A stretch of DNA of 64,000 nt from an uncultured Verrucomicrobiaceae bacterium (lineage in GTDB: Bacteria; Verrucomicrobiota; Verrucomicrobiia; Verrucomicrobiales; Verrucomicrobiaceae). The position numbers and the translations under genes were made by a program. The notes beneath the pieces were generated by a model. That model worked only from the letters and a program-made list of their open reading frames with translations. It searched no databases and was not told where the DNA came from. Shown in pieces: positions 1-64,000 of the stretch (position 1 is its first letter; each line of letters begins with the position of its first letter). Location: contig CALMTT010000401.1 of the NCBI GenBank assembly GCA_937872615.1, positions 1-64,000 of the forward strand, in the 5' to 3' direction.

Positions 1-2
1 AT

Positions 3-392
<390 letters not shown>

Positions 393-484
393 TGCGAGTG
401 ATGCCGGTTGGGGTGCCCCACTTTTTTATGAGGAGTTGGCGAACTTTTGAATGAGGGGCAAAAGCCCTCGTCGGAGCTTGTGCC

Positions 485-946
485 ATGAAAATGAATCTTG
501 CGCTCCTTCCCGCTGCTTTGCTCGTCGCGTGTTCCCTCACGTCTTGTGAGGTCTACGACTACCCGGTGGCCTATGGTCCAAGTGGCTGCTACTCAAGCAG
601 CTACCAGTCGGGCAGTTACTACTCCCGCCCTCTGCTTTCGGGCAATAGTTACAACACAAGGTCCTGCTACAGTGGCTACTCGGCACGTAGTTATAGCCCT
701 CCCGTTATCTTTTCTTCACGGCCCTCATACAATAGCTACACGCCGCCGGTGCGGTCTCATCATTCAACTTCACCTGGCATCGCCCTTTCCGGCAGCGGAC
801 ATTCAGGCCATGGCGGCCATTCGTCAGGAGGCTCGAGTGGATCTTGGGGACATGCCTCTAGCCGCGGCAGTGGTGGCTTCAGCCGTGGTGGCAGTTCCTT
901 AGGTGGCTTCTCGGGCGCTCACCACAGCGGGCATCATGGGCATTGA
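485..946 (+). CDS. Small Ser/Gly/Tyr/His-rich lipoprotein, unknown function
   Basis: A 153-residue secreted protein with a lipoprotein signal: Met-Lys start, hydrophobic core to about residue 16, and a lipobox LTS-C with the lipidated Cys at 21. The mature part is low complexity: a Ser/Tyr-rich half (about 25-95) and a Gly/Ser/His-rich tail ending in repeated GHHSGHHGH-like residues. I recognise no domain. The His-rich tail could bind metal, but this is only a guess from composition. The ATG at 485 is chosen because it gives a complete signal peptide. It stands alone between guaB and trmO. Confidence 0.7.
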   Translation: MKMNLALLPAALLVACSLTSCEVYDYPVAYGPSGCYSSSYQSGSYYSRPLLSGNSYNTRSCYSGYSARSYSPPVIFSSRPSYNSYTPPVRSHHSTSPGIALSGSGHSGHGGHSSGGSSGSWGHASSRGSGGFSRGGSSLGGFSGAHHSGHHGH

Positions 947-997
947 GTCCCGTCTTTTCCCGTCTTGCCGCGATGATTGGAGTGCCGTATTTGCGGA

Positions 998-1681
998 ATG
1001 GTATCTCTCCAGGTCATTGCCACGCTACGCACATGCTACACGGACAAGTTCGGCGTGCCGCGCCAGTCCGGCTTGGTGCCATCGGCGTGGGGTGTGATCG
1101 AGTTTGAGCCCGCTTTCCGCCGTGTGGAAGCGGTGCGCGGCATCGACGAGTTTAGCCATCTGTGGCTCATCACGCAGTTTCATCTGGTCAAAGACGAGCC
1201 GGTGTCACTCACAGTGCGTCCACCGAGGCTTGGAGGGAATGAAAAGCGCGGTGTGTTTGCCACACGCTCCCCATTTCGTCCGAACAGGCTCACGTTGAGC
1301 GTCGTGAAGCTCGAACGCGTCGAGTGGGAAGGTGAGAATGCACCGCGACTTTTTGTCAGTGGTGTCGATCTGGTCGATGGAACGCCGGTTTTCGACATCA
1401 AGCCCTACATTCGCTATGCGGACAGCGTGCCGGAGGCTCGCAGTGGTTTTGCCGATGAGATGCCTCCATCGCGACCGGTGACCTGGGAGTGTGAAAGTGA
1501 CGTGCCGGAGGATGTCCGCCTCATCATTGATCAATCGCTGGCCCTTCAACCGCAGCCTGCGTATCACGATGAGCCCGATAGAATCTATGCCACCGAGATC
1601 GCTGGATGGCGGGTGCGTTGGCTCGCAGGAGAGCACGGGGCGCGGGTGTGCAGTTGCGAGCCTCACCCCTACACCATTTGA
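998..1681 (+). CDS. trmO: tRNA (N6-threonylcarbamoyladenosine(37)-N6)-methyltransferase TrmO
   Basis: A member of the TsaA/YaeB (UPF0066) family, the SAM-dependent enzyme that adds an N6-methyl group to t6A37 of tRNAs reading ACY codons. Seen in the 227-residue protein are the family motifs PRQSGL near residue 20, RGIDEFSHLWLITQFH, the glycine/arginine-rich GVFATRSPFRPNRLTLSVVKL loop and DGTPVFDIKPYI-YADS in the C-terminal half. The frame runs a little upstream, but ATG at 998 fits the normal family N-terminus (MVSLQVIATLRTCY). It is followed after 5 bp by a phosphotransferase-like gene on the same strand, probably co-transcribed. Confidence 0.92.
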   Translation: MVSLQVIATLRTCYTDKFGVPRQSGLVPSAWGVIEFEPAFRRVEAVRGIDEFSHLWLITQFHLVKDEPVSLTVRPPRLGGNEKRGVFATRSPFRPNRLTLSVVKLERVEWEGENAPRLFVSGVDLVDGTPVFDIKPYIRYADSVPEARSGFADEMPPSRPVTWECESDVPEDVRLIIDQSLALQPQPAYHDEPDRIYATEIAGWRVRWLAGEHGARVCSCEPHPYTI

Positions 1682-1686
1682 TTTTC

Positions 1687-2544
1687 ATGCCTGATCCCAC
1701 GCTTCCCATTCGTGCCGCGACCGAGACTGCCATGGCTCATGGTATCAAACCGGACCGCTGTGACATCCTGCAAAACAGCAGCACGCTGGTGGTGAGGCTC
1801 ACGGAGACGCTCGTGGCACGTGTGGTGCAGGATCGCGATGGGCCGCGACAGGGCACGGAATGGTTCGCACGCGAAAATGCCATCGCGCAGCATCTCACGC
1901 AAAAAGGGGCTCCGGTCATTCCGCTGCATCCGGACCTCCCACCGGGCCCGCATGAGCACTTGGGCTATCCGCTGAACTTTTGGGAATTTGTCACCCGCAT
2001 CGATGCGGAGCCTGATCCGCGTGAAATCGGTCTCACGCTCAAAAAGTGTCATGAGGTCATGAAGAGCTTTCCTGAGCCGCTGCCGCGTCTGGCGATCATC
2101 TCCGAAAGCCTCGAGATCCTCAATGAACGCCCGCTTTTCCCGGCGGAGACGCAGGACATGCTGCGCCAACATCTGCAAAACTCGCTGGAGGTACTCGCCG
2201 ACTATCCGCAGCAGCCGCTGCATGGGGATGCGCATGCCGGGAATCTCATGAACACGACACGCGGCCTGCTTTGGACCGATTGGGAGGACACGTTTGCCGG
2301 GCCGGTGGAGTGGGATGTGGCCTCGATCATCTGGAATGCGCAGCTACTCGATCATGATCATGCCACGGTGAATGCCATTCGCGATGCTTACGGCCCGGTG
2401 GATGAAAAAGCGCTCCAGCAATGCCTCGTGGCACGAGCTGCCGTCATCACCGTGTGGTATCCCATTTTGTATCCCAACCCCGATGCGGATCGCCAAGATA
2501 AACTCCGGCACCGCATCGAGTGGCTGGAAGGTGTGAAGGTCTGA
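1687..2544 (+). CDS. Aminoglycoside-phosphotransferase-fold kinase
   Basis: A 285-residue small-molecule kinase of the APH (protein-kinase-like) superfamily. The catalytic Brenner-type motif LHGDAHAGNLM and the metal-binding segment TDWEDTFAGPVEWDVAS are present in the right order in the C-terminal lobe, and the N-lobe contains the β-strand-rich ATP-binding part. The substrate cannot be told from sequence: the family covers antibiotic, choline, homoserine and sugar kinases. ATG 1687 is preferred over longer in-frame starts because those would overlap trmO. The gene follows trmO closely. It is unlikely to be a dedicated resistance gene given its housekeeping context. Confidence 0.8.
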   Translation: MPDPTLPIRAATETAMAHGIKPDRCDILQNSSTLVVRLTETLVARVVQDRDGPRQGTEWFARENAIAQHLTQKGAPVIPLHPDLPPGPHEHLGYPLNFWEFVTRIDAEPDPREIGLTLKKCHEVMKSFPEPLPRLAIISESLEILNERPLFPAETQDMLRQHLQNSLEVLADYPQQPLHGDAHAGNLMNTTRGLLWTDWEDTFAGPVEWDVASIIWNAQLLDHDHATVNAIRDAYGPVDEKALQQCLVARAAVITVWYPILYPNPDADRQDKLRHRIEWLEGVKV

Positions 2545-2547
2545 GGA

Positions 2548-2967
2548 TCAGAACTGCTCCACGAGGTAGCGGATGAGGTCCGTCGAGGTCACGATGCCGA
2601 CGAGCTTGCCGCCGTTCACGATGGGAAGGGAGTGGAAATCACTCTTCGCGAGGATTTCAGCAGCCTCGCGGATGGTGCCGGTTTCGCCGAGCGTGACCGG
2701 GTCCTTCTTCATCACCTGCTCCAGCGTGAGCGTGTGGTCGAGGGTGGCATCCACGGCGCGTTCATCGGTGCCAAAGGTGTCACCGAAGCTCACGCGAAGG
2801 ATGTCGCTCCAAGTGATGATACCGATGAGCTGGTCGCCGTTCACGACTGGGATGTGATGCACGCCGTGCTCGCGGACGAGGGAGCGGACTTTCGAGATCG
2901 GGTCGCCGTGGTGCACGGTGACGACGTTGCGGGACATGAGGTGGGAGATGGGATCGTTGCGTTTCAT
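2548..2967 (-). CDS. Two-CBS-domain protein
   Basis: A 139-residue protein consisting almost entirely of a pair of CBS domains (about residues 8-62 and 78-135), with typical HHIPVVNGDQLIGIITWSDIL and HSLPIVNGGKLVGIVTSTDLI motifs. CBS pairs bind adenine nucleotides or SAM and usually act as energy-sensing regulatory modules. Standing alone, the partner is unknown. ATG at 2967 gives MKRNDPISHLMS; the longer in-frame start adds an unlikely Arg/Thr-rich extension. It lies 3 bp from the convergent kinase gene and downstream of dtd on the same strand. Confidence 0.85.
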   Translation of the reverse strand: MKRNDPISHLMSRNVVTVHHGDPISKVRSLVREHGVHHIPVVNGDQLIGIITWSDILRVSFGDTFGTDERAVDATLDHTLTLEQVMKKDPVTLGETGTIREAAEILAKSDFHSLPIVNGGKLVGIVTSTDLIRYLVEQF

Positions 2968-3055
2968 GGTTAGGTTGGGTGTGTGAGTCCACCTTGCCGA
3001 GGCAACGCGTGCCCGCTCCACCTGCCTTGGGCATGCGTGGACGTATGTTGCGCCC

Positions 3056-3508
3056 CTACTCGCGTGCCCGCGAGTCGATCACAATGGTAACGGGTCCGTC
3101 GTTGATAAGAGCCACCTTCATGTCCGCACCGAAGATGCCGCGCCCGACAGGCCTGCCGGTGTCTGTTTCGAGAGCGCTGATGAATTGCTCATAAAGCGGG
3201 ATGGCCTGCTCCGGCCGTGCGGCACGGATGAAGCTGGGGCGGTTTCCCTTTTTCGTGCTGGCATGCAGCGTGAACTGGCTCACGACGAGCAATCCACCCG
3301 CGATGTCCTTCACGCTGAGGTTCATCTTTCCCTCCGCATCGCTGAAGATGCGCATCTGCGTGACCTTTGGCACCAGCCACGCGATGTCCTCTGCGGTGTC
3401 ATTATGCTCGATGCCGCAGAGGATCATCAAACCGCTGCCGATGCGACCGGTGACGGTGCCATCGACGGTCACGGAGGCCTCGGAGACGCGTTGGATGACG
3501 AGGCGCAT
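3056..3508 (-). CDS. dtd: D-aminoacyl-tRNA deacylase
   Basis: A 150-residue cytoplasmic proofreading enzyme that hydrolyses D-aminoacyl-tRNAs (and Gly-tRNA-Ala). It is full length for the DTD1 family, with [17 protein letters not shown] at the N-terminus, the substrate-binding [17 protein letters not shown] motif in the middle and the Gly-cisPro signature NDGPVTI near the C-terminus. It lies 9 bp downstream of the cpYpsA-like gene on the same strand, so the two probably share a transcript, followed by the CBS gene. Confidence 0.96.
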
Positions 3509-3517
3509 GCGGCTGGC

Positions 3518-3997
3518 TCAGTCCGGACGACGGTCAAAAGTCGACTTCACGCGGTCGAGCGTCATCGTGGCCCAGTTGCCCACGCCGGGCTCGTCGGCCT
3601 CGGTGGAGCCGGTGACGTGCAGGCGGCGAACGTAGTATTTGTCGAGGAACTCGATGACACGCTCCGAGGCACCCAGAACGGCACGATGCACATGCAGCAC
3701 GGGCTTCTTCTGCTTCTTCGCATAGGTGGAGGCCTTCATGGCGGGGCCGGTGGCCTTCGGGCCGAGGGTGAAGACGAGGGTGGCCTCCGAGTCGCGGACG
3801 TTGGATTCCACGCTCTCGAGGATGGCGGGGCCGGCGGTCTCTTTGAGACGGTATTTCGGGTCGAGAGGGTCGGTGCCGGTCAGGGTGCCTTGCGGACACC
3901 ATCCGCCGTGGGGAAGGCTGTTCGTGATGGCCCAGTCGAGCACGGCGCGGTCCACGCCGACCTGGGAGCTGGTGATGAGGGAGATCTTGAAGGACAT
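3518..3997 (-). CDS. Circularly permuted YpsA (SLOG-fold) family protein, putative molybdenum carrier
   Basis: A 159-residue protein matching the pattern of the cpYpsA family (once named putative molybdenum carrier): Rossmann-like SLOG fold with GVDRAVLDWAI, GWCPQGTLTGTDPLDPKYRLKET and the later EATLVFTLG and KPVLHVH segments. In the family, SLOG proteins are thought to bind nucleotide-derived ligands; no reaction is proven. The usual SGGQTGVDRA loop reads TSSQVGVDRA here, so the glycine-rich ligand loop is altered. It is the first gene of a likely operon with dtd. Family assignment is good, function unknown. Confidence 0.78.
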   Translation of the reverse strand: MSFKISLITSSQVGVDRAVLDWAITNSLPHGGWCPQGTLTGTDPLDPKYRLKETAGPAILESVESNVRDSEATLVFTLGPKATGPAMKASTYAKKQKKPVLHVHRAVLGASERVIEFLDKYYVRRLHVTGSTEADEPGVGNWATMTLDRVKSTFDRRPD

Positions 3998-4146
3998 TTG
4001 GGCTTCACAGAAGCAGAAAAAACCGGGGATGGCAGCAGAAAGTGCACGGAAGAGCAGCGAAGTTCACGGAATGCCTTCGCAGTTGCGCTTTGAAGGGGCC
4101 TCCGCCATTGCTTGCGCCCCTTTCTTAACCCCAACCCGCTCCCTGC

Positions 4147-5466
4147 ATGTCTCCCTCCAGCTCTCCCCGCGTCATCCAAGTCGGCCTTGCCGGTCTCGGA
4201 AACGTCGGCGCGGGTGTTTACAAGAACCTGGAGAAAAACCGCGCCCTCATCACGCAGCGCACCGGTGCGGACATCCGCGTGGCCAAGGTGGCCGTGCGTG
4301 ACCTGAAGCGGAAGCGCGATGTGGAGGTGCCTGATGCGCTGCTGACGACGAACTGGCAGGATCTGGTGAATGACGCCTCGATTCCGGTGATCGTCGAACT
4401 CATCGGCGGCACCACCACGGCCTATGACATGGTTTGCGCGGCCTTGCGGGCCAAAAAGATCGTCGTCACCGGTAACAAGGCCCTGTTGGCCGAACGCGGC
4501 CAGGAGCTGTTCGCGCTCGCGGAGCAGTGCGGTGTGCCGATTTACTTCGAAGCAGCGGTCGCGGGTGGCATTCCGATCATTCAGGTGCTCCAGGAAGGCC
4601 TCGTCGGAAACCACATCCGTTCGATTCACGGCATCATCAACGGCACCTGCAATTACATCCTCACCCGCATGAGCCAGGCGGGCCTGAGCTATGCGGATGC
4701 TTTGCAAGAAGCGCAGGAGAAGGGTTTCGCGGAGGCGGATCCCTACCTCGATGTCAGCGGCTGGGATGCGGCGCACAAGGCGATCATTCTCGCCAGCCTG
4801 AGCTACGGCTTCTGGATTCCGCCGGACAAGATCTGCGTCGAAGGCGTGGATCGCGTGAGCATCACCGATTTCAAATTTGCCGAGCGCCTCGGTTACACGA
4901 TCAAGCTGCTCTCCGTCATTCGTGCGGATGAACAAGGTCTCGTCGAGGTGCGCACGCAGCCCACGCTCGTGCCGCTCAGCCACGTGCTGGCCAGCGTGAG
5001 CGGCAGCTTCAACGCGGTGCTCGTGAATGGCGACATCGTGGGCGAAACGCTGTTCTACGGTCGCGGTGCTGGTCAGGACCCGACGAGCAGCAGCGTCATC
5101 AGCGATTTGTGTGAAGCCGCCGCGGTGCTCATGCATGGCGCACGGCACAGCGGCTTTGTCCCGCATGGTCTCTACGGCAAGTCGAAGCCCGTCGATGACA
5201 CCGTTTCGCATCATTACCTGCGCCTCACCGTCGATGACGTGCCGGGTGTGCTTGCCCAAGTGGCCACGGAGCTCGGCAAGCGTGGCATTGGCATCTCGAG
5301 TGTGCTTCAGCCGGAGGACCTCGAATCCACCACGGGTGAGACTTCGCTCGTGCTCATGGTTCATGACGCCCGTGTTGGCGATATGAAACAGGCTCTCGAT
5401 GCCCTCCGCAGCCTCTCCTGCGTCCGCGGTGAGCCGACGTGGATGCGCGTGGAGACGCTGCAGTAG
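4147..5466 (+). CDS. hom: Homoserine dehydrogenase with ACT domain
   Basis: A 439-residue NAD(P)-dependent enzyme converting aspartate semialdehyde to homoserine, the branch point to threonine and methionine. Seen: N-terminal Rossmann motif GLAGLGNVGAGV (about 13-24), the catalytic-domain signature AAVAGGIPII and GIINGTCNYILTRM, the EADPYLDVSGWDAAHK substrate-binding stretch around 200, and a C-terminal ACT domain (about 355-435, HHYLRLTVDDVPGVLAQV), which in this family mediates feedback control by threonine. The stop codon falls inside the left terminal repeat of a 185-bp palindromic element. Confidence 0.97.
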   Translation: MSPSSSPRVIQVGLAGLGNVGAGVYKNLEKNRALITQRTGADIRVAKVAVRDLKRKRDVEVPDALLTTNWQDLVNDASIPVIVELIGGTTTAYDMVCAALRAKKIVVTGNKALLAERGQELFALAEQCGVPIYFEAAVAGGIPIIQVLQEGLVGNHIRSIHGIINGTCNYILTRMSQAGLSYADALQEAQEKGFAEADPYLDVSGWDAAHKAIILASLSYGFWIPPDKICVEGVDRVSITDFKFAERLGYTIKLLSVIRADEQGLVEVRTQPTLVPLSHVLASVSGSFNAVLVNGDIVGETLFYGRGAGQDPTSSSVISDLCEAAAVLMHGARHSGFVPHGLYGKSKPVDDTVSHHYLRLTVDDVPGVLAQVATELGKRGIGISSVLQPEDLESTTGETSLVLMVHDARVGDMKQALDALRSLSCVRGEPTWMRVETLQ

Positions 5467-5647
5467 GCCGGATGTGTCCGGCGCGATGCGTGTCGCCATC
5501 ACTTTGGCATCCTTCGCCGGATTATCCGGCTTTCTGGGAAGCGCTCGAATGCGGGTGATCCTTCGGATGCCTCGATTGGCCGGATAGTTTGGCGAAGCGC
5601 TTCTGGCAGATGATGTGAATGGCTCCCGCCAAACACATCCGCCCTAC
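5463..5647. repeat. 185-bp palindromic (MITE-like) element between hom and DUF4256
   Basis: The interval between hom and the convergent DUF4256 gene is filled by an imperfect palindrome. Its ends are inverted repeats matching 14 of 15 bases (5463-5477 and 5633-5647). A second pair 50-51 bp inside each end matches 15 of 18 bases (5513-5530 and 5579-5596), so most of the sequence can fold back. There is no coding capacity. The hom stop codon lies within the left end. It may be a non-autonomous element, or a structured bidirectional terminator; copy number in the genome would decide. Confidence 0.7.
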
Positions 5648-5649
5648 GT

Positions 5650-6207
5650 TCAGACACGCAACGAGGCTCGAAAGCCGCGTACAGCATAGTAGGACTGCGC
5701 ACCGTTGTGGCCGATGAAGATGCGGTTGTAGCGTCTTTCGCCGTAAAGAGCGCCGCCGAGCTTGCGGATGGCATCTGGCGATTGGAGCCAGCTGGAGGTC
5801 TTGCGATCGAACTCGCCGAGTTTTTGCAGTGCGTGGTATTCTTCCTCGTTCAACAGCTCCACGCCCATCGCCTCGGCCATGTCCATCGCGTTGTCCTTGG
5901 GCTTGTGCTCCTTGCGTGATTCGAGGCCTGCAAGGTCATAGCACACGCTCACGCGGCCTTTGGGCGTTTCAGGCGAGCAATCATAAAACAGCACTTCGCC
6001 GGTCTTCTTGTCGCTGCCGACCACATCCGGCTCACCGCCTGTTTCTTCCATGAGTTGCAGCGTATGCAGCTTCTTCGGGCTGGCTTTGAGCCGTTCCTCC
6101 ACCTTCGACCATTCAAGACCGCGATGACGAGCCTTGTTGGCCTCAAAGCGGGCTTGAAGCGTTTGCAGAAGCCCGGCGTGTGACTTGGAAGATGCGGCGC
6201 GTGGCAT
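5650..6207 (-). CDS. DUF4256 domain protein
   Basis: A 185-residue protein that is end-to-end a DUF4256 protein. Conserved stretches seen are the N-terminal LLQTLQARFEANKARH, VLFYDCSPETPKGRVSVCYD, the RKEHKPKDNAMDMAEAMG motif, LGEFDRKTSSWLQSP and the C-terminal HNGAQSYYAVRGFRASLRV. No signal peptide or membrane segment. The family is widespread and uncharacterised, so no function is given. It lies 17 bp downstream of the oxidoreductase gene on the same strand. Confidence 0.88.
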   Translation of the reverse strand: MPRAASSKSHAGLLQTLQARFEANKARHRGLEWSKVEERLKASPKKLHTLQLMEETGGEPDVVGSDKKTGEVLFYDCSPETPKGRVSVCYDLAGLESRKEHKPKDNAMDMAEAMGVELLNEEEYHALQKLGEFDRKTSSWLQSPDAIRKLGGALYGERRYNRIFIGHNGAQSYYAVRGFRASLRV

Positions 6208-6224
6208 GGTGTGATGGAGTTGGA

Positions 6225-7526
6225 TCAGATCTCCGGCAGCTTCCAGTCACCGCGGAAGGTGCGGGCTTCGAGCATCTTCGCGGCTTCGGCATCGTCGGTG
6301 ATCGTTTCGGCGACGGGATCCCACTTGAGCGGGCGTTTGGCCTTCACGGCGATGGCGGCGAGCTGGCAAAGAGTGTCGCTGCGCACCGCCGTTTCGATGT
6401 CGCAGATGGCTTTGGAGCCGCTGGCACGCACGGCTTCGATGAAATTGGCGGTGTGCTCGATGCTGACGGGCAGTTTGATGGGCATGGTGCCGTCTTTGTT
6501 GGCCGGATCACGCAGAATGGCGGGATCGCTGGCCTCGATGGTGCCGCGTTTCACATGCACCCAGCCGTTTTCACCGATGAAGCGGATGCCGTGAGAGATG
6601 TCATCGCGCTTTTCATTCACAAAGGTGATCGGCGCCGCTTTGGCATACTCGAAGCGCATGCGCCAGCCGAGCACGTTGTCGCAGCCGCCCTTCTGCGGCC
6701 ACTCGGCGGTTTCGTAGCTCACGCTGACCGGGCCGGTGTCATCGGTGCCATTGCCCCACTGGGCGATGTCGAGGTGGTGGATGCCCCAGCAGGACAGCAT
6801 GCCGAGGGAGAAGTTCGAGATGTTCTCGTGAAAATGGCGCTTGGTTTTTTCGACGTTGTAGTCCGTCAGAGCCGCAGGGCCGACCCAGCGGTCCCAGTTG
6901 ATGGTGTCCGGCACGGGCTGCGTCGGAAAATCCGGCGCGGTGATGCCGCCGGGCACCGCGACCTGGATTTCCTTCAGTTTGCCCAAACGGCCGTTGCGGG
7001 CGAGCTCGCAGGCCCAGCGGAATTTGAGGTCGCTGCGCTGCTGCGTGCCGAACTGGAACACCACGCCCGTTTTGCGCACCGCGGCACGCACGTGCTTCGC
7101 CTCGGCCACGGACAGGCCCATCGGTTTCTCATGGTAGATGTGCTTTTTGTTCAGCACGGCGTCGGTGGATGGAATGCTGTGCCAGTGCACCGGCAAGGCC
7201 ATCAGTACGGCATCAATGGAAGCGTCGCGGTTCAGCTCGCGGAAGTCGGCGAGCACTTTTACATCGTCGCTGCCGTAAGCCTGCTTGATGTGCCACTTCG
7301 CGGTCTTGATACGCTCTTGGTTTACATCGCACAGCGTGGTGACGCGGACGTTCGCGTTCGTCAAAAACGCCCGCATGTCATGCGTGCCCTGCGCTCCGCA
7401 GCCGATGACGCCGAGCGTGGTCTTGTTCGACGGCGCGGTCTGCGAGCGCAACACGCTGGCAGGCACAAAGTAAGGCGCGATGCCCGTGGCGAGGACGGAG
7501 TGGAGGAAGGAACGGCGGTGGGTCAT
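6225..7526 (-). CDS. Exported Gfo/Idh/MocA family oxidoreductase
   Basis: A 433-residue NAD(P)-binding oxidoreductase carrying a twin-arginine-type signal (MTHRRSFLHSVLATG) followed by the Rossmann motif LGVIGCGAQGTHD at about 40. The conserved EKPMGLSVAEAKHV segment (the family EKP motif with the catalytic-region Lys) and the C-terminal αβ domain with FIEAVRASGSKAICDIETA are present. In PVC bacteria many such proteins are Tat-exported and are thought to act on sugars or polyols in the periplasm, with a tightly bound cofactor. The actual substrate is not evident. ATG 7526 is chosen because it starts exactly at the Tat signal. Confidence 0.88.
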   Translation of the reverse strand: MTHRRSFLHSVLATGIAPYFVPASVLRSQTAPSNKTTLGVIGCGAQGTHDMRAFLTNANVRVTTLCDVNQERIKTAKWHIKQAYGSDDVKVLADFRELNRDASIDAVLMALPVHWHSIPSTDAVLNKKHIYHEKPMGLSVAEAKHVRAAVRKTGVVFQFGTQQRSDLKFRWACELARNGRLGKLKEIQVAVPGGITAPDFPTQPVPDTINWDRWVGPAALTDYNVEKTKRHFHENISNFSLGMLSCWGIHHLDIAQWGNGTDDTGPVSVSYETAEWPQKGGCDNVLGWRMRFEYAKAAPITFVNEKRDDISHGIRFIGENGWVHVKRGTIEASDPAILRDPANKDGTMPIKLPVSIEHTANFIEAVRASGSKAICDIETAVRSDTLCQLAAIAVKAKRPLKWDPVAETITDDAEAAKMLEARTFRGDWKLPEI

Positions 7527-7624
7527 GGCTGAGTTAACCAACGCTAACCGAACAAGCCTTTGGCCGACAAGAGTGAAGTTGAAGGGACTCCCTTGGTGGC
7601 TCGATTTCGCCGCCAAGAGAAGAG

Positions 7625-8068
7625 TCAGGCTATGGGACCTTGTTCCCAACCCACAACTTCCCATCCGTCATTGTTTTTTCTGAGACGAAACGTTCCGCTG
7701 TTCGCCGCCAGAGGTGCCATGTAATAGTCAACGGTCACTTCCGCCTTATCAGGGCCATTCCATTTACAGCCATCGGAAATGCTGAGGATGACACATCTGC
7801 CTTGTTTGAACCGCCTCGACCCACGAAAAGCATTCAAGCCCTCTGCTTGATAACGAGCCAGCAAGTCATCGGGCGCGTCTGCCCCCAACAATCTCAATAG
7901 AAACTCTGGGTGAGGACTCTTCCTCATCATGTATCGGAACACAGCATCGAAGAGACCTTGCTCGCCTTCGGTGTAAGCGGAGAAGGGTTTAGGAGGGGCT
8001 GGTTTCGTTGTCTGACAACCCGCTGTCAGCAGGCCCGCATGTAAGAGGAGAATGTGCCTGCGTTTCAT
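7625..8068 (-). CDS. Hypothetical lipoprotein
   Basis: A 147-residue protein starting MKRRHILLLHAGLLTAGC, a lipoprotein signal with a lipidated Cys at about 18. The mature part has no recognised domain; it contains an Asp/Lys-rich β-type segment (VTVDYYMAPLAANSGTFRL) ending in WEVVGWEQGPIA, the kind of small globular domain seen in NTF2/DUF4878-like export proteins, but this is only a resemblance. The ATG at 8068 is 1 bp past the end of mnmA on the same strand, so the gene is probably co-transcribed behind mnmA. Confidence 0.72.
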   Translation of the reverse strand: MKRRHILLLHAGLLTAGCQTTKPAPPKPFSAYTEGEQGLFDAVFRYMMRKSPHPEFLLRLLGADAPDDLLARYQAEGLNAFRGSRRFKQGRCVILSISDGCKWNGPDKAEVTVDYYMAPLAANSGTFRLRKNNDGWEVVGWEQGPIA

Positions 8069-8069
8069 T

Positions 8070-9242
8070 TCAGGGGATCGGATCAATGCTCTCAAACACC
8101 GCGCCGCCGAGAAGACGGTCGCCGTCGTAGAGGGCGCAGATTTGTCCGGGGGTGAGAGCACGCTGCGGCTCGTGGTAGGTCAGCTCTGCGCGGCCATCAC
8201 CGAGCGGTTTGAAGTCAGCGAGGCCGGCAGGGCAGCGGTAGCGGGGCTGTGCGTTCAACACGCGGGCGGTGTCGAGAAGCTCGCCGGTGCTGGAAATGGA
8301 ATGTAACACGGCATGGCGCGCCCAAAGCAGCGGCGTGTCCTCGTTTTCGATGGCGACGACGAGTTCGTTGGTCTCCGGCCGCTTCGCGACGACGACGTAA
8401 GCCTGCTTGTGGATCGGACTGGCGACGCCGTGGCCTTTTCGCTGGCCGAGGGTGTAAAGATGCAGGCCGCGATGCTCGCCCCGCACTTTGCCTTCGAGAT
8501 CGACAATCGGTCCAGGTTTGTCCGGCACGAAGGTGCGCAGGAAGTCCTCCATCTTCACCTGGCCGATGAAGCAGATGCCCTGGCTGTCTTTTTTCTCGGC
8601 TGTTTTGAGTCCAAACTGTCGCGCGAGATCCCGCAGCTCCGGTTTGAGCAGATGGCCGATGGGAAAGTGCGCGATGCGGACCTGCTCGGGCCGCATCATC
8701 GCGAGGAAGTAGGTTTGGTCTTTGTTTGGATCGAGGCCGCGGTGGATTTGCGGAATGAAAGCGGCTTTGCGGAGCAAGTGCTCAGTGCTGAGTGCTGAGT
8801 GCTGAGTTTCAGAGGACTGAGCACTAAGAACTGAGCACTTGGCGGAAGACTCCACATCCACACGCCGCGCATAATGCCCCGTCGCGATGCCTTCGAAGCC
8901 ATTCTCCTGCGCCCAATCCCACAGGACGCCGAACTTCATCTCGCGATTGCACATCACGTCGGGATTCGGCGTGATGCCGCTTTGGTAGCCTTCGAGGAGG
9001 TATTTCACGACCTTCTCGCGGTATTCGGTCATGAGATTGACGACGCGAAAGGGGATGCCGAGCTGCTCGGCGACGGCACGGGCGTCCTCGATGTCCTCCT
9101 CCCACGGGCAATGGCCGATGATGTTCTCCTCGTTGATCCAGTTCTTCATGTACACGCCGTGGACCTCATGTCCGTCACGCACGAGGACCGCAGCGGCCAC
9201 GCTGCTGTCCACTCCGCCCGACATGGCTGCGAGAATCTTCAT
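8070..9242 (-). CDS. mnmA: tRNA-specific 2-thiouridylase MnmA, with a palindromic insert
   Basis: A 390-residue ATP-dependent enzyme that thiolates U34 of tRNA-Lys, -Glu and -Gln using sulfur relayed to its catalytic cysteine. Seen: PP-loop MSGGVDSSVAAAVL near the start, first catalytic Cys in PDVMCNREMKFG, ATGHYARR, LDPNKDQTYFLAM, and the second Cys in QGICFIG. Between ATGHYARRVDVE and LLRKAAF, where relatives have a few residues, there is an extra Ser/Ala/Gln-rich loop of about 25 residues encoded by a palindromic repeat (8776-8840). The frame is kept, so the protein is probably functional. ATG 9242 gives the normal family N-terminus MKILAAMSGG. Confidence 0.95.
   Translation of the reverse strand: MKILAAMSGGVDSSVAAAVLVRDGHEVHGVYMKNWINEENIIGHCPWEEDIEDARAVAEQLGIPFRVVNLMTEYREKVVKYLLEGYQSGITPNPDVMCNREMKFGVLWDWAQENGFEGIATGHYARRVDVESSAKCSVLSAQSSETQHSALSTEHLLRKAAFIPQIHRGLDPNKDQTYFLAMMRPEQVRIAHFPIGHLLKPELRDLARQFGLKTAEKKDSQGICFIGQVKMEDFLRTFVPDKPGPIVDLEGKVRGEHRGLHLYTLGQRKGHGVASPIHKQAYVVVAKRPETNELVVAIENEDTPLLWARHAVLHSISSTGELLDTARVLNAQPRYRCPAGLADFKPLGDGRAELTYHEPQRALTPGQICALYDGDRLLGGAVFESIDPIP
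8776..8840. repeat. Palindromic TGCTCAGT element inside mnmA
   Basis: A 65-bp block built from alternating copies of AGTGCTCAG/AGTGCTGAG and their complements. Its outer ends are a perfect 10-bp inverted repeat (8776-8785 and 8831-8840). It lies in frame in a variable loop of mnmA and adds a low-complexity peptide. The same words recur at 22161-22220 in a gene-free region of this window, which shows this is a dispersed repeat and not mnmA sequence. Confidence 0.82.
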
Positions 9243-9281
9243 CTGCGCATGTTTCCGCGGGCTGCGGCGGGCGTCAATAAA

Positions 9282-9313
9282 GAGGCGCATGCCCGTCGCC
9301 GGACATGCGCCTC
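9282..9313 (-). terminator. Rho-independent terminator downstream of the DUF5684 gene
   Basis: A perfect 10-bp stem (9282-9291 with 9304-9313) around a 12-nt loop. Read on the minus strand it is followed by TTTATT. It lies just after the stop of the minus-strand membrane-protein gene and before mnmA, so it separates the two transcription units. Confidence 0.75.
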
Positions 9314-9334
9314 GCGGAATGCCTTTTGGATTGA

Positions 9335-9745
9335 TCAGCCTTGATTGCCCTGATACTTCGCGTCACCAAAAGCCAGAATCGGAATGAAAATCGGCCCAAG
9401 GAGCCACAAGCCAATGCCAAATCCGGAGCTCTTCCCGAAGTTTTTCGCCATGCCGAGGCTGGCGAGCAGTGTGATGATGAAGTTCACGATGGGGATAAGC
9501 AGCAAAATAAACCACCAGCCGGGTTTGCCGCATACGCGGAGCCAAACGATGGCGTTGTAGATCGGGATGAAGAGAGCCCAGCCAGGCTGCCCGGCTTTGG
9601 TGAAGACCTTCCAAACGGCGGCGATCATGAGAACGAGGAACGCCAGTGCGATCAACGTTGGGACGGTGCCAAGTTCCCCTTGGGAGGAGTAGTTCGCGGA
9701 GACGGAACTGGCGTCTTGCAGCATGGGGAGCAGTTGGGTGAGCAT
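9335..9745 (-). CDS. DUF5684-like small membrane protein
   Basis: A 136-residue protein with about four hydrophobic segments: one near the start of the domain (LIALAFLVLMIAAVWKVF), then WALFIPIYNAIVWL, WWFILLLIPIVNFIITLLA and a C-terminal GLWLLGPIFIPILAFG. The pattern KAGQPGWALFIPIYN...GKPGWWFILLLIPIVN with FGDAKY at the end is typical of the DUF5684 family, found next to signal peptidases or fused to them in some bacteria. Function unknown. The start is uncertain: Met at 9745 is used, but an in-frame GTG at 9778 is possible. Confidence 0.75.
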   Translation of the reverse strand: MLTQLLPMLQDASSVSANYSSQGELGTVPTLIALAFLVLMIAAVWKVFTKAGQPGWALFIPIYNAIVWLRVCGKPGWWFILLLIPIVNFIITLLASLGMAKNFGKSSGFGIGLWLLGPIFIPILAFGDAKYQGNQG

Positions 9746-9901
9746 ATGTTTGAGTGGGTGTGCGATGAAATCCGCCACCGAAAGAGCTCGGCGGCTGGAT
9801 TAAGGCAATTGCAGCAAAAAGACGGCCACGTGACAAGCCTTCATTCGGGGCTCTGGCAGCCGCGGCTTGATCTTTCCCGCCGCCGAGGCAGAGGAAAGCG
9901 C

Positions 9902-10561
9902 ATGGCAAAGATCGAAAAGGTGCCCACGGGCGAATTCCACTCCGGCTATGGCTGCATCATCATGACGCTGGCCGCGGCGATGTTCGGGTTCATTCTGTGG
10001 TGGGGTTGGTATTCACTGACCACGATGGATCGCGAGATCGCGGCCGTGGCGCAGGACAAACCGGCGGTTTTGCCTGCCATCACGCCCGTGGCGGACCTGC
10101 AGAAGCGAGTGGCGGATTTCGCCGCCGCGGCCAAGGCAGGCTCGAAGACCTCGCTAAAGCTCTCCGCGGCCGATTTGAATGCGCTGATCCTTTTGGCACC
10201 GGATGCGGGGAATGGCAGTTACAAGGACATGCTGCGTGTGAAGGGCTTTGATGCCGCCAAAGCGCTCATCATCACGGATGCGAGCCTGCCGATGAACACC
10301 GCGAAGTTCTGGGAAGACACGAAGCGCTACCTCGTGGGCGAAATCGACTTCGCCGTCGAGATGACAGCCATCGGGCCGGACGCGAAGGTGTCCGCGGTGC
10401 GTGTCCCGGGCAAAACGGTGCCGGCGGAGATGGTGAAGGGCATGCAGATGTATGGCTACCTCGGCCCGTGGCAGGAGCATCCGGAGATTGGGCCTGTTTT
10501 GAAGTCCATCACCTCGGCTAAAGTGGAATCCGACGGCGTGCTGCTGGAGGTGGGTAAATGA
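9902..10561 (+). CDS. Single-pass membrane protein, unknown function
   Basis: A 219-residue protein with one N-terminal transmembrane helix (about residues 18-40, IIMTLAAAMFGFILWWGWYSL) and a 175-residue extracytoplasmic domain with no recognised family. The domain starts with an Ala/Val-rich helix (VADLQKRVADFAAAA) followed by β-rich sequence (FAVEMTAIGPDAKVSAVRV). A purine-rich GAGG lies upstream of the ATG. Its stop overlaps the start of the Nudix gene by 4 bp (ATGA), so translation of the two is probably coupled. Confidence 0.75.
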   Translation: MAKIEKVPTGEFHSGYGCIIMTLAAAMFGFILWWGWYSLTTMDREIAAVAQDKPAVLPAITPVADLQKRVADFAAAAKAGSKTSLKLSAADLNALILLAPDAGNGSYKDMLRVKGFDAAKALIITDASLPMNTAKFWEDTKRYLVGEIDFAVEMTAIGPDAKVSAVRVPGKTVPAEMVKGMQMYGYLGPWQEHPEIGPVLKSITSAKVESDGVLLEVGK

Positions 10562-11112
10562 GCACGCCACTGCCACAGCATCCCAATCCATGGAAAACCC
10601 TCTCCACGCGGGAGACTTACTCGAACCCGTGGATTCGCGTGCGTGAGGATCAGGTGCTGAATCCCTCCGGCGGCCCCGGCATCTACGGCGTCGTGGAATA
10701 CAAAAACCGCGCCATCGGCGTGATTCCGGTGGATGACGACGGCTTCACCTGGCTCGTCGGCCAGTGGCGCTACTGTCATGAGCGTTACGAGTGGGAGATT
10801 CCGGAGGGCGGTTGCCCGGCGGGTGAATCCCCGATCGAGGCGGCGCGGCGGGAGCTTTTGGAGGAGACCGGCATCGTTGCGGCCTCCATCACGCCGCTGC
10901 TCACCGGCATTCAGCTTTCGAATTCGACCACCAATGAGGTCTGTGATGTCTTCGTGGCCACCGACCTGACCTTTGCCGAGGCCCAACCGGAGGAGACCGA
11001 GCAGCTCGAGGTCCTGCGGCTGCCCTTGGCGGAAGCCATCAAGATGGCTAAAGACGGCCGCATCCGCGATAGCGTGAGCGTGCTGGCCCTCCTGGCGATG
11101 GCCCAACGTTGA
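10558..11112 (+). CDS. Nudix hydrolase, ADP-sugar pyrophosphatase type
   Basis: A 184-residue Nudix hydrolase. The full Nudix box (G-x5-E-x7-REU-x-EE-x-GU) is seen as GGCPAGESPIEAARRELLEETG around residues 82-103, preceded by the WRYCHERYEWEIPEGG segment characteristic of ADP-ribose/ADP-sugar pyrophosphatases, so hydrolysis of ADP-ribose or a related nucleotide sugar to AMP plus sugar phosphate is likely. It is cytoplasmic. The start overlaps the previous gene by 4 bp. Confidence 0.9.
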   Translation: MSTPLPQHPNPWKTLSTRETYSNPWIRVREDQVLNPSGGPGIYGVVEYKNRAIGVIPVDDDGFTWLVGQWRYCHERYEWEIPEGGCPAGESPIEAARRELLEETGIVAASITPLLTGIQLSNSTTNEVCDVFVATDLTFAEAQPEETEQLEVLRLPLAEAIKMAKDGRIRDSVSVLALLAMAQR

Positions 11113-11184
11113 AGGATAGGGCGGGGGATACTTTTCTGATAGAAAAGCTGCCGTTTGTGCGCCTTCTGCGCCCTCGTTTTTTCC

Positions 11185-14100
11185 ATGCGCAGCCTCCTTC
11201 TCTCCCTGCTCCTCGTTTCAGCCTCTCACGCGGCTGAGCCTCTCAAAGCCCTCCTCATCACCGGTGGCTGCTGCCATGACTACGCGAAGCAGCACCTCGT
11301 CATCTCCCAGGGCATCCAAAGCCGCGCGAATGTGCAGGTGGATGTGATTTGGACCGACGACAAGTCCACCAACCCGCCGCTGCCCGTCTATGACAAGCCG
11401 GATTGGGCCAAGGGCTACGACATCATCATCCACGACGAGTGCGCCGCGAGCATGAACAACAGGGAAACGCTCTCCCGCATCCTCGACGCTCACAAAACGA
11501 TCCCCAGCATCCAGCTTCACTGCGCCATGCACAGCTTCCGCACGGGCGAGGACCGCTGGTTCAAGCGCCTCGGCCTGCAATCGAACTCCCACGGCCCGCA
11601 GGAGCCTATCGCGATCACGTTTGTCGATAAAGAGCACCCGATCGTCACCGGCCGTAATCGGGGCATTCCTGCCCCGTCTGGAACTGGGGACAAGAATGTC
11701 CCCCTTACTCCGCTCGCCGATTGGACCACAATCAAAGAGGAGCTGTACAACAACGCGAACGTCTTCGACGCGCATCCGCTCGCCATGGGCCGCCAGATGG
11801 TCAAAGGCAAGGCCGTGGATGCCATCGTGGCCTGGACGAATGAAAAAGACGGCGCACGCAGCTTCAGCACGACCATCGGGCATAACACCGAAACCGTCGC
11901 CGATGCTCGCTACCTCGATTTGATCACGCGTGGGCTGCTTTGGGCCTGTGACAAGCTCACGCCGGAGTTTCTGACGCCGTTCAAAGGTCAGAACAAAGTG
12001 ACGTTTGTGCCCGCGAAGCCGCAGGAGGCTCCGAAGCCGAAAGAACCGCCACCTGGAGCGACCAGCGTCAAAGCCAGCGCTAGCAGCGAAGAGTCTGGCA
12101 AGGAGAACTACGACTGGCGTGCCGTCGATGGCGACCTGAGCACTCGCTGGTGCGCATCCGGCCCGAGCAGGCCGCAGTGGCTGCAAGTGGAACTGGAAAA
12201 GCCAGCCAAGCTCAGCGGCATCCGCATCGACTGGGAGAGCACCAACAACGCCTACGCGCACTTCATTGAGACCTCCACCGATGGCAAAACGTGGACCCGC
12301 GCCGTCGATGCACCCAAGCCAGCCCCTGGTGCCAGCGAGCACAGCTTGCCCAAGCCCATCGACACCCGCTTTGTCAAGATCACCTGCACCGGCACCAGCC
12401 AGGGTGGCTGGGTCAGCATCCGCGAAGTGCAGCTCACGGGCGAAGGCATCAAAGCCATCGCCCCCAAGCTCAGCGACGACCAAAAGAAGGCCTACGTCAA
12501 AGCGACTGATCCGCACAAAGAGAGCGGCAATGTCGTGCCGAAGATCGTCAAACTCACGCCGGAGGAAGAAGCGGCCATTTTGAAGGACGTGAAGGTCGCT
12601 GAGGGCTTTGAGGTCTCCCTTTTCGCCAACAGCGCCGCTGCGAATTACCCCGTCTTCCTCGCGGCGGAGCCGGATGGCACGCTTTACGTCAGCAGCGATG
12701 GCAACGGCTCCGTGGAGCGCAAACCGAAGCGTGGCCGCATCATCCGCCTGCGGGATCTCGATGGCGATGGCCGTGCCGATGAAACAAAGGTCTTCTGCGA
12801 GGTGGACAGCCCGCGCGGCCTCGTTTGGGACCATGATCGTCTCTACCTCGTGCATCCGCCGCACCTCAGCGAGTTCATTGATGCCGATCACGACGGCATC
12901 GCGGAGAAGCAGAACATCCTCGTCAAAGGCATCGCCTTCGATTTCAAAGATCGCCCCGCCGATCACACCACGAACGGCCTCAGCCTTGGCATTGATGGCT
13001 GGCTTTACATCGCGGGCGGCGACTTCGGTTTCCTGAAGGCCACCGGCACCGATGGCAAGACGCTCCAGCATCGCGGCGGCGGCGTCATCCGCGTGCGACC
13101 AGACGGCACCGGCCTCGAAATTTACTCCACCGGCACGCGCAACATCCTCGAGGTCGCCATCAGCCCGCTGATGGACATGTTCGCCCGCGACAACACGAAC
13201 GACGGCGGCGGTTGGAACGTGCGCTTTCACCACTTCACCGGCCTCGACGACCACGGCTACCCGCGCCTCTACAAAAACTTCAACGATGAGGCCATCCAGC
13301 CCCTCGCCGACTACGGCGGCGGCAGCGGAACCGGCGCGGTTTACATCGACGAGCCCGGCTTCGGCGCTTGGAACAACGCACCCTTCACCTGCGACTGGGG
13401 CACCGGCGCTCTCTGGCATCATCAGGTGAAGCCCAAAGGCGCCACCTTTGAAGAAACCCGCAAGCCCGAGCCCTTCATCAAAATGACCCGCCCCACGGAT
13501 GCGGATGTCGATGGCCTGAGCCGCGTCTATTGCGCCAGTTGGAAAGGTGCCACCTTCGGCTGGGCCGGGCCGGATGTCGGTTACATCGTGCAGGTGAAGC
13601 CGAAGGGCTTCAAAGCCGAGCCGCTGCCGGACTTCGCGAAGGCGAAGGATGAGGAGTTGGTGAAGGTGCTGGAGTCACCGAGCAATCGCCGGAGGATGGA
13701 GGCGCAGAGGGTAATTGTTGGACGTGGAGTAACAGGGAACATCATGCCTTTGCTGTCTGAACTGGTGGCCAATACCAAAATGCCTGCGGGTGCACGGGTT
13801 GCTGCGGCATATGCGCTTAGTGATGATAGATCAAGCACACGTCATCGCCCTGCCACCTACATGAACAAGAAATATACCCCGGGGGCTTGGACCATTGAGA
13901 CGAACTTCGACGATCCGCTGGCATATGCGGTCGCTCGCAGCATGCGTAACCATGGCTCAGGCGGGAGTGGTAGTTGGCAGTCCAAAAACACAAACATTAG
14001 AAGAGAATTCGCCTTGAGCCTTGCAGCCAATCCATCGCCGGAGCGGATTGAAAACGCTGCGCGCCTTCTCTGCGATGAAGACCCGACGGTAGTGCATATT

Positions 14101-15699
14101 GCTGTGCGTGCCATGGCCCAAGGCAAACATGCGGAACAGTGCCTGGCAGTGATTGATAATCCCTTTAAGGCGAGCGTGGCGATGGGAAGGGAGTTTCGAA
14201 CATATCTGAGTTCCGAACAAAGCCTCATTGTTGCTCAGTCTGCACAACACGGTGCGCTCCGCGCCCTCGCCATGATGCACACACCCGAAGTCATCACCGG
14301 CCTCATCGAGCGTCTCGGCAAGGCCACCGATCCGGCTTTGCGCCAGGGCATCCTCGCGGCGCTGTGCCGCCTCCATTTCAAGGAAGGCGAGTGGAAGGGC
14401 GATTCGTGGGGCACGCGGCCGGACACGCGCGGGCCGTATTACCAGCCGGAGGCCTGGAGCGAGACGCCAAAGATCGCCGTGGCGCTGAAGGACGCGCTGG
14501 CGAAGGCCTCGCCGGAGGAAGCCGCCTTCTTGGTGAAGGAGCTGAACCGCAACCGCATCCAGTTCAATGAAGCGCAGCAGCGCATCCTCGAACTCGCGAA
14601 AAAGGACCCGAAGGTGCTGCCGGAACTGGCGGCGCAGCTCGCCGGAGCGGAGGAGATTCCCGCGGAGGCCGTGCCGCTGCTCGTCGGACTCGTCCAAAGT
14701 GGCCCACTTTCTCCGAAAGTGGAGCCAACCGATTCTCGGAGAGAATCGGCTACTCTCTCCCAAGCCATCATCGCTTTGTCGAAAACCGACAGCGCCGACG
14801 GCGTCTCCGCCACGCTCGCTGCGCTGGAGCCTCTCAAAAAGCTCCCGGACTCCAGCAAAGACTACGACGCCGCTTTGGCCGCCTTCTTGAACGCCCCGAA
14901 GCTCGAAAACCACCACCAGCTCATCGAGCAGATCGCCGAGAAGGCCGAGTGGCCGGTGTCGATGTATGCCAATGCCGCCTTGCTGAATCTCGCGAACCGC
15001 AAAACGGGCAGCCCCGAGTCCATCCAGCTCACGCAGAAGGCACTCGACAAAGGCTGGGCCGATCCAAAGCACCGCAAGCTCATCATCGACGCCATCAGCG
15101 CCTCCAAGCACATGCCCAGCGCCGCCAAAGTGCTCGCCGCGCTCGATGATCCCGATGCCGAGGTCAAAGGCGCTGCCGAACGCGCCGCCAAGGCTATGCG
15201 TCTTCAGAAGATCGAAGACAAAACGCCCAAAATCATGACCTTGAAGCCCGAAGAGGCCCTCGCGGCCGTTTTGAAGGAAAAAGGCAACGTGGCGCTCGGC
15301 GAGCAAATCTTTACCAAAGCGACCTGCGTGGCCTGCCACACCGTAAAGGAGACCGAAGCCCAAAAAGGCCCCTACCTCGGCAACATCGCCCAAACCTACA
15401 AGCGCCCCGACCTGGCCCAAAACATCCTCGATCCGAACAAAACCATCGCCCAAGGCTTCGCCAGCGAGATGATCACGCTGAAGGACGGCACCTCGCAAAT
15501 GGGCTTCATCACCCTCGAAGGCGCAAACGAGGTCAAACTCCGCAACATCGCCTCCCAGGAGTTCACCTTCAAAACCGCCGACATCCAATCACGCCAGAAA
15601 TTGCCCATGAGCATGATGCCGCCCGGATTGATGATGAACTTCACCGTGAAGGAGTTCGCCAGCCTGCTCGATTACCTGGAGTCGCTGGTGAAAAAATAG
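11185..15699 (+). CDS. ThuA / discoidin / PVC-type heme-binding domain / HEAT / cytochrome c protein
   Basis: A 1504-residue exported protein of a PVC-specific architecture. After a signal peptide (about 1-17) come a ThuA-like domain (about 18-270, LLITGGCCHDYAKQ), an F5/8-type C (discoidin) domain (about 290-422), the PVC-type heme-binding/dehydrogenase β-propeller region (about 465-805, VAEGFEVSLFANS onwards), HEAT-like repeats (about 820-1340) and a C-terminal cytochrome c with heme motif CVACH (Cys about 1381) and a distal Met-rich MSMMPPG segment. It is probably a periplasmic dehydrogenase for carbohydrates feeding electrons to cytochrome c; the substrate is unknown. Two hairpin elements are inserted in frame (near 11659 and 14704), and 13720-14240 has visibly lower GC than the flanks. 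Confidence 0.9.
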   Translation: MRSLLLSLLLVSASHAAEPLKALLITGGCCHDYAKQHLVISQGIQSRANVQVDVIWTDDKSTNPPLPVYDKPDWAKGYDIIIHDECAASMNNRETLSRILDAHKTIPSIQLHCAMHSFRTGEDRWFKRLGLQSNSHGPQEPIAITFVDKEHPIVTGRNRGIPAPSGTGDKNVPLTPLADWTTIKEELYNNANVFDAHPLAMGRQMVKGKAVDAIVAWTNEKDGARSFSTTIGHNTETVADARYLDLITRGLLWACDKLTPEFLTPFKGQNKVTFVPAKPQEAPKPKEPPPGATSVKASASSEESGKENYDWRAVDGDLSTRWCASGPSRPQWLQVELEKPAKLSGIRIDWESTNNAYAHFIETSTDGKTWTRAVDAPKPAPGASEHSLPKPIDTRFVKITCTGTSQGGWVSIREVQLTGEGIKAIAPKLSDDQKKAYVKATDPHKESGNVVPKIVKLTPEEEAAILKDVKVAEGFEVSLFANSAAANYPVFLAAEPDGTLYVSSDGNGSVERKPKRGRIIRLRDLDGDGRADETKVFCEVDSPRGLVWDHDRLYLVHPPHLSEFIDADHDGIAEKQNILVKGIAFDFKDRPADHTTNGLSLGIDGWLYIAGGDFGFLKATGTDGKTLQHRGGGVIRVRPDGTGLEIYSTGTRNILEVAISPLMDMFARDNTNDGGGWNVRFHHFTGLDDHGYPRLYKNFNDEAIQPLADYGGGSGTGAVYIDEPGFGAWNNAPFTCDWGTGALWHHQVKPKGATFEETRKPEPFIKMTRPTDADVDGLSRVYCASWKGATFGWAGPDVGYIVQVKPKGFKAEPLPDFAKAKDEELVKVLESPSNRRRMEAQRVIVGRGVTGNIMPLLSELVANTKMPAGARVAAAYALSDDRSSTRHRPATYMNKKYTPGAWTIETNFDDPLAYAVARSMRNHGSGGSGSWQSKNTNIRREFALSLAANPSPERIENAARLLCDEDPTVVHIAVRAMAQGKHAEQCLAVIDNPFKASVAMGREFRTYLSSEQSLIVAQSAQHGALRALAMMHTPEVITGLIERLGKATDPALRQGILAALCRLHFKEGEWKGDSWGTRPDTRGPYYQPEAWSETPKIAVALKDALAKASPEEAAFLVKELNRNRIQFNEAQQRILELAKKDPKVLPELAAQLAGAEEIPAEAVPLLVGLVQSGPLSPKVEPTDSRRESATLSQAIIALSKTDSADGVSATLAALEPLKKLPDSSKDYDAALAAFLNAPKLENHHQLIEQIAEKAEWPVSMYANAALLNLANRKTGSPESIQLTQKALDKGWADPKHRKLIIDAISASKHMPSAAKVLAALDDPDAEVKGAAERAAKAMRLQKIEDKTPKIMTLKPEEALAAVLKEKGNVALGEQIFTKATCVACHTVKETEAQKGPYLGNIAQTYKRPDLAQNILDPNKTIAQGFASEMITLKDGTSQMGFITLEGANEVKLRNIASQEFTFKTADIQSRQKLPMSMMPPGLMMNFTVKEFASLLDYLESLVKK
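11656..11709. repeat. In-frame double-hairpin element (copy A)
   Basis: Two adjacent hairpins: CGGGGCA-ttcc-TGCCCCG (11659-11676) and GGGGACA-agaa-TGTCCCC (11686-11703). The block lies within the ThuA-like domain and encodes an additional stretch (GIPAPSGTGDKNVPLTP) just where relatives pass directly into a DWTTIKEELY segment. A related double hairpin lies between genes at 46784-46835, sharing the ATTCCTG loop, the CGGGGCA/TGCCCCG stem and the trailing TTACT. Confidence 0.78.
14704..14749. repeat. In-frame double-hairpin element (different stem sequence)
   Basis: Two hairpins with 3-nt loops: an 8-bp stem CCACTTTC/GAAAGTGG (14704-14711, 14715-14722) and a 9-bp stem CCGATTCTC/GAGAATCGG (14729-14737, 14741-14749). 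The block lies in the HEAT-repeat region of the PVC cytochrome and encodes a Ser/Pro/Arg-rich stretch (SGPLSPKVEPTDSRRESATL) that looks unlike the surrounding helical repeats. The frame is maintained. Confidence 0.72.
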
Positions 15700-15727
15700 G
15701 CCCACCGACGGTTTTTGACGCCTCTGC

Positions 15728-15758
15728 ACCCGGCTGCCGGCATACCCGGCAGCCGGGT
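15728..15758 (+). terminator. Rho-independent terminator after the PVC cytochrome gene
   Basis: A perfect 13-bp GC-rich stem (15728-15740 with 15746-15758) with a 5-nt loop CATAC, followed by TCTTTGT. It begins 28 bp after the stop codon at 15699. Confidence 0.85.
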
Positions 15759-16081
15759 TCTTTGTGGGGAGAAAAGGCTCTTGGAAAAGGGCTTGGCGGG
15801 GTTCTTGCTGATAGTCAGCCAACTTCCCCCATTCGCAAAAATGATATTCACAATCGGGCTTTTTCCGCGAAAATAATTTTTTCGTCGTGGAACCCTCGTA
15901 ATTGCGATGGGAAACGATTTCTTGCCCCCAGCGGTGGGATTTTTTTCTGGTCAAAACACAACATCTTGTGCATCATCACTCTCGCGGCGCGAATATATAG
16001 TATTTATAGACTTCGCTGTCTGCTCTCCCGTTTTACCTGTTTCTCCACTTATTCACACTCTCAAACTCAGCATTTAAGGTC
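15759..16081 (+). promoter_or_regulatory. AT-rich leader and promoter region of the nrdB-nrdA locus
   Basis: About 320 bp without a gene upstream of nrdB, clearly richer in A/T than the rest of the window (for example AAAATAATTTTTTCG near 15870 and TATATAGTATTTATAG near 15994-16009). It holds two NrdR-box-like sites (separate entry) and the nrdB start region. I cannot fix the -10/-35 pair; TATAGT (15996-16001) or TATTTATAG downstream of it are -10 candidates, which would place the NrdR boxes over the promoter. Confidence 0.6.
15956..16003 (+). promoter_or_regulatory. Two tandem NrdR-box-like operators
   Basis: Compared with the published NrdR box (ACACWATATATWGTGT), 15956-15971 reads ACACAACATCTTGTGC (13 of 16 matches) and 15988-16003 reads CGCGAATATATAGTAT (11 of 16, with a perfect AATATATAGT core). 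The sites start 32 bp apart, about three helical turns, which is the usual spacing of paired NrdR boxes upstream of ribonucleotide reductase operons. The pair lies about 80-125 bp before nrdB. The assignment is by pattern only. Confidence 0.72.
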
Positions 16082-17164
16082 ATGGAAAAGACATACAAGA
16101 TTGGCAATCGTGAGTTTCCTCTCGATCAAGAGAAAGCCGAGGCGGCTTTCGCGGACAAGAAAGTGATCAACGGCCGCAAGTCGATGACGTTCAACCTCCT
16201 CCCGCTGAAGTATCAGTGGGCCTACGACCTCTACCGGGTCATGAAGGCGAACCATTGGGAGCCAGAGGACATCCAGATGCAGAAGGATGTGGAACTGTGG
16301 CGCTCCCGCGAGATCACCGACAACGAGCGCTGGATCATCATGATGGGCATCGGCTACTTTTCCGCCGCCGAGGGCATCGTGGGGGACAACATCCAGCACG
16401 TCGTCCGCGAGCTGGTGACGGCGCCGGAGTTGAAGCTGGTGCTCGGCCGCCATGCGCACGAGGAAAACATCCACGCAGACTCGCTGCTGTACATGATTTC
16501 CTCCCTCGGGATCAACCCGCACGAGTGTGAGGCCATGTTCGAGCAGATCCCGACGATCGTGGCAAAGAACGCCTTCGTGACCCGCATCTCGAACACGATG
16601 CGCCGTGACTTGGACCTCACGAAGCTGGAGAACAAGCAGCTCCTCGCTCGCAACATCTTCATGTTCGGCCAGTGCATGGAAGGCACCCAGTTCTACGGCC
16701 TTTTCGGCATGATCCTGGCCCTCTACCGCCAGAACAAATTCCCCGGCATCGGCCAGATGTTCCGCTACACGCTGCGTGACGAGTCGAACCACATCGAGGT
16801 CTTCCGCAACCTGTTCATGGACCTCGTGGAGGAGAATCCCGACCTCTGGACCTCTGAATTCCGCGAGGAACTGGTCGGCATCATGCGCGAGGCCGTCAAG
16901 CTGGAGAAGGAATTCATCCGCGACTGCCTGCCGGTGAATGCCGTGGGCCTCAGTGCGGATGAGTTCGAGCAATACATCGACTACATCGCCGACCGCCGCC
17001 TGGCGGGTTGCGGTCTGCCGGCACTCAGCCCGGGCGTGCAGAACCCGCTGCCGTGGCTCGCGGAGATGATGGATGTGCGCAAGGAGCAGAATTTCTTCGA
17101 AGGGAAAGTCACCGACTACCAGAAGGCCTCCGCCCTCGTCCAGACCTCCGACGACGACCTGTAA
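16082..17164 (+). CDS. nrdB: Ribonucleotide reductase beta subunit, class Ic-like (Leu at radical site)
   Basis: A 360-residue R2 subunit of class I ribonucleoside-diphosphate reductase, which generates the oxidising equivalent for NDP reduction by NrdA. All six dimetal ligands are seen with chlamydial spacing: E97 (SAAEGIVGDN), E128 and H131 (HEENIH), E200 (CMEGTQF), E234 and H237 (RDESNH). The radical residue, Tyr in classical R2 and Phe127 in Chlamydia trachomatis R2, aligns with Leu135 (IHADSLLYM). This points to a class Ic-type Mn/Fe cofactor that needs no tyrosyl radical. The C-terminus is Asp-rich (SDDDL). It is followed after 144 bp by nrdA. Confidence 0.95.
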   Translation: MEKTYKIGNREFPLDQEKAEAAFADKKVINGRKSMTFNLLPLKYQWAYDLYRVMKANHWEPEDIQMQKDVELWRSREITDNERWIIMMGIGYFSAAEGIVGDNIQHVVRELVTAPELKLVLGRHAHEENIHADSLLYMISSLGINPHECEAMFEQIPTIVAKNAFVTRISNTMRRDLDLTKLENKQLLARNIFMFGQCMEGTQFYGLFGMILALYRQNKFPGIGQMFRYTLRDESNHIEVFRNLFMDLVEENPDLWTSEFREELVGIMREAVKLEKEFIRDCLPVNAVGLSADEFEQYIDYIADRRLAGCGLPALSPGVQNPLPWLAEMMDVRKEQNFFEGKVTDYQKASALVQTSDDDL

Positions 17165-17308
17165 AACCCGCGGGTGTGAACAACCTTCCGAACAAGAAAG
17201 AATAACTTTCGCTGGAGTAAGACGCACCCGTTCCGCATCCTCTCGATCCCCCAATTTTCCGCCCCCGCTTCCCGCCTCGTTCAAATCCAACAGCCCACTC
17301 CTCCCGCC

Positions 17309-20300
17309 ATGATCACCTCGCTGCTGCAAGAGGACAAAGTCCTCAAAAAAGTCACCCAGACCCCGAAAGACCAGAAGCCTAGCTTTGCTTGGGGCACGCT
17401 GGCCTTCACCTCGCAGGAGACCTCCGTTCCCACCTCCATCAAAGTGAGCATCGGCGGGGCCGAGCGTGACTTCGACTCCAAGGAGATCGCGGACACCGTG
17501 GGCAGTGCGCTGACGGACCTCTTCCTCGCTCGGCAGAAGGGCGAAGGGGACATCTTCAATGAGAACAACCAGAAGCTGGTGCAGAAGATCTCCAAGGCGG
17601 TCACGGAGGAGATTTACCAGCGCACGGCGCAGCTTGCCGAAGGGAGCGGCAGCGCGGCCACCCTGAACGCGAAGGACATCTACCACTGCATCGAGCGGGC
17701 GCTCATCAACAACAACGCCCATGACGTGGCCCGCACCCTCGCGGAGAAGCGCAAGCGCACCGCCGATCCCTTTGCCGATTCCACCATCCAGCCGCTCATC
17801 GTGAACACCAAAGTCATCCGTCGCAGCGGCCAGCTCGTGCCGTGGAACCACAACAAGATCGAGATCGCCGTCCGCAAGGCCTTCCTCTCCATGGAGCTCG
17901 ACTCCTCCCCGGCCGTCGCCGTCTCCGAGTCCGTCTCCCGCGTCATCGCGGAGGAAAACAAGCAGTTCATCCACATCGAAGACGTGCAAAACCTCGTTGA
18001 GGAGGAGCTCATGAAGCAGGGCTTCTTCAAGGTCGCCCGCGCCTACATCCAGTATCGCGCCCTGCGCACCAACATGCGTGATGCCGACGAGGTCGAAGCC
18101 GCCGCCGCGAACGAGATCGAGAGCCAGGAGCAGCAGGCCCTCATCCTCGTGAAGACCACCGACGGCAATTCCTTCCTCTGGGACGGCACCGATCTGAAGA
18201 AGCGCATCGACTTCGCCATGCTCGGCCTCGATTTGTGCCTCACCCGCGCCGAGATCGAGATGGAGCTGCGCCGCTCGTTGAATTCCGACATCACGCTCGA
18301 GGACCTCAAAAAGACCGTCATCCTCAATGCCAAGACACTCATGCAGCGCGATGCCGACTTCGCCAAGTTCGCCGCCCGCGTCCTGCTCAGCTACATCTAT
18401 GAAGAAGTGCTCGGCTGGGACATCGTCCGTGATGGCATCGACCAGCTTCGCGAGTTCCACCGCCGCACCTTCCGCCGCAATCTCGCCCGCGGCGTCGAGA
18501 TCGACCGCTACAATCCGCGTCTGCTTCAGTTCGACCTCGACAAGCTCGCCGACGCCCTCGATCCCGCCGCCGACCTCGACTTCGACTTCCTCGGCATTCA
18601 GACCCTCTACGACCGCTACTTGATCGTCGATAAGAAGATCAAGCCCGCCAAGCGCCTCGAAACGCCGCAGCTCTTCTGGATGCGTGTCGCCATGGGCCTC
18701 AATGTCGGCGAACGCGATGGCAACCCCGAGGACAAGATCATCGGCATCTACAAGATGTACAAAGGCCGCCGCTTCTGCTCGTCCACACCCACGCTCTTTA
18801 ATAGCGGCACGCTCCACTCCCAGCTCTCCTCCTGCTACCTCTACAAGGTGGACGACAGCATCGAGTCCATCATGATTCGCGGCATCGCGGAGAATGCCTT
18901 CCTTTCCAAATGGGCCGGCGGCCTCGGCGGCTCCTGGACCAGCGTCCGTGGCACCGGTGGCTACATCAAAGGCACCAATGGCGAATCCCAGGGCGTCATC
19001 CCCTTCCTCAAGCTGCACAACGACCAGCTCATCGCCGTCAACCAGGGCGGCAAGCGCCGCGGCTCCGGCTGCGCCTACCTTGAAGTCTGGCACAACGACA
19101 TCGAGGACTTCCTCCAGCTCCGCATCAACACCGGTGACGAGCGCCGCCGCACGCACGACCTCAACACCGCCAACTGGATCCCCGATCTCTTCATGAAGCG
19201 CCTCGAGGCCCGTGAAAACTGGACCCTCTTCCGCGCCAACGAAGTCCCTGATCTCCACGAGCTCTACGGCTCCGCCTTTGAAAAGCGCTACAGCGAATAC
19301 GAAGCCCTCGCCAAGCAGGGCAAGATCTTCGGCAAGGAAATGGCCGCGGTCGATCTGTGGAAGCTCATGCTCAAGGCCATCTTCGAGACCGGCCATCCTT
19401 GGATCACCTTCAAGGACCCCTGCAATGTCCGCAGCCCGCAGGACCACGTCGGCGTCATCCACAGCTCCAATCTCTGCACCGAGATCACGCTGAACACCTC
19501 CGCCGATGAGACCGCCGTCTGCAATCTCGGCTCCGTCCTCATCGACAACCATCTCGACGACGCCGGCAACATCGACCACGCCAAGCTCCGCGAGACCATC
19601 CGCAGCGCCGTCCGCGCCCTCGATAACGTCATCGACATCAACTACTACCCCACGGACGCCGCCAAGACCTCCAACACCCGCCACCGCCCCATCGGCCTCG
19701 GCGTCATGGGCCTGCAGTATGCGCTGTATCGCAAAGGCATCCCGTTTGCCTCCAAAGAGGCCGTCGAGTTCAACGACGAGATGATGGAAGCCATCGCCTA
19801 CTACGCCTACGAGGCCTCCAGCGACCTCGCCGCCGAGCGTGGCCAGTATTCCACATACAAAGGCAGCAAGTGGGACCGCGGCCTCCTTCCGCAGGACACC
19901 CTCGACCTCCTTTCCAAAGAACGCGGCCAGGACGTCGATGTCCCCCGCGGCGGCAAGATGGATTGGAGCGCCCTCCGCGCCAAGATCGCCAAGCAGGGCA
20001 TGCGGAATAGCAACGTCCTCGCCATCGCCCCCACCGCCACCATCTCGAACATCATGGGCTCCAGCCCCTGCATCGAGCCCCTGCTCAGCAACATGCTCGT
20101 GAAGGCCAACCTCTCCGGCGACTTCATGCTCCTCAATCCCTACCTCATCCGCGACCTCAAAAAGCGCGGCCTGTGGACCCCGGACATCCAGAACAAGCTC
20201 AAGTACATGGACGGCGAGATCGACGCCATCGAAGAGATCCCCATCGACCTCAAGCGCCGCTACGCCACCGCCTTCAGCATCGACTGGGCCTGGGTCGTCG

Positions 20301-20611
20301 ATGCCGCCGCGCGTCGCCAGAAGTGGATCGATCAAAGCCAGAGCGTAAACCTGTTCTTCGGTGGCAAGGAAATGAGCGTCCTCAGCCACATGTACCGTGG
20401 TGCTTGGCGCAAAGGCCTCAAAACCACCTACTACCTCCGCACCCGCAGCGCCTCCAACATCGAAAAGAGCACCGCCGAATTCCAAAAGGAGATCCGCAGC
20501 GACGTCATCAACGGAGCCATCGGTGCCAAACGCACCTACAGCGCCGAAGAAGTGCAGGCTTGCTCCATCGAAGCCATGCGGAATGGTGGGACGTGTGAGG
20601 CGTGCCAGTGA
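17309..20611 (+). CDS. nrdA: Ribonucleoside-diphosphate reductase alpha subunit
   Basis: An 1100-residue catalytic subunit reducing NDPs to dNDPs. An N-terminal extension (about 40-150) resembles a degenerate ATP-cone (IADTVGSALTDLF...NAKDIYHCIERAL), followed by a clear ATP-cone (about 165-258, VIRRSGQLVPWNHNKIEIAV), the nucleotide-fold region and the ten-stranded barrel. Active-site motifs are present: STPTLFNSGT and SSCYLY (first thiol), NLCTEITLN with the second redox Cys and catalytic Glu, and the C-terminal CEAC pair that relays electrons. Multiple N-terminal cones are typical of chlamydia-type enzymes. The start ATG is 144 bp after nrdB. Confidence 0.96.
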   Translation: MITSLLQEDKVLKKVTQTPKDQKPSFAWGTLAFTSQETSVPTSIKVSIGGAERDFDSKEIADTVGSALTDLFLARQKGEGDIFNENNQKLVQKISKAVTEEIYQRTAQLAEGSGSAATLNAKDIYHCIERALINNNAHDVARTLAEKRKRTADPFADSTIQPLIVNTKVIRRSGQLVPWNHNKIEIAVRKAFLSMELDSSPAVAVSESVSRVIAEENKQFIHIEDVQNLVEEELMKQGFFKVARAYIQYRALRTNMRDADEVEAAAANEIESQEQQALILVKTTDGNSFLWDGTDLKKRIDFAMLGLDLCLTRAEIEMELRRSLNSDITLEDLKKTVILNAKTLMQRDADFAKFAARVLLSYIYEEVLGWDIVRDGIDQLREFHRRTFRRNLARGVEIDRYNPRLLQFDLDKLADALDPAADLDFDFLGIQTLYDRYLIVDKKIKPAKRLETPQLFWMRVAMGLNVGERDGNPEDKIIGIYKMYKGRRFCSSTPTLFNSGTLHSQLSSCYLYKVDDSIESIMIRGIAENAFLSKWAGGLGGSWTSVRGTGGYIKGTNGESQGVIPFLKLHNDQLIAVNQGGKRRGSGCAYLEVWHNDIEDFLQLRINTGDERRRTHDLNTANWIPDLFMKRLEARENWTLFRANEVPDLHELYGSAFEKRYSEYEALAKQGKIFGKEMAAVDLWKLMLKAIFETGHPWITFKDPCNVRSPQDHVGVIHSSNLCTEITLNTSADETAVCNLGSVLIDNHLDDAGNIDHAKLRETIRSAVRALDNVIDINYYPTDAAKTSNTRHRPIGLGVMGLQYALYRKGIPFASKEAVEFNDEMMEAIAYYAYEASSDLAAERGQYSTYKGSKWDRGLLPQDTLDLLSKERGQDVDVPRGGKMDWSALRAKIAKQGMRNSNVLAIAPTATISNIMGSSPCIEPLLSNMLVKANLSGDFMLLNPYLIRDLKKRGLWTPDIQNKLKYMDGEIDAIEEIPIDLKRRYATAFSIDWAWVVDAAARRQKWIDQSQSVNLFFGGKEMSVLSHMYRGAWRKGLKTTYYLRTRSASNIEKSTAEFQKEIRSDVINGAIGAKRTYSAEEVQACSIEAMRNGGTCEACQ

Positions 20612-20635
20612 CGCGCTTCGTATCCCTCGGGCCAT

Positions 20636-20680
20636 TCGGACGAGTCTGACTGGTCCGACCCGTCAGACCAGTCCGACGAC
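20636..20680. repeat. GTCNGAC palindromic repeat upstream of the four-helix-bundle gene
   Basis: A run of GACGAGTCTGAC / GGTCCGAC / GTCAGACCAG words. It can fold: 20645-20655 pairs with 20666-20676 in 10 of 11 positions. It lies between the nrdA stop and the next gene. The same words occur just past that gene's end (21436-21483), so the gene is bracketed by the repeat. Confidence 0.72.
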
Positions 20681-20688
20681 CCACCTCC

Positions 20689-21423
20689 ATGCCGCACGAC
20701 CCCGACAGTCCCTTGATGCCGCATGGAGGTTACGAGAACCTCCGCAGCTACGCCGTCGCTGAGGCGGTTTACGATGCTACGGTCGTCTTTTGTGACCGTT
20801 TCATCGAAAAGACCAGCCGCACCCACGATCAGATGGTTCAGGCCGCTCGCAGCGGCGTGAGAAACATCTCCGAAGGCAGTGGAGCCGCCGCCACCTCCAA
20901 GAAAATGGAGATGAAGCTCACCAACGTGGCCCGGGCGAGCCTCAACGACGAACTGGCCAAGGACTACAAAAGCTTCCTCATGCAGCACGGGCTTCGTGTG
21001 TGGCCGAAAAACTCCAAACCGTGCCTCGCCATGCGGGAACGGCTCAAGCACGACATCTTCCCCAACCTTCCTCCCGCCCCGAAAAACAAGGTCGTCCTCA
21101 CCGGACTGGCAGGCTTGGCCGAATTCGGCTCCAAAGCCGATCCTGAGCTCGCCGGGAACGCCATGCTCTGCGCCGTCAATCAAGCCTCCTACCTCCTCAA
21201 ACGGCAGGTAGAGAGCCAGGGCCGTGATTTCAAAGAAAACGGCGGCTTCACCGAGCGCCTCCACGCCACCCGCGTGCAAGCCCGCGCCGAGCAAGAAGGC
21301 ACTCCACTCTGCCCCATCTGCGGCAAACCCATGCGCCGCCGCACCGCCGGCAAGACCTCATCCCAGTTCTGGGGCTGCTCCACCTATCCCAAGTGCAAAG
21401 GAACGCGGGACATGGAGCCCTGA
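20689..21423 (+). CDS. Four-helix-bundle protein with C-terminal topoisomerase-type zinc ribbon
   Basis: A 244-residue protein with two recognisable parts. Residues about 12-110 look like the four-helix-bundle family typified by the 23S rRNA intervening-sequence protein (YENLRSYAVAEAVYDATVVFCDRFI, ARSGVRNISEGSGAAATS), with further helices to about 190. The C-terminus (about 207-240) is a Cys4 zinc ribbon of the kind found at the C-terminus of topoisomerase I (CPICGKPM...FWGCSTYPKCKGT). A nucleic-acid-binding role is plausible; no catalytic motif is seen. The start may instead be the Met at 20716. Both flanks carry GTCNGAC palindromic repeats, suggesting an association with, or carriage by, a repeat element. 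Confidence 0.78.
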   Translation: MPHDPDSPLMPHGGYENLRSYAVAEAVYDATVVFCDRFIEKTSRTHDQMVQAARSGVRNISEGSGAAATSKKMEMKLTNVARASLNDELAKDYKSFLMQHGLRVWPKNSKPCLAMRERLKHDIFPNLPPAPKNKVVLTGLAGLAEFGSKADPELAGNAMLCAVNQASYLLKRQVESQGRDFKENGGFTERLHATRVQARAEQEGTPLCPICGKPMRRRTAGKTSSQFWGCSTYPKCKGTRDMEP

Positions 21424-21435
21424 TACACCAATCAC

Positions 21436-21483
21436 CCGTCCGACAAGTCAGACTGGTCTGACCCGTCCGACGAGTCTGACCCG
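21436..21483. repeat. GTCNGAC palindromic repeat downstream of the four-helix-bundle gene
   Basis: Repeated GTCCGAC/GTCAGAC/GTCTGAC words. The core 21447-21462 is a perfect 7-bp inverted repeat (GTCAGAC-TG-GTCTGAC). It begins 12 bp after the stop codon and is related to the repeat at 20636-20680. Confidence 0.72.
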
Positions 21484-21570
21484 ATTCGCTGCAAAACCCT
21501 CATTTCAAGAATGTCCTTGTGAGCCTGGCATTTTCTTCGCCAGAGCGTTCTGGTGCGGACTTCACCACGC

Positions 21571-21885
21571 TTACGCCTGTGCAGCTGCCGCCAAATGTTC
21601 CGCCACTATCTTTGTGATGGTTTCAACATCAACAAATTCGCCCGAGGCAATCTGTGCCAAAATCGGAATGAACCACTCCCCGCCGACATTCTTTAGGTCT
21701 TCCAGCCTTCGCTTGTCAGACATGATCTCCGCCGGGTGCAGCCAAAAACCACATGATGCCTTGGAACCATCTCGATCATTCTCCCAGTAGTGGACCATGC
21801 ATGATTGGTCGGGATAAATATCGATGCCAGCCCTCCAACCCTGCCGGTCCACCTCTGCAACAGTGACATATCGATCGATCATCAT
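21571..21885 (-). CDS. Hypothetical protein
   Basis: About 104 residues from Met at 21885 (MMIDRYVTVAEVDRQGW). The sequence has an acidic, aromatic-rich first half (IYPDQSCMVHYWENDRDGSKASCGFWLHPAEI) and an amphipathic C-terminal helix (VDVETITKIVAEHLAAAAQA). No family recognised. The frame stays open upstream to 22119, but that part is encoded by repeat sequence rich in ACCGCGTTGCGGT hairpins and reads as Arg/Gly/Pro-rich peptide, so I exclude it. If it were translated, this would be another repeat-invaded protein. Its repeat-rich setting suggests an accessory gene. Confidence 0.5.
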   Translation of the reverse strand: MMIDRYVTVAEVDRQGWRAGIDIYPDQSCMVHYWENDRDGSKASCGFWLHPAEIMSDKRRLEDLKNVGGEWFIPILAQIASGEFVDVETITKIVAEHLAAAAQA

Positions 21886-22128
21886 CTGAATGCTGTAGCA
21901 GTTCGATTCTTCATTTCCAAGACAAAGGGGCATCCCGTCTCTGTCCCTCTGTTCGGGTTCGCCCTCGCCGAGCCCTGACGGGACCGCGTTGCGGTCCAAA
22001 GACCTGGCGGGGGACACAACCTCCGAAAACCCAAGGGAGCCTCGCCTAGGCTCGACACCCTTGGGCTGCATGTCTGAACCGCGTTGCGGTTCCATCACCG
22101 GTCGTTGACTGACCTCCATTCACCTCTC

Positions 22129-22283
22129 CTAGCCTGGATTTCTCACGCCATTTCAGGAACGAAGTGCTCAGTGGCAATCACCAGAAGGAAATCAACTGAG
22201 CACTAAGCACTGAGCACTCCGACAAGGCGGACACGAAAACAGACTGAGGTAGTTTTACCCGGAGTGTGAGAAATGCAGGCTAG
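22129..22283. repeat. 155-bp inverted-repeat element containing TGCTCAGT repeats
   Basis: The ends are inverted repeats matching 17 of 18 bases (22129-22146 and 22266-22283). Between them lie AGTGCTCAG (from about 22162) and the complementary CTGAGCACT words (22195-22218), the same words that make up the insertion in mnmA at 8776-8840. No coding capacity. Looks like a non-autonomous mobile or structured element. Confidence 0.68.
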
Positions 22284-22481
22284 CCCAACGGGCTTGCATC
22301 ATGCAGCCCCGGAGTGCCGAGCGGCAGCGAGCGCTCTCCTGGGACCCCGCATCCACCCCACGATCCCTGCCGCCGGTCGAACCCCATCGGCGTTCCGTCA
22401 CTCGAACGGCCCTCGCGACCTCGCCACGCCCCTGACGGCACCGCGTGGCGGTCCGAGGGCGGGGCAGGGGAGGGGAGCACC

Positions 22482-22754
22482 GCCGTCAGGGTTCCGCGAT
22501 GCGCCGTCAGGGTTTCACAACACGCCGTCAGGGTTTCGGGATGCGCCGTCAGGGTTTCGCGACGCGCCGTCAGGGTTTCGCGACGCGCCGTCAGGGTTTC
22601 GCGACGCGGCGTCAGGGTTTCGCGACGCGGCGTCAGGGTTTCACGACGGGCCGTCAGGGTTTCGCGACGCGGCGTCAGGGTTTCATGATGCGCCGTCAGG
22701 GTTTCACGACGGGCCGTCAGGGTTTCATGACGCGGCGTCAGGGTTTCGCGGCGG
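22482..22754. repeat. Tandem repeat, 13 copies of a 21-bp unit
   Basis: Thirteen head-to-tail units of exactly 21 bp, each beginning GCCGTCAGGGTTTC or GGCGTCAGGGTTTC and ending in a variable CGCGACGC-like part. Variation is concentrated in the last 7-8 bases. No unit is missing or frame-shifted, and all three forward frames are open through it, which is expected of a stop-free 21-bp repeat and is not evidence for a protein. The GCCGTCAGGG word is the complement of the CCCTGACGGC word in the repeat just upstream (22431-22440). Confidence 0.9.
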
Positions 22755-22885
22755 GCTGCCAGAAAGGGTCCGTCCCTTCATTCCTGGCCCATTTTTCCAA
22801 CTGATGGCCTTTTTCGATCCAGAGAACCCTTCTGAAGCCATCGGCAGGCCTCCCCGAATCGGCGGGAGATCTCCCATCGCCTCCC

Positions 22886-23605
22886 TCATTTGACCAAGCT
22901 GCCTTCTTCTCGAAGCCGCGCGTTCGCCGGGGGCTGAAGCCGCTCGACGAGGCGCAGCAGGTCCTCCTCACTCACATCCACAAACGCATCGAGTGACCGC
23001 ACGGCCGCCACCACGCGCGCATGCTCCTGCGGGCTGATTTCCCGTGTTTCCGGCTCCGCGGCATCCGCGGGCATGTGAAGCGCCGCGGGGTAGCGCCGCC
23101 AGTGAAAGGCCAGATTGATCGCCACGGCCAGCAGCACCATCACCAGCGCATTCAGCAGCACGGGCACCAGCACAAACCACAGGCCCAAATCACGGATCGC
23201 CGCGCCGCCCATCACGGCGGTGAAGGCCGTGGCACCGCCGGGCGGGTGAATGCACTTCAACTGCTGCATCACGCCAATCGAAAGCCCCACCGCGCAGGCC
23301 GCCGCCAGCTCCTGATGCGGCACCCACCGGGCACACAGCACGCCGATCAGGGCAGAGATCCCATGCCCCGCGATCACCGGCCACGGCTGCGAGAGCTGCC
23401 CATGCGGCACCGCGAACAACAACACCGCACTGGCTCCCATCGATGCGATCACCGCCAGCGCTCCCAATCCCGGCAATGCCCACGACGAGATGCCGATCAG
23501 CATCAGCATGGCCAACATCGCCCCCGCGCCGGACACGACACGCTCGGCGAGGCTGATTTCGACGATCTCAAGGCCGAGCCACCGGCGCAGAGCTGGGAAA
23601 AACAT
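22886..23605 (-). CDS. HPP family membrane protein with cytoplasmic tail
   Basis: A 239-residue protein with the four-helix HPP membrane domain (about 25-165) including the signature CIHPPGGATAFTAVMGG that names the family. A C-terminal cytoplasmic tail of about 70 residues (ISPQEHARVVAAVRSLDAFVDVSEEDLLRLVERL) is helical. HPP proteins are little studied; cyanobacterial and plant members have been linked to nitrite transport, so an anion transport role is possible. A second HPP protein is encoded divergently at 23759, 153 bp away. ATG 23605 is chosen for the short N-terminal stretch before the first helix. Confidence 0.85.
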   Translation of the reverse strand: MFFPALRRWLGLEIVEISLAERVVSGAGAMLAMLMLIGISSWALPGLGALAVIASMGASAVLLFAVPHGQLSQPWPVIAGHGISALIGVLCARWVPHQELAAACAVGLSIGVMQQLKCIHPPGGATAFTAVMGGAAIRDLGLWFVLVPVLLNALVMVLLAVAINLAFHWRRYPAALHMPADAAEPETREISPQEHARVVAAVRSLDAFVDVSEEDLLRLVERLQPPANARLREEGSLVK

Positions 23606-23758
23606 GGTTGGGGAGGTTGGGTGACACCCGGCGCGGTTGGTCGCCGAGATGCTAAGTTGCCCATACGATACAACAATTAGCTCTCTAGCAGGCGGAAGGC
23701 TGAAGACCCCATTCTGAGCATGCGTGCACGTGAATCTGTGCTTAGCACCGGCTTCCGC

Positions 23759-24250
23759 ATGTCCACCCACACCTCGAACCGTCCCAAACACTGGAAACAA
23801 GCCCTCGCCGCCGGTGCGGGCGGCATGCTGGTGATTGGATTGCTCGCCGGGACACGCTCCAGCACGCTGCCGCTGCTGATGGGCTCGTTTGGCTCCTCCG
23901 CGGTGCTTGTCTTTGGCTTTCCTGAGTCGGGCTTTTGCAAGCCGCTGCGCGTCATCGGGGCCCACATGCTCTGCTCGGCGATCGGTCTGGCCTGCCTGCA
24001 TCTGTTTGGCGAGCACGCGTGGTCTCTCGGGCTCAGCGTGGGCCTCAGCATCACGCTCATGCTCGGCCTGCGCCTCGTGCATCCGCCCGCCGGGTCGAAT
24101 CCGCTGCTCGTCTATGCCCTGCACCCCGGTTGGACCTTCCTCCTCTGGCCCGTGCTGCTCGGCAGCACCGCCCTCGTCGTCGGCGCGGCTCTCTGGCGGT
24201 GCCTCGTCGCGGAACAACCGAAGCATGGCGAGACGCCGCCGCAGCCGTGA
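23759..24250 (+). CDS. HPP family membrane protein (short form)
   Basis: A 163-residue protein made up of an HPP domain: helices around AAGAGGMLVIGLLAG, LPLLMGSFGSSAVLVFG, MLCSAIGLACLHL, LGLSVGLSITLMLGL and the signature RLVHPPAGSNPLLVYAL, ending in a last helix WTFLLWPVLLGSTALVVGAALW. It lacks the cytoplasmic tail of its divergent neighbour. The two share the HPP motif but differ elsewhere, so this is an old pair or a heteromeric system. ATG 23759 fits a short hydrophilic N-terminus. Confidence 0.83.
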   Translation: MSTHTSNRPKHWKQALAAGAGGMLVIGLLAGTRSSTLPLLMGSFGSSAVLVFGFPESGFCKPLRVIGAHMLCSAIGLACLHLFGEHAWSLGLSVGLSITLMLGLRLVHPPAGSNPLLVYALHPGWTFLLWPVLLGSTALVVGAALWRCLVAEQPKHGETPPQP

Positions 24251-24307
24251 AGCTTGCCTTTTTCCGCCCTTGCGCCGCGGAGTCCTGATCACGAGACTTC
24301 CCATCTC

Positions 24308-25078
24308 ATGAACTCCGGCCCCGCTCTCGCTCTGCTCTCCCTCGCCTCCGCCTGCCTGCTGCACGCGGCCGAGCCCGCCAAGCCGAAGCCGGTGAAGCCC
24401 CTGCGCACCTTTGGCGACTTCCTCGCGGTGATCCCGAAGGACTTGGAGCCCGAGAATGCCCGCAACTGGACCGAGGCACAGAAGGAGGTGGCGAACGGCC
24501 TGCTCAAAAAGAAGCTCGTGGAAGCGAAACGCCCCGCACAGATGCGCTTCAAGGTGCATGGCGTGGACCACTGGGGCCGCTTTGTCGTGTGGTCCCACCT
24601 GCCTGCGGATGAAGGCTATGCCATCCGCGTCTTTGTCAGCCAGTGGAAGGATGCCGACATGCTGCCGAAGCTGGCCACGCTCCGCGAACGCGATCTCATC
24701 GAGGTCACCGGCGTGTGCGATCTCGCCAAGTTCGAGAACCTTTGGAACACCAACTCGCTCTCCCTCGGCATCGGCGGTGCCTCCTTCGTCAAACTACAGC
24801 CGAATGGCAAACCCGCGCCGCCGCCTGCTCGCATCCCGCTGAAGCTCATCTCCGCCGTTTACGGTTCCGGCACCGCCTTTGCCGATGTCACCGACCGCGT
24901 GAAGTCGCTGCTCGACGAGCCCGGCGCCCGCTTTTTCGCCAATCCGAACTGGCTCGGCGCCGATCCCACGCCCGGCTGGAACAAGGCTCTCGTCATCGTC
25001 CACGAGGTCAGCGGCAAACGCCGCACCTTCACCGCCGGCGAAAACGGCGAGGTGAGTGCTGCTTTGCTGGTGAAGTGA
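24308..25078 (+). CDS. Exported protein with DUF3395-like C-terminal domain
   Basis: A 256-residue secreted protein. A signal peptide (MNSGPALALLSLASACLLHAAE) is followed by a domain of about 140 residues with no recognised family (RTFGDFLAVIPKDLEPENARNW...). The C-terminal 85 residues (KLISAVYGSGTAFADVTDRVKSLL...NKALVIVHEVSGKRRTFTAGENGEVS) match the pattern of the DUF3395-type β-domain that is frequent in exported planctomycete and verrucomicrobial proteins. The role is unknown. ATG 24308 starts the signal peptide. Confidence 0.7.
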   Translation: MNSGPALALLSLASACLLHAAEPAKPKPVKPLRTFGDFLAVIPKDLEPENARNWTEAQKEVANGLLKKKLVEAKRPAQMRFKVHGVDHWGRFVVWSHLPADEGYAIRVFVSQWKDADMLPKLATLRERDLIEVTGVCDLAKFENLWNTNSLSLGIGGASFVKLQPNGKPAPPPARIPLKLISAVYGSGTAFADVTDRVKSLLDEPGARFFANPNWLGADPTPGWNKALVIVHEVSGKRRTFTAGENGEVSAALLVK

Positions 25079-25090
25079 GCAAAGCTGCCA

Positions 25091-25669
25091 TCAAGCACCG
25101 ATGGCAGGCGGTCCGTTCGAGCGGCTCAGCGTGGTAGCGAGCAGGCTCAGCAGCACCCCCGCGATGAGTCCCACGGCCGCCCCGGCGGCTCCACCGAGGA
25201 TCATCGGCATCTTCCAATCCTCCACATGCTCGGCTGAAGTCGTTGCACGCTCTTGAACGGCTGCGCTGTCGCTGCTCACACGAAACTCATCCAGCAGCGC
25301 ATTCAGAAAGAGCTGCGTGTATTTGGGCTCCGGCCCGCTGGCGAGGATGTAGATGATCCCGCTGTCCTTCGCCTGTCGCGTGATGACGCTCATGTCGCGT
25401 TTCTTGAGCTCTGGGTGCAGTGCCAGAACGCGTTCATGAGCTCGGCGCGTCAACTCTGAGGATTCGAAGGTCTCCATGACGGCTGTCGAGCCGGGAGCAG
25501 CCGGACCTCCTGCTGCGACCGTCACTTTTGCCATGCTGCGAAAGACCTGCGGCTTTCCCGTGAGCCGCACGGCGGTCACAAAAACTCCCGCCACGCCACC
25601 GAGGACGAGGCAGACCAGGGTGACGGCGACACAGGTGAAACGGACTCCGCGTGAGGATGGGGTGCTCAT
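25091..25669 (-). CDS. Wzz/chain-length-determinant-like membrane protein
   Basis: A 192-residue protein with two transmembrane helices, near the N-terminus (about 11-34, FTCVAVTLVCLVLGGVAGVFVTAV) and near the C-terminus (about 156-180, MILGGAAGAAVGLIAGVLLSLLA), enclosing a periplasmic part rich in helix. This two-helix topology with a short external domain resembles Wzz/polysaccharide co-polymerase proteins, but no kinase domain or polysaccharide cluster is near, so the family call is tentative. It is convergent with the preceding gene and divergent from guaA. Confidence 0.55.
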   Translation of the reverse strand: MSTPSSRGVRFTCVAVTLVCLVLGGVAGVFVTAVRLTGKPQVFRSMAKVTVAAGGPAAPGSTAVMETFESSELTRRAHERVLALHPELKKRDMSVITRQAKDSGIIYILASGPEPKYTQLFLNALLDEFRVSSDSAAVQERATTSAEHVEDWKMPMILGGAAGAAVGLIAGVLLSLLATTLSRSNGPPAIGA

Positions 25670-25786
25670 GGTAAAAAGTGGCTGGAAACAGTCTGAAGGG
25701 CCGTGCCAAGTCCCGGCAAGACCTTTTTACGGGCGGCCTTGGGGCTTGCGCGAGCGGCCGGGTTTCGTAAAGGCTGCGCCTTCCCC

Positions 25787-27307
25787 ATGACGCCCCAAGA
25801 AGTCGCCGTCCTCGATTACGGCTCCCAGTATTCCCAGCTCATCGTCCGCCGCGTGCGCGAGCTTGGCTTTGTCTCGCACCTTTATCCGCCTGCCGAGCTG
25901 CCAAACCTGCAGTCCCCCGGTGCCATCATCCTTTCCGGCGGCCCGCGCAGCACCACGGAGAAAGACGCGCCGGATGTCGATTTCGAGAAGCTGATGTCCT
26001 TCGGCGTTCCGGTGCTCGGCGTGTGCTACGGCATGCAGCTCCTCAACATCAAGCACGGCGGCACCGTGAAGCCCGGTGTCACCCGCGAGTATGGCCCGGC
26101 GAAGCTCGTCGTGACCGACCACGAGGACCTCTTCAGCAGCATCTCGCACGAATCGCAGGTCTGGATGAGCCACAGCGACACCTGCGCGAACCTCGCCGAC
26201 ACGACGAAAGTCATCGCCACGAATGAGGACGCCGTCCCGGTCGCTCTGAAATGGTCCGACCGCTGCTGGGGCATCCAGTTTCACCCCGAGGTCACGCACT
26301 CGCACGAGGGCGCGGCCATCCTGAAAAACTTCCTCACCAAGAGCGGCGCAAATCTCGCCGCCTTCGACATCGAAGCCTTCAAAGCGCAGATGCTCGACCG
26401 CATCAAAGCGGAGGTCGGCAACCGCGAGGTCATCTGCGGTGTCTCCGGCGGCGTGGACAGCACCGTGCTCGCCGTTTTGCTCGCCAAGGCCGGCGTTAAG
26501 GTGCGCTGCATCTTCATCGACACCGGCATGATGCGCCTGAACGAGGCTGCCGAGGTCAAAGCGCTCTTCGACGAGGTCGGTGTGCCCATCGAGCAGATCG
26601 ATGCCAGCGCCATCTTCCTCGGAGCGCTCAAAGGCGTCACTGATCCCGAGCAGAAGCGCCGCATCATCGGCACGCTCTTCGTCGAGGAGTTCTGGAAAGT
26701 GGCCGACAACGTCGAGCTGCTCGCGCAGGGCACTTTGTATCCGGATGTGATCGAAAGCGCCACCAGCGGCAGCATTGCCAGCAAGATCAAAACGCATCAC
26801 AACCGCGTCGATCGCATCATGGAGCTCAAAGAGGAGGGCAAGGTGCTCGAACCGCTCGCCGAGCTCTTCAAAGACGAGGTCCGCGCCCTCGGTGCCAGCC
26901 TCGGCATCCCTCACCGCGCCCTCTGGCGTCACCCATTCCCCGGCCCCGGCCTCGCCGTGCGCATCCCCGGCGAGATCACGCCCGAGCGCGTCGCCATCAC
27001 CCAGCAGGCCGATGCCATCTTCATCGCCGAGCTGCGCCGCAGCGGCTGGTATGAGCAGACTTGGCAGGCTTACGCCGCGCTGCTTCCCGTCAAAACGGTG
27101 GGCGTCAAAGGCGATGAACGCAGCTACGAGCAGGCCATCTCCCTCCGCGCCGTCATCAGCGAAGACGCCATGACCGCCGAATGGGTCCGCCTGCCCTATG
27201 AAGTGCTCGCCAACACCTCCAACCAGATCCTCAACCGCGTCAAAGGCGTGAACCGCGTGCTCTACGACATCAGCACCAAGCCGCCGGCGAGCATCGAGTG
27301 GGAGTGA
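25787..27307 (+). CDS. guaA: GMP synthase (glutamine-hydrolysing)
   Basis: A 506-residue enzyme converting XMP to GMP with ATP and glutamine. The N-terminal class I amidotransferase domain has the nucleophile Cys in GVCYGMQ and the catalytic HPE (FHPEVTHS) at about 165. The ATP-pyrophosphatase domain has the P-loop VSGGVDSTVLAVLL. The C-terminal dimerisation domain ends in the conserved GVNRVLYDISTKPPASIEWE. ATG 25787 gives the usual start; the upstream in-frame extension is Arg/Gly-rich and unlikely. tmk follows after 5 bp and holB after that, giving a guaA-tmk-holB operon. Confidence 0.97.
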   Translation: MTPQEVAVLDYGSQYSQLIVRRVRELGFVSHLYPPAELPNLQSPGAIILSGGPRSTTEKDAPDVDFEKLMSFGVPVLGVCYGMQLLNIKHGGTVKPGVTREYGPAKLVVTDHEDLFSSISHESQVWMSHSDTCANLADTTKVIATNEDAVPVALKWSDRCWGIQFHPEVTHSHEGAAILKNFLTKSGANLAAFDIEAFKAQMLDRIKAEVGNREVICGVSGGVDSTVLAVLLAKAGVKVRCIFIDTGMMRLNEAAEVKALFDEVGVPIEQIDASAIFLGALKGVTDPEQKRRIIGTLFVEEFWKVADNVELLAQGTLYPDVIESATSGSIASKIKTHHNRVDRIMELKEEGKVLEPLAELFKDEVRALGASLGIPHRALWRHPFPGPGLAVRIPGEITPERVAITQQADAIFIAELRRSGWYEQTWQAYAALLPVKTVGVKGDERSYEQAISLRAVISEDAMTAEWVRLPYEVLANTSNQILNRVKGVNRVLYDISTKPPASIEWE

Positions 27308-27312
27308 TCACC

Positions 27313-27933
27313 ATGAGCGCTGGATTTCTTCTTTCGTTCGAAGGCTCCGAAGGCTGCGGGAAATCCACGCAGATCCGTCTGCTGAAGGAGCGGCTCGAAA
27401 AATCTGGCCGTGAGGTCGTGGTGCTGCGCGAGCCCGGCGGCACGGAGATCGGCGAAAGCATCCGCCATCTCCTGCAACACGCGAAGGAAGGCCATGCGAT
27501 GACCTCGGAGACCGAGTTACTGCTTTTCGCGGCCAGTCGTGCGCAGATCGTGCGCGAGAAAATCCGTCCGCTGGTCGCAAGTGGCGTGTTTGTCATCCTC
27601 GACCGCTTCCTCGACTCCACCACGGTGTATCAAGGCCATGCCCGCGGCCTTCCGCTCGACGCGGTGAACGCCATCAACCGCTTCGCCATCGGCGGCACGT
27701 TGCCGCAGCTCACGCTTTTGCTCGATCTCGATGTTCAGGCCGCCTGGCAGCGCATCCACGCCACCGGCCGCGAGCTCGACCGCATGGAAAGCCAGCCCCC
27801 CGAGTTCTTCGAAAAAGTCCGCCAAGGCTACCTCTCCCTCGCCAAGGCCGAGCCTGAACGCTTTCGCGTGGTCGATGCCTCGCAATCACCTGAAATGGTA
27901 CACGAGCATATCTGGAGCCTTTTGTCAGCCTAG
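27313..27933 (+). CDS. tmk: Thymidylate kinase
   Basis: A 206-residue dTMP kinase producing dTDP for DNA synthesis. Seen: P-loop FEGSEGCGKST, the dTMP-binding LREPGGTEIGE with the DR-like RFLDSTTVYQG motif (ILDRFLDST), and the lid region RIHATGRELDRME. ATG 27313 is preferred over the GTG at 27298, which would overlap guaA. Next gene is the DNA polymerase III delta' subunit, a common tmk-holB arrangement. Confidence 0.96.
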   Translation: MSAGFLLSFEGSEGCGKSTQIRLLKERLEKSGREVVVLREPGGTEIGESIRHLLQHAKEGHAMTSETELLLFAASRAQIVREKIRPLVASGVFVILDRFLDSTTVYQGHARGLPLDAVNAINRFAIGGTLPQLTLLLDLDVQAAWQRIHATGRELDRMESQPPEFFEKVRQGYLSLAKAEPERFRVVDASQSPEMVHEHIWSLLSA

Positions 27934-27940
27934 CCCGACC

Positions 27941-28936
27941 ATGCCCTTCAAAGCCGATCATGCCCTGCAGCTCCTCGCGCGAGCCCGTGACAACGGGCGG
28001 CTCGGGCATGCTTACCTGATCACCGGGCCGAAAGAGGCGCGGCATGAGGAGTTTGCGGCGAAGGTGCTCGATCTCGTCGTCGGGACGCCGCAGCGGACGC
28101 TGGAGGGCTGGGAAGGCCAGGGAGCCGTTGTTTTGCGGCCGCAAAGCAAGTCACGCCGCATCACCATCGGTGAGGATGGCGATGATCCGGGCACGATCCG
28201 CTTTTTGGAAAAGATGATCCGCCGCACCGCCTCGCCGAACGGGTGGAAGCTCGGCATCATCGTCGATGCGGAGCGCATGAACGTGCAGGCGCAGAATGCC
28301 TTTTTGAAGACACTCGAGGAGCCGCCGCCTCGCACGCTGCTGCTGCTGCTCACCACGCAGCCGGAGCAGCTCCTGCCGACGATCCAGTCACGCGTCATCG
28401 AAGTGGGCCTGATGGCACCCGCGGGTGCCCGCATTTTCACCGAGCACGAAAACAAGCTGCTTATCGTGCTGGGCAAACATGCCGCGAAAGGCTCTGGAAC
28501 GCTCGCCGGGGCTCTGGCGCTAAAAGCAGAGTTCGAGGAGATTTTGGAGGAGCTGCACGACGACCTCAAAAAGAAGCATGAGGAGGAGTTTGAGCGCGAA
28601 ACCGAGCACTATGGCAAGACAACGGACGGTTCCTGGCTCAAACAACGCGAGGAGCAGGTCGAGGCCGCCATCGAGGCGGATTACATCCAGCAGCGCAGCG
28701 CCTTGATGGACCTCCTTCTGTCGTGGTTCGGTGATGTCGCACGCCAGCAGGCCGGCGCGGAGCATCTCGATCTGCCGAAGCATCAAAGCATGACGGCCTC
28801 GCTCGCCTCGAAGTGGTCGCCAGATGATGTCGCGAAGCGCGTGCGAGTCCTGCGGCAGCTCGAAAGCCATCTGCACACGAATGTGAATGAAGGCCTCGCC
28901 CTCGAAGTCGGCTTCATTCAGGCTTTCGGAAGCTGA
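27941..28936 (+). CDS. holB: DNA polymerase III delta' subunit-like clamp-loader protein
   Basis: A 331-residue clamp-loader subunit. Seen: N-terminal LGHAYLITGPKEARHEEFA, the conserved NAFLKTLEEPPPRTLLLLLTTQPEQLLPTIQSR block, and a helical C-terminal collar domain. The P-loop Gly-Lys-Thr and the Cys-rich zinc module of longer delta'/gamma proteins are absent, which is known for delta' subunits that do not hydrolyse ATP. A coiled-coil-like charged insert (DDLKKKHEEEFERETEHYG) at about 205-225 is unusual in length. It sits 7 bp after tmk. Confidence 0.88.
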   Translation: MPFKADHALQLLARARDNGRLGHAYLITGPKEARHEEFAAKVLDLVVGTPQRTLEGWEGQGAVVLRPQSKSRRITIGEDGDDPGTIRFLEKMIRRTASPNGWKLGIIVDAERMNVQAQNAFLKTLEEPPPRTLLLLLTTQPEQLLPTIQSRVIEVGLMAPAGARIFTEHENKLLIVLGKHAAKGSGTLAGALALKAEFEEILEELHDDLKKKHEEEFERETEHYGKTTDGSWLKQREEQVEAAIEADYIQQRSALMDLLLSWFGDVARQQAGAEHLDLPKHQSMTASLASKWSPDDVAKRVRVLRQLESHLHTNVNEGLALEVGFIQAFGS

Positions 28937-28942
28937 TCGGCC

Positions 28943-30007
28943 TCACACCGTCTCGCCGCGCACGAGGTTCGGCATCAACCGCACGGGCTTGGGGCTGGCG
29001 CGACCGGTCTGGGCCAGTGCGAGCACGAGCTTGGCAAGGCGTCGCGCAAACCGCGCGGGGTCCGCGGCATAGCGAGTGACCTTTGGCACGAGATGATCGA
29101 GGAAGGCATCATCATCACGCGAGACCACCGCGAGATCACGCGGCAGCCGATGCCCTTGCCGCAGCAGATGCGAGACGACGGTGAGCGCATGCATCGACCT
29201 TGCGACGAGAAACGCGGTGGGCTTCGCCGAGCTGCGCAAAGCCTCATCGAGGCAGCGCACGAGATCGCTGGCACTCTCGCGATGCCGCACGATGAGCGGA
29301 GCGATGCTTTTGCTGGCCAGTGCCTCTCGATAACCAAGCTCGCTTTCGGCATCGCCGCCGTGTGTTGAGTCCGGCAGCAGCAGCGCGATGCGGCGATGGC
29401 CTTTTTGCAAGAGCAGCGAGGTCGCATGGCGGCAGGTGGCACGGTAATCGATGTCCACCGAAGGCAGCGCGATGCCTTCGGCGCCTGTGCCGGCGATCAC
29501 CGCAGGCAGTGTTTGCTCGCTGAACCAGCGCTGCATGGCCGCGGTGGATCGAAACAGCACCCACGCCGCTGGTGAAACCCGCTGCATGAGCTTTTTGAGG
29601 CTGCCCGCAGGCTTGTTCGTGAAGCATGAAGAGCTCACATGCACCTCGAGCAGGTAGTCCGCATCCGCCAGCAGCTCGCGCAAGGCATCGAGCCAGAACA
29701 ACACGAAGGGCGGCATCAACTGCGCCGGCACTGGCGTGAGCAGCGCGATGGTGCGCGAGCGTGCGCGACCTGCGGTGGCTTTTGCGGCGGAAAGGATGAG
29801 GCGGCGTTTGTTCGTCACCGGTGAGATGACGCCCTCGCGTTCCAACTGGCTGAGCACCGCCCGCAGCGTGGGCCGGCTGATGCGCATCCGCGTGCAGAGC
29901 GTGCGCTCGGAGGGCAGATGCTCGGTCCACTCGCCTCGCTGAAGTGTTTCACGCAAAAAATCAGCGCTGTGAGCTACCAATGATGGCCTGGGCGGGACGG
30001 CATTCAT
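28943..30007 (-). CDS. GntR-type HTH regulator with LacI/GalR-type sugar-binding domain
   Basis: A 354-residue transcription factor. Residues about 10-70 are a winged HTH of the GntR type (LPSERTLCTRMRISRPTLRAVLSQLEREGVI). Residues about 85-350 are a periplasmic-binding-protein-like ligand domain of the LacI family (DIDYRATCRHATSLLLQKGHRRIALLLPDS, LPRDLAVVSRDDDAFLDHLVPKVTRY). The architecture is that of AraR-like or similar PVC regulators of sugar catabolism. It is divergent from the sialidase gene and probably controls it; the intergenic region has a TGGTCA-N7-TGACCA palindrome. The start ATG at 30007 is preferred over a longer frame. Confidence 0.85.
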   Translation of the reverse strand: MNAVPPRPSLVAHSADFLRETLQRGEWTEHLPSERTLCTRMRISRPTLRAVLSQLEREGVISPVTNKRRLILSAAKATAGRARSRTIALLTPVPAQLMPPFVLFWLDALRELLADADYLLEVHVSSSCFTNKPAGSLKKLMQRVSPAAWVLFRSTAAMQRWFSEQTLPAVIAGTGAEGIALPSVDIDYRATCRHATSLLLQKGHRRIALLLPDSTHGGDAESELGYREALASKSIAPLIVRHRESASDLVRCLDEALRSSAKPTAFLVARSMHALTVVSHLLRQGHRLPRDLAVVSRDDDAFLDHLVPKVTRYAADPARFARRLAKLVLALAQTGRASPKPVRLMPNLVRGETV

Positions 30008-30029
30008 GAATTGAAGCGGATGATGAGGC

Positions 30030-30048
30030 TGGTCAGCTCGCTTGACCA
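30030..30048. promoter_or_regulatory. Putative operator between the regulator and the sialidase
   Basis: A perfect 6-bp inverted repeat TGGTCA-N7-TGACCA in the 108-bp gap between the divergent regulator and sialidase genes, about 23 bp upstream of the regulator's start codon. The position suits auto-repression and control of the sialidase. The match is by symmetry only. Confidence 0.45.
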
Positions 30049-30115
30049 CGGAGAAATCACCCGCGATCGCGTTTTCATGGCAAGCTCGTTCACACTCACC
30101 ACCGCCACCAACCTC

Positions 30116-31297
30116 ATGAAACGCCTGCTGCTGCCTCTCCTCGCCTTCAGTCTCCACGCCGCCGAGCCGATGCTGGAGAAACAAGACCTCTTCGTCGTCG
30201 GCGATAATCCCGCCTACAATATCTACCACATCCCCGGCATCGTGGTGACCGCCAAAGGCACCGTGCTGGCCTGGTGCGAGGCACGCAAAGGCGGCGGCGA
30301 TTGGTCGGACATCCGCATCCTCCTGCGTCGCAGCACCGATGATGGCAAAACGTGGTCAACTCCGCAAAGCATCGCCGACGTGCCCGGACCCAAGACCAAG
30401 AACCCCTTTGCCCTGCGACTCAAAAACGTGGACACCACGCAGGTCACCTACAACAACCCCGTGCTCATCGCGGACAAGGACGGCACCGTGCACATGCTCT
30501 TCTGCCTCGAATACGAGCGGGCCTTTTACCAGCGCAGCGATGACGACGGCCTCTCGTGGTCGAAGCCGGTCGAAATCACCTCCACCTTCGACACCTTCAA
30601 AAAGCACTACGACTGGAAAGTGCTCGCCACAGGCCCCAATCACAGCATCCAGCTCAAAACCGGCCGTCTCGTGGTGCCGGTGTGGCTCTCCACCGGCACG
30701 GGCGGCAATGCGCATCGCCCCAGCGTGACCGCCACGATCTACAGCGATGACCAAGGCAAGACCTGGAAGGCTGGTGACATCGCCGTGCCTTGCACGGACG
30801 AGTGGATCAACCCGAATGAAACCGTCGCCATCGAGCTCAATGATGGTCGTGTGATGCTCAATGTGCGCAGCGAGTCGAAAGCGCACCGTCGCCTCGTGGT
30901 CACGAGCCCCGATGGCGCGACGAACTGGAGCACGCCGAAGTTCGACGATGCCTTGCTGGAGCCGATTTGCATGGCGGGCATCGTTCGTTACCAGCACGGC
31001 GGCAAAAGCCTCATCCTCTTTTCGAACCCGCATAACCTTGAAGGAGGTCGCGAAGGCACACCGGAGCCTGGGAAGAGCCGCGCCCGCAAAAACGTGAGCG
31101 TCAAAGTCAGCCGTGATGAAGGCCAGACATGGCCTGTGAGCAAAACACTCGAACCTGGCCCCAGCATGTATTCCGACATCGCCGTGACGCAGAAGGGCAC
31201 GATCCTGTGTTTCTACGGCAGCAGCAACAAACCGGGCTTCGCGGGCTCAGGACTCACCTTGGCCCGATTCAATCTCGAATGGCTCGAGCAGCCTTGA
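30116..31297 (+). CDS. Exported sialidase (exo-alpha-sialidase, GH33-like)
   Basis: A 393-residue β-propeller glycosidase. A signal peptide (MKRLLLPLLAFSLHAAE) precedes the FRIP-like start YHIPGIVV (about 39-46). At least four Asp-boxes are visible (S-x-D-x-G-x-T-W type): STDDGKTW, SDDDGLSW, SDDQGKTW and SRDEGQTW. Sialidases of this type cleave terminal sialic acid from glycoconjugates, although some relatives act on other sugars, so the exact substrate is not certain. It is divergent from a GntR/LacI-type regulator. ATG 30116 is selected for the signal peptide. Confidence 0.88.
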   Translation: MKRLLLPLLAFSLHAAEPMLEKQDLFVVGDNPAYNIYHIPGIVVTAKGTVLAWCEARKGGGDWSDIRILLRRSTDDGKTWSTPQSIADVPGPKTKNPFALRLKNVDTTQVTYNNPVLIADKDGTVHMLFCLEYERAFYQRSDDDGLSWSKPVEITSTFDTFKKHYDWKVLATGPNHSIQLKTGRLVVPVWLSTGTGGNAHRPSVTATIYSDDQGKTWKAGDIAVPCTDEWINPNETVAIELNDGRVMLNVRSESKAHRRLVVTSPDGATNWSTPKFDDALLEPICMAGIVRYQHGGKSLILFSNPHNLEGGREGTPEPGKSRARKNVSVKVSRDEGQTWPVSKTLEPGPSMYSDIAVTQKGTILCFYGSSNKPGFAGSGLTLARFNLEWLEQP

Positions 31298-31900
31298 TCA
31301 GGCTGTGGCATGCTTCACGAGCTCACGCACGTGCTTGCCGAGCATGTCGAACTCCACGTTCATCCGGTCGCCGGGCTTTTTGGTGCGCAGGTGCGTGACT
31401 TGCAGCGTGTGCGGAATGATCCAACAGGTGATGCTGGGGCTTCCGACCTCCGCGGCGGTCAATGAGATGCCGTCGAGGCAGATGGAGCCTTTGGGAATGA
31501 CGAGGCCGCGATGCTTTTCCGGAAACTCCACCTCCAGCCGATGATCCTGGCCGTGCGGGCTGAAGTCGAGAATGCGCACCGTGTCATCCACATGCCCCTG
31601 CACGAAGTGACCGCCGAAGCGATCGCCGAGGCGCATGGCACGCTCGAGATTCACCAGCGAGTCCGTTTGGAGATCGCCGAGGCTCGTGACGCGGAGTGTT
31701 TGCATCAGCAAATCAAAGGCGAACGTGCCCGCGGCAGTGTCGATTTGCGTCACGGTGAGGCAGCAGCCGTTCACAGCCACGCTTTCGCCGAGCTCGAGCT
31801 GCGGAGCGATGCTGGCGGCCTCGACGATGAGACGTGCGCTCTCGCCGCGGGGTTCGAGGGAGAGGATCTTGCCAGTGGTTTCGACGAGGCCGGTGAACAT
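31298..31900 (-). CDS. ribE: Riboflavin synthase, alpha chain
   Basis: A 200-residue riboflavin synthase converting two 6,7-dimethyl-8-ribityllumazines into riboflavin. It has the internal duplication typical of the family: MFTGLVETTGKI at the start of the first barrel with VNGCCLTV, and FVQGHVDDTVRI at the second with LDGISLTAAEV. It is full length. There is no FMN-riboswitch-like sequence in the 31-bp gap upstream. The symbol follows the ribE convention; E. coli calls it ribC. Confidence 0.96.
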   Translation of the reverse strand: MFTGLVETTGKILSLEPRGESARLIVEAASIAPQLELGESVAVNGCCLTVTQIDTAAGTFAFDLLMQTLRVTSLGDLQTDSLVNLERAMRLGDRFGGHFVQGHVDDTVRILDFSPHGQDHRLEVEFPEKHRGLVIPKGSICLDGISLTAAEVGSPSITCWIIPHTLQVTHLRTKKPGDRMNVEFDMLGKHVRELVKHATA

Positions 31901-31931
31901 GAGGCTGGTTTAAGAGGGCAGGTGAAAGGTT

Positions 31932-33140
31932 TCAAGCAGTTGCCTTCGCTCCGCGGCCTTTGTAGGCGAAGGCGAAGAAGAGGCAAACCGCGGCGGTGAG
32001 GGCGGTTTCACCCGTCCAGAAGAGCTGCCAGTCCGTGTGATGATCCTGCGTGCAAGCACGGAACCACCAGCCTCCACCGAGGTAGCCGAGGAGATTCCCC
32101 ACGCCGCTCATGAGCAGGGCCAGCAGTGCCTGGGCACGCACACGCCATTTCGGATCGATGCGCTCCTCGAGGTAGATTTGCGTGGTGATGAAATAGAGCG
32201 TGAAGGCCAGCCCGTGCAGGACCGTGCCGGTGATGACCGCGGGCAGGGTGTTCACCGCATTGAGCGAATAGCGCACGACACAAATGAGGATGCCGGAGAG
32301 GAAGACCCACTTCAGCCGGAAGCGTGTCATGACGCCGGAGAGCACCAGCATGACGAGAATCTCCGTCGTCTGCGCCAGCGACATCATCGCGGCGACGGAG
32401 GTGACGCCGAGCGTCTTCATCTGCAGCGAGGTGTAAGGATAAAAAGCCGCCAGCGGGATGCAGTAGAGTGCCGCCGTTATGAAGACGATGCGGTGATCGC
32501 GGTTCTTCAGCAGCGTGAGAGCATCGAGGCCGAGGATTTGAATCCACGAGCGAGGCTGTCCGGCATCCGTCGGCGGAATGGCCGGTATCATGAGGCTAAG
32601 CGCCGCCACCACCATCCACAGCGCCGAGGCCGTGAAGCCTCCGACGAGCGTCTCATCGGATTGCAGCACGAGGCTGACGATCCAGCATCCAGCCATCCAG
32701 CCGCCGGTGGCAAAGGCACGCAGCGGCCCGAACTGCCGTTTCGCATTCTGAAGCTGCGAAAACACGATGCTGCTGGCGATGCTCCACACCGGCGTGGCCA
32801 CGAGAGCCTGCACTTGAGCCGCGATGAGAACCGCGGCATCGCTGAGGTGCAGATGCAAAGCGGTGCAGGTGAGTGCGAGCGTGATGCTGGTAAGGATGGC
32901 CAGCCAGCGCAGCAGCCGCACCGGTGCCATTCTTTGATCTGCGAGTGCCCCGGTGAAAAGCGGCGAGATGAAGGCCGCGATGCTCGTGGTGGCGAGCACC
33001 CACGGCACGAGATGCTCTCGACCGTGCGCTTTGAACACCGTGCTCAACGGCACAGCCCACATGCCCATCGGCATCGCCGTGACAAAGAACAGCGCCGCGA
33101 GCTTGCGGAGACTGGTCTGGGGCGGTTTGGGCAGCGACAT
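31932..33140 (-). CDS. MFS transporter (nucleoside/sugar symporter type)
   Basis: A 402-residue major facilitator protein with about 12 membrane helices. Seen: MPMGMWAVPLSTVFKAHG in the first helices, the loop ALADQRMAPVRLLRW after helix 2 (equivalent to motif A), ITTQIYLEERIDPKWRVRAQALLALL in the C-terminal half, and a terminal KGRGAKATA. This layout, with QIYLEER, is typical of the nucleoside:H+ symporter/NupG-like branch, whose members in PVC bacteria are of unknown substrate. The ATG at 33140 is chosen because the longer frame adds a cysteine/arginine-rich stretch. Confidence 0.85.
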   Translation of the reverse strand: MSLPKPPQTSLRKLAALFFVTAMPMGMWAVPLSTVFKAHGREHLVPWVLATTSIAAFISPLFTGALADQRMAPVRLLRWLAILTSITLALTCTALHLHLSDAAVLIAAQVQALVATPVWSIASSIVFSQLQNAKRQFGPLRAFATGGWMAGCWIVSLVLQSDETLVGGFTASALWMVVAALSLMIPAIPPTDAGQPRSWIQILGLDALTLLKNRDHRIVFITAALYCIPLAAFYPYTSLQMKTLGVTSVAAMMSLAQTTEILVMLVLSGVMTRFRLKWVFLSGILICVVRYSLNAVNTLPAVITGTVLHGLAFTLYFITTQIYLEERIDPKWRVRAQALLALLMSGVGNLLGYLGGGWWFRACTQDHHTDWQLFWTGETALTAAVCLFFAFAYKGRGAKATA

Positions 33141-33245
33141 TCGAGGGTGCCTGTAAGTGCGTGGCGGCTCCGCTTTGTCAAAGAGCGGCTCGGGTGCCTG
33201 CGAGGGCAAAAAGCGGCCCTCAACGTGAGGCGTGCACCGCTTTAT

Positions 33246-33271
33246 CGCAGATAAACGATCCTTAATCTGCG
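33246..33271. other. Small hairpin in the divergent intergenic region
   Basis: CGCAGAT-N12-ATCTGCG forms a 7-bp inverted repeat between the divergent MFS and peroxidase genes, about 95 bp upstream of the peroxidase start. It could be an operator, but only symmetry supports this. Confidence 0.3.
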
Positions 33272-33364
33272 GCGTGGCCCGGCATTTAGGCGCGGAGGGC
33301 TTTCCCCGGCAATGGACACCGAACCCCTCGGCGATCCGGCTTTGAAATACCAACCCTGCACGTC

Positions 33365-35041
33365 ATGAAAACACATCGCCTCATCCCATCCCTGCTCCTG
33401 CTCGCCGTGAGCGGCAGCTTTGCCCAGCCAGCGCCCATCCCGCGCCCCCAACCGCCGAAACCGGGTGCGCACAAGCCCGGCTCGAACACCGGCGGCTCTG
33501 CCACCGATTTTGACCTGCCCGCCGAATTTCGCAGCGTCGATGGCTCGGCAAACAACACCGCGAACAGCACTTGGGGCACGCCGGGCACGCCTTTCGTGCG
33601 CCTCGCGCCTTCCGAGTATGCCGATGGCACCGGTTCGCCCGCTGGCGCCACGCGACCGAGCCCGCGTGCGATCAGCAACGCGGTGATCGCGCAGCCTTTC
33701 CTCCGACCAAACGCCCGCGGTGCCAGCGACATGATCTGGCAGTGGGGCCAGTTCATTGACCACGATCTCGATGAGACGATGACGGCGACGCCGGAGGAGG
33801 CTTTTCCGATCCTCGTGCCCACTGGCGATCCTTCGTTTGATCCCACGAGCACCGGCACGGTCACGATCCCGCTCTCGCGCTCGATTTACACATTGGCCAG
33901 CGGCAAACGCGAGCAGACCAACGCCATCACGGCCTACATCGATGCCTCGATGGTCTATGGCTCCGATGCCGCGCGTGCCACCGGCCTGCGTGCACTCGAT
34001 GGAACGGGCCGCCTGAAGGTCGGTGAGGGTGATTTGCTGCCCTTCAATACCGCCGGGCTGCCGAACGCACCTCCCGGACCCGTCTTCTACCTCGCGGGCG
34101 ATGTGCGTGTGAATGAGCAAATCGGCCTCATGGCCATCCACACGCTCTTTGTGCGCGAGCACAACTACTGGGCCGCTGAGTATCAAAAGGCGAATCCCGG
34201 CGTGGATGACGAGGAGACCTATCAATTCGCCCGCATGATCGTGTCCGCTGAAATTCAGTCGATCACCTTCCGTGAGTTCCTGCCGGTGCTCATCGGCCAG
34301 GCGATGCCCGCGTATCGCGGCTACGACGCCACGGTGAATGCCACGGTCTCGAATGAATTCGCCACCGCGGCCTATCGCCTCGGTCACACGCTGCTCTCGC
34401 CGCAGATTTTGCTGCGCAATGCCGATGGCAGCGATGTCACGGGCACGCCGCTGGCACTGCGCGATGCCTTCTTCAACCTTCCGGTGTATGCCGCGAATGG
34501 CATAGATCCCATCCTGCGCGGCCTTGTCTCGCAGCGTGCCCAGGAACTCGATGAATGGCTCGTCGATGATGTGCGGAATTTCCTTTTCGGTGCCCCGGGC
34601 AGCGGTGGCTTCGACCTTGCCTCGCTGAACATTCAACGCGGCCGCGATCATGGTCTGCCGAGCTTTGCGAACATGCGCAAGGCCCTCAAACTGCCTCCGG
34701 TGACCCGTTTCGAGGACATTACGCGGAATCGCGATGTGCTCGCCGAGCTGCGCAATGCCTACACCTCGCCCGCGGATGTCGATTTGTGGGTCGGCGGCCT
34801 CTGCGAGACCGATCGTCCCGGCTCGATGGTGGGCGAGACCTTCACGCGAATCCTTGTCGATCAATTCCGCCGTTGCCGCGATGGCGACCGCTTCTGGTAT
34901 CAGGCCTACCTGCCCGCCGGCCTCGTCCGCGCCGTGGAGCAGCAGACGCTCGCCACCATCATTCGCCGCAACACCGGGATCAAAACCGAGATTTCCGACA
35001 ACGCCTTCCTCGCGCCACCCCCGCGCCGCGGAGGACGTTGA
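33365..35041 (+). CDS. Exported animal-type heme peroxidase (peroxinectin-like)
   Basis: A 558-residue secreted protein of the animal heme peroxidase superfamily (An_peroxidase). After a signal peptide (about 1-20), the distal-histidine motif QWGQFIDHDLDET is seen at about 125-137, the conserved FVREHNYWA region at about 263, the proximal-histidine segment AYRLGHTLLS at about 340, and NIQRGRDHGLPSF near 425 as in mammalian enzymes. It lacks the covalent-heme features I can identify, so substrate (halide or organic) is unknown. A terminator hairpin follows the stop. Confidence 0.9.
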   Translation: MKTHRLIPSLLLLAVSGSFAQPAPIPRPQPPKPGAHKPGSNTGGSATDFDLPAEFRSVDGSANNTANSTWGTPGTPFVRLAPSEYADGTGSPAGATRPSPRAISNAVIAQPFLRPNARGASDMIWQWGQFIDHDLDETMTATPEEAFPILVPTGDPSFDPTSTGTVTIPLSRSIYTLASGKREQTNAITAYIDASMVYGSDAARATGLRALDGTGRLKVGEGDLLPFNTAGLPNAPPGPVFYLAGDVRVNEQIGLMAIHTLFVREHNYWAAEYQKANPGVDDEETYQFARMIVSAEIQSITFREFLPVLIGQAMPAYRGYDATVNATVSNEFATAAYRLGHTLLSPQILLRNADGSDVTGTPLALRDAFFNLPVYAANGIDPILRGLVSQRAQELDEWLVDDVRNFLFGAPGSGGFDLASLNIQRGRDHGLPSFANMRKALKLPPVTRFEDITRNRDVLAELRNAYTSPADVDLWVGGLCETDRPGSMVGETFTRILVDQFRRCRDGDRFWYQAYLPAGLVRAVEQQTLATIIRRNTGIKTEISDNAFLAPPPRRGGR

Positions 35042-35072
35042 TCGGTCTGAAGGAGTGTTGAGGTGAACCACG

Positions 35073-35103
35073 CCGGGCGTTGGACGGGAGGTCCAGCGCC
35101 CGG
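35073..35103 (+). terminator. Rho-independent terminator after the peroxidase gene
   Basis: A 13-bp stem (35073-35085 with 35091-35103, one G-U pair) with a 5-nt loop GGGAG and a following TCTTTT run, 32 bp past the peroxidase stop and before nadE. Confidence 0.82.
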
Positions 35104-35147
35104 TCTTTTGCTGGCGGTCAAAAGCAGCCGTGCTAGGCTCCGCCCCC

Positions 35148-37103
35148 ATGCCAGCCCGCAAGCCTTCCGCCGCCGAAATCCGTGAATCGCACGGCTTTGT
35201 CCGTGTCGCCGCCGTGTCACCGGAGCTGGTGCTCGGTCATCCGGGTAAAAATGCCGTCATCATGGCCAAGGAGGCTCTCCGCCTCGCGAGCGAAGGCTGC
35301 CGCGTGATCGTTTTTCCCGAGCTCAGCCTCACCGGCTACTCCTGTGGCGATTTGTTTCATACGCAGACGCTGCGCACGCAGGCCATGCAGGCGCTCGCCA
35401 TGCTCACGGATGCCACGGCGGATTGTGATGCGCTCATCGTCACCGGCCTGCCGCTCCTCGTTGAAGGTCGTCTCTACAATGTGGCCGCCGTGCTCGGCGG
35501 AGGCGAGGTGCTTGGTTTTGTGCCTAAAACGCATCTGCCGAACTCGGCGGAGTTTTATGAGCGTCGCTGGTTCTCGCCCGCTCACACGCTCGTGGAGCCT
35601 GAAATCGGTCTCACGGATCAAATCAGTGCGCCCATCGGCACGAACCTGCTTTTTCAGCTCAGCGGCATTCCGGGCTGCGTGCTCGGTGTGGAGCTTTGCG
35701 AAGACCTTTGGACCGTGAATCCGCCCTCTGGGCCGCTCGCTCTCGCCGGAGCCACGATCATTGTGAATCCCTCCGCCAGCACCGAACTGCTCGGCAAGGC
35801 CCCGTATCGTCGCTCGCTCGTCGCGCAGCAGTCCGCACGCTGCCTCGCGGCCTATGTGTATGCCGGAGCAGGCGCGGGCGAGTCGAGCACGGATGTCGTT
35901 TACTCCGGTCACTGCCTCATCGCGGAAAACGGTGCTATCCTCGGCGAGTCGGAGCGATTCAGTTTCGATACCAAAACCGTCATCGCCGATGTCGATGTGC
36001 CGCATCTGCTGCACGAACGCATGCGCAGCACCTGCTTCCGCGATGAACGTCCCACACTCGAAACCGAGATCGTGACCTTCCATTTCGACTCCGCGACCAC
36101 GAAAGATGCCTCGTTGCGTCGTCCGCTCACGCCGCATCCCTTTGTCCCGCATGCCAAGGCTGACCGGAATGCCGTGTGCGAAGAGATCTTCGCCATTCAA
36201 AGCACCGCGCTGGCTCGTCGCCTTCGTCAAACGCAGTCCAAGACCGCCGTCATCGGCCTCTCCGGCGGCCTCGATTCCACGCTGGCACTTCTCGTGATGC
36301 TCGATGCGGTGAAACGCGCCAAATTGCCCGCGTGCAAGATCCTCGCCATCACCATGCCAGGCTTTGGCACCACCAAACGCACGCGTGGCAATGCCGAAAA
36401 GCTCGCCGAGGTGCTTGGCATCGAGCTGCGCACCATCTCGATCAACGATGCCGTGCGCCAGCATTTCAAAGACATCGGCCACGCCGAGTCGCAGCACGAT
36501 GCCACTTATGAAAACTCGCAGGCCCGCGAGCGCACGCAGCTCCTCATGGACCTCGCGAACAAGACCGGCGGCATCGTTGTGGGCACCGGCGACCTCTCGG
36601 AGGCCGCGCTTGGCTGGTGCACCTTTAATGGCGATCACATGTCGATGTATCACGTGAACGCCGGCGTGCCGAAAACCCTCGTGCGCTACCTCATCGAATG
36701 GTGCGCCGAAGGTCCCTTCGCCGCGAAGGCGGGCGACATCCTGCGCGACATCGCCGACACGCCGATCACGCCCGAGTTGCTGCCGCTCAACGCCGACAAA
36801 TCGCTCCAGCAGAAGACCGAGGACACCATCGGCCCTTACGAGCTGCACGACTTCTTCCTCTTCCACTTCGTCCGCCACGGCAGCAATGCCGCGAAGATTC
36901 AGTGGCTGGCCGAGATCGCCTTTGCCGGGCGTCACAAGCCCGCCGTGATCGCGAAATGGCTCGCCGTCTTCTTCAAACGCTTCGCCCAGAACCAGTTCAA
37001 ACGCTCCAGCATGCCCGACGGCCCCAAAGTCGGCACCGTCGCCCTCTCGCCCCGCGGCGACTGGCGCATGCCAAGCGACTTCAGCGGTGATCTGGGAGCG
37101 TGA
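35148..37103 (+). CDS. nadE: Glutamine-dependent NAD+ synthetase
   Basis: A 651-residue two-domain enzyme catalysing the last step of NAD biosynthesis, amidation of NaAD. The N-terminal nitrilase domain contains the catalytic triad Glu (FPELSLTGYSCGDL), Lys (PKTHLPN) and Cys (GVELCEDLW). The C-terminal synthetase domain contains the P-loop GLSGGLDSTLALL and GTGDLSEAALGWCTFNGDHMSMY. The ammonia tunnel joins the two. ATG 35148 is the first plausible start. The gene is isolated between a terminator and a convergent gene. Confidence 0.96.
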   Translation: MPARKPSAAEIRESHGFVRVAAVSPELVLGHPGKNAVIMAKEALRLASEGCRVIVFPELSLTGYSCGDLFHTQTLRTQAMQALAMLTDATADCDALIVTGLPLLVEGRLYNVAAVLGGGEVLGFVPKTHLPNSAEFYERRWFSPAHTLVEPEIGLTDQISAPIGTNLLFQLSGIPGCVLGVELCEDLWTVNPPSGPLALAGATIIVNPSASTELLGKAPYRRSLVAQQSARCLAAYVYAGAGAGESSTDVVYSGHCLIAENGAILGESERFSFDTKTVIADVDVPHLLHERMRSTCFRDERPTLETEIVTFHFDSATTKDASLRRPLTPHPFVPHAKADRNAVCEEIFAIQSTALARRLRQTQSKTAVIGLSGGLDSTLALLVMLDAVKRAKLPACKILAITMPGFGTTKRTRGNAEKLAEVLGIELRTISINDAVRQHFKDIGHAESQHDATYENSQARERTQLLMDLANKTGGIVVGTGDLSEAALGWCTFNGDHMSMYHVNAGVPKTLVRYLIEWCAEGPFAAKAGDILRDIADTPITPELLPLNADKSLQQKTEDTIGPYELHDFFLFHFVRHGSNAAKIQWLAEIAFAGRHKPAVIAKWLAVFFKRFAQNQFKRSSMPDGPKVGTVALSPRGDWRMPSDFSGDLGA

Positions 37104-37132
37104 GACGAGTCAGCCTAGGGGCACTGTTTGAT

Positions 37133-37738
37133 TCACGGTTTAGGTGCCGCATGAGGCGCTGTCAGACGAAGGAACGATAGAAATGCCTGCCGCTGCGAAG
37201 CCGGGTGAAATGCTCTTTGCGGCACGCAGTGCTCGAGGCCATCCGAGAACCACATTAACACGCCTTCGTCCGTTGATGCGAACGCCACGAGTTCTGCCCA
37301 ATTTCGTTCATACTGCCCCTTGCCCACCTGTTCGATTCGAATGATCGCTTCAGAGAATTTCAAAACGAACTCCTGCGAAATCGGGACCGAGGCACGAATC
37401 TTGTGCCGCTGTATCATGGGAGCGAACAAGTGCCTCCAGACGATCATCCACCCCATGGCACTGAACAACGCGCTTTGCCAAACTGGTGCGCTTTGAATGA
37501 TGCCGGCGATGTTTGCCAAACCACCTCCCAACCAGATAAAACCGAGTCCCACGAGGCAGATCCGCAGCCAAGGTCGAAGCTGGCTGCTCCGACGAACAGA
37601 CGCCTCATAGGCCTGCAGAATCTCTTCTCTGCCGGTGACAAAACAAAAAACAAACTCTGGCTGGCCAGTTGCACTTGGTGCTGGGGTAATGCGGCTGTCG
37701 TCAGGCGGAGGAAGGACTCCTGCTTGTGTTGGATTCAT
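37133..37738 (-). CDS. Two-helix membrane protein, YcxB-like
   Basis: A 201-residue protein with two adjacent transmembrane helices (about residues 58-102, LRICLVGLGFIWLGGGLANIAGII and WQSALFSAMGWMIVW) and a C-terminal cytoplasmic domain of about 80 residues (IIRIEQVGKGQYERNWAELVAFASTDEGVLMWF). That arrangement, with a β-rich domain after a helix pair, fits the YcxB-like family; function unknown. It is convergent with nadE and lies 30 bp from it. ATG at 37738 is chosen from two close Met codons. Confidence 0.65.
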   Translation of the reverse strand: MNPTQAGVLPPPDDSRITPAPSATGQPEFVFCFVTGREEILQAYEASVRRSSQLRPWLRICLVGLGFIWLGGGLANIAGIIQSAPVWQSALFSAMGWMIVWRHLFAPMIQRHKIRASVPISQEFVLKFSEAIIRIEQVGKGQYERNWAELVAFASTDEGVLMWFSDGLEHCVPQRAFHPASQRQAFLSFLRLTAPHAAPKP

Positions 37739-37771
37739 AAGCTTGGACAAGCGATCCTTGGAAAAAATAGA

Positions 37772-38827
37772 TCACTTCATCTCCCGGAGCGGCACGACCT
37801 TTCGGTCCAGATCATGTACCGCGTGGATGCGGCGCACGGTGCCGCTGCGGGCACGCATGAGGATGGAGTGGGTCTCGACGCGATGACCGACAAGGCGGCA
37901 GCCGGGAAGCAGCGGGCTGTCACTGATGCCCGTGGCGCAGAAAAGGGCGCTCTCGCCGAGGATGAGGTCGTCGATGCGGAAGACCTTGTTCAGCTCTTCC
38001 TCGCCCACTTCGGCGATGATCTCCGCTTTGTGCTCCTCCGTGTGCGGCCACATGCGGAGCTGCATGTCTCCGCCGAGGCATTTCAGCGCGGCAGCGGCGA
38101 GGATGCCTTCCGGCGAGCCGCCCATGCCGATATAGAGATCCACATTGGAATCCGGCAGCGAAGGCGCGACGGCGGCGGCGATGTCGCCATCGGAGATCAT
38201 GCGCAACGCAGCACCGCTTTCACGGATCTGTCGCACGATGTCCGCATGACGCGGGCGGTCCATGGTGGAGACGACCAGATCCCGTTCACGCTTGCCCAAG
38301 GCGGTGGCGACAAAGGCAATGACGTCCTTCAAAGGCATGTCGAGGAAGCAGCGGTCCCCCTTCTCGATGAGCGCCTTCTTCACGGCGGGACCGTAGGCGA
38401 TCTTGTGCGAGTAAAAGGAAGGCAGGTTCTTCATCGCGCAAGGGGCTCCATCCGGCACCTGCGCCGCGGCGATCACCGAGACGCTGTTCGGCATGCCTTT
38501 CGCGATGTTGCTGGTGCCATCAATCGGGTCGAGCGCGATGTTGAAACGCGGTGAGCCATCCCGCCAGGTGCCGAGATGCTCGCCAATGAAGATGCCGGGT
38601 GCGTTGTCCTTGATGCCTTCGCCGATAACGACCTCGCCGCGGATGTCGAGGATGTCGAAGACGCCGTAAATCGCCGAGCAGGCTGCTCCATCGGCGAGTT
38701 CCTTCTCACCACGACCCAGCCAGTGGATGGCTTGCAAAGCGGCGTTTTCGGTGGCGCGGACGAATTCGAACTCGAGAACGCGTTCAAGGTCGAGGGTGGA
38801 GCGGAGCGGGGGCAGGCTGTTGGACAT
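37772..38827 (-). CDS. glpX: Fructose-1,6-bisphosphatase class II
   Basis: A 351-residue gluconeogenic enzyme that dephosphorylates fructose 1,6-bisphosphate. The GlpX family motifs are seen: WLGRGEKELADGAA, IGEGIKDNAPGIFIGEHLG, the metal-binding NIALDPIDGTSNIAKGMPNS (about 98-117), and GMGGSPEGILAAAALKCLGGDM. Full length. It is expressed alone; a hypothetical membrane-protein gene follows on the same strand after 33 bp. Confidence 0.95.
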   Translation of the reverse strand: MSNSLPPLRSTLDLERVLEFEFVRATENAALQAIHWLGRGEKELADGAACSAIYGVFDILDIRGEVVIGEGIKDNAPGIFIGEHLGTWRDGSPRFNIALDPIDGTSNIAKGMPNSVSVIAAAQVPDGAPCAMKNLPSFYSHKIAYGPAVKKALIEKGDRCFLDMPLKDVIAFVATALGKRERDLVVSTMDRPRHADIVRQIRESGAALRMISDGDIAAAVAPSLPDSNVDLYIGMGGSPEGILAAAALKCLGGDMQLRMWPHTEEHKAEIIAEVGEEELNKVFRIDDLILGESALFCATGISDSPLLPGCRLVGHRVETHSILMRARSGTVRRIHAVHDLDRKVVPLREMK

Positions 38828-38875
38828 GGGCTGAGTAAATCCGAATGATGCGGTGATGTCGAAGGCAGAAGTGCG

Positions 38876-39688
38876 CTATTTCTGGCACTTCGGGCAGAAA
38901 AAGGTCGAGCGTTGGCCGAGGACGATCTTTTTCACCTTCGCTCCGCAGGCGCGGCAGGGCTCGCCAGCTCGATCATAAACGCGGAGGGTTTGCTTGAAGT
39001 AGCCGGGCTCGCCTTTTTCGTTGAGGAAGTCCCGCAGCGTGGTGCCGCCCATCTCGATGGAGGCCGCGAGCACCTCGCGGATGGCGGCGACGAGTTTTTC
39101 AAGGCGAGGCAGGCTCACCTTACCCGCTGGTTTGCGTGGATCGATGCCCGCCATGAAGAGCGCCTCGCTGGCATAAATGTTGCCGACACCCACGACGACA
39201 TGCGCGTCCATGATGACCAGCTTGATGGCGGCGGTTTTGCCAGCGCAGGCTTGCTTGAGATGGCTGGCGTTGAAATCGGGTCCAAGCGGCTCGGGGCCGA
39301 GATCACACAGCAGTTTGTGATTTTGCGGATCACCTTCGATCAGTAGCGCGGCTCCAAAACGACGCGGATCATGCAGGCGGAGCTGCTTTCCGGTGTCCAT
39401 CGTGAGGGCAAAGTGGTCATGCTTCCGCCATGGCGTGTCCGGCGGCACGATGCGGAGGCTGCCGGACATGCCGAGATGCAGCAGCAGCGTGCCTTTCGCC
39501 GTGTGAAAGAGCATATACTTCGCCCGGCGCTCGCCTGTGGTGATGCGCTGGCCTTCGAGGTCATGCATCGCATCCGGCACCGGCCAGCGGAGACGTTTGT
39601 CACGCACGATCACCTCGGTGATGCGATGGCGAATCAGATGCGGCGAGACGCCGCGGAGGGTGGTTTCGACTTCGGGAAGCTCGGGCAT
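38876..39688 (-). CDS. mutM: Formamidopyrimidine-DNA glycosylase (Fpg/MutM)
   Basis: A 270-residue bifunctional glycosylase/AP lyase that removes 8-oxoguanine and formamidopyrimidines. The N-terminal catalytic PELPEVET begins right after Met, with Pro as the Schiff-base nucleophile. The helix-two-turn-helix MDAHVVVGVGNIYASEALFMAGIDP is at about 150-175 and the C-terminal zinc finger is complete: CRACG ... CPKCQK. It is the standard length of the family. ATG 39688 is required because Pro-2 must be exposed. Confidence 0.96.
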   Translation of the reverse strand: MPELPEVETTLRGVSPHLIRHRITEVIVRDKRLRWPVPDAMHDLEGQRITTGERRAKYMLFHTAKGTLLLHLGMSGSLRIVPPDTPWRKHDHFALTMDTGKQLRLHDPRRFGAALLIEGDPQNHKLLCDLGPEPLGPDFNASHLKQACAGKTAAIKLVIMDAHVVVGVGNIYASEALFMAGIDPRKPAGKVSLPRLEKLVAAIREVLAASIEMGGTTLRDFLNEKGEPGYFKQTLRVYDRAGEPCRACGAKVKKIVLGQRSTFFCPKCQK

Positions 39689-39813
39689 GGACAGCCGGAT
39701 GGTGGGCGGTGTTGCCCGCACGGCAAGAGCCACCTGTGTGTGTTAGCATAACATGCAGGCCCGTGATATTCCTCGCCGCCACGGCCGTCTTTCTCTGCCA
39801 TCCTGCACACCGC

Positions 39814-40746
39814 ATGAAACGCTTCTTCGACTGGTTCAACAATCTCTACCCCGTTTGGCTCGTGAGCCTCGCGGTCATCGCGTTTTTCAAGCCGCCGGTG
39901 ATGCTGTGGTTCAATTCCGACTGGGTCTTCTGGTCGCTCGCGGCCTCGATGCTTGGAATGGGGCTCACGCTGAGCTTGGATGACTTCAAAGCCATCGGCC
40001 GCATGCCGGGAAGCGTGGCGCTGGGCTTCATCGCTCAATACACGATCATGCCGCTGGCCGGGTGGGCCACGGCGAAGATGCTCAACTTGGAGCCAGGCCT
40101 CGCGGTTGGCATTATTTTGGTGGCAAGTTGCCCCGGCGGCATGGCATCGAACATGATCAGCTACCTCGCCCGGGCGAATGTGGCGCTGTCTGTCGTGCTG
40201 ACGCTGTTCTCGACCATCCTTGCGTTCTTTTTCACACCCATGTGGACCAGCACGCTCGCGGGACAGTATGTGCCGGTGGACGCTGTGAAACTGGCACTGG
40301 ATGCGTGCAAGCTCACCCTCGCTCCCGTGGTGCTTGGCGTGCTCATTCGCTGGAAACTGCCTCGAACGGCTGATCAAATTGGTGCCTGCGGACCCACGGT
40401 GGCGGTGCTCGCCTTTACCTGCGTCACCGGCGGCATCGTGGCCGCCAGCGCGGCGGCCATCGCGAAGAACTTTGGTGTCCTGGCACTCGCGGCGTTCGTG
40501 CTGCACGTCATCGGGTTCAGCGTGGGCTATGTGTTGCCGAAGTTGCTTCGCTATCCCGAGTCCATCGCCCGCACGGTCAGCATCGAGGTGGGCATGCAAA
40601 ACGGCGGCATGGCCGCGTCGCTCGCGCGGATGCATTTTGCCAGCATGCCGCTGGCCGCGGCAGCCGGTGTGTTCAGTGGCGTGATGCAAAACATCATCGG
40701 CGGCATCGCCGCGGCGATCTGGAAGCGTCGTCCACCTTCCGCATGA
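39814..40746 (+). CDS. Bile acid:sodium symporter family (BASS) transporter
   Basis: A 310-residue membrane protein with about ten helices. It shows SLDDFKAIGRMPGSVALGFIAQYTIMPLAGW and VASCPGGMASNMISYLARAN, which is the conserved Na+-binding region of the BASS fold, and IEVGMQNGGMAASLARMHF in the second half. BASS proteins import bile acids, pyruvate, pantoate or other organic acids. The next gene starts inside its stop codon (ATGA), so it forms an operon with a kinase and an aldolase, which suggests a carboxylate or sugar-acid substrate. Confidence 0.9.
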   Translation: MKRFFDWFNNLYPVWLVSLAVIAFFKPPVMLWFNSDWVFWSLAASMLGMGLTLSLDDFKAIGRMPGSVALGFIAQYTIMPLAGWATAKMLNLEPGLAVGIILVASCPGGMASNMISYLARANVALSVVLTLFSTILAFFFTPMWTSTLAGQYVPVDAVKLALDACKLTLAPVVLGVLIRWKLPRTADQIGACGPTVAVLAFTCVTGGIVAASAAAIAKNFGVLALAAFVLHVIGFSVGYVLPKLLRYPESIARTVSIEVGMQNGGMAASLARMHFASMPLAAAAGVFSGVMQNIIGGIAAAIWKRRPPSA

Positions 40747-41846
40747 GCCGTCGCGATATCTATTATTGGAAATGTGACCGTCCCGCGGCTTTTCATGGCA
40801 CGCAGGTTCGTGGTGAAGCGGATGCTGCAATCACGCGTGAACTCGAACAGGAGCTTTGCAGGCACTTTGACACCTCAAACGTCGTTTTGCAGCCCGGCAG
40901 TGGTCAGGGCAATCATCTCACTTGGACTGCCGAGGTGGATGGAAAGGCTCTTTTCATCCGTGTGGAGAACGGACCGGAAAAGGATGGGCACTTGGCGGTG
41001 GAGAGCACGGTCCTGGATTGGGTGCGCGAAGCAGGGGTGCGCACGCCACGCGTGTTTGGCTGCGATGCGACGCGGAGTCGCGTGCCGTTTGCGTGGCAGG
41101 CTTTGGAACGAATCTCCGTGCCCGATTTGAATCAGTGGTTCAAGCAGGGGACGCTGGAGGTGCCGAAGGTGGCGTTTGAGATCGGCGCGGCGGTGGCGAA
41201 GTGGCAGGAGATCACGTTCGAGGGCTTTGGGGTATTAGAGTGGTCCGCACAGTCCTCTGTGCGGAACGAGGGCCAAGGAACGTCCGAACCGCACAGAGGA
41301 CTGTGCGGACCACATTTTCGCTACGCGGACTATTTCCACCTCCGACTTGATGAGCATCTGCGCTTTTTGACGACGCGGGGCTTCTTGGTGAATGCGGATG
41401 AGATTCGAGCGGAAATCGAAAGCCATCGTCCGCTGCTCGATCTCGCTCCGGGATGCCTTGTTCATAAGGATCTGGCGCTTTGGAACATCCTCGGCACCGA
41501 GCGGGAGATTTATGACTTCATTGACTTTGATGACAGTATTGCGGGTGATTCGATGGATGATCTGTCGTTGTTGGCATGCTTTCATGACGCGGCGTTTTTG
41601 CAGCGGTCCTTCGAGGGGTATCAAAGTGTGCGTCGACTGCCGGAGGAGCATCTGCGGCGTTTTTGGCTGCACTTGCTGCGGAACATGATCGTGAAATCAG
41701 TGATCCGCGTCGGCGCGGGCTACTTTGAGCGCGATGGGGGCTTCTTTTTGAATTCGCCCGGCACGAATCTCCGCCAGATCACGCTTTCAAAGCTCGCCAC
41801 GGCCTTGCGGGGCTTGCGAGAGGGCAGCGGGCTCGACATTCTCTGA
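40743..41846 (+). CDS. APH-fold phosphotransferase, with palindromic insert
   Basis: A 367-residue kinase of the aminoglycoside-phosphotransferase/choline-kinase superfamily. Motifs: catalytic LVHKDLALWNIL at about 239, with Lys in place of the usual Gly of HGD, and the metal-binding FIDFDDSIAGDSMDDLS at about 258. The N-terminal YYWKCDRPAAFHGT is unusual. A 25-residue segment near 167-191 (WSAQSSVRNEGQGTSEPHRG...) is encoded by a perfect inverted repeat (41240-41313) and is absent from a normal APH N-lobe/C-lobe junction. Starts in the stop of the BASS gene; aldolase follows after 3 bp. Substrate unknown, probably the imported acid or its derivative. Confidence 0.8.
   Translation: MSRRDIYYWKCDRPAAFHGTQVRGEADAAITRELEQELCRHFDTSNVVLQPGSGQGNHLTWTAEVDGKALFIRVENGPEKDGHLAVESTVLDWVREAGVRTPRVFGCDATRSRVPFAWQALERISVPDLNQWFKQGTLEVPKVAFEIGAAVAKWQEITFEGFGVLEWSAQSSVRNEGQGTSEPHRGLCGPHFRYADYFHLRLDEHLRFLTTRGFLVNADEIRAEIESHRPLLDLAPGCLVHKDLALWNILGTEREIYDFIDFDDSIAGDSMDDLSLLACFHDAAFLQRSFEGYQSVRRLPEEHLRRFWLHLLRNMIVKSVIRVGAGYFERDGGFFLNSPGTNLRQITLSKLATALRGLREGSGLDIL
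41240..41313. repeat. In-frame palindromic element in the BASS-operon kinase
   Basis: Perfect 25-bp inverted repeats (41240-41264 and 41289-41313) around a 24-bp spacer. Each arm contains its own hairpin: CCGCACAG-tcct-CTGTGCGG and its complement. The block lies inside the kinase frame and adds a Ser/Gly/Pro-rich peptide. The dyad within a dyad could form a cruciform or double stem-loop. Confidence 0.85.
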
Positions 41847-41849
41847 ACC

Positions 41850-42563
41850 ATGAAAACACACATCGGCACTTTTATCTCCATCGGATCACCAGCGGTCACG
41901 GAACTCGCTGCGGAATGCGGCTATGACTGGGTGCTGATCGATCTCGAGCATGGTTGCGAGTCCGAGGCCGCGCTGCCGAACCAACTGCGTGCCCTGCGTG
42001 GCAGCCAAACGCTGGCGATCGTGCGCGTGAGTGCGCCGCATGCCGATTTGATCGGTCGCGTGCTCGATTGGGGCGCGGATGGCATCATGGTGCCGCATGT
42101 GGATACCGTGGCGCAGGCGGAGCATTGCGTGAAAGCGGCCACGTATCCGCCGAAGGGCATCCGCGGGGTTTCACGAACGGTGCGGGCTTATGGTTATGGC
42201 ATGCGTTTGCCTGGCGATGAGATGCCGAAACCGATTATTTTGGCTCAAATCGAGACGGCGGAAGGTGTTTCGAATGCGGAGGCCATCGCTGCGGTGGAGG
42301 GCATTGATGCCTTGTTCATCGGTCCGGCGGATTTGAGCTATGATTTGAAGGCAAGGAAGTCGCCACGCAGTTACGACGAGTGTCTTGATACGGTCGCGAA
42401 GGCCGCAAAGGCTCACGGCAAGGGCTGCGGCATTCTCGTTCGCCATGCTGACGACAAGGAAATGCTCAAAGCGCTCGGCTTGAACTGGCTCGCGATGGAT
42501 TCCGACCTTTCGCTCGTGCGCGAGGGCTTCAAGCGGAACCTCGAAACAGCACGGCGTTGGTGA
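41850..42563 (+). CDS. HpcH/HpaI-family class II aldolase
   Basis: A 237-residue metal-dependent aldolase of the HpcH/HpaI/citrate-lyase family, which cleaves 2-keto-3-deoxy or 4-hydroxy-2-oxo acids to pyruvate and an aldehyde. Seen: GYDWVLIDLEHG near residue 25, GADGIMVPHVDT near 73, the metal-ligand Glu of AQIETAEGVSNAEAI and Asp of FIGPADLSYDL. Third gene of the BASS transporter/kinase/aldolase operon. The physiological substrate is not known, but the set suggests uptake and cleavage of a 2-oxo acid. Confidence 0.88.
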   Translation: MKTHIGTFISIGSPAVTELAAECGYDWVLIDLEHGCESEAALPNQLRALRGSQTLAIVRVSAPHADLIGRVLDWGADGIMVPHVDTVAQAEHCVKAATYPPKGIRGVSRTVRAYGYGMRLPGDEMPKPIILAQIETAEGVSNAEAIAAVEGIDALFIGPADLSYDLKARKSPRSYDECLDTVAKAAKAHGKGCGILVRHADDKEMLKALGLNWLAMDSDLSLVREGFKRNLETARRW

Positions 42564-42566
42564 GGC

Positions 42567-43079
42567 TCACTTGGAGAGTTCGGCCACCTTGGCTGCGAGA
42601 GCTTCAAACGAGAGACGATCGGCATTGCTCTTGCCGACATGGCGGAAGACTTCCTTGCCGTCCGGGCCGATGAGAATGGTGGCGGGGTAATGCACGACCT
42701 GGCCGTGGAACTTGTAGCCATCGGGGATGTCAAAGGCCTTGGCGAGCTTCGCGTAGGGATCGCGGTAGATCGGGTTCTTCGCGAGATCCTCGGCGGGGAG
42801 TTTTTTCGCCCAAGCTTCGATTTCGCCGTCGGCGTCCGGCTTGAGGAAGACCTGCGTGACATTCGGCAGCGTGGCGGACTTGGCGAAGTAGTCACGCGTG
42901 TGCTTCAAGCAGAGCGGGCATTCGGTTTTCAGCAGAAAGTGCAGGGCCACGAACTTCCCGCGTGCCTCCTTCAGCGTGAAGCTGCCCTTGCCTGCGGCGG
43001 CACGCACGGTGAAGTCCTCCGGCGGGGCGGCGCTGACGAGGGTGGTGACGAGCAGCAGGGCGGTGAGGAGATGTTTCAT
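42567..43079 (-). CDS. Exported thioredoxin-like redoxin (AhpC/TSA-type)
   Basis: A 170-residue secreted protein. A signal peptide (MKHLLTALLLVTTLVSAAP) is followed by a thioredoxin fold with LKEARGKFVALHFLLKTECPLCLKHTRDYF, giving a CPLC motif around residue 53, and a C-terminal VVHYPATILIGPDGKEVFRHVGKSNADRL. Members act as periplasmic thiol-dependent reductases or peroxidases. It is convergent with the aldolase gene and divergent from the YlbF gene. Confidence 0.82.
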   Translation of the reverse strand: MKHLLTALLLVTTLVSAAPPEDFTVRAAAGKGSFTLKEARGKFVALHFLLKTECPLCLKHTRDYFAKSATLPNVTQVFLKPDADGEIEAWAKKLPAEDLAKNPIYRDPYAKLAKAFDIPDGYKFHGQVVHYPATILIGPDGKEVFRHVGKSNADRLSFEALAAKVAELSK

Positions 43080-43165
43080 GGCAGGTCCGGTTGGGAGGCG
43101 GCAACCGGGCAAAAATTCCGAGATTTTCCTGTGAAATCCGGTTTTCGGCCTACTCTCGCGGCCCC

Positions 43166-43570
43166 ATGACCGCCTCCCCCCTCATCCAGTCCAAGATCAT
43201 CGAGCTCTGCGAAGCCCTCGTGGCCGATGGTGATGTGAAAAACGCCCGCCAGCAGGCCGAGACCTTCCTCGCGGATGAAGCGGCCATGTCCCTGTATCGT
43301 GAGATGGCCACGCTGGGCCGCGCTTTGCATCAAAAGCAGCATCATGGCGAGGAGCCGACCGGCGATGAGATCACGCGTTTCAATGGCCTGCAGGACCGCT
43401 GCGAGGCGCATCCGGTCATCACCTCCTTCCTGAATGCGCAAGAAGTGCTCAGCGGCGTGGCGGAAGCGGTGAACGCCTTCGTGGGCAAGAGCCTCGAAAG
43501 CGGTCGCGTGCCCTCAGCGGAGGAGATGGTGAAGAAAGGCGGCTGCGGAGAAGGCTGCGGCTGTCATTGA
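43166..43570 (+). CDS. YlbF/YmcA family protein
   Basis: A 134-residue helical protein of the YlbF/YmcA (Com_YlbF) family. The helical segment QSKIIELCEALVADGDVKNARQQAETFLADEAAMSLYREMATLGRALHQKQ and ALVADGD-like heptads are typical. The C-terminus ends in GGCGEGCGCH, a Cys-rich tail that in some family members binds an iron-sulfur cluster together with partners. In Bacillus the homologues affect RNase Y activity; here the role is not known. Upstream is a divergent redoxin gene, 86 bp away. Confidence 0.75.
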   Translation: MTASPLIQSKIIELCEALVADGDVKNARQQAETFLADEAAMSLYREMATLGRALHQKQHHGEEPTGDEITRFNGLQDRCEAHPVITSFLNAQEVLSGVAEAVNAFVGKSLESGRVPSAEEMVKKGGCGEGCGCH

Positions 43571-43584
43571 TCGAGCGAGGAAGC

Positions 43585-44034
43585 TCAACCTGCCGGGAGC
43601 AATCGAGCGGCGATGGCCTGAGCGGTGCTGATGAGGCGCTGCTTTTCATCGCTGCTGAACTCATAAGGCGTGAGCTTGCCAATGCCGAGCGTGCCGCAGA
43701 GGCGTCCGCCGGCATCCAGCACGGGCACGGCGAGCGAGCCCTGCACCTGCGTCTGCTTGGCGCCGGGCTTGGCGACGCCGGAGGTGTCGGTTTGCAGATT
43801 GCAGAGCTCGACGGGTTCCTTCCGCTGCGCAGCGGCGCCAGCGATGCCTTTGCCCACGGGGATGCTTTGGATCACCGGCATGAGGGCGTCCGGGATGCCG
43901 CGATGGGCCACGAGCTTCAAATGACCATCCGCGGGATCGAGACGGTGGAGGGTGCCTGTCACACAGCCAAAGGAGGCGATGGTCTGGTCGAGGAATTCAC
44001 TCCACGGGGGAGCCGGGGCATGGTTGGAACTCAT
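43585..44034 (-). CDS. GAF-domain protein
   Basis: A 149-residue protein that is nearly all one GAF domain (LDQTIASFGCVTGTLHRLDPADGHLKLVAHRGIP, followed by GKGIAGAAAQRKEPVELCNLQTDT and QGSLAVPVLDAGGRLCGTLGIG). Such single-GAF proteins bind small ligands or act as free methionine-sulfoxide reductases; the Cys positions for the latter are not clear. It is convergent with the YlbF gene and divergent from the next secreted protein gene. Confidence 0.85.
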   Translation of the reverse strand: MSSNHAPAPPWSEFLDQTIASFGCVTGTLHRLDPADGHLKLVAHRGIPDALMPVIQSIPVGKGIAGAAAQRKEPVELCNLQTDTSGVAKPGAKQTQVQGSLAVPVLDAGGRLCGTLGIGKLTPYEFSSDEKQRLISTAQAIAARLLPAG

Positions 44035-44104
44035 GGCGCGTATAGGGTTCGGTTTTTTCGTTGAGGCGGGGATACGAGGGAAGTATCCTCGACCATACTG
44101 CCTT

Positions 44105-44770
44105 ATGAACACGATTTCATGCTCCGCCATTTTTGCGGTTCTCTTGCTTGCTGCTGCCGCCCGGGCCGCCACACCCGCGCCTTCCGGCAAATCGGGCGTC
44201 ATGGCCCGCTCCCACTACTACGACGACAATTCGCACACGGACACCGTGCTCGACATGAACGTCCATGAGATGGAGGAGCGGACCTATGACGCGCACGGAG
44301 CGCTCCAGATGCGCAAGCACTACCTCGTGAACGACCTCGGCCAGCCCACGCAAGGCAATGTGTATGACGGCCGCAATAACCTCGTGGCCCGCTCGCGGAT
44401 CGTCTTTGACGAATTCAACCGCATCAAGGAGATGCAGACCGCCAATCTCCAAGGCGAGGTCTTCCAGCAGATCATCTATAGCTACGATGCCAGCGGCAAG
44501 GCTGGGAAGCCGAAGGTGATCAACTACAACACGAAGACTCCCACCTTCAAACCGGCCACGATGGACTTCACGAAGGTGATGCCGCCTCCAGGGCAGGAGC
44601 AGTCCACACCGTTGCAGGGCGGGCAGCCGATGGCGCAGCCGGTGCAGGGCTTCCAGCCCGGCAACGCGGTGCAGCAAGGCGCACCGATCTATGCGCCCGG
44701 TGCCGAGCCGCCGAAGCAGGAGGAGCCCAAGAAGAAATCCATCTGGAAGCGCATCTTCGGCAAAGATTGA
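44105..44770 (+). CDS. Exported protein, unknown function, Pro/Gln-rich C-terminus
   Basis: A 221-residue secreted protein (signal MNTISCSAIFAVLLLAAAARAA). The middle part has RHS/YD-repeat-like β-strands (DAHGALQMRKHYLVNDLGQPTQGNVYDGRNNLVARSRIVFDEFNRIKEMQ). The C-terminal 60 residues are Gln/Pro/Gly-rich, ending in a basic patch KKKSIWKRIFGKD, a pattern seen on small verrucomicrobial exported proteins. No function assignable. Confidence 0.65.
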   Translation: MNTISCSAIFAVLLLAAAARAATPAPSGKSGVMARSHYYDDNSHTDTVLDMNVHEMEERTYDAHGALQMRKHYLVNDLGQPTQGNVYDGRNNLVARSRIVFDEFNRIKEMQTANLQGEVFQQIIYSYDASGKAGKPKVINYNTKTPTFKPATMDFTKVMPPPGQEQSTPLQGGQPMAQPVQGFQPGNAVQQGAPIYAPGAEPPKQEEPKKKSIWKRIFGKD

Positions 44771-44780
44771 CCGCTACGGG

Positions 44781-45725
44781 TCACTCGACCCAAAGCACGT
44801 TCAGCCCGAGTTTGGCAGCGATCTCGCGTCCGCGTTCCGGTCCGAGCACGAGCAGAGCCGTAGCGTAGCCATCGGCTATGGCCGCGGAGACATGCTGGAT
44901 GCTCACGGATCGCAGCGCATGGCGCACCGGTCGGCCTGTGCGAGGGTCAATGACATGCGCGTAGCTTTTTCCTTCGTGCTCAAAGTGCTGCCGATAGGTG
45001 CCGGAGGTGGCGAGCGAGGCATTGTCGAGCCGCAGGGCCTGCATCGAGTCGCCCGCCGCTGCGTTTGGTGCCTGCACGCCGACGAGCCAGGGCTTTCCAT
45101 CGGCCGAGTGACCTCGCGCGAGGACCTCGCCACCGAGTTCGATGAGGAAATGATGCTCGCCGGAGGCTTCCAGCCAGCGAGAAAGCCGTTCGAGCGCCCA
45201 TCCCTCGGCCACGGACGAGAGGTTAATCTGTGTATGCGGGTGTTTTTTGCGCAGGGCAGGAGGCTCATCGCGAATATCGAGTTGGGACCATCCGCAGGCT
45301 TCGCGAGCTTTGTTGATGGCTTCACCCGTGGGTGGCTCGGCACGACGATTCGCCACACCAAAGCCCCACAGATCGATCAAAGGCGCGAGCGTGATGTCGA
45401 GGGCTCCATCGGTATCCTGAGCGATCTTTTCAGCGAGGCGCACCAGCTCGATGACCTCCACCGGCATGTTTTGCCACTCGGTGCTCGTGGAGGCGTTGAA
45501 GCGTGAAACAGCGGAATCGGGCCTCCAGTGCGAGATTTGCGTTTCCCAGGCAGCGAGCTGGTTTTGAAGGCCTGCTGCTTTTTCGCGCGAGAGGCCTTTC
45601 GATGCCTTCAGATACCAAGTGGTGCCAAAAGCCGCGCCGGTGTGCTCATGAGGCATGCTTTGCCGTTCGCATGCCGCCAGGAGCAGCATGCTGCACAACA
45701 AGAAAAAGCATCCACGGCGCTGCAT
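44781..45725 (-). CDS. apbE: FAD:protein FMN transferase (ApbE lipoprotein)
   Basis: A 314-residue lipoprotein (lipobox LLAAC at about 15-19) of the ApbE family, which covalently attaches FMN to periplasmic flavoproteins such as RnfG or NqrC. Seen: AAFGTTWYLKA at the start of the domain, DGALDITLAPLIDLWGFG around residue 107, INLSSVAEGWALERLSRWL around 165 and the metal-binding TSGTYRQHF...HVIDPRTGRPV. The target flavoprotein is not encoded within this window. Divergent from the phosphatase gene. Confidence 0.93.
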   Translation of the reverse strand: MQRRGCFFLLCSMLLLAACERQSMPHEHTGAAFGTTWYLKASKGLSREKAAGLQNQLAAWETQISHWRPDSAVSRFNASTSTEWQNMPVEVIELVRLAEKIAQDTDGALDITLAPLIDLWGFGVANRRAEPPTGEAINKAREACGWSQLDIRDEPPALRKKHPHTQINLSSVAEGWALERLSRWLEASGEHHFLIELGGEVLARGHSADGKPWLVGVQAPNAAAGDSMQALRLDNASLATSGTYRQHFEHEGKSYAHVIDPRTGRPVRHALRSVSIQHVSAAIADGYATALLVLGPERGREIAAKLGLNVLWVE

Positions 45726-45759
45726 GATCGTGATTCTAAGGCACGTTCACGCCGCCTCC

Positions 45760-46773
45760 ATGAAAAACACCGCTCCGCTCTCACGCCGTCGCGCCCTTCA
45801 GACCTTGTTTTGCTCCAGCGCCGCGATGGCGCTCAACGTGCGAGCGCAGTCCGCGGCGGCCACGACGCCCGGCACGCTGAATTTCCTCCTCATTGGCGAC
45901 TTCGGCACTGGCGGCGTGGACCAAAAGAAGGTTTCCGCCGCCATGCAGGCCTTCGCTTCGAAGAACAACATCAAGCCGGACGCGCTTTGGATGCTGGGTG
46001 ACAACTTCTACAGCCTCGACAAGAGCCCCGGTGGCTTCAGCGTGGACTCGCCGCGTTGGAAAAACGAGATCGAGGACATGTATCCGGCCTCCGTGTTTCC
46101 CGGGCTGATGCATGCAGTGCTCGGCAATCATGACTACCACGACAATCCCGGCGGTCAGAAGGTGCAGCTCGCCTACGCGAAGAAGCCGGGCGTGCGCTGG
46201 CACATGCCGTCGAAGTGGTATCGCCTCGATCTGGGTGGTGAAAAGCCGCTGGTCACCTTCCTCTGCCTCGACAGCAATCTGCCCACCGTGAGCGGTGGCA
46301 AGGACAAGAAGAGCGGCAAGGACCGATCCTGCCTCACCGCCGCGGAGGCGGAGGATCAGATGGCGTGGTTCAAGGCGGAGCTCGCCAAGCCGCGGGCACC
46401 TTTCACCATCGTGGCCGCGCATCATCCGGTGTATTCGAATGGCGATCATGGCGACACGAAGACGCTCGTGCAGCAGTGGGATGGTCTTTTGCAGGCCAAC
46501 AAGGTGCACGCCTACATCTGCGGTCACGATCATGACCTCCAGCATCTGGAGCTGGAGGGCCGCTTCACCTCCCACGTGCTCTCCGGTGGCGGCGGCGCGA
46601 AGACGCGACCGCTCGAAGGCAAGCACAAGGTGCCGTTCGGCAAGGACACGCATGGCTTCACGCATCTTTCGATCAGCGCGGATGCGGTGAGTTTTGCGCA
46701 TTACGATGCCACGGGAGCTTTGCTGCACCGCTTCACGAAGCGCCAGGACGGCAAAGTCGAAATCGGCGTGTAG
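45760..46773 (+). CDS. Exported metallophosphoesterase (purple acid phosphatase-like)
   Basis: A 337-residue calcineurin-like phosphoesterase with a Tat-type signal (SRRRALQTLFCSSAAMALNVRAQ). The dimetal ligand motifs are in order: LLIGDFGTGG (about 43), WMLGDNFYSLD (about 77), VLGNHDYHDN (about 122), VAAHHPVYSNGDHG (about 225) and ICGHDHDLQHLEL (about 263). This is the arrangement of tartrate-resistant/purple acid phosphatases acting outside the cytoplasm. Substrate not determined. ATG 45760 is picked because it starts the signal peptide. Confidence 0.88.
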   Translation: MKNTAPLSRRRALQTLFCSSAAMALNVRAQSAAATTPGTLNFLLIGDFGTGGVDQKKVSAAMQAFASKNNIKPDALWMLGDNFYSLDKSPGGFSVDSPRWKNEIEDMYPASVFPGLMHAVLGNHDYHDNPGGQKVQLAYAKKPGVRWHMPSKWYRLDLGGEKPLVTFLCLDSNLPTVSGGKDKKSGKDRSCLTAAEAEDQMAWFKAELAKPRAPFTIVAAHHPVYSNGDHGDTKTLVQQWDGLLQANKVHAYICGHDHDLQHLELEGRFTSHVLSGGGGAKTRPLEGKHKVPFGKDTHGFTHLSISADAVSFAHYDATGALLHRFTKRQDGKVEIGV

Positions 46774-46783
46774 TCAGTAGTAG

Positions 46784-46835
46784 CGGGGCCATTCCTGGGC
46801 CCTTTGACCGACGGGGCAGAAATGCCCCGGTTACT
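46784..46835. repeat. Intergenic double-hairpin element (copy B)
   Basis: Two hairpins, GGGCCA-ttcc-TGGgCCC (46786-46802, one bulge) and CGGGGCA-gaaa-TGCCCCG (46812-46829), followed by TTACT. The second stem is identical to the first stem of copy A (11659-11676), inside the PVC cytochrome gene. It fills the gap between the convergent phosphatase and GspM-like genes and could also act as their terminator. Confidence 0.78.
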
Positions 46836-47384
46836 TCAAAGACCGCTCTCGGGCTTATACCAGCGGGCCAATGTCATCTCGCAGATGGCCTGCGGAGTCT
46901 TTTCCTTGGCACGCATGTCGATGTCGAACTCGATGACCTTGATGGCTTGAAAGCGTTCCGGGCTCTGCAAACTGGCCAGCCAGCCGAGCAGCGTGGTCTG
47001 ATCACCACGCAGGCGGACCTCCACGGCCACTTCGCGGTAGTTTTCATTGCTCGCGGGTTCGAGCAGGCGCTGCTGCTCGACTTTCAATTCGAGGTCGAGC
47101 GCATCGTTTTGCACGTCTTCGAGCAGTTTCGCCTGCGCCTGACCGAGGCTCTCGGTCGTCGGCATCGTCTCGCGCAGCCACTTGCCGCGTTTGTTCCAAA
47201 ACTCGCGGTCATCAAACAGCACCTGCAACTCATCGAGCTCGCTTTGCAGCGTGGTGATGCGTTCCTGCGCGGTGCGGCGGCGGTTGAGGAACTCATTCGC
47301 GGCCAGCATGCCGCCCACGAGCACCAGCGAGCCGACGCAGGCTAGGAGGAGCTTCTTTTCGCGGGCGGTGAGAGCGAGGGCCAT
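46836..47384 (-). CDS. GspM/PilO-like type II secretion or pilus assembly protein
   Basis: A 182-residue bitopic protein with a short cytoplasmic N-terminus, one membrane helix (about 12-31, LLLACVGSLVLVGGMLAANE), a coiled-coil stretch (RITTLQSELDELQVLFDDREFW) and a periplasmic ferredoxin-like domain (YREVAVEVRLRGDQTTLLGWLASLQSPERFQAIKVIEFDIDM). That is the layout of PilO and GspM. It lies 15 bp behind a GspL/PilN-like gene; the pair would form the inner-membrane platform arm. Other secretion genes are not in the window. Confidence 0.72.
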   Translation of the reverse strand: MALALTAREKKLLLACVGSLVLVGGMLAANEFLNRRRTAQERITTLQSELDELQVLFDDREFWNKRGKWLRETMPTTESLGQAQAKLLEDVQNDALDLELKVEQQRLLEPASNENYREVAVEVRLRGDQTTLLGWLASLQSPERFQAIKVIEFDIDMRAKEKTPQAICEMTLARWYKPESGL

Positions 47385-47399
47385 GAGTGCGGGAAAGGG

Positions 47400-48611
47400 T
47401 TATTGAAGCTTGCCCTGGGCGCGGAAGGTGGCGGTGGTGCCTTTGACCTCCGGGCGGGGATTCGTCCAGGTGTAGCGGGAGAGCGCTTTGTTCTTTTTGA
47501 AGTCCTCGATGAACTGGAAGGCGAGCTGCGCATCCCGTGCCTCGCCGCGGACCTCGATCTCGTTGCCCTTCACCTCGAACTTGCGGATCACGATGCCAGT
47601 GGCTGGCATCAGGCGAGTGACCTCGGCGAGCAAGAACATGGGATAGCGCTGCGAATCGACCGCCACCGCATACGATTTCCAACGTCCCGCGATCTCGCGC
47701 ACAGCCTCGGCCGGCTCACGGATGAGCGACACCTGCTGCTCGATGTCCGCGGCCTTGCGTTCAAGCGACACGAGGTAGGCGTAGGCCAGGAAAATGAGCG
47801 ACACGACGAGCCCGCTGCCGAGCATCGTCCAGCGGATGAGCTGGCTGCGGGAGGCGGCGTCGGTCTGCGCGGTGCGCACCGCGGCAGGGAGCAGCTTCGT
47901 CCAGCCATGCGTGTCGAGTTCCGCCTTCGGCGAGAGGGCGGCCACGTTGCGCACGGGGATGCCAAGCGCCTGCGAGAGGCGGTCGGCGAGTGATTTGTCA
48001 AAGGCATCACCGATGAGCGAGACGCCGGTGATGCTGCCATCGCCGAGATCGGCCTCCACGGACAGCCGGGCCAGCGTGATTTCCAGTGCCAGCGCATCAT
48101 CTGGCGCAGGTGCCTGGGCGAAAATGTGGCTGTGGTAGAGCTTGCCACGATGGCTCGCGGCGAGCACGAGATCACCCTGCTCCTCGAGGATCACGATTTG
48201 ATCCGCTGGCAACTCGGCGAGACGCAGCGCCGCGGTGTAGTCCTGGGCATTCGTCGCGGCCAGTTTTTCCGGAAAGGGCTCCGCCAGCACATCCACGCTG
48301 ATGATGGCCTGGCCGCCATTGTGACCGAGGTGATGCCATCGGTAGTTTTTGCCCGCTTTGTCCTGATCGAGCTTCAGGCCGCGTCGCTCGAGGTTTGTCA
48401 CCACGAGCTGTTCGAGCGTCTCATCGTCCGCCTGAGGCACCAAAAGGCCAATCGTGCGGCACGCGGTGGCCGGCAGTCCGATGAGCAACGGTTTAGCCAG
48501 ATGAGCAGCATCTGCCGGGGCATCCACCGTCTCGCTGCTGGTCCTCGCACGGGGCTTCCACACACGCCAGGCGTTGTCAGAAGCTGGGAGGAGGAGGGTG
48601 GCGGCGGACAT
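47400..48611 (-). CDS. GspL/PilN-like type II secretion or pilus assembly protein
   Basis: A 403-residue protein. A degenerate actin-like cytoplasmic domain (about 1-245, with ASHRGKLYHSHIFAQ and VSLIGDAFDKSLADRLSQALG) precedes a single membrane helix (about 262-286, WTMLGSGLVVSLIFLAYAYLVSL), a coiled coil and a periplasmic ferredoxin-like domain (GIVIRKFEVKGNEIEVRGEARDAQLAFQFIEDFKK). This is the layout of GspL, or of a PilM-PilN fusion. First gene of a two-gene operon with the GspM-like gene. ATG 48611 is chosen over a longer frame with an unlikely N-terminus. Confidence 0.74.
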   Translation of the reverse strand: MSAATLLLPASDNAWRVWKPRARTSSETVDAPADAAHLAKPLLIGLPATACRTIGLLVPQADDETLEQLVVTNLERRGLKLDQDKAGKNYRWHHLGHNGGQAIISVDVLAEPFPEKLAATNAQDYTAALRLAELPADQIVILEEQGDLVLAASHRGKLYHSHIFAQAPAPDDALALEITLARLSVEADLGDGSITGVSLIGDAFDKSLADRLSQALGIPVRNVAALSPKAELDTHGWTKLLPAAVRTAQTDAASRSQLIRWTMLGSGLVVSLIFLAYAYLVSLERKAADIEQQVSLIREPAEAVREIAGRWKSYAVAVDSQRYPMFLLAEVTRLMPATGIVIRKFEVKGNEIEVRGEARDAQLAFQFIEDFKKNKALSRYTWTNPRPEVKGTTATFRAQGKLQ

Positions 48612-48757
48612 GCGGGAAAAAAGAGGGCGGAAAAGGGCCGCGTAGGAACGTCGCGGCAAGGGGGAAGTTGCGCCAGAAACGCGGTAATTACTTTCGAGGC
48701 GATATTGAACCTTTCCCACCCCGCCTGCGTCGGAATCTCCAACAACCCGTGCAGGCC

Positions 48758-50029
48758 ATGAAAACTCCTTCTTTGGTCATTGTCGCCGCCGTCCGCACGC
48801 CCTTCTCACGCGCCGGGACGGATCTCGCCCACCTCGATGCCGTCGAACTCGGCCGCCATGCCGTCAGCTCGCTGCTCACCCGCACCGGGATCGACCCGAT
48901 GCTCGTCGATGAAACCATCCTCGGCTGTGTCGGCCAGCCTGCGGACGCGATGAACATCGCCCGCGTCGTCGCCCTCCGCGCCGGCCTTCCCGAATCGAAG
49001 CCCGCGATGACCGTGCATCGCAACTGCGCCTCCGGTTTGGAGGCCCTCACGCTCGCCCACGCCAAAATGTGCGCCAGCCAGGGCGAGGTCTTCATCGTCG
49101 GCGGCACCGAAAGCATGAGCCAGATGCCGTTTTATTTCTCGAAGCCTGCCGTGGCCAAATTTGCCGCGATGAGCCGTGCTCGTGACTTCAAAGGGCGTGC
49201 GATGGCCGCGATGCGTTTCCGCCCCGCCGACTTCGCGCCGGTCATCGGGCTTAAGCTGGGCCTCACTGATCCCGTTTGCGCCCTGAACATGGGCCAGACC
49301 GCCGAGGTGCTCGCCCGCGAGTTCGGCATCGATCGCGAGGTGCAGGATGCCTTTGCCATGCGCAGCCATCTTCGCGCCACCCAGGCCACGCACCTGCTGA
49401 ACCAGCAAATCGCCCCCGTTTTGGGCAAAATGACCGTTTCCACCGACAACGGCATCCGCGCCGACTCCAGCCTCGACAAGCTGGCGAAGCTCAAACCGCT
49501 TTTCGACACGCTCACCGGCACCGTGACGGCTGGGAATGCCTCGCAGGTCACGGATGGAGCCGTGGCGCTGCTCGTGGCCAGCGAGGAAGCCGCCGCAGCG
49601 CATGGCTGGAAACCTCTCGGCAGACTCGTCAGCTATGCCGCCACCGGTTGTGATCCGATGCGCATGGGCCTCGGACCCGTGCGGGCGATGGAGGCCGCGC
49701 TGCATCGTGCGGGCTGGAAACTCGGCGATGCCGATGTTGTCGAAATCAATGAGGCCTTTGCCGCGCAAGTGCTCGCGGTGATGAAATGCCTCGCCGATCC
49801 CGCCAGCGCCCGTCGTGCCGGGTTGGAGGCTCCGCTCGGTGAGCTCGATCCATCGAAAGTGAACCCCTGCGGCGGAGCCATCGCCCTCGGCCATCCCGTC
49901 GGCGCCACCGGTGCCCGCCTCGTCCAGACCGCGCTGCATCAACTGCACGCCACCGATGCCCGCAAAGCCATCGTCAGCCTCTGCATCGGCGGCGGCCAGG
50001 GCATGGCGGCTTGTTTGGAGGTGATGTGA
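48758..50029 (+). CDS. Thiolase family acetyl-CoA C-acyltransferase
   Basis: A 423-residue thiolase. The nucleophile Cys is in VHRNCASGLEALTLAHA at about 87, the C-terminal His is in NPCGGAIALGHPVGATGAR and the second Cys in SLCIGGGQGMAACLEVM. It is full length and close to FadI/FadA-type enzymes in size, suggesting a β-oxidation or acetoacetyl-CoA role. No FadB, dehydrogenase or hydroxybutyrate gene is nearby, so the pathway is open. It is divergent from the GspL-like gene. Confidence 0.92.
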   Translation: MKTPSLVIVAAVRTPFSRAGTDLAHLDAVELGRHAVSSLLTRTGIDPMLVDETILGCVGQPADAMNIARVVALRAGLPESKPAMTVHRNCASGLEALTLAHAKMCASQGEVFIVGGTESMSQMPFYFSKPAVAKFAAMSRARDFKGRAMAAMRFRPADFAPVIGLKLGLTDPVCALNMGQTAEVLAREFGIDREVQDAFAMRSHLRATQATHLLNQQIAPVLGKMTVSTDNGIRADSSLDKLAKLKPLFDTLTGTVTAGNASQVTDGAVALLVASEEAAAAHGWKPLGRLVSYAATGCDPMRMGLGPVRAMEAALHRAGWKLGDADVVEINEAFAAQVLAVMKCLADPASARRAGLEAPLGELDPSKVNPCGGAIALGHPVGATGARLVQTALHQLHATDARKAIVSLCIGGGQGMAACLEVM

Positions 50030-51481
50030 TCACACTTCCGGCAGCTCAAAACCTGCGGCGTATTCTTCGACACAGAGCTTGTTGGCCTCCGCGGCGAATT
50101 CGCCGGTGAATTGATGCGTCACCGGATCGAAATCGAGCCATGGGCCGGCGATGATCGGCTGCGCCGCGAGGTCGATGCCGTTGTTGGCGAGGTTCTTGAG
50201 AAACTCCGCATACAGTTCCTGGCCGAATTTATCGCCCTGAAGGCGCTCATTGATCTCCGCGGCCTTCATCGCCTTGCCGAGGCGGTAGGAGACATTCGCG
50301 AGATGCGCCAAACAGGCCGCGTGATGACCGTGGCGGATGTGCAGCACATCCTTCGTGTATTTCCCGGCGCGGATGCTGTCGATGAAGTTCTTCATGTGGT
50401 CCGGTCCGGTGAGGAAGTTCTCGAACTTCGTGATCGTCTTGCCTTCGTTGTCGTAGGCCTTCGATTCCGCCACGTAGCCGCCCTCGCAGTGGATGATGTT
50501 GCCGGTGCGAATGCCCTTGTAAGGCGGTTCGCCGCTCTTTGGGTCCACGTTTCGCGACGGCAGGCCAAACTTGTCCATGATGAGCGGCACGGGCTCGTAG
50601 GGATGGAAGGCGATCTGGCAGTTCGCGCTGTGACCGTCGTCGGTGTAGCCCCAGCGATTGCCAAAGCTCATGACGCGTTTCGGCAGCGTGTCGGGATCGC
50701 CGAGTGCCCAGCGGGCCACGTCGTATTGATGCGGGCCTTGGTTGCCGATGTCGCCATTGCCATACGGCCACTGCCAGTGCCAGTCGTAGTGAAACTGCTT
50801 CCGCATGACCGGCATCTCCGGACGTGGCGCCGACCAGAGCTTGTAATCGACCGTCGCAGGTGGCGGCTGCGCGGCGTCCACCTTGTCGATGCTCATGCGC
50901 AGGCCGTGCACGAGAGCGTGGGAGAGCTTCGGTTTGCCGATGTGGCCTTCTTTGACCCACTGCATCGCCGCGGCCCAGCCTTCGTCCGAGCGACGCTGCA
51001 TGCCATGTTGCACGATGATGCCCTTCGCGGCGGCTTTGGTGGCCGCGGCCATCAGCTTGGCGCTTTCGATCAAGTTATGGCTGACCGGCTTCTCGACATA
51101 AACATGCTTCCCATGCTGCAAAGCCGTCAAAGCGATCAAGACATGGCTGTGATTCGGCGTGGCGATCGTGACCGCATCGATCTCCTTGTCGGCGCAGCAC
51201 TCGCGGAAGTCTCGGTAGGTGCGCACTTGGATGTTATCCTTCGCCAGCTCCGACACACGCTTGTCGATGACGGCCTGATCGGCATCACAAAGCGCCACGA
51301 GGCGCACACCGGGCACTTTCAGCAATTCCTTGATATGACCACCCCCGCGACCGCGAAAGCCGATCACGGCCACGCGGATGTCTCCATTCGACCCGACAGG
51401 CGCGGACCAGGCGGGAAGTGAAACAGCGCCAGCGAGCGAAGTGGCGAGGAAACGACGGCGGGAGGTGGTGGACGCGTTCAT
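50030..51481 (-). CDS. Exported Gfo/Idh/MocA family oxidoreductase
   Basis: A 483-residue protein with a Tat signal (TSRRRFLATSLAGAVSLP) and a Rossmann domain starting DIRVAVIGFRGRGGGHIKE. EKPVSHN (the family EKP motif) is at about 135, and the C-terminal domain carries DWHWQWPYGNGDIGNQGPHQYDVARWALG, characteristic of the exported PVC subfamily. As for its relative at 6225-7526, the substrate is a presumed periplasmic carbohydrate. The gene directly abuts the convergent thiolase and lies 39 bp after the pyruvyltransferase-like gene. Confidence 0.9.
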   Translation of the reverse strand: MNASTTSRRRFLATSLAGAVSLPAWSAPVGSNGDIRVAVIGFRGRGGGHIKELLKVPGVRLVALCDADQAVIDKRVSELAKDNIQVRTYRDFRECCADKEIDAVTIATPNHSHVLIALTALQHGKHVYVEKPVSHNLIESAKLMAAATKAAAKGIIVQHGMQRRSDEGWAAAMQWVKEGHIGKPKLSHALVHGLRMSIDKVDAAQPPPATVDYKLWSAPRPEMPVMRKQFHYDWHWQWPYGNGDIGNQGPHQYDVARWALGDPDTLPKRVMSFGNRWGYTDDGHSANCQIAFHPYEPVPLIMDKFGLPSRNVDPKSGEPPYKGIRTGNIIHCEGGYVAESKAYDNEGKTITKFENFLTGPDHMKNFIDSIRAGKYTKDVLHIRHGHHAACLAHLANVSYRLGKAMKAAEINERLQGDKFGQELYAEFLKNLANNGIDLAAQPIIAGPWLDFDPVTHQFTGEFAAEANKLCVEEYAAGFELPEV

Positions 51482-51520
51482 GGCGCGTCAAATACGTCCG
51501 CCGCTCCAAAAACCTTCCCG

Positions 51521-52777
51521 TCAGGCTCCGACGACACTTTTGATATGCTTCGTCGATCCCGCGAAGCACTCGTGCACATAAGTCATGGCCTTCTTCACCT
51601 TCGCTTGGGCTGCTGGATAATCCGCGTCGATGGCAAAGAGCGTCTCGGCGACCTTCTCGACGGGCGTCTCGTCCATTTCGAGCAGCCACTCGGGCAGGCC
51701 GATGTCTTTGAACATCCAGCATTTCGGCGAGTGGAACTCGGAGTAGGTGTGGATGATCGGCGTGCCGTTCGCGAGGGCGATGATGGGCGAATGCGGCTCG
51801 TGGCAGACGATGGTGTGGGCACGGGCGAAGATGGAAGCGGCTTCATCGGCGTTCCAGAACGTGTCGAGGTTCACGACGTGCTTCTGGATCTCCGGCGGCA
51901 GCGGATCGTGGATGAGGCGCTTGTTGTGGCCCATTTCTTTGATCGTCTCGGGTGCGATGAGCACCTTATGGCCGGTCTTTTTGACCCAAAGCGTCACAAG
52001 CTCGCGGAACTTCGCCGCGCGGCGTTCATCATCGGCGATCTGCTTTGGCGTGGGATGCAGCGGGTTGAGCTTCTCCGGTCGCGGATCGTCCACGCCGGGG
52101 TATTTCGGCGTGTTCGTGCGGATCATGACGGTGATGAACTTCTTCTCCTCCAAACCGAGCTTTTTCATCGTGGCGAGCCCGCGCTCGTCATCGCGCACAT
52201 CGATCCCGAAGCAGCCATCCGGACCGAACTCCGCCTTCACGCCCGCGCTTTGCAGAATGCTCAGCGTCTTCGTTTCCCGCGTGTAGATGAACGAAGCGGC
52301 ATTCAGCAGCTCGATGCGCTCCGCCGCGCCCTCGCCCTGCACCATGGTGGGGAAGAAGGACTGGCCGAAGAGGCCGTAGCGCCGCCCATGCTGGCGGCAG
52401 AACTTCATGTAGCTGAGGTCCTGGCCCATGCCGGAGTTGCGGATGAAGAGATCGCAGCTTTCGATCACGTCTTGGAGCTTGAGGTCCTTCTCGCCTTTGC
52501 CGTCGAGCTTGCCTTGCAGGAACTCGACCTTCGGAAAACGAGCTTTGAGCATCGCGAGAATGCGCTCGTCCACTTTCATAGCCCACACCATGACCTTCAC
52601 CTCCGGCAGATGCTGCTCCAGCACACGCAAGGTGCCCGGTGTGTGGCCGATGTCGCCGATGTTGATCGTGTCCCAGGCCGATTGCAGCACGAGGGTCTTC
52701 GGTTTGCCATCGGCGGCAAAAACGGAGCCGCCGAGCGCGGCGGTGACGGCGGAGATGAAATGACGGCGCGTGGGCAT
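51521..52777 (-). CDS. Exported polysaccharide pyruvyl transferase family protein
   Basis: A 418-residue protein that starts with a Tat-like signal (MPTRRHFISAVTAALGGSVFAA) and continues with a polysaccharide pyruvyl transferase-type domain (SAWDTINIGDIGHTPGTLRVLEQHLPEVKVMVW, FIRNSGMGQDLSYMKFCRQHG, VCHEPHSPIIALANGTPIIHTYSEFHSPKCWMF). Family members transfer pyruvyl groups from PEP to glycan sugars in the cytoplasm. An exported form is odd, since PEP is not expected in the periplasm, so the biochemical role may differ. Same strand as the adjacent exported oxidoreductase. Confidence 0.78.
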   Translation of the reverse strand: MPTRRHFISAVTAALGGSVFAADGKPKTLVLQSAWDTINIGDIGHTPGTLRVLEQHLPEVKVMVWAMKVDERILAMLKARFPKVEFLQGKLDGKGEKDLKLQDVIESCDLFIRNSGMGQDLSYMKFCRQHGRRYGLFGQSFFPTMVQGEGAAERIELLNAASFIYTRETKTLSILQSAGVKAEFGPDGCFGIDVRDDERGLATMKKLGLEEKKFITVMIRTNTPKYPGVDDPRPEKLNPLHPTPKQIADDERRAAKFRELVTLWVKKTGHKVLIAPETIKEMGHNKRLIHDPLPPEIQKHVVNLDTFWNADEAASIFARAHTIVCHEPHSPIIALANGTPIIHTYSEFHSPKCWMFKDIGLPEWLLEMDETPVEKVAETLFAIDADYPAAQAKVKKAMTYVHECFAGSTKHIKSVVGA

Positions 52778-52828
52778 GATGGTGGAGACCTTGGAAAGGT
52801 CGGTGAAACGCCGTTTTGGACAGGAACT

Positions 52829-53887
52829 TCAACCGTTCTTCAGCGAGGCCATGTCGATGGAGAAACGATACTTCACATCGGAATTCAGCAGGCGCTCGTA
52901 GGCCTCGTTGACCTGCTGGATGGCGATGACCTCGACATCGGACACGATTTGATTCGCGCCGCAGAAGTCGAGCATCTCTTGCGTCTCGGCGATGCCGCCG
53001 ATGAGCGATCCGGCGAGGCGTTTGCGGCCCAGCAGCAAGCCAAACGCGGCCACGGAGAGCGGATTGCTCGGCAGACCGACGAGCGTGAGCGTGCCGTCGG
53101 TGACGAGCAGGTTCAGGTAGGCATTGATGTCGTGATCGGCGGAAACGGTGTCGATGATGAAATCGAAGCTGCCGGCGTGCTTTTGCATCTCGTTCGCGTC
53201 GCGGGTGATGACAACCTCATCAGCGCCGAGTCGCAACGCGTCGTCTTTTTTGCCAGCGGAGGTCGTGAGCACGACTGTGTGTGCTCCGAAGGCATGCGCG
53301 AACTTCACGCCCATGTGCCCGAGGCCGCCGAGACCGACCACGCCGACCTTTTTGCCCTTGATGTCGCCCCATCGACGGATCGGCGAGTAAGTTGTGATGC
53401 CCGCACAGAGCAGCGGCGCGACTCCGGCGAGGCTCAGGTTTGCAGGCACCTTCAACGCGAAATGCTCGTCCACCACGATGCTGGTCGAATAGCCTCCGTA
53501 GGTCACCAGCGCGGTGCCGTGTTTGTCCGGCGAATTGTAGGTGAAAGTGGCGTGCGGGCAGAACTGCTCAAGGTTTGCGGCGCAGCTCGGGCATTTTTGA
53601 TCGGAATCAACGAGGCAGCCCACGCCCACGATGTCGCCCACGCGATGCTTCGTGACTGCCGAGCCGATCCTGGTCACACGGCCGACGATTTCATGCCCCG
53701 GCACGCACGGATAAGTCGTGGGCACCGCGCTCCACTCATTGCGTGCCTGATGCAAATCCGAATGGCAGACACCGCAGAACAAGATGTCGATCTCGACATC
53801 ACGATCCGTCGGTTCACGACGCGGGATGCTGGTGGAGGCAAGAAGCGAGGTAGGGCTGGAGGCAGCGAAGGCTTTAGCTTGGTTCAT
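52829..53887 (-). CDS. Zinc-dependent NAD(P) alcohol dehydrogenase, cinnamyl-alcohol type
   Basis: A 352-residue medium-chain dehydrogenase. Catalytic-zinc motifs CGVCHSDLH and PGHEIVG are in the first 80 residues; the structural zinc lobe is DQKCPSCAANLEQFC; the Rossmann segment GLGGLGHMGVKFAHAFGAHTVVLTTS is central. The order and residues are those of the YahK/cinnamyl-alcohol dehydrogenase branch, which reduces aldehydes with NADPH. Cytoplasmic. It is 51 bp upstream of the pyruvyltransferase-like gene on the same strand. Confidence 0.93.
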   Translation of the reverse strand: MNQAKAFAASSPTSLLASTSIPRREPTDRDVEIDILFCGVCHSDLHQARNEWSAVPTTYPCVPGHEIVGRVTRIGSAVTKHRVGDIVGVGCLVDSDQKCPSCAANLEQFCPHATFTYNSPDKHGTALVTYGGYSTSIVVDEHFALKVPANLSLAGVAPLLCAGITTYSPIRRWGDIKGKKVGVVGLGGLGHMGVKFAHAFGAHTVVLTTSAGKKDDALRLGADEVVITRDANEMQKHAGSFDFIIDTVSADHDINAYLNLLVTDGTLTLVGLPSNPLSVAAFGLLLGRKRLAGSLIGGIAETQEMLDFCGANQIVSDVEVIAIQQVNEAYERLLNSDVKYRFSIDMASLKNG

Positions 53888-53960
53888 GGCGAGATTTTGA
53901 AGAGTGCGAATCGATTAACGCGTCACCTCACGCTGTCGCAACCCCGGATTCGCCAAAGAC

Positions 53961-54548
53961 TCATCGAGCGGGCAATGAGGCGATGATTCTCGCCATCTGC
54001 TGACGATGAATGCGCATGTGTGTGGCGGTCAGCGCATGCCAGCCCGCGGCATTGAGCGGGCCAAACCATGGATGCGCATAAAGAGCAGTCGTTTTCAGAT
54101 CCGGCACGGCGGCGACGGCGCTGAGCACCGCATCGCAAGAAGCTTCGAAAGCTGCCTCGACCTCGACCGTCAAATCAGTGCGAGGCTTCACGTCGGCCGT
54201 GCTTGCCGTCTTTGACGGCACCCGGCCGTGTGCGAGCGAGGTGATGACCGTGGCGAAGACTGAGTTCGTGATGCGCAGGTGCTCCAAAGTCATCCAGACC
54301 GACCAAAAACGGCTGCTGTCCTCCAAGCCACGCAGTCGCGGAATCAGCACCTGCTCGCTTCTTTGTGCGGGATCGCAAGTCGCGAGCAAAGAGCGGATGG
54401 AGGCACGTTCCTGAACAAAATGGGCCGTGAAAGCCTCACGCGAGCCAAAGAACCGTTTCAGACCAGACATGGCTCTCGCGATCCAAAGCTCTGGAGCGGG
54501 TAAACCGGCACCTGGAGCCGCCAGGGAAGGTTGTTTTGAGTTTTCCAT
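53961..54548 (-). CDS. DinB/DUF1569-like protein
   Basis: A 195-residue helical protein of the DinB-like superfamily. The C-terminal AHPWFGPLNAAGWHALTATHMRIHRQQMARI is the DUF1569-type motif, with His residues placed as in metal-binding DinB proteins. The rest consists of helices with TLEHLRITNSVFATVITSLAHG. Divergent from an HxlR regulator gene with a palindromic operator between them, so it is probably regulated by that protein. ATG 54548 starts MENSKQPS. Confidence 0.78.
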   Translation of the reverse strand: MENSKQPSLAAPGAGLPAPELWIARAMSGLKRFFGSREAFTAHFVQERASIRSLLATCDPAQRSEQVLIPRLRGLEDSSRFWSVWMTLEHLRITNSVFATVITSLAHGRVPSKTASTADVKPRTDLTVEVEAAFEASCDAVLSAVAAVPDLKTTALYAHPWFGPLNAAGWHALTATHMRIHRQQMARIIASLPAR

Positions 54549-54570
54549 GTGTTGAGGCATTCCCGCAATA

Positions 54571-54608
54571 CTTGCATAATGCAAGCGTTAAGGCTTTTGA
54601 AATGCAAG
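54571..54608. promoter_or_regulatory. Putative HxlR operators between the DinB-like and HxlR genes
   Basis: 54571-54585 is a perfect palindrome CTTGCAT-A-ATGCAAG. A second, imperfect copy starts 23 bp later (54594-54608, 11 of 15 matching, ATGCAAG half intact). They lie in the 82-bp gap between the divergent genes, right where an HxlR dimer would control both. No experiment supports this; it is from symmetry and placement. Confidence 0.6.
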
Positions 54609-54630
54609 TAAACCCGAGGCAGGGTGTGCC

Positions 54631-55002
54631 ATGCCTCGAAAATCGTCCACCAAGCCCTCCGCAGCGCCTGCACGCCGTTCGCCCTGTCCAGTTGCCTGCG
54701 GACTGGACTTGTTCGGCGACAAATGGACGCTGCTGATCATCCGTGATCTCATTCTCGGCCGCAGCCGATTCAAAGACTTCGTCGAATCGCCTGAAGGCAT
54801 CCCCACGAACATCCTCAGCGATCGTTTGGAGCGCCTGCTCGATGGCGGTGTCGTGCAGCAAATCCCCGCAGCAGACGGCAGCAAACGTCTCGCCTACCAG
54901 CTCACTGACAAAGGTGCCGCGCTGCGTCCCATTCTCCGTGCCATCCGTGATTGGGGCCTGAAATGGGAATCGGGCACGCGTGCGAATCTGGAGGAGAAGT
55001 GA
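54631..55002 (+). CDS. HxlR family transcriptional regulator
   Basis: A 123-residue winged-helix protein of the HxlR family: CPVACGLDLFGDKWTLLIIRDLILGRSRFKDFVESPEGIPTNILSDRLERL, with Cys at about 19 and 23, then the wing VQQIPAADGSKRLAYQLTDKGAALRPILRAIRDWG. HxlR proteins sense aldehydes, quinones or oxidants through a conserved Cys and control detoxification genes. The neighbouring divergent DinB-like gene and the nearby alcohol dehydrogenase are candidate targets. Confidence 0.92.
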   Translation: MPRKSSTKPSAAPARRSPCPVACGLDLFGDKWTLLIIRDLILGRSRFKDFVESPEGIPTNILSDRLERLLDGGVVQQIPAADGSKRLAYQLTDKGAALRPILRAIRDWGLKWESGTRANLEEK

Positions 55003-55005
55003 GCA

Positions 55006-55884
55006 TCACTTCAGATGCTCCTTAAACCACCCATCCACCGCGGTCACGCACTGGTCGAACCAGGGCTTTTGCATCCAGCAGCCGTGTTTGGCGTCTTTGA
55101 GGAGGGTTTGTTTGGTGGGCACGCCGAGAGACTGGAGCTTTTCGATGCCCGCTTGGTCGCGGGCGGGATTGTCGAGGTCGCCGGTGAGGAAGAGGATGGG
55201 GCCTGTGGTTTTGGTGAAATGGGTGAGCGGAGAGGCGTCGCGGTAGAGTTCGGGTGCGGCGTCGTAGAGCTTGCCGAACCAGGTGTAGCTATTGCTCTTC
55301 TCCTTCGACTTGCGCAGAGACTCGACGAAGGTGGCATTCGTGAGGTCGGTGGGACCGGCCATGATGCAGGTGGCCTGCACGGCAGCGGACACGTCCTTCA
55401 AGTCGGCCGTGAGGAAATGTTCCGGCACGGCGGCGAGCAATCCAACGAGATGTCCGCCCGCGCTGCCGCCCCACGCACCGATGCGTTGCGGATCGAGGGC
55501 GAAGCGTTTCGCGTTCGCCCGCACCCAGCGCACCGCGAGGCTGCAATCCTGCACGGCCGCCGGATACTTCGCCGCGCCTGCGAGACGGTATTCGACATTC
55601 GCGACGACATAACCCTTCTCCGCGAGCGCGAAGCCGAGGGCGCGAAAGCGTTCTTTGTCGCCGCTGATCCAGCCGCCGCCATGCACGAGCACGCACGCGG
55701 GCAGCACGGTGTCATTCTTGGGCCGGTAAACATCGAGCTTCAGCTCCTGCTCGGGTGTCTTGCCATAAACGAGGTCGAACTCGACTTTCAGCGATGCTGG
55801 TGGCTCGGCTGGCGCTGACACCTTTTGTGCGAAGGCAGCGCTGCTGAGCGTGAAGAAGGCAAGGAAGAGGGCGGAGCGGATCAT
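55006..55884 (-). CDS. Exported alpha/beta hydrolase (esterase, BD-FAE-like)
   Basis: A 292-residue secreted esterase with signal peptide MIRSALFLAFFTLSSAAFAQ. The oxyanion-hole HGGGW is at about 70, the nucleophile is in GAWGGSAGGHLVG at about 140, the acid in LTGDLDNPARD and the His in KHGCWM near the C-terminus. It belongs to the feruloyl/acetyl-xylan-type hormone-sensitive lipase-like group. A homologous esterase gene lies upstream on the same strand (55916-56893), 31 bp away, so the two likely form an operon. Confidence 0.87.
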   Translation of the reverse strand: MIRSALFLAFFTLSSAAFAQKVSAPAEPPASLKVEFDLVYGKTPEQELKLDVYRPKNDTVLPACVLVHGGGWISGDKERFRALGFALAEKGYVVANVEYRLAGAAKYPAAVQDCSLAVRWVRANAKRFALDPQRIGAWGGSAGGHLVGLLAAVPEHFLTADLKDVSAAVQATCIMAGPTDLTNATFVESLRKSKEKSNSYTWFGKLYDAAPELYRDASPLTHFTKTTGPILFLTGDLDNPARDQAGIEKLQSLGVPTKQTLLKDAKHGCWMQKPWFDQCVTAVDGWFKEHLK

Positions 55885-55915
55885 GGCGATGCGATGTGGG
55901 TGAGATGCGGGGGGC

Positions 55916-56893
55916 TTACTTGGTGAGCTTTTCGATCACGAAGTCCGACGCTTTGGCGACGATCTCATCGATGGTCGGTGTGCCCTGGCTGCTGAAGCCG
56001 TGGTTGCCGTCTTTGACCTCGATGTATTGAATGTCGGCACCGATTTCATTGCCTTTGGAGAAGAGACGGCGGGCGTTTTCGACGGAGAGCACGGTGTCTT
56101 TGTCGCCGTGGAAGCAAAGCACTGGTGTGGAGTCTTTCTTGATCAGATGCACGGGGCTGAGCAGGCGGATGATGTCGGCCTTTTGATCAGCGGGGCCGCC
56201 AAACATGAGCACAGCGCGATTCGAGCCGACGAAGCGCTCCGCGAGCTTCACATCGGTGAAGTCGGTGGCGGGATAGTGCGCGACCTCGCAGCGGAGCGAC
56301 TTTGGATCGAAGCCCGCGAGCGCTGGATCGCCGGGGAAGTCCTTCGGATCGCCGAGCGCGGTGACGAGCGACAGATGCCCGCCCGCGGAGCCGCCGATGG
56401 TGCCGATGCGCTCGGGATCGATGCGATACTGCTTCGCGTTCTTCACGAGGAAGCGCAGCGCGTCTTTGCAATCGATGGCGCTGTCAAAGGCGGTGGCCGT
56501 GGGCGAGTTCAGCCGATACTCGATTGTCGCGCAGAGAATGCCCGCCGCCGCGCAACGTTTAAAGACGCCGCTGACGTCCGGTCGCGTGCAGCGGTAGCGA
56601 TCCCCGCCTCCCCAGCCGCCGCCGTGGATGTAAACGAGCAGCGGCGCGGCCTCGCTTTTGAGCCCCTTTGGCGTCAGCAGGTCGAGCTGCAGCTTTTGAT
56701 CGCCCACGGTCTTGTAAACGATGTCCGGCGTGTGCTCGAACTCCGGAAACCACGTCGTCATCCGCTTCGCCAGTTCCGCCGAGGAAGTCTTGGCTTTGCC
56801 TTTGGCCTTCTTCGCTGTTTTGGCAGCGTCAGGTTGTTGGGCAATGGCAAGGCTGGTGAAAAGAGCGAGCGCGAGCAAGGTGAGTGGCTTCAT
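55916..56893 (-). CDS. Exported alpha/beta hydrolase (esterase/lipase-like)
   Basis: A 325-residue secreted hydrolase. The signal peptide (MKPLTLLALALFTSLAIAQQ) is followed by an Ala/Lys-rich segment (AAKTAKKAKGKAKTSS). Catalytic motifs: HGGGWGGGD at about 90, GTIGGSAGGHLSLV around 163, acid in CFHGDKDTVLS and His in DGNHGFSSQG. It resembles the next gene in family but not closely in sequence. Likely function: removal of acyl or acetyl groups from plant polymers; substrate not known. Confidence 0.86.
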   Translation of the reverse strand: MKPLTLLALALFTSLAIAQQPDAAKTAKKAKGKAKTSSAELAKRMTTWFPEFEHTPDIVYKTVGDQKLQLDLLTPKGLKSEAAPLLVYIHGGGWGGGDRYRCTRPDVSGVFKRCAAAGILCATIEYRLNSPTATAFDSAIDCKDALRFLVKNAKQYRIDPERIGTIGGSAGGHLSLVTALGDPKDFPGDPALAGFDPKSLRCEVAHYPATDFTDVKLAERFVGSNRAVLMFGGPADQKADIIRLLSPVHLIKKDSTPVLCFHGDKDTVLSVENARRLFSKGNEIGADIQYIEVKDGNHGFSSQGTPTIDEIVAKASDFVIEKLTK

Positions 56894-57026
56894 GGTCGGT
56901 GAGAACGGGGCGTTGAGTCATCGCTTATCGTCATTTGAGCCTGCTGGTTGATGCCTTCCTCGATCACAAAAGCCGAGAGGAAAAGGCAGGTGACAAGGTG
57001 TGGCAGGACAGGCGAGTATCGACGCT

Positions 57027-57224
57027 ATGTTTGCCATGCAACTGACTGCCATGATGCTTTTGCTCGCCGAGGCGGCTGCGCCGTTGAATGCCGGTCTTGC
57101 GGCGGAGGAGGAGACGAAGCGCCTGATCGGCCTCTTCGTCGTGCTCGGCATGGTGGCGCTGATTTTGAAGGGCTTCCTCATCGCGAGGTGGTTCGCGAAC
57201 CGGAAGAAACGCCGGAAAGGCTGA
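57027..57224 (+). CDS. Small membrane protein
   Basis: A 65-residue protein with two hydrophobic stretches (MFAMQLTAMMLLLAEAAAPLN and LIGLFVVLGMVALILKGFLIARWF) and a basic C-terminus RKKRRKG. The first could be a signal peptide; the second is a membrane helix. It is short and could be non-coding, but the amino-acid pattern is that of a genuine small membrane protein. ATG 57027 is chosen; an in-frame GTG at 57000 would lengthen it by 9 residues. It ends exactly where the convergent DUF1501 gene ends. Confidence 0.5.
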   Translation: MFAMQLTAMMLLLAEAAAPLNAGLAAEEETKRLIGLFVVLGMVALILKGFLIARWFANRKKRRKG

Positions 57225-58586
57225 TCAAACGAGCTCCGGCATCGGCTGCCAGCCATCGACGACGTATTGCGGACGGCCGGTGAGGTCGTTGAGGGTGGTT
57301 TTGACGGTGTCGATGCCCATGTGGCGGTAGAGCGTGGCAAAGACCTCGCCGAAGTGCACGGGGCGGTCGGTGGGTTCGCCGCCGAGTTTGTCGGTGGCAC
57401 CGATGACTTGCCCGGTCTTCAAACCACCACCGGCGAGCAGTGCCCCGCCGACACGCGGCCAGTGATCGCGACCACCATCTTTGTTCACGATGGGCGTGCG
57501 GCCGAACTCACCCCACGCGACGACGGCGACATCTTTGTCGAGTCCACGCTCGTGCAGATCCTCGACGAGGGCGCTCATGCCCTGGTCAAACAGAGGCAGG
57601 TGACGCAGGAGCTGCGGGTAGTTGTTATCGTGGAAGTCCCAGCGGCCGAAGTTCAATGTGACGACTCGCGCACCTGCCTCGACGAGTCGGCGTGCGAGCA
57701 GGAAGTGCTCAAGATTCAGCGGAGCGCCATCGCCATAGTTTTTGGCGTCGCCCTTGCCATAGCGTTCGCGGGTTTTGAGGCTCTCTTTGCTCAAATCGAG
57801 CGCGGTGAGCAGCTTGCTGGAGGTGAGCACGTTCAGCGCCTGCTGATTGAAGGCATCCATGCTGCTCACAAGACCGCTGGCGTCGATCTCACGACGGAAG
57901 TTGTCGAAGCCATCGAGCAGCGAGCGGCGGTCTTCGAGTCGGTCAAGCGTGATGCCATTGAGTTGGAGATCCTCCACACCAGCACCGTTCGGGCGGAAAG
58001 CGGAGTGCGTATTGCCTGTGTAGCCGGGATGACCGGGCGAACCGTAGGGCGGATGGCCTGCCTTGGGCGCGAGGCCGACAAAGCTCGGGATGGCCGGATC
58101 GGCCTGACCTTGCAGTTTCGAGATGACGGAGCCGAAGGAGGGCGGATCGGAAAGTCGGCCCGTGGGCGCATTGCCACCATTTGGAGGCGGTGGACGGCCG
58201 GTGTAGCAGATGAAGCTGTCGTGAGCACCATTCGGGCTGCCATACATGCTTCGGATGGGCACCAGCTTGTCCATGATCTTCGCGAGACGCGGGGCGTGCT
58301 CGGAGATGTGGATGCCGGGGACGGCGGTCTTGATCGGTTTGTAGGGCCCGCGGATCTCCAGCGGCGCATCCATCTTCAAATCATACATGTCCTGATGCGG
58401 CGGCGCGCCGCAGAGGTAGATCATGATGACGGATTTGAAGCTGCGTCCGGCTTTGGCCTCCGCCTCGGCCTTCAGCAACTCCGGCAAGGACAGCCCGCCC
58501 ATGGCGAGACCGCCGATGCGCAGGAAATCGCGACGCGAGACGCCATCGCAAAGTTTGCCGTGAGATTTGCCGGAGAGGGTGAGCAT
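57225..58586 (-). CDS. DUF1501 family exported protein (sulfatase/phosphatase-like fold)
   Basis: A 453-residue protein with a Tat-type signal (SRRDFLRIGGLAMGGLSLPELL) and the DUF1501 fold: KSVIMIYLCGAPPHQDMYDLK at about 51, PIRSMYGSPNGAHDSFICYTG, MDAFNQQALNVLTS and GEFGRTPIVNKDGGRDHWPRV. DUF1501 proteins belong to the alkaline phosphatase/sulfatase-like superfamily and in PVC bacteria are nearly always encoded next to a DUF1549/DUF1553 cytochrome protein. No such partner is seen here. Confidence 0.88.
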   Translation of the reverse strand: MLTLSGKSHGKLCDGVSRRDFLRIGGLAMGGLSLPELLKAEAEAKAGRSFKSVIMIYLCGAPPHQDMYDLKMDAPLEIRGPYKPIKTAVPGIHISEHAPRLAKIMDKLVPIRSMYGSPNGAHDSFICYTGRPPPPNGGNAPTGRLSDPPSFGSVISKLQGQADPAIPSFVGLAPKAGHPPYGSPGHPGYTGNTHSAFRPNGAGVEDLQLNGITLDRLEDRRSLLDGFDNFRREIDASGLVSSMDAFNQQALNVLTSSKLLTALDLSKESLKTRERYGKGDAKNYGDGAPLNLEHFLLARRLVEAGARVVTLNFGRWDFHDNNYPQLLRHLPLFDQGMSALVEDLHERGLDKDVAVVAWGEFGRTPIVNKDGGRDHWPRVGGALLAGGGLKTGQVIGATDKLGGEPTDRPVHFGEVFATLYRHMGIDTVKTTLNDLTGRPQYVVDGWQPMPELV

Positions 58587-58711
58587 TGGAGAAAACTACG
58601 GTTCGCGACCGCCGAGGCTTTCAGGCTGGTTTTTCTCATTCGAGAGAATTCAGTGGATACCAAAAACTTACTTTCGTGTGACTTCGCCGCGTCCATAAAT
58701 GCTGCGTTTTC

Positions 58712-60964
58712 GTGCAAGCCTCCGAATCGCCATTTTCACCATTGTCAGCGGAAGCCGAGGGTCTGCCTCCGGCGGCAGCTTCGTCGCTGCCGAATCCTTT
58801 CGCGGAGGATGTGTGCCCCGGCCCGTATGCCGTGGAGGAGACACGCTCCGTGCCGGGCATGAATGTGGATGTGCTGCGGCAGCTCACGACATCCATTGAT
58901 GAGCGTCTCGGCGGTTCGAGTGGCGGCCAGCCTTTGCTGCTGCTCACCGCACCGCGTGCGGGCTATGGCAAAACGCATCTGCTGGGCCGCTTGGCCTCGG
59001 CGGCGGGCGGTCAGATCGTTTTGGTGCCGCTCGCGTTTCGCATGGAGGACGCGATCAGCGTTGTGTCGGTGGCAAAACGCGGTCTGGAATCCATGGCGAG
59101 AGCCGAAACCGGCCGTCCGGGCTGGACGCGGCTGCGTGAAGCCTGTGCTGGTGTCTGCGCGAACCTTGTCCGGCAATTGATCGGCTCTGGCCAGCTCCCG
59201 TGCGCGAACCCGGATCAAGCGCAACGCGTGCTCAGTGGCAACCCCGTGGAGATTTTCGATCCTGCGGGCTCGGCCCGGTTGATCGGTGAATGGCTGCGGC
59301 GGCATGGATCGGCGCTGACAAAGCCTCTGACTCATCAAGCGGCGCAAAAAGTCGCCGCCACGCCCGCGGTGATCGAGCTGTGGATGAATGCGATGCTGCA
59401 TCATGCGCAGGAAGGCAGCGCCGCCTCCAGTGTTCCGCTGATGGCTCTCGCAGCCGATGAGGATCAAGATGGCGCGGTGACGTTTCTTCGTGTGCTCGGC
59501 CTGTGGCGGCCTGTGGTCGTCATGGTGGACCATCTCGATGCGTATTATCGCAATCCGGACGCCGGCCTGAAGATCGCCGCGCTGCTGCTCGACATGGCGG
59601 AGATGGATGGCGTGCATGTGGTGATGAGCCTGAATCAAGACGTGTGGCAGGCTACCTTTGGCCACCATCTGCCGAGTGCGATGGAGGACCGCCTCACGAG
59701 CTCGCAATTGCTACTGCGCGGCCTCGCCGAAGCCGATGCCGCCGACCTGCTGCGCATGCGCCTGGACATCGCGGATGTCACGCCGGAGCAGCGGCATGAG
59801 TTCGAGTCCTTTGTCGATGTGAAGCGCTACTTCCTCGGCCGCCCGCTCGGCTCCGTGTCGGCTCGCGGCTTCCTGCGGCATCTGGCCCGACAGTGGGAAG
59901 TGTTTCTCAACACGCCACCTTCGCCCGCGGAGGCCTTTGGTGGCGGTTTGGTCGAGGACAATGAAAACGTCGAGACGAGCTTCGCCGCCGTTGAGACCAT
60001 TCCATCGGTCATTCCGGCCATCAGCGAGCCAACGCCCATGCCGGAGCTTCCAGCGGACCCGGCGCAGATTTTTGATTCCGGCACCGTCGAGCACGCTCGC
60101 ACGATTGCTGAAGGTCTCGCCGAGCCTGTGGCGGCCCTTCCGCAAGAAAACGAACCGTCGCTGCCGACACCGGAGATGTCAGCTCAGGCCACCGGTGCTT
60201 TTGAAAAGCTCCGCGAGATGCTCGGCAAGCTCCGCCAGCCTGCCACGCCCTCGACTTCACCGCCGCCGCCGCATGTGCCGCAGCCGGTGGTGGCTCCGCC
60301 GCCTGCATCCTCGGTGCCGCCGCCGCTGCCATCCACGCCACCACCTCTTCCGACCTCGCCGCCTGCACCTGAAGCCGAGCGGGATGTGCTGCTCGGTCGT
60401 TACGAGGCGCTGCGCTTGCAAATGTCCGCCGAGGCAGAATCGCTGCCGCTGGATCATGCCAAGGTCGGCGAGCTCATCCGCCTCGCGGGCCGCCGTTTCC
60501 CGCTCGTGCGCTTCAGCGAGCATGAGCTGCCCGGCATGACCGGTCGCCAGGTGATGGCATGGTCGCTGCAAGGCCTCGAAATTCTCTTCGGCATGGCCAA
60601 CTTCGCCGATGCGGCCTACTGGCGCACGCTGGCGACCTTTGCCGCGGGCAAGGCTGCCGAGACGAGCGCCGCCGCGCAGGCTCTCGGCGATGCACCGCCG
60701 AAGGTGAAGCTGGTTACATTCAAGACGGACCGCGAGCAGCAGAGCTGGTCCATCCTCCGCATGAGTGATGCCTTCCCGGCCATCGTGGAGCCGATGCTCG
60801 ATGCCGTTCACCTCGATCCGACCAGCGTGGCCTCCCTCTACGCCATGCAGCGCATCATCAAGGAATCCGAAAGTGGCGCTCTCCAGGCCACGCCGGCCCA
60901 GGTGATGAGCGTGCTGGCTCGCGAGCTGGACTTCTTCTGGAAACGCGTGACGCGAGCCGCGTAA
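58712..60964 (+). CDS. P-loop NTPase with proline-rich linker, unknown function
   Basis: A 750-residue cytoplasmic protein with three parts. Residues about 1-370 are an AAA+/STAND-like ATPase: Walker A APRAGYGKTHLLGRL (about 84-98), Walker B-like RPVVVMVDHLDAY (about 265-277) and an apparent sensor region VVMSLNQDVWQATFG. Residues about 400-560 are low complexity, with a Pro/Ser-rich run near 515-555. Residues about 560-750 are helical with LPGMTGRQVMAWSLQGLEILFGMANFADAAYW. No known family recognised. The start is GTG at 58712; the next Met is inside the ATPase, so a short protein is less likely. Isolated on its strand. Confidence 0.68.
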   Translation: MQASESPFSPLSAEAEGLPPAAASSLPNPFAEDVCPGPYAVEETRSVPGMNVDVLRQLTTSIDERLGGSSGGQPLLLLTAPRAGYGKTHLLGRLASAAGGQIVLVPLAFRMEDAISVVSVAKRGLESMARAETGRPGWTRLREACAGVCANLVRQLIGSGQLPCANPDQAQRVLSGNPVEIFDPAGSARLIGEWLRRHGSALTKPLTHQAAQKVAATPAVIELWMNAMLHHAQEGSAASSVPLMALAADEDQDGAVTFLRVLGLWRPVVVMVDHLDAYYRNPDAGLKIAALLLDMAEMDGVHVVMSLNQDVWQATFGHHLPSAMEDRLTSSQLLLRGLAEADAADLLRMRLDIADVTPEQRHEFESFVDVKRYFLGRPLGSVSARGFLRHLARQWEVFLNTPPSPAEAFGGGLVEDNENVETSFAAVETIPSVIPAISEPTPMPELPADPAQIFDSGTVEHARTIAEGLAEPVAALPQENEPSLPTPEMSAQATGAFEKLREMLGKLRQPATPSTSPPPPHVPQPVVAPPPASSVPPPLPSTPPPLPTSPPAPEAERDVLLGRYEALRLQMSAEAESLPLDHAKVGELIRLAGRRFPLVRFSEHELPGMTGRQVMAWSLQGLEILFGMANFADAAYWRTLATFAAGKAAETSAAAQALGDAPPKVKLVTFKTDREQQSWSILRMSDAFPAIVEPMLDAVHLDPTSVASLYAMQRIIKESESGALQATPAQVMSVLARELDFFWKRVTRAA

Positions 60965-61013
60965 AAGCCGCATGCAAAAGCATGGGAAAGCGCCACGTTT
61001 GAGCTTCCCACCC

Positions 61014-61961
61014 ATGATCGCACGCCTCACGCTCCTCCTCGCCGCGGCTGCTTCTCTCTCCACCGCGTTTGCGGAGCCGAAGAAGCTGCTCGTCGTCACT
61101 GTCACCACCGGTTTCCGCCATTCCTCCATCGAGACGGCGGAGAAAGTCCTCGCCGAGATCGGCCAGAAGTCCGGTGCCTTCACTGTGGACTACGTCCATC
61201 AGCCCGAAGGCCAGCCGAAGAACCCCGGCAAGCCGCCAGTGAAAGGCCCGAAGGAAACCAACGAGCAGTTCAAAGCCAAGCAAGAGGCCTTCAGCAAGGC
61301 GCTCGCGGACTTCAACACCGCCAACGCGGCTTGGAACGAGAAGATCAAAGCCTACATGGCCGACAAGATGGCCATTGATAAGATCAAGAACTACGATGGC
61401 TTTGTCTTCGCGAACACCACGGGCGATTTGCTCTTCCCGGACCGCGATGGCTTCGTGGAACTGATCAAAGGCGGCAAGGCCTTCATCGCCATGCACTCCG
61501 GCTCGGACACGTATCATCCCTTCCGTGGTTACGTGGACATGCTCGGTGGTGAGTTCCAGACGCACAAGGCCCAGGTCGAGGTGCAGCCCGTTGTTCACTC
61601 GCCGCTGCATCCCGCCGCCAAGCCCGTGCCCTCCGGCTGGAAGGTCTTTGACGAGATTTACATCATCAAGTCCTTCGACAAGGCCACCGTGCACGGCCTG
61701 CTCGGCCTCAATGCGCATCCGAACGACGGCACGCCCGGCTACTACCCCATCTCGTGGTGCAAGGAGTTCGGCAAAGGCCGAGTCTATTACAACTCCCTCG
61801 GTCATCGCGAGGACGTGTGGGATCCGACTTGGAAGGAAGGCACGAAGGACCGCAAAAACAGTCCGGAGATCGCCCAGACCTACCAGGAGATGATCCTCGG
61901 CGGCATCAAGTGGGCGCTGCGCCTCGTCGAAGGTGACTCAAAGGTCGGCAACATCCCGTAA
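61014..61961 (+). CDS. ThuA family protein
   Basis: A 315-residue secreted ThuA-like (glutamine amidotransferase-like fold, trehalose utilisation) protein. Signal peptide MIARLTLLLAAAASLSTAFA, then KLLVVTVTTGFRHSSIETAEKVLAEIG, a coiled-coil-rich insert of about 45 residues, IAMHSGSDTYHPFRGYVDMLGGEF, and the C-terminal GRVYYNSLGHREDVWD typical of ThuA. In PVC bacteria these are linked to sugar metabolism together with exported Gfo/Idh/MocA enzymes. Function not known here. It is followed by a strong terminator. Confidence 0.85.
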   Translation: MIARLTLLLAAAASLSTAFAEPKKLLVVTVTTGFRHSSIETAEKVLAEIGQKSGAFTVDYVHQPEGQPKNPGKPPVKGPKETNEQFKAKQEAFSKALADFNTANAAWNEKIKAYMADKMAIDKIKNYDGFVFANTTGDLLFPDRDGFVELIKGGKAFIAMHSGSDTYHPFRGYVDMLGGEFQTHKAQVEVQPVVHSPLHPAAKPVPSGWKVFDEIYIIKSFDKATVHGLLGLNAHPNDGTPGYYPISWCKEFGKGRVYYNSLGHREDVWDPTWKEGTKDRKNSPEIAQTYQEMILGGIKWALRLVEGDSKVGNIP

Positions 61962-61980
61962 ACGATCGTCGCATTCCTTC

Positions 61981-62012
61981 AGAGCGGACATGGCGTAATG
62001 CCTGTCCGCTCT
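61981..62012. terminator. Terminator between convergent thuA-like and mlaF genes
   Basis: A 10-bp stem AGAGCGGACA/TGTCCGCTCT (61981-61990 with 62003-62012) with an inner GGC/GCC stem in the loop, followed on the plus strand by TTTTTTG. On the minus strand, AGAGCGG follows GAAGG..., so it serves mainly the ThuA gene but may also stop the opposite transcript. Confidence 0.85.
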
Positions 62013-62019
62013 TTTTTGT

Positions 62020-62796
62020 TTAAACCGAGGCCCGCAACTCCGCGACGGAGGCTCGCAGTGCCTTCGCGCTGTCGCGGAAGGAAGTGACAACCGAATCGGT
62101 GGAGGTCGTGAAGTCAGCGGGCGGACCTTCGAAGCGCATCTGGCCACCATCGAGCAGCGCCACGCGATCACTCGCGATGAGTGCCTCGTCGAGATCATGC
62201 GTCACAACGACGGCGGTGAATCGAAACTGCCGCTGATACTTCAAAATCATCGTGAAGACCGCGTTTCGACGCAGCGGATCGAGCCCGGCTGTGGGCTCGT
62301 CAAACAACACGAGCTCTGGTTTCGTCACGATGGCGCGAGCCAGCGCGAGACGCTTCTGCATGCCGCCGGAAAGCTGGGATGGGTAGCGTTGGGCATGCTC
62401 TTCGAGTTCGAGTTGCTTCAAAGCTTCGAGACTGCGCTGGCGGATCTCCGCATCGGACAGGCTCGTGGTCTGCTCGAGCGGCAGACCGACGTTTTCCAAA
62501 GCGGTGAGCGAGTCGAACAACGCGTTGCTTTGGAACAGAAAACTGCACCGGCGGCGAAAATCAGCACGCGTGGAGGCATCGAGGTCCTTGCCATCGAAGC
62601 GGATGCGGCCCGCATCCGGTGTCACGATGCCCGCGAGGCATTTCAGCAGCACGGATTTGCCCGTGCCGCTGCGGCCCAGCACCGTGACGAGACTCCCGCG
62701 CGGCACATCGAGCGATGCGCCATTGAGCACGACATTCTCGTCGAAGCGCTTGTGGAGCGATTCGATGCGCAGCAGCGGCTCGGAGGTCTGGCTCAT
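62020..62796 (-). CDS. mlaF: MlaF-type ABC transporter ATPase (lipid asymmetry)
   Basis: A 258-residue ABC ATPase. Walker A LGRSGTGKSVLLKCLAG (about 40-56), signature LSGGMQKRLALARAI, Walker B ELVLFDEPTAGLDP and the switch His VVVTHDLDEAL are all present. The sequence family (with SDAEIRQRSLEALKQLEL between the Q-loop and signature) is that of the Mla/Ttg2 retrograde phospholipid transport ATPase. It overlaps the next permease gene by 4 bp (62793-62796), so the pair is translationally coupled. mlaD is not seen within the window. Confidence 0.93.
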   Translation of the reverse strand: MSQTSEPLLRIESLHKRFDENVVLNGASLDVPRGSLVTVLGRSGTGKSVLLKCLAGIVTPDAGRIRFDGKDLDASTRADFRRRCSFLFQSNALFDSLTALENVGLPLEQTTSLSDAEIRQRSLEALKQLELEEHAQRYPSQLSGGMQKRLALARAIVTKPELVLFDEPTAGLDPLRRNAVFTMILKYQRQFRFTAVVVTHDLDEALIASDRVALLDGGQMRFEGPPADFTTSTDSVVTSFRDSAKALRASVAELRASV

Positions 62797-63572
62797 CGGT
62801 GAAGCAGGAAGGAGGTGATGACGTCATCGAGGGCGAGAACCAGCACACAGGACAGCACCACCGCACGCGTGGTCGCCGCGGAGACCGCACGGGCTCCGGT
62901 TCCTGCGCCAAGATGCGCGTGAAAGCCCTGGTAAGCACACATGGCGATGGTCATCAGGCCGAAGGTGGCGGCCTTCGTGAAGCATTCGGTCAAATCGCGA
63001 GCCTCGACGGCCTTTTCCACAGCTGACCAGTAAACACCCGGCTCCAGCCCCAGCATCGCCGAGCCGGACAAATAACCGCCGTAGAGCCCGATGAGCACGA
63101 ACAGTGCCGTTTGCATCGGAAACACGATCAACGCGGCCAGCAGGCGCGGCGTGACGAGATAGCCCTCACTGCTCACACCCATCGTTTCGAGCGCGGCGAT
63201 CTGCTCCGAGTTCCGCTGAATGCCCAGCTCGGCCGCGAGCGCACTGCCCGCCTGTCCCACCAGCATCAATGCGGCGAGCACGGGACCGAGTTCCCGCACC
63301 AAACTGAGCGATACCAGCGCCCCGAGCAGGCTTTCGGAGCCAAAGCGGTTTAGCACATAATGCCCCTGCAATCCCAGCACCAAGCCCGTGAAGATGCCCA
63401 CAATCAAAATGACCGGCAAGCACCGGGTTCCCTGCTCAAACACCGCCCGCAAAAACCGTCGCGGCAGCCTTCTCGTCCCCGGAACGGCAGCAAAAGACCG
63501 AACCGTGAAACACGCCATGCGCCCCATGCCGCCCAGAAGCCGCAAAAAAGGTCTGCCGAGGGCTGCGAGCAT
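62793..63572 (-). CDS. mlaE: MlaE-type permease
   Basis: A 259-residue inner-membrane permease of the MlaE/YrbE family, which with MlaF moves phospholipids between membranes. Seen: LPVILIVGIFTGLVLGLQGHYVLNRFG, then the conserved RELGPVLAALMLVGQAGSALAAELG segment and the GVSSEGYLVTPRLLAALIVFPMQTALFVLIGLYGGYL motif. Five or so membrane helices. First gene of the mlaE-mlaF operon; the start at 63572 lies 18 bp after the clpC stop on the same strand, so it could be read through from clpC. Confidence 0.93.
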   Translation of the reverse strand: MLAALGRPFLRLLGGMGRMACFTVRSFAAVPGTRRLPRRFLRAVFEQGTRCLPVILIVGIFTGLVLGLQGHYVLNRFGSESLLGALVSLSLVRELGPVLAALMLVGQAGSALAAELGIQRNSEQIAALETMGVSSEGYLVTPRLLAALIVFPMQTALFVLIGLYGGYLSGSAMLGLEPGVYWSAVEKAVEARDLTECFTKAATFGLMTIAMCAYQGFHAHLGAGTGARAVSAATTRAVVLSCVLVLALDDVITSFLLHR

Positions 63573-63590
63573 GAGGCGATAGAGAACGCG

Positions 63591-64000
63591 TTACTGGGAA
63601 TCCTTGCTCACTTTCTCCAGCAGGGCATCGACGGCGGCGTCCTCGGGGTCTTGGGAGCGTTCGGCGGCGGAGAATTTGAGGCGTTTGAGCTCGGGGTCGA
63701 AGGTGATGGTCACCTTGTCGCCTTCGCGGATGTCCTCGCGGAGCAGGTGTTCGGAGAGCGGGTCTTCGATGTGCTTCTCGACGGCGCGGCGCATCGGACG
63801 GGCACCGTATTGCGGGTCGTAGCCTTCCTTGATGAGGAAGTCACGGGCGGTTTCGTCGAGGCTGAGCGCGATGTTCTTGCTCTGCAGACGCTTGGTGACC
63901 TTGGCGACTTCGAGATCGACGATCTTGGAAAGCTCGGGCTTCTCGAGCATGCGGAAGACGACGAGCTCATCGAGACGGTTGAGGAACTCGGGCTTGAAGT
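63591..64000 (-). CDS. clpC: ClpC-type Clp protease ATPase, C-terminal part (partial at window edge)
   Basis: The last ~136 residues of an HSP100/Clp ATPase. The visible part begins FKPEFLNRLDELVVFRML, then shows ALSLDETARDFLIKEGYDPQYGARPMRRAVEKHIEDPLSEHLL, the C-terminal D2-small domain of ClpA/ClpB/ClpC, with the sensor-2 GAR. The short tail after it (about 50 residues, KRLKFSAAERSQDPEDAAVDALLEKV) favours ClpC over ClpB. It works with ClpP in protein degradation. The 5' part is outside the window. Confidence 0.88.
   Translation of the reverse strand, partial: FKPEFLNRLDELVVFRMLEKPELSKIVDLEVAKVTKRLQSKNIALSLDETARDFLIKEGYDPQYGARPMRRAVEKHIEDPLSEHLLREDIREGDKVTITFDPELKRLKFSAAERSQDPEDAAVDALLEKVSKDSQ

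Follow-up and report, generated by a model that had tools for sequence, protein, structure and literature searches.

A putative REPIN in frame within the kinase genes of Prosthecobacter-like bacteria, with arms conserved as DNA

The RPEs of Rickettsia are the classic case of in-frame palindromic inserts. Two of these families, RPE-4 and RPE-6, have been counted among the CGTC-tagged REPs by Di Nocera 2013 (PMC3733652), who also described in-frame REP dimers that encode 20 to 30 amino acids, including those of a verrucomicrobium. The verrucomicrobium Opitutus terrae is enriched in GTAG-20 elements, most of which carry GTGG in place of GTAG (PMC3733652). REP doublets are better conserved than singlets (Bertels & Rainey 2011, PMC3116915), and binding and cleavage of tagged single-stranded REPs by RAYT has been shown for the E. 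coli, S. maltophilia, and Marinomonas systems (PMC8266576). Studies of why REPINs persist over millions of years, whether through host benefit, selfish turnover, or conversion, have mostly dealt with intergenic copies, which offer no neutral clock.

The DNA considered here (the window) is a stretch of 64,000 nucleotides from an uncultured Verrucomicrobiaceae bacterium. A first-pass annotation had reported a perfect 25-bp nested inverted repeat at positions 41240 to 41313, and these coordinates proved exact: two arms of 25 nt, 100% complementary to each other and each with its own hairpin, are separated by 24 nt. Each arm consists of the tag GTGG, a T, and a perfect 8-bp stem with a 4-nt loop (CCGCACAG-TCCT-CTGTGCGG), and thus carries the GTAG/GTRG-type tag of a REP. 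In the left REP (41240 to 41264, plus strand), the tag occupies 41240 to 41243 and the stem halves, 41245 to 41252 and 41257 to 41264, enclose the loop TCCT at 41253 to 41256. The right REP (41289 to 41313, minus strand) is an exact inverted copy. Between them lies the spacer AACGAGGGCCAAGGAACGTCCGAA (41265 to 41288), which diverges among species and is closest to the spacers found at the same site in relatives; like the element as a whole, it is assigned no strand. The flanking sequence TTAGAG may be part of the element.

Several analyses set this structure apart from chance. A 20-mer of the arm, with up to 3 mismatches allowed, occurs at 2 places in the window, namely the two arms, versus 0.03 expected, a count reached by none of 100 shuffles. 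As single-stranded DNA the element folds with an energy of -36.2 kcal/mol (z = -9.75), a stability that 200 shuffles all failed to reach. Across 12 REP types of relatives, 5 of 7 stem pairs are changed on both sides and none is broken; these types were hand-picked as distinct, which makes the figures an illustration of covariation and not a sampling of it. The REP contains no stop codon in any of its three forward frames. No Rfam family matches the element at its gathering score; the only hits were spurious microRNA models, far below their thresholds.

A search for the arm across the genome assembly (744 contigs, 6.8 Mb, estimated contamination 7.4%), as the first-pass annotation had proposed, yielded about 23 REP/REPIN loci with exact and relaxed patterns, counts that are based on pattern searches plus individually retrieved stretches. 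The pattern AGTGGTCCGC..GCGG has 36 matches, about 33 of them true REPs with the full tag, and when the relaxed pattern was reversed as a control, 0 forward matches and 2 reverse ones turned up. Most loci are inverted doublets of 61 to 101 nt, the usual unit of a REPIN, and about 18 of the 23 lie outside clearly interrupted genes, in keeping with the mostly extragenic location of REPINs. One copy, at the end of contig C120, is possibly an assembly artefact; its right flank recurs at kdpD. On contig C296, a RAYT gene is situated between two identical REPINs at 2475-2547 and 3216-3289. Its 216-residue product matches Y1_Tnp and contains, within MPNHVHLLV, the HUH motif (HVH); the best NCBIfam model is REP_Tyr_transpos, at 58 bits, under the cut-off of 80. 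Among relatives, the REPs that flank RAYT genes change tag and stem with the RAYT subgroup: those of near relatives are mostly GTGG-TCCGCACA.. REPs, and GTAG-CC.. types are found beside other RAYTs. One relative carries six tandem REPs at an exact spacing of 66 bp, adjoining a RAYT (G049:C166:71229-71584). The REPs and RAYT of the genome under study are a REPIN/RAYT system, and the element at 41240 to 41313 is almost certainly a REPIN, a name and a RAYT link that go beyond the first-pass annotation.

The gene that holds the REPIN (40743 to 41846, plus strand) is an ORF of 367 residues whose reading frame stays open across the element. Pfam APH (PF01636, E 3.5e-12) covers residues 50 to 294, that is, both sides of the insert. 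Upstream, an SBF/BASS (bile acid:sodium symporter family) transporter gene (39709 to 40746, plus strand; PF01758) overlaps the kinase start by 4 nt, and downstream, an HpcH/HpaI aldolase gene (41850 to 42563, plus strand; PF03328) begins 3 nt past the kinase stop. The earlier placement of the repeat in the kinase of a BASS operon was therefore right. Residues 167 to 190 of the kinase are encoded by the REPIN (41241 to 41312, plus strand) and read WSAQSSVRNEGQGTSEPHRGLCGP, whereas insert-free relatives have VLDExLRGYRxxYADYF at the same place.

The kinase was modelled with AlphaFold2 as an APH-like protein (mean pLDDT 87.3, pTM 0.88), and the prediction of the loop that the first-pass annotation had called for gave pLDDT values below 50 for residues 174 to 183, inside the REPIN-encoded stretch, which is thus predicted to be a disordered loop. 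A Foldseek comparison with the PDB placed the model nearest to APH(4), fructosamine-3-kinase, and homoserine kinase, a match that does not fix the substrate; a sequence search of solved structures returned weak APH matches only. The kinase REPIN appears, from its sequence, to be translated as a floppy loop of about 25 residues (WSAQSSVR...), extra to the fold as had been supposed; orthologues with an empty site are short there. The added residues are most likely tolerated by the kinase rather than needed, because they are predicted to be disordered, because the loop that holds them varies in length among orthologues, and because other repeat-like inserts occur at this loop in two relatives.

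Five REPIN copies in this genome are in frame within long genes. Besides the APH-fold kinase of the window, the hosts are KdpD (C296), a KdpD-like kinase (C466), a DEAD-box helicase (C385), and a beta-helix protein (C249), and 4 of the 5 copies are entered in the frame WSAQSSVR. The two copies in divergent KdpD-type kinases (L020, G000:C296, and L023, G000:C466) sit at the same hairpin turn of the HATPase domain, which in insert-free relatives is short (SATLRDQQLRLIIRD). They may have been inherited from a common source or may represent two insertions at one permissive site; C466 could also be a contaminant contig. The right arm in KdpD is read in another frame (RTEDCADH). The kdp operon (L020, G000:C296:1-6184) contains three REPINs and one RAYT in the order kdpB, kdpC, REPIN, RAYT, REPIN, and kdpD with its in-frame REPIN, and the TAA stop codon of kdpC abuts the first of these REPINs.

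An element of a different kind lies in the window at 8775 to 8841, within mnmA (8070 to 9290, minus strand). It too is a dispersed inverted repeat that sits in frame in a gene of this genome, belonging to a CAAGTGCTCAGTGCTGAGTGCTGAGTGCT.. / AAGTGCTCAGTGCTGAGTGCT.. family and encoding about SAKCSVLSAQSSETQHSALSTEHL, with 19 genome matches at 3 or fewer mismatches, including heptamer arrays (AGTGCTC repeated). However, its sequence, with heptamer-like repeats, is unrelated to that of the kinase REPIN, and neither a GTGG nor a GTAG tag was seen in it. The view that the kinase element is a second in-frame family besides that of mnmA is borne out by this comparison.

Orthologues of the kinase, the closest named ones of which come from Verrucomicrobiaceae/Prosthecobacter metagenome assemblies, occur in three states: empty, with the short sequence given above; filled, with two REPs that are intact or almost intact; and filled with eroded remnants. 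The same insertion, intact or eroded, is present in about 15 relatives, and intact and eroded copies have the same left junction. Other relatives have the short empty loop, and the comparison with orthologues, another of the checks proposed at the outset, showed the segment to be absent from distant ones. Together with the further copies in the genome, this upholds the first-pass reading of a dispersed in-frame element. On the tree of the kinase gene outside the insert, some empty sites are nested among filled ones (6 Fitch changes, with weak supports), so that in some lineages the site may have recombined locally or received an insertion more than once. In two relatives, L183 (G022:C578) and L185 (G043:C193), the same loop contains a different repeat-like insert of GTGTGGCGACAGCCCGCCCG-type sequence, which suggests that elements of more than one family may land there. 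A nested case is L041 / L180 (G051:C80), where the left REP of the kinase REPIN is itself split by a further in-frame insert (CCGGAGCGCAGCGGAG..GCGAGCGTAGCGAGG).

The arms are conserved as DNA. Among eight filled kinase orthologues, third-position identity is 94% in the arms versus 57% in the rest of the gene, where the maximum over 326 windows of equal size is 72%. At codons with an invariant amino acid, synonymous change is seen at 1 of 9 in the arms versus 163 of 199 elsewhere in the kinase (Fisher 1.8e-5). A similar pattern holds for the kdpD copy shared with one relative, where synonymous differences number 1 of 15 in the arms and 214 of 601 elsewhere (p = 0.025). Conservation is less strict where one REP is damaged. 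Four related species have lost the core of the left REP through an in-frame deletion of 12 nt, and their right REPs are 78% identical, versus 98% in intact doublets, even though third-position identity of the kinase genes is 72% in these species versus 57% in the intact group. This comparison represents one clade and gives limited support; it agrees, at one orthologous site, with the report that doublets are the better conserved (PMC3116915).

Other observations bear on how the arms are kept. The genome of one eroded filled site (G015, site L116, whose gene sequence equals that of L040) has no REPs that could be found and no RAYT at the threshold used, which fits decay of the kinase REPIN when the system is missing. 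On the other hand, several genomes whose kinase REPIN is intact yielded no RAYT of the subgroup closest to that of C296 (at least 60% identity), albeit in incomplete assemblies, and this counts against a simple RAYT-driven account. The common arm variants, a TCCCCT loop and the CTCAG..CTGAG stem of L034, correspond to REP types that occur elsewhere in the genomes concerned, as would be expected if the REP pool converted or replaced the arms. With its altered stem, L034 retains the short hairpin while the long one suffers; selection on the short hairpin would lead to this pattern just as conversion would.

The first-pass annotation had left a choice between an element that is recent and one that is under selection to keep its structure. 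The former is contradicted by the presence of the insertion in many species whose synonymous sites are near saturation, while the notion that the arms are actively kept, be it by selection or by homogenisation, has held up. Arms could still look alike through youth if the loop were a hot spot that received a fresh REPIN in each species. Such recurrence would suit a permissive loop that has taken up other dispersed elements in L183 and L185 and an extra insert in L041/L180, it would suit the empty sites nested among filled ones, and the flanking TTAGAG, if it belongs to the element, could be counted in its favour. Yet the spacers speak otherwise. At sites with both REPs, the best match of a kinase spacer is always the kinase spacer of another species (0.64-0.96), above the best sampled REPIN elsewhere (0.55-0.68), in a comparison by regular expression that misses some degenerate REPINs. 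This kinship argues for one old insertion, as does the left junction common to intact and eroded copies. Furthermore, the spacer and adjacent codons diverge between species at an ordinary level, an order that fresh insertions of one family would not produce; had the whole region been exchanged recently, such divergence would not be expected either. Recurrent recent insertion is thus unlikely, and the kinase insertion is very probably old and shared; the sequences point to a REPIN that entered the kinase gene, in frame, in a common ancestor of several Prosthecobacter-like bacteria.

What has held the arms constant since then is less clear-cut. If the insert had been domesticated as a functional kinase loop, with conservation of the DNA as a by-product, one would expect what is seen at the protein level, where WSAQSSVR and PHRGLCGP are nearly invariant in intact relatives. 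But the arms are frozen at synonymous sites as well (above), the peptide is lost or altered in several relatives whose gene is intact, the loop is predicted to be disordered, and the arms are conserved in KdpD even though the right arm is read there in a different frame; selection for the amino acids is therefore improbable. Quasipalindrome correction, in which the arms of a palindrome repair each other by template switching in replication, is an established mutation process, and it would keep arms matched with no selection, as in the perfectly complementary copy of the window. It would, however, let the two arms drift jointly, and the sequence is instead constant; none of 13 variant positions among 9 orthologous copies is common to both arms, and the paired change in L034 sits within one REP hairpin and equals a REP type found elsewhere in that genome. 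Self-correction of this kind is, if anything, slightly less probable than selection for the peptide. Least probable of all, and very much so, is an RNA device in the operon mRNA, such as an attenuator, an RNase stop, or a regulatory hairpin. The hairpin is strong, and REPs in mRNA have been proposed to act on termination and transcript stability (PMC3733652), but no Rfam family matches at its gathering score (above), the same element is found in unrelated genes and at intergenic sites, and the kinase site is empty in many relatives.

The account preferred here, an old RAYT-type REPIN insertion with a tolerated loop and upkeep at the level of the doublet, is highly likely as a whole. By analogy with described systems, the REPIN is thought to be mobilised as single-stranded DNA by RAYT, a HUH/Y1 transposase, which presumably also made the insertion, in frame, into the permissive kinase loop. 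The kinase would tolerate the 25 or so added residues as a disordered surface loop, and insertions with a frameshift or a damaging effect on the protein would have been lost. At sites with both REPs, point mutations have accumulated in the spacer and flanks, and the REPs themselves have been nearly fixed as DNA. A sequence-specific process would keep the doublet, either by correcting it towards the REP pool or through selection on the REPIN itself; its persistence would not be owed to the amino acids. Such upkeep of the arms at the level of the doublet is modestly favoured. The stronger proposition is evenly poised: that even in a translated gene, and through near-saturating synonymous divergence, REP doublets are fixed as DNA by a sequence-specific process that depends on the presence of two REPs, be it conversion from the REP pool or selection for some function of the host or of RAYT, and decay after the loss of either REP.

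The interest of the locus lies in its clock. Where many species carry a REPIN at identical codons of one orthologous gene, neutral sites lie on both sides of it and adjacent to it, making the question of why REPINs stay conserved testable at one site. The kinase REPIN would also be, to judge from its reading frame, an example of a mobile element that adds translated sequence to proteins at tolerant loops. In the literature searched, no comparison was found of orthologous intragenic REPINs with synonymous sites, or of a doublet with a truncated copy in this way. REP pairs in frame within genes had been described before; the possible novelty is an apparently translated REPIN that is orthologous across species and comes with synonymous sites as its own clock.

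The element resembles the GTAG-type REP dimers and REPINs associated with RAYT in its tagged palindromic REPs, which are dispersed in inverted pairs, in the REP-flanked RAYT gene, in the better conservation of doublets than singlets, and in the in-frame location of some copies within ORFs, where 20 to 30 amino acids are encoded. It differs in its stem, CCGCACAG, in its Prosthecobacter-like hosts, and in that one orthologous gene is filled across many species, so that a rate can be read against host synonymous sites. With RPE-1, RPE-4, and RPE-6 it shares the in-frame palindromic insertion into unrelated protein genes (here a kinase, two KdpD-type kinases, a helicase, and a beta-helix protein). 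Unlike the Rickettsia elements, however, it has the tag GTGG rather than the CGTC of RPE-4/6, another stem, and a linked RAYT. The kinase element would work like an RPE without being a member of an RPE family.
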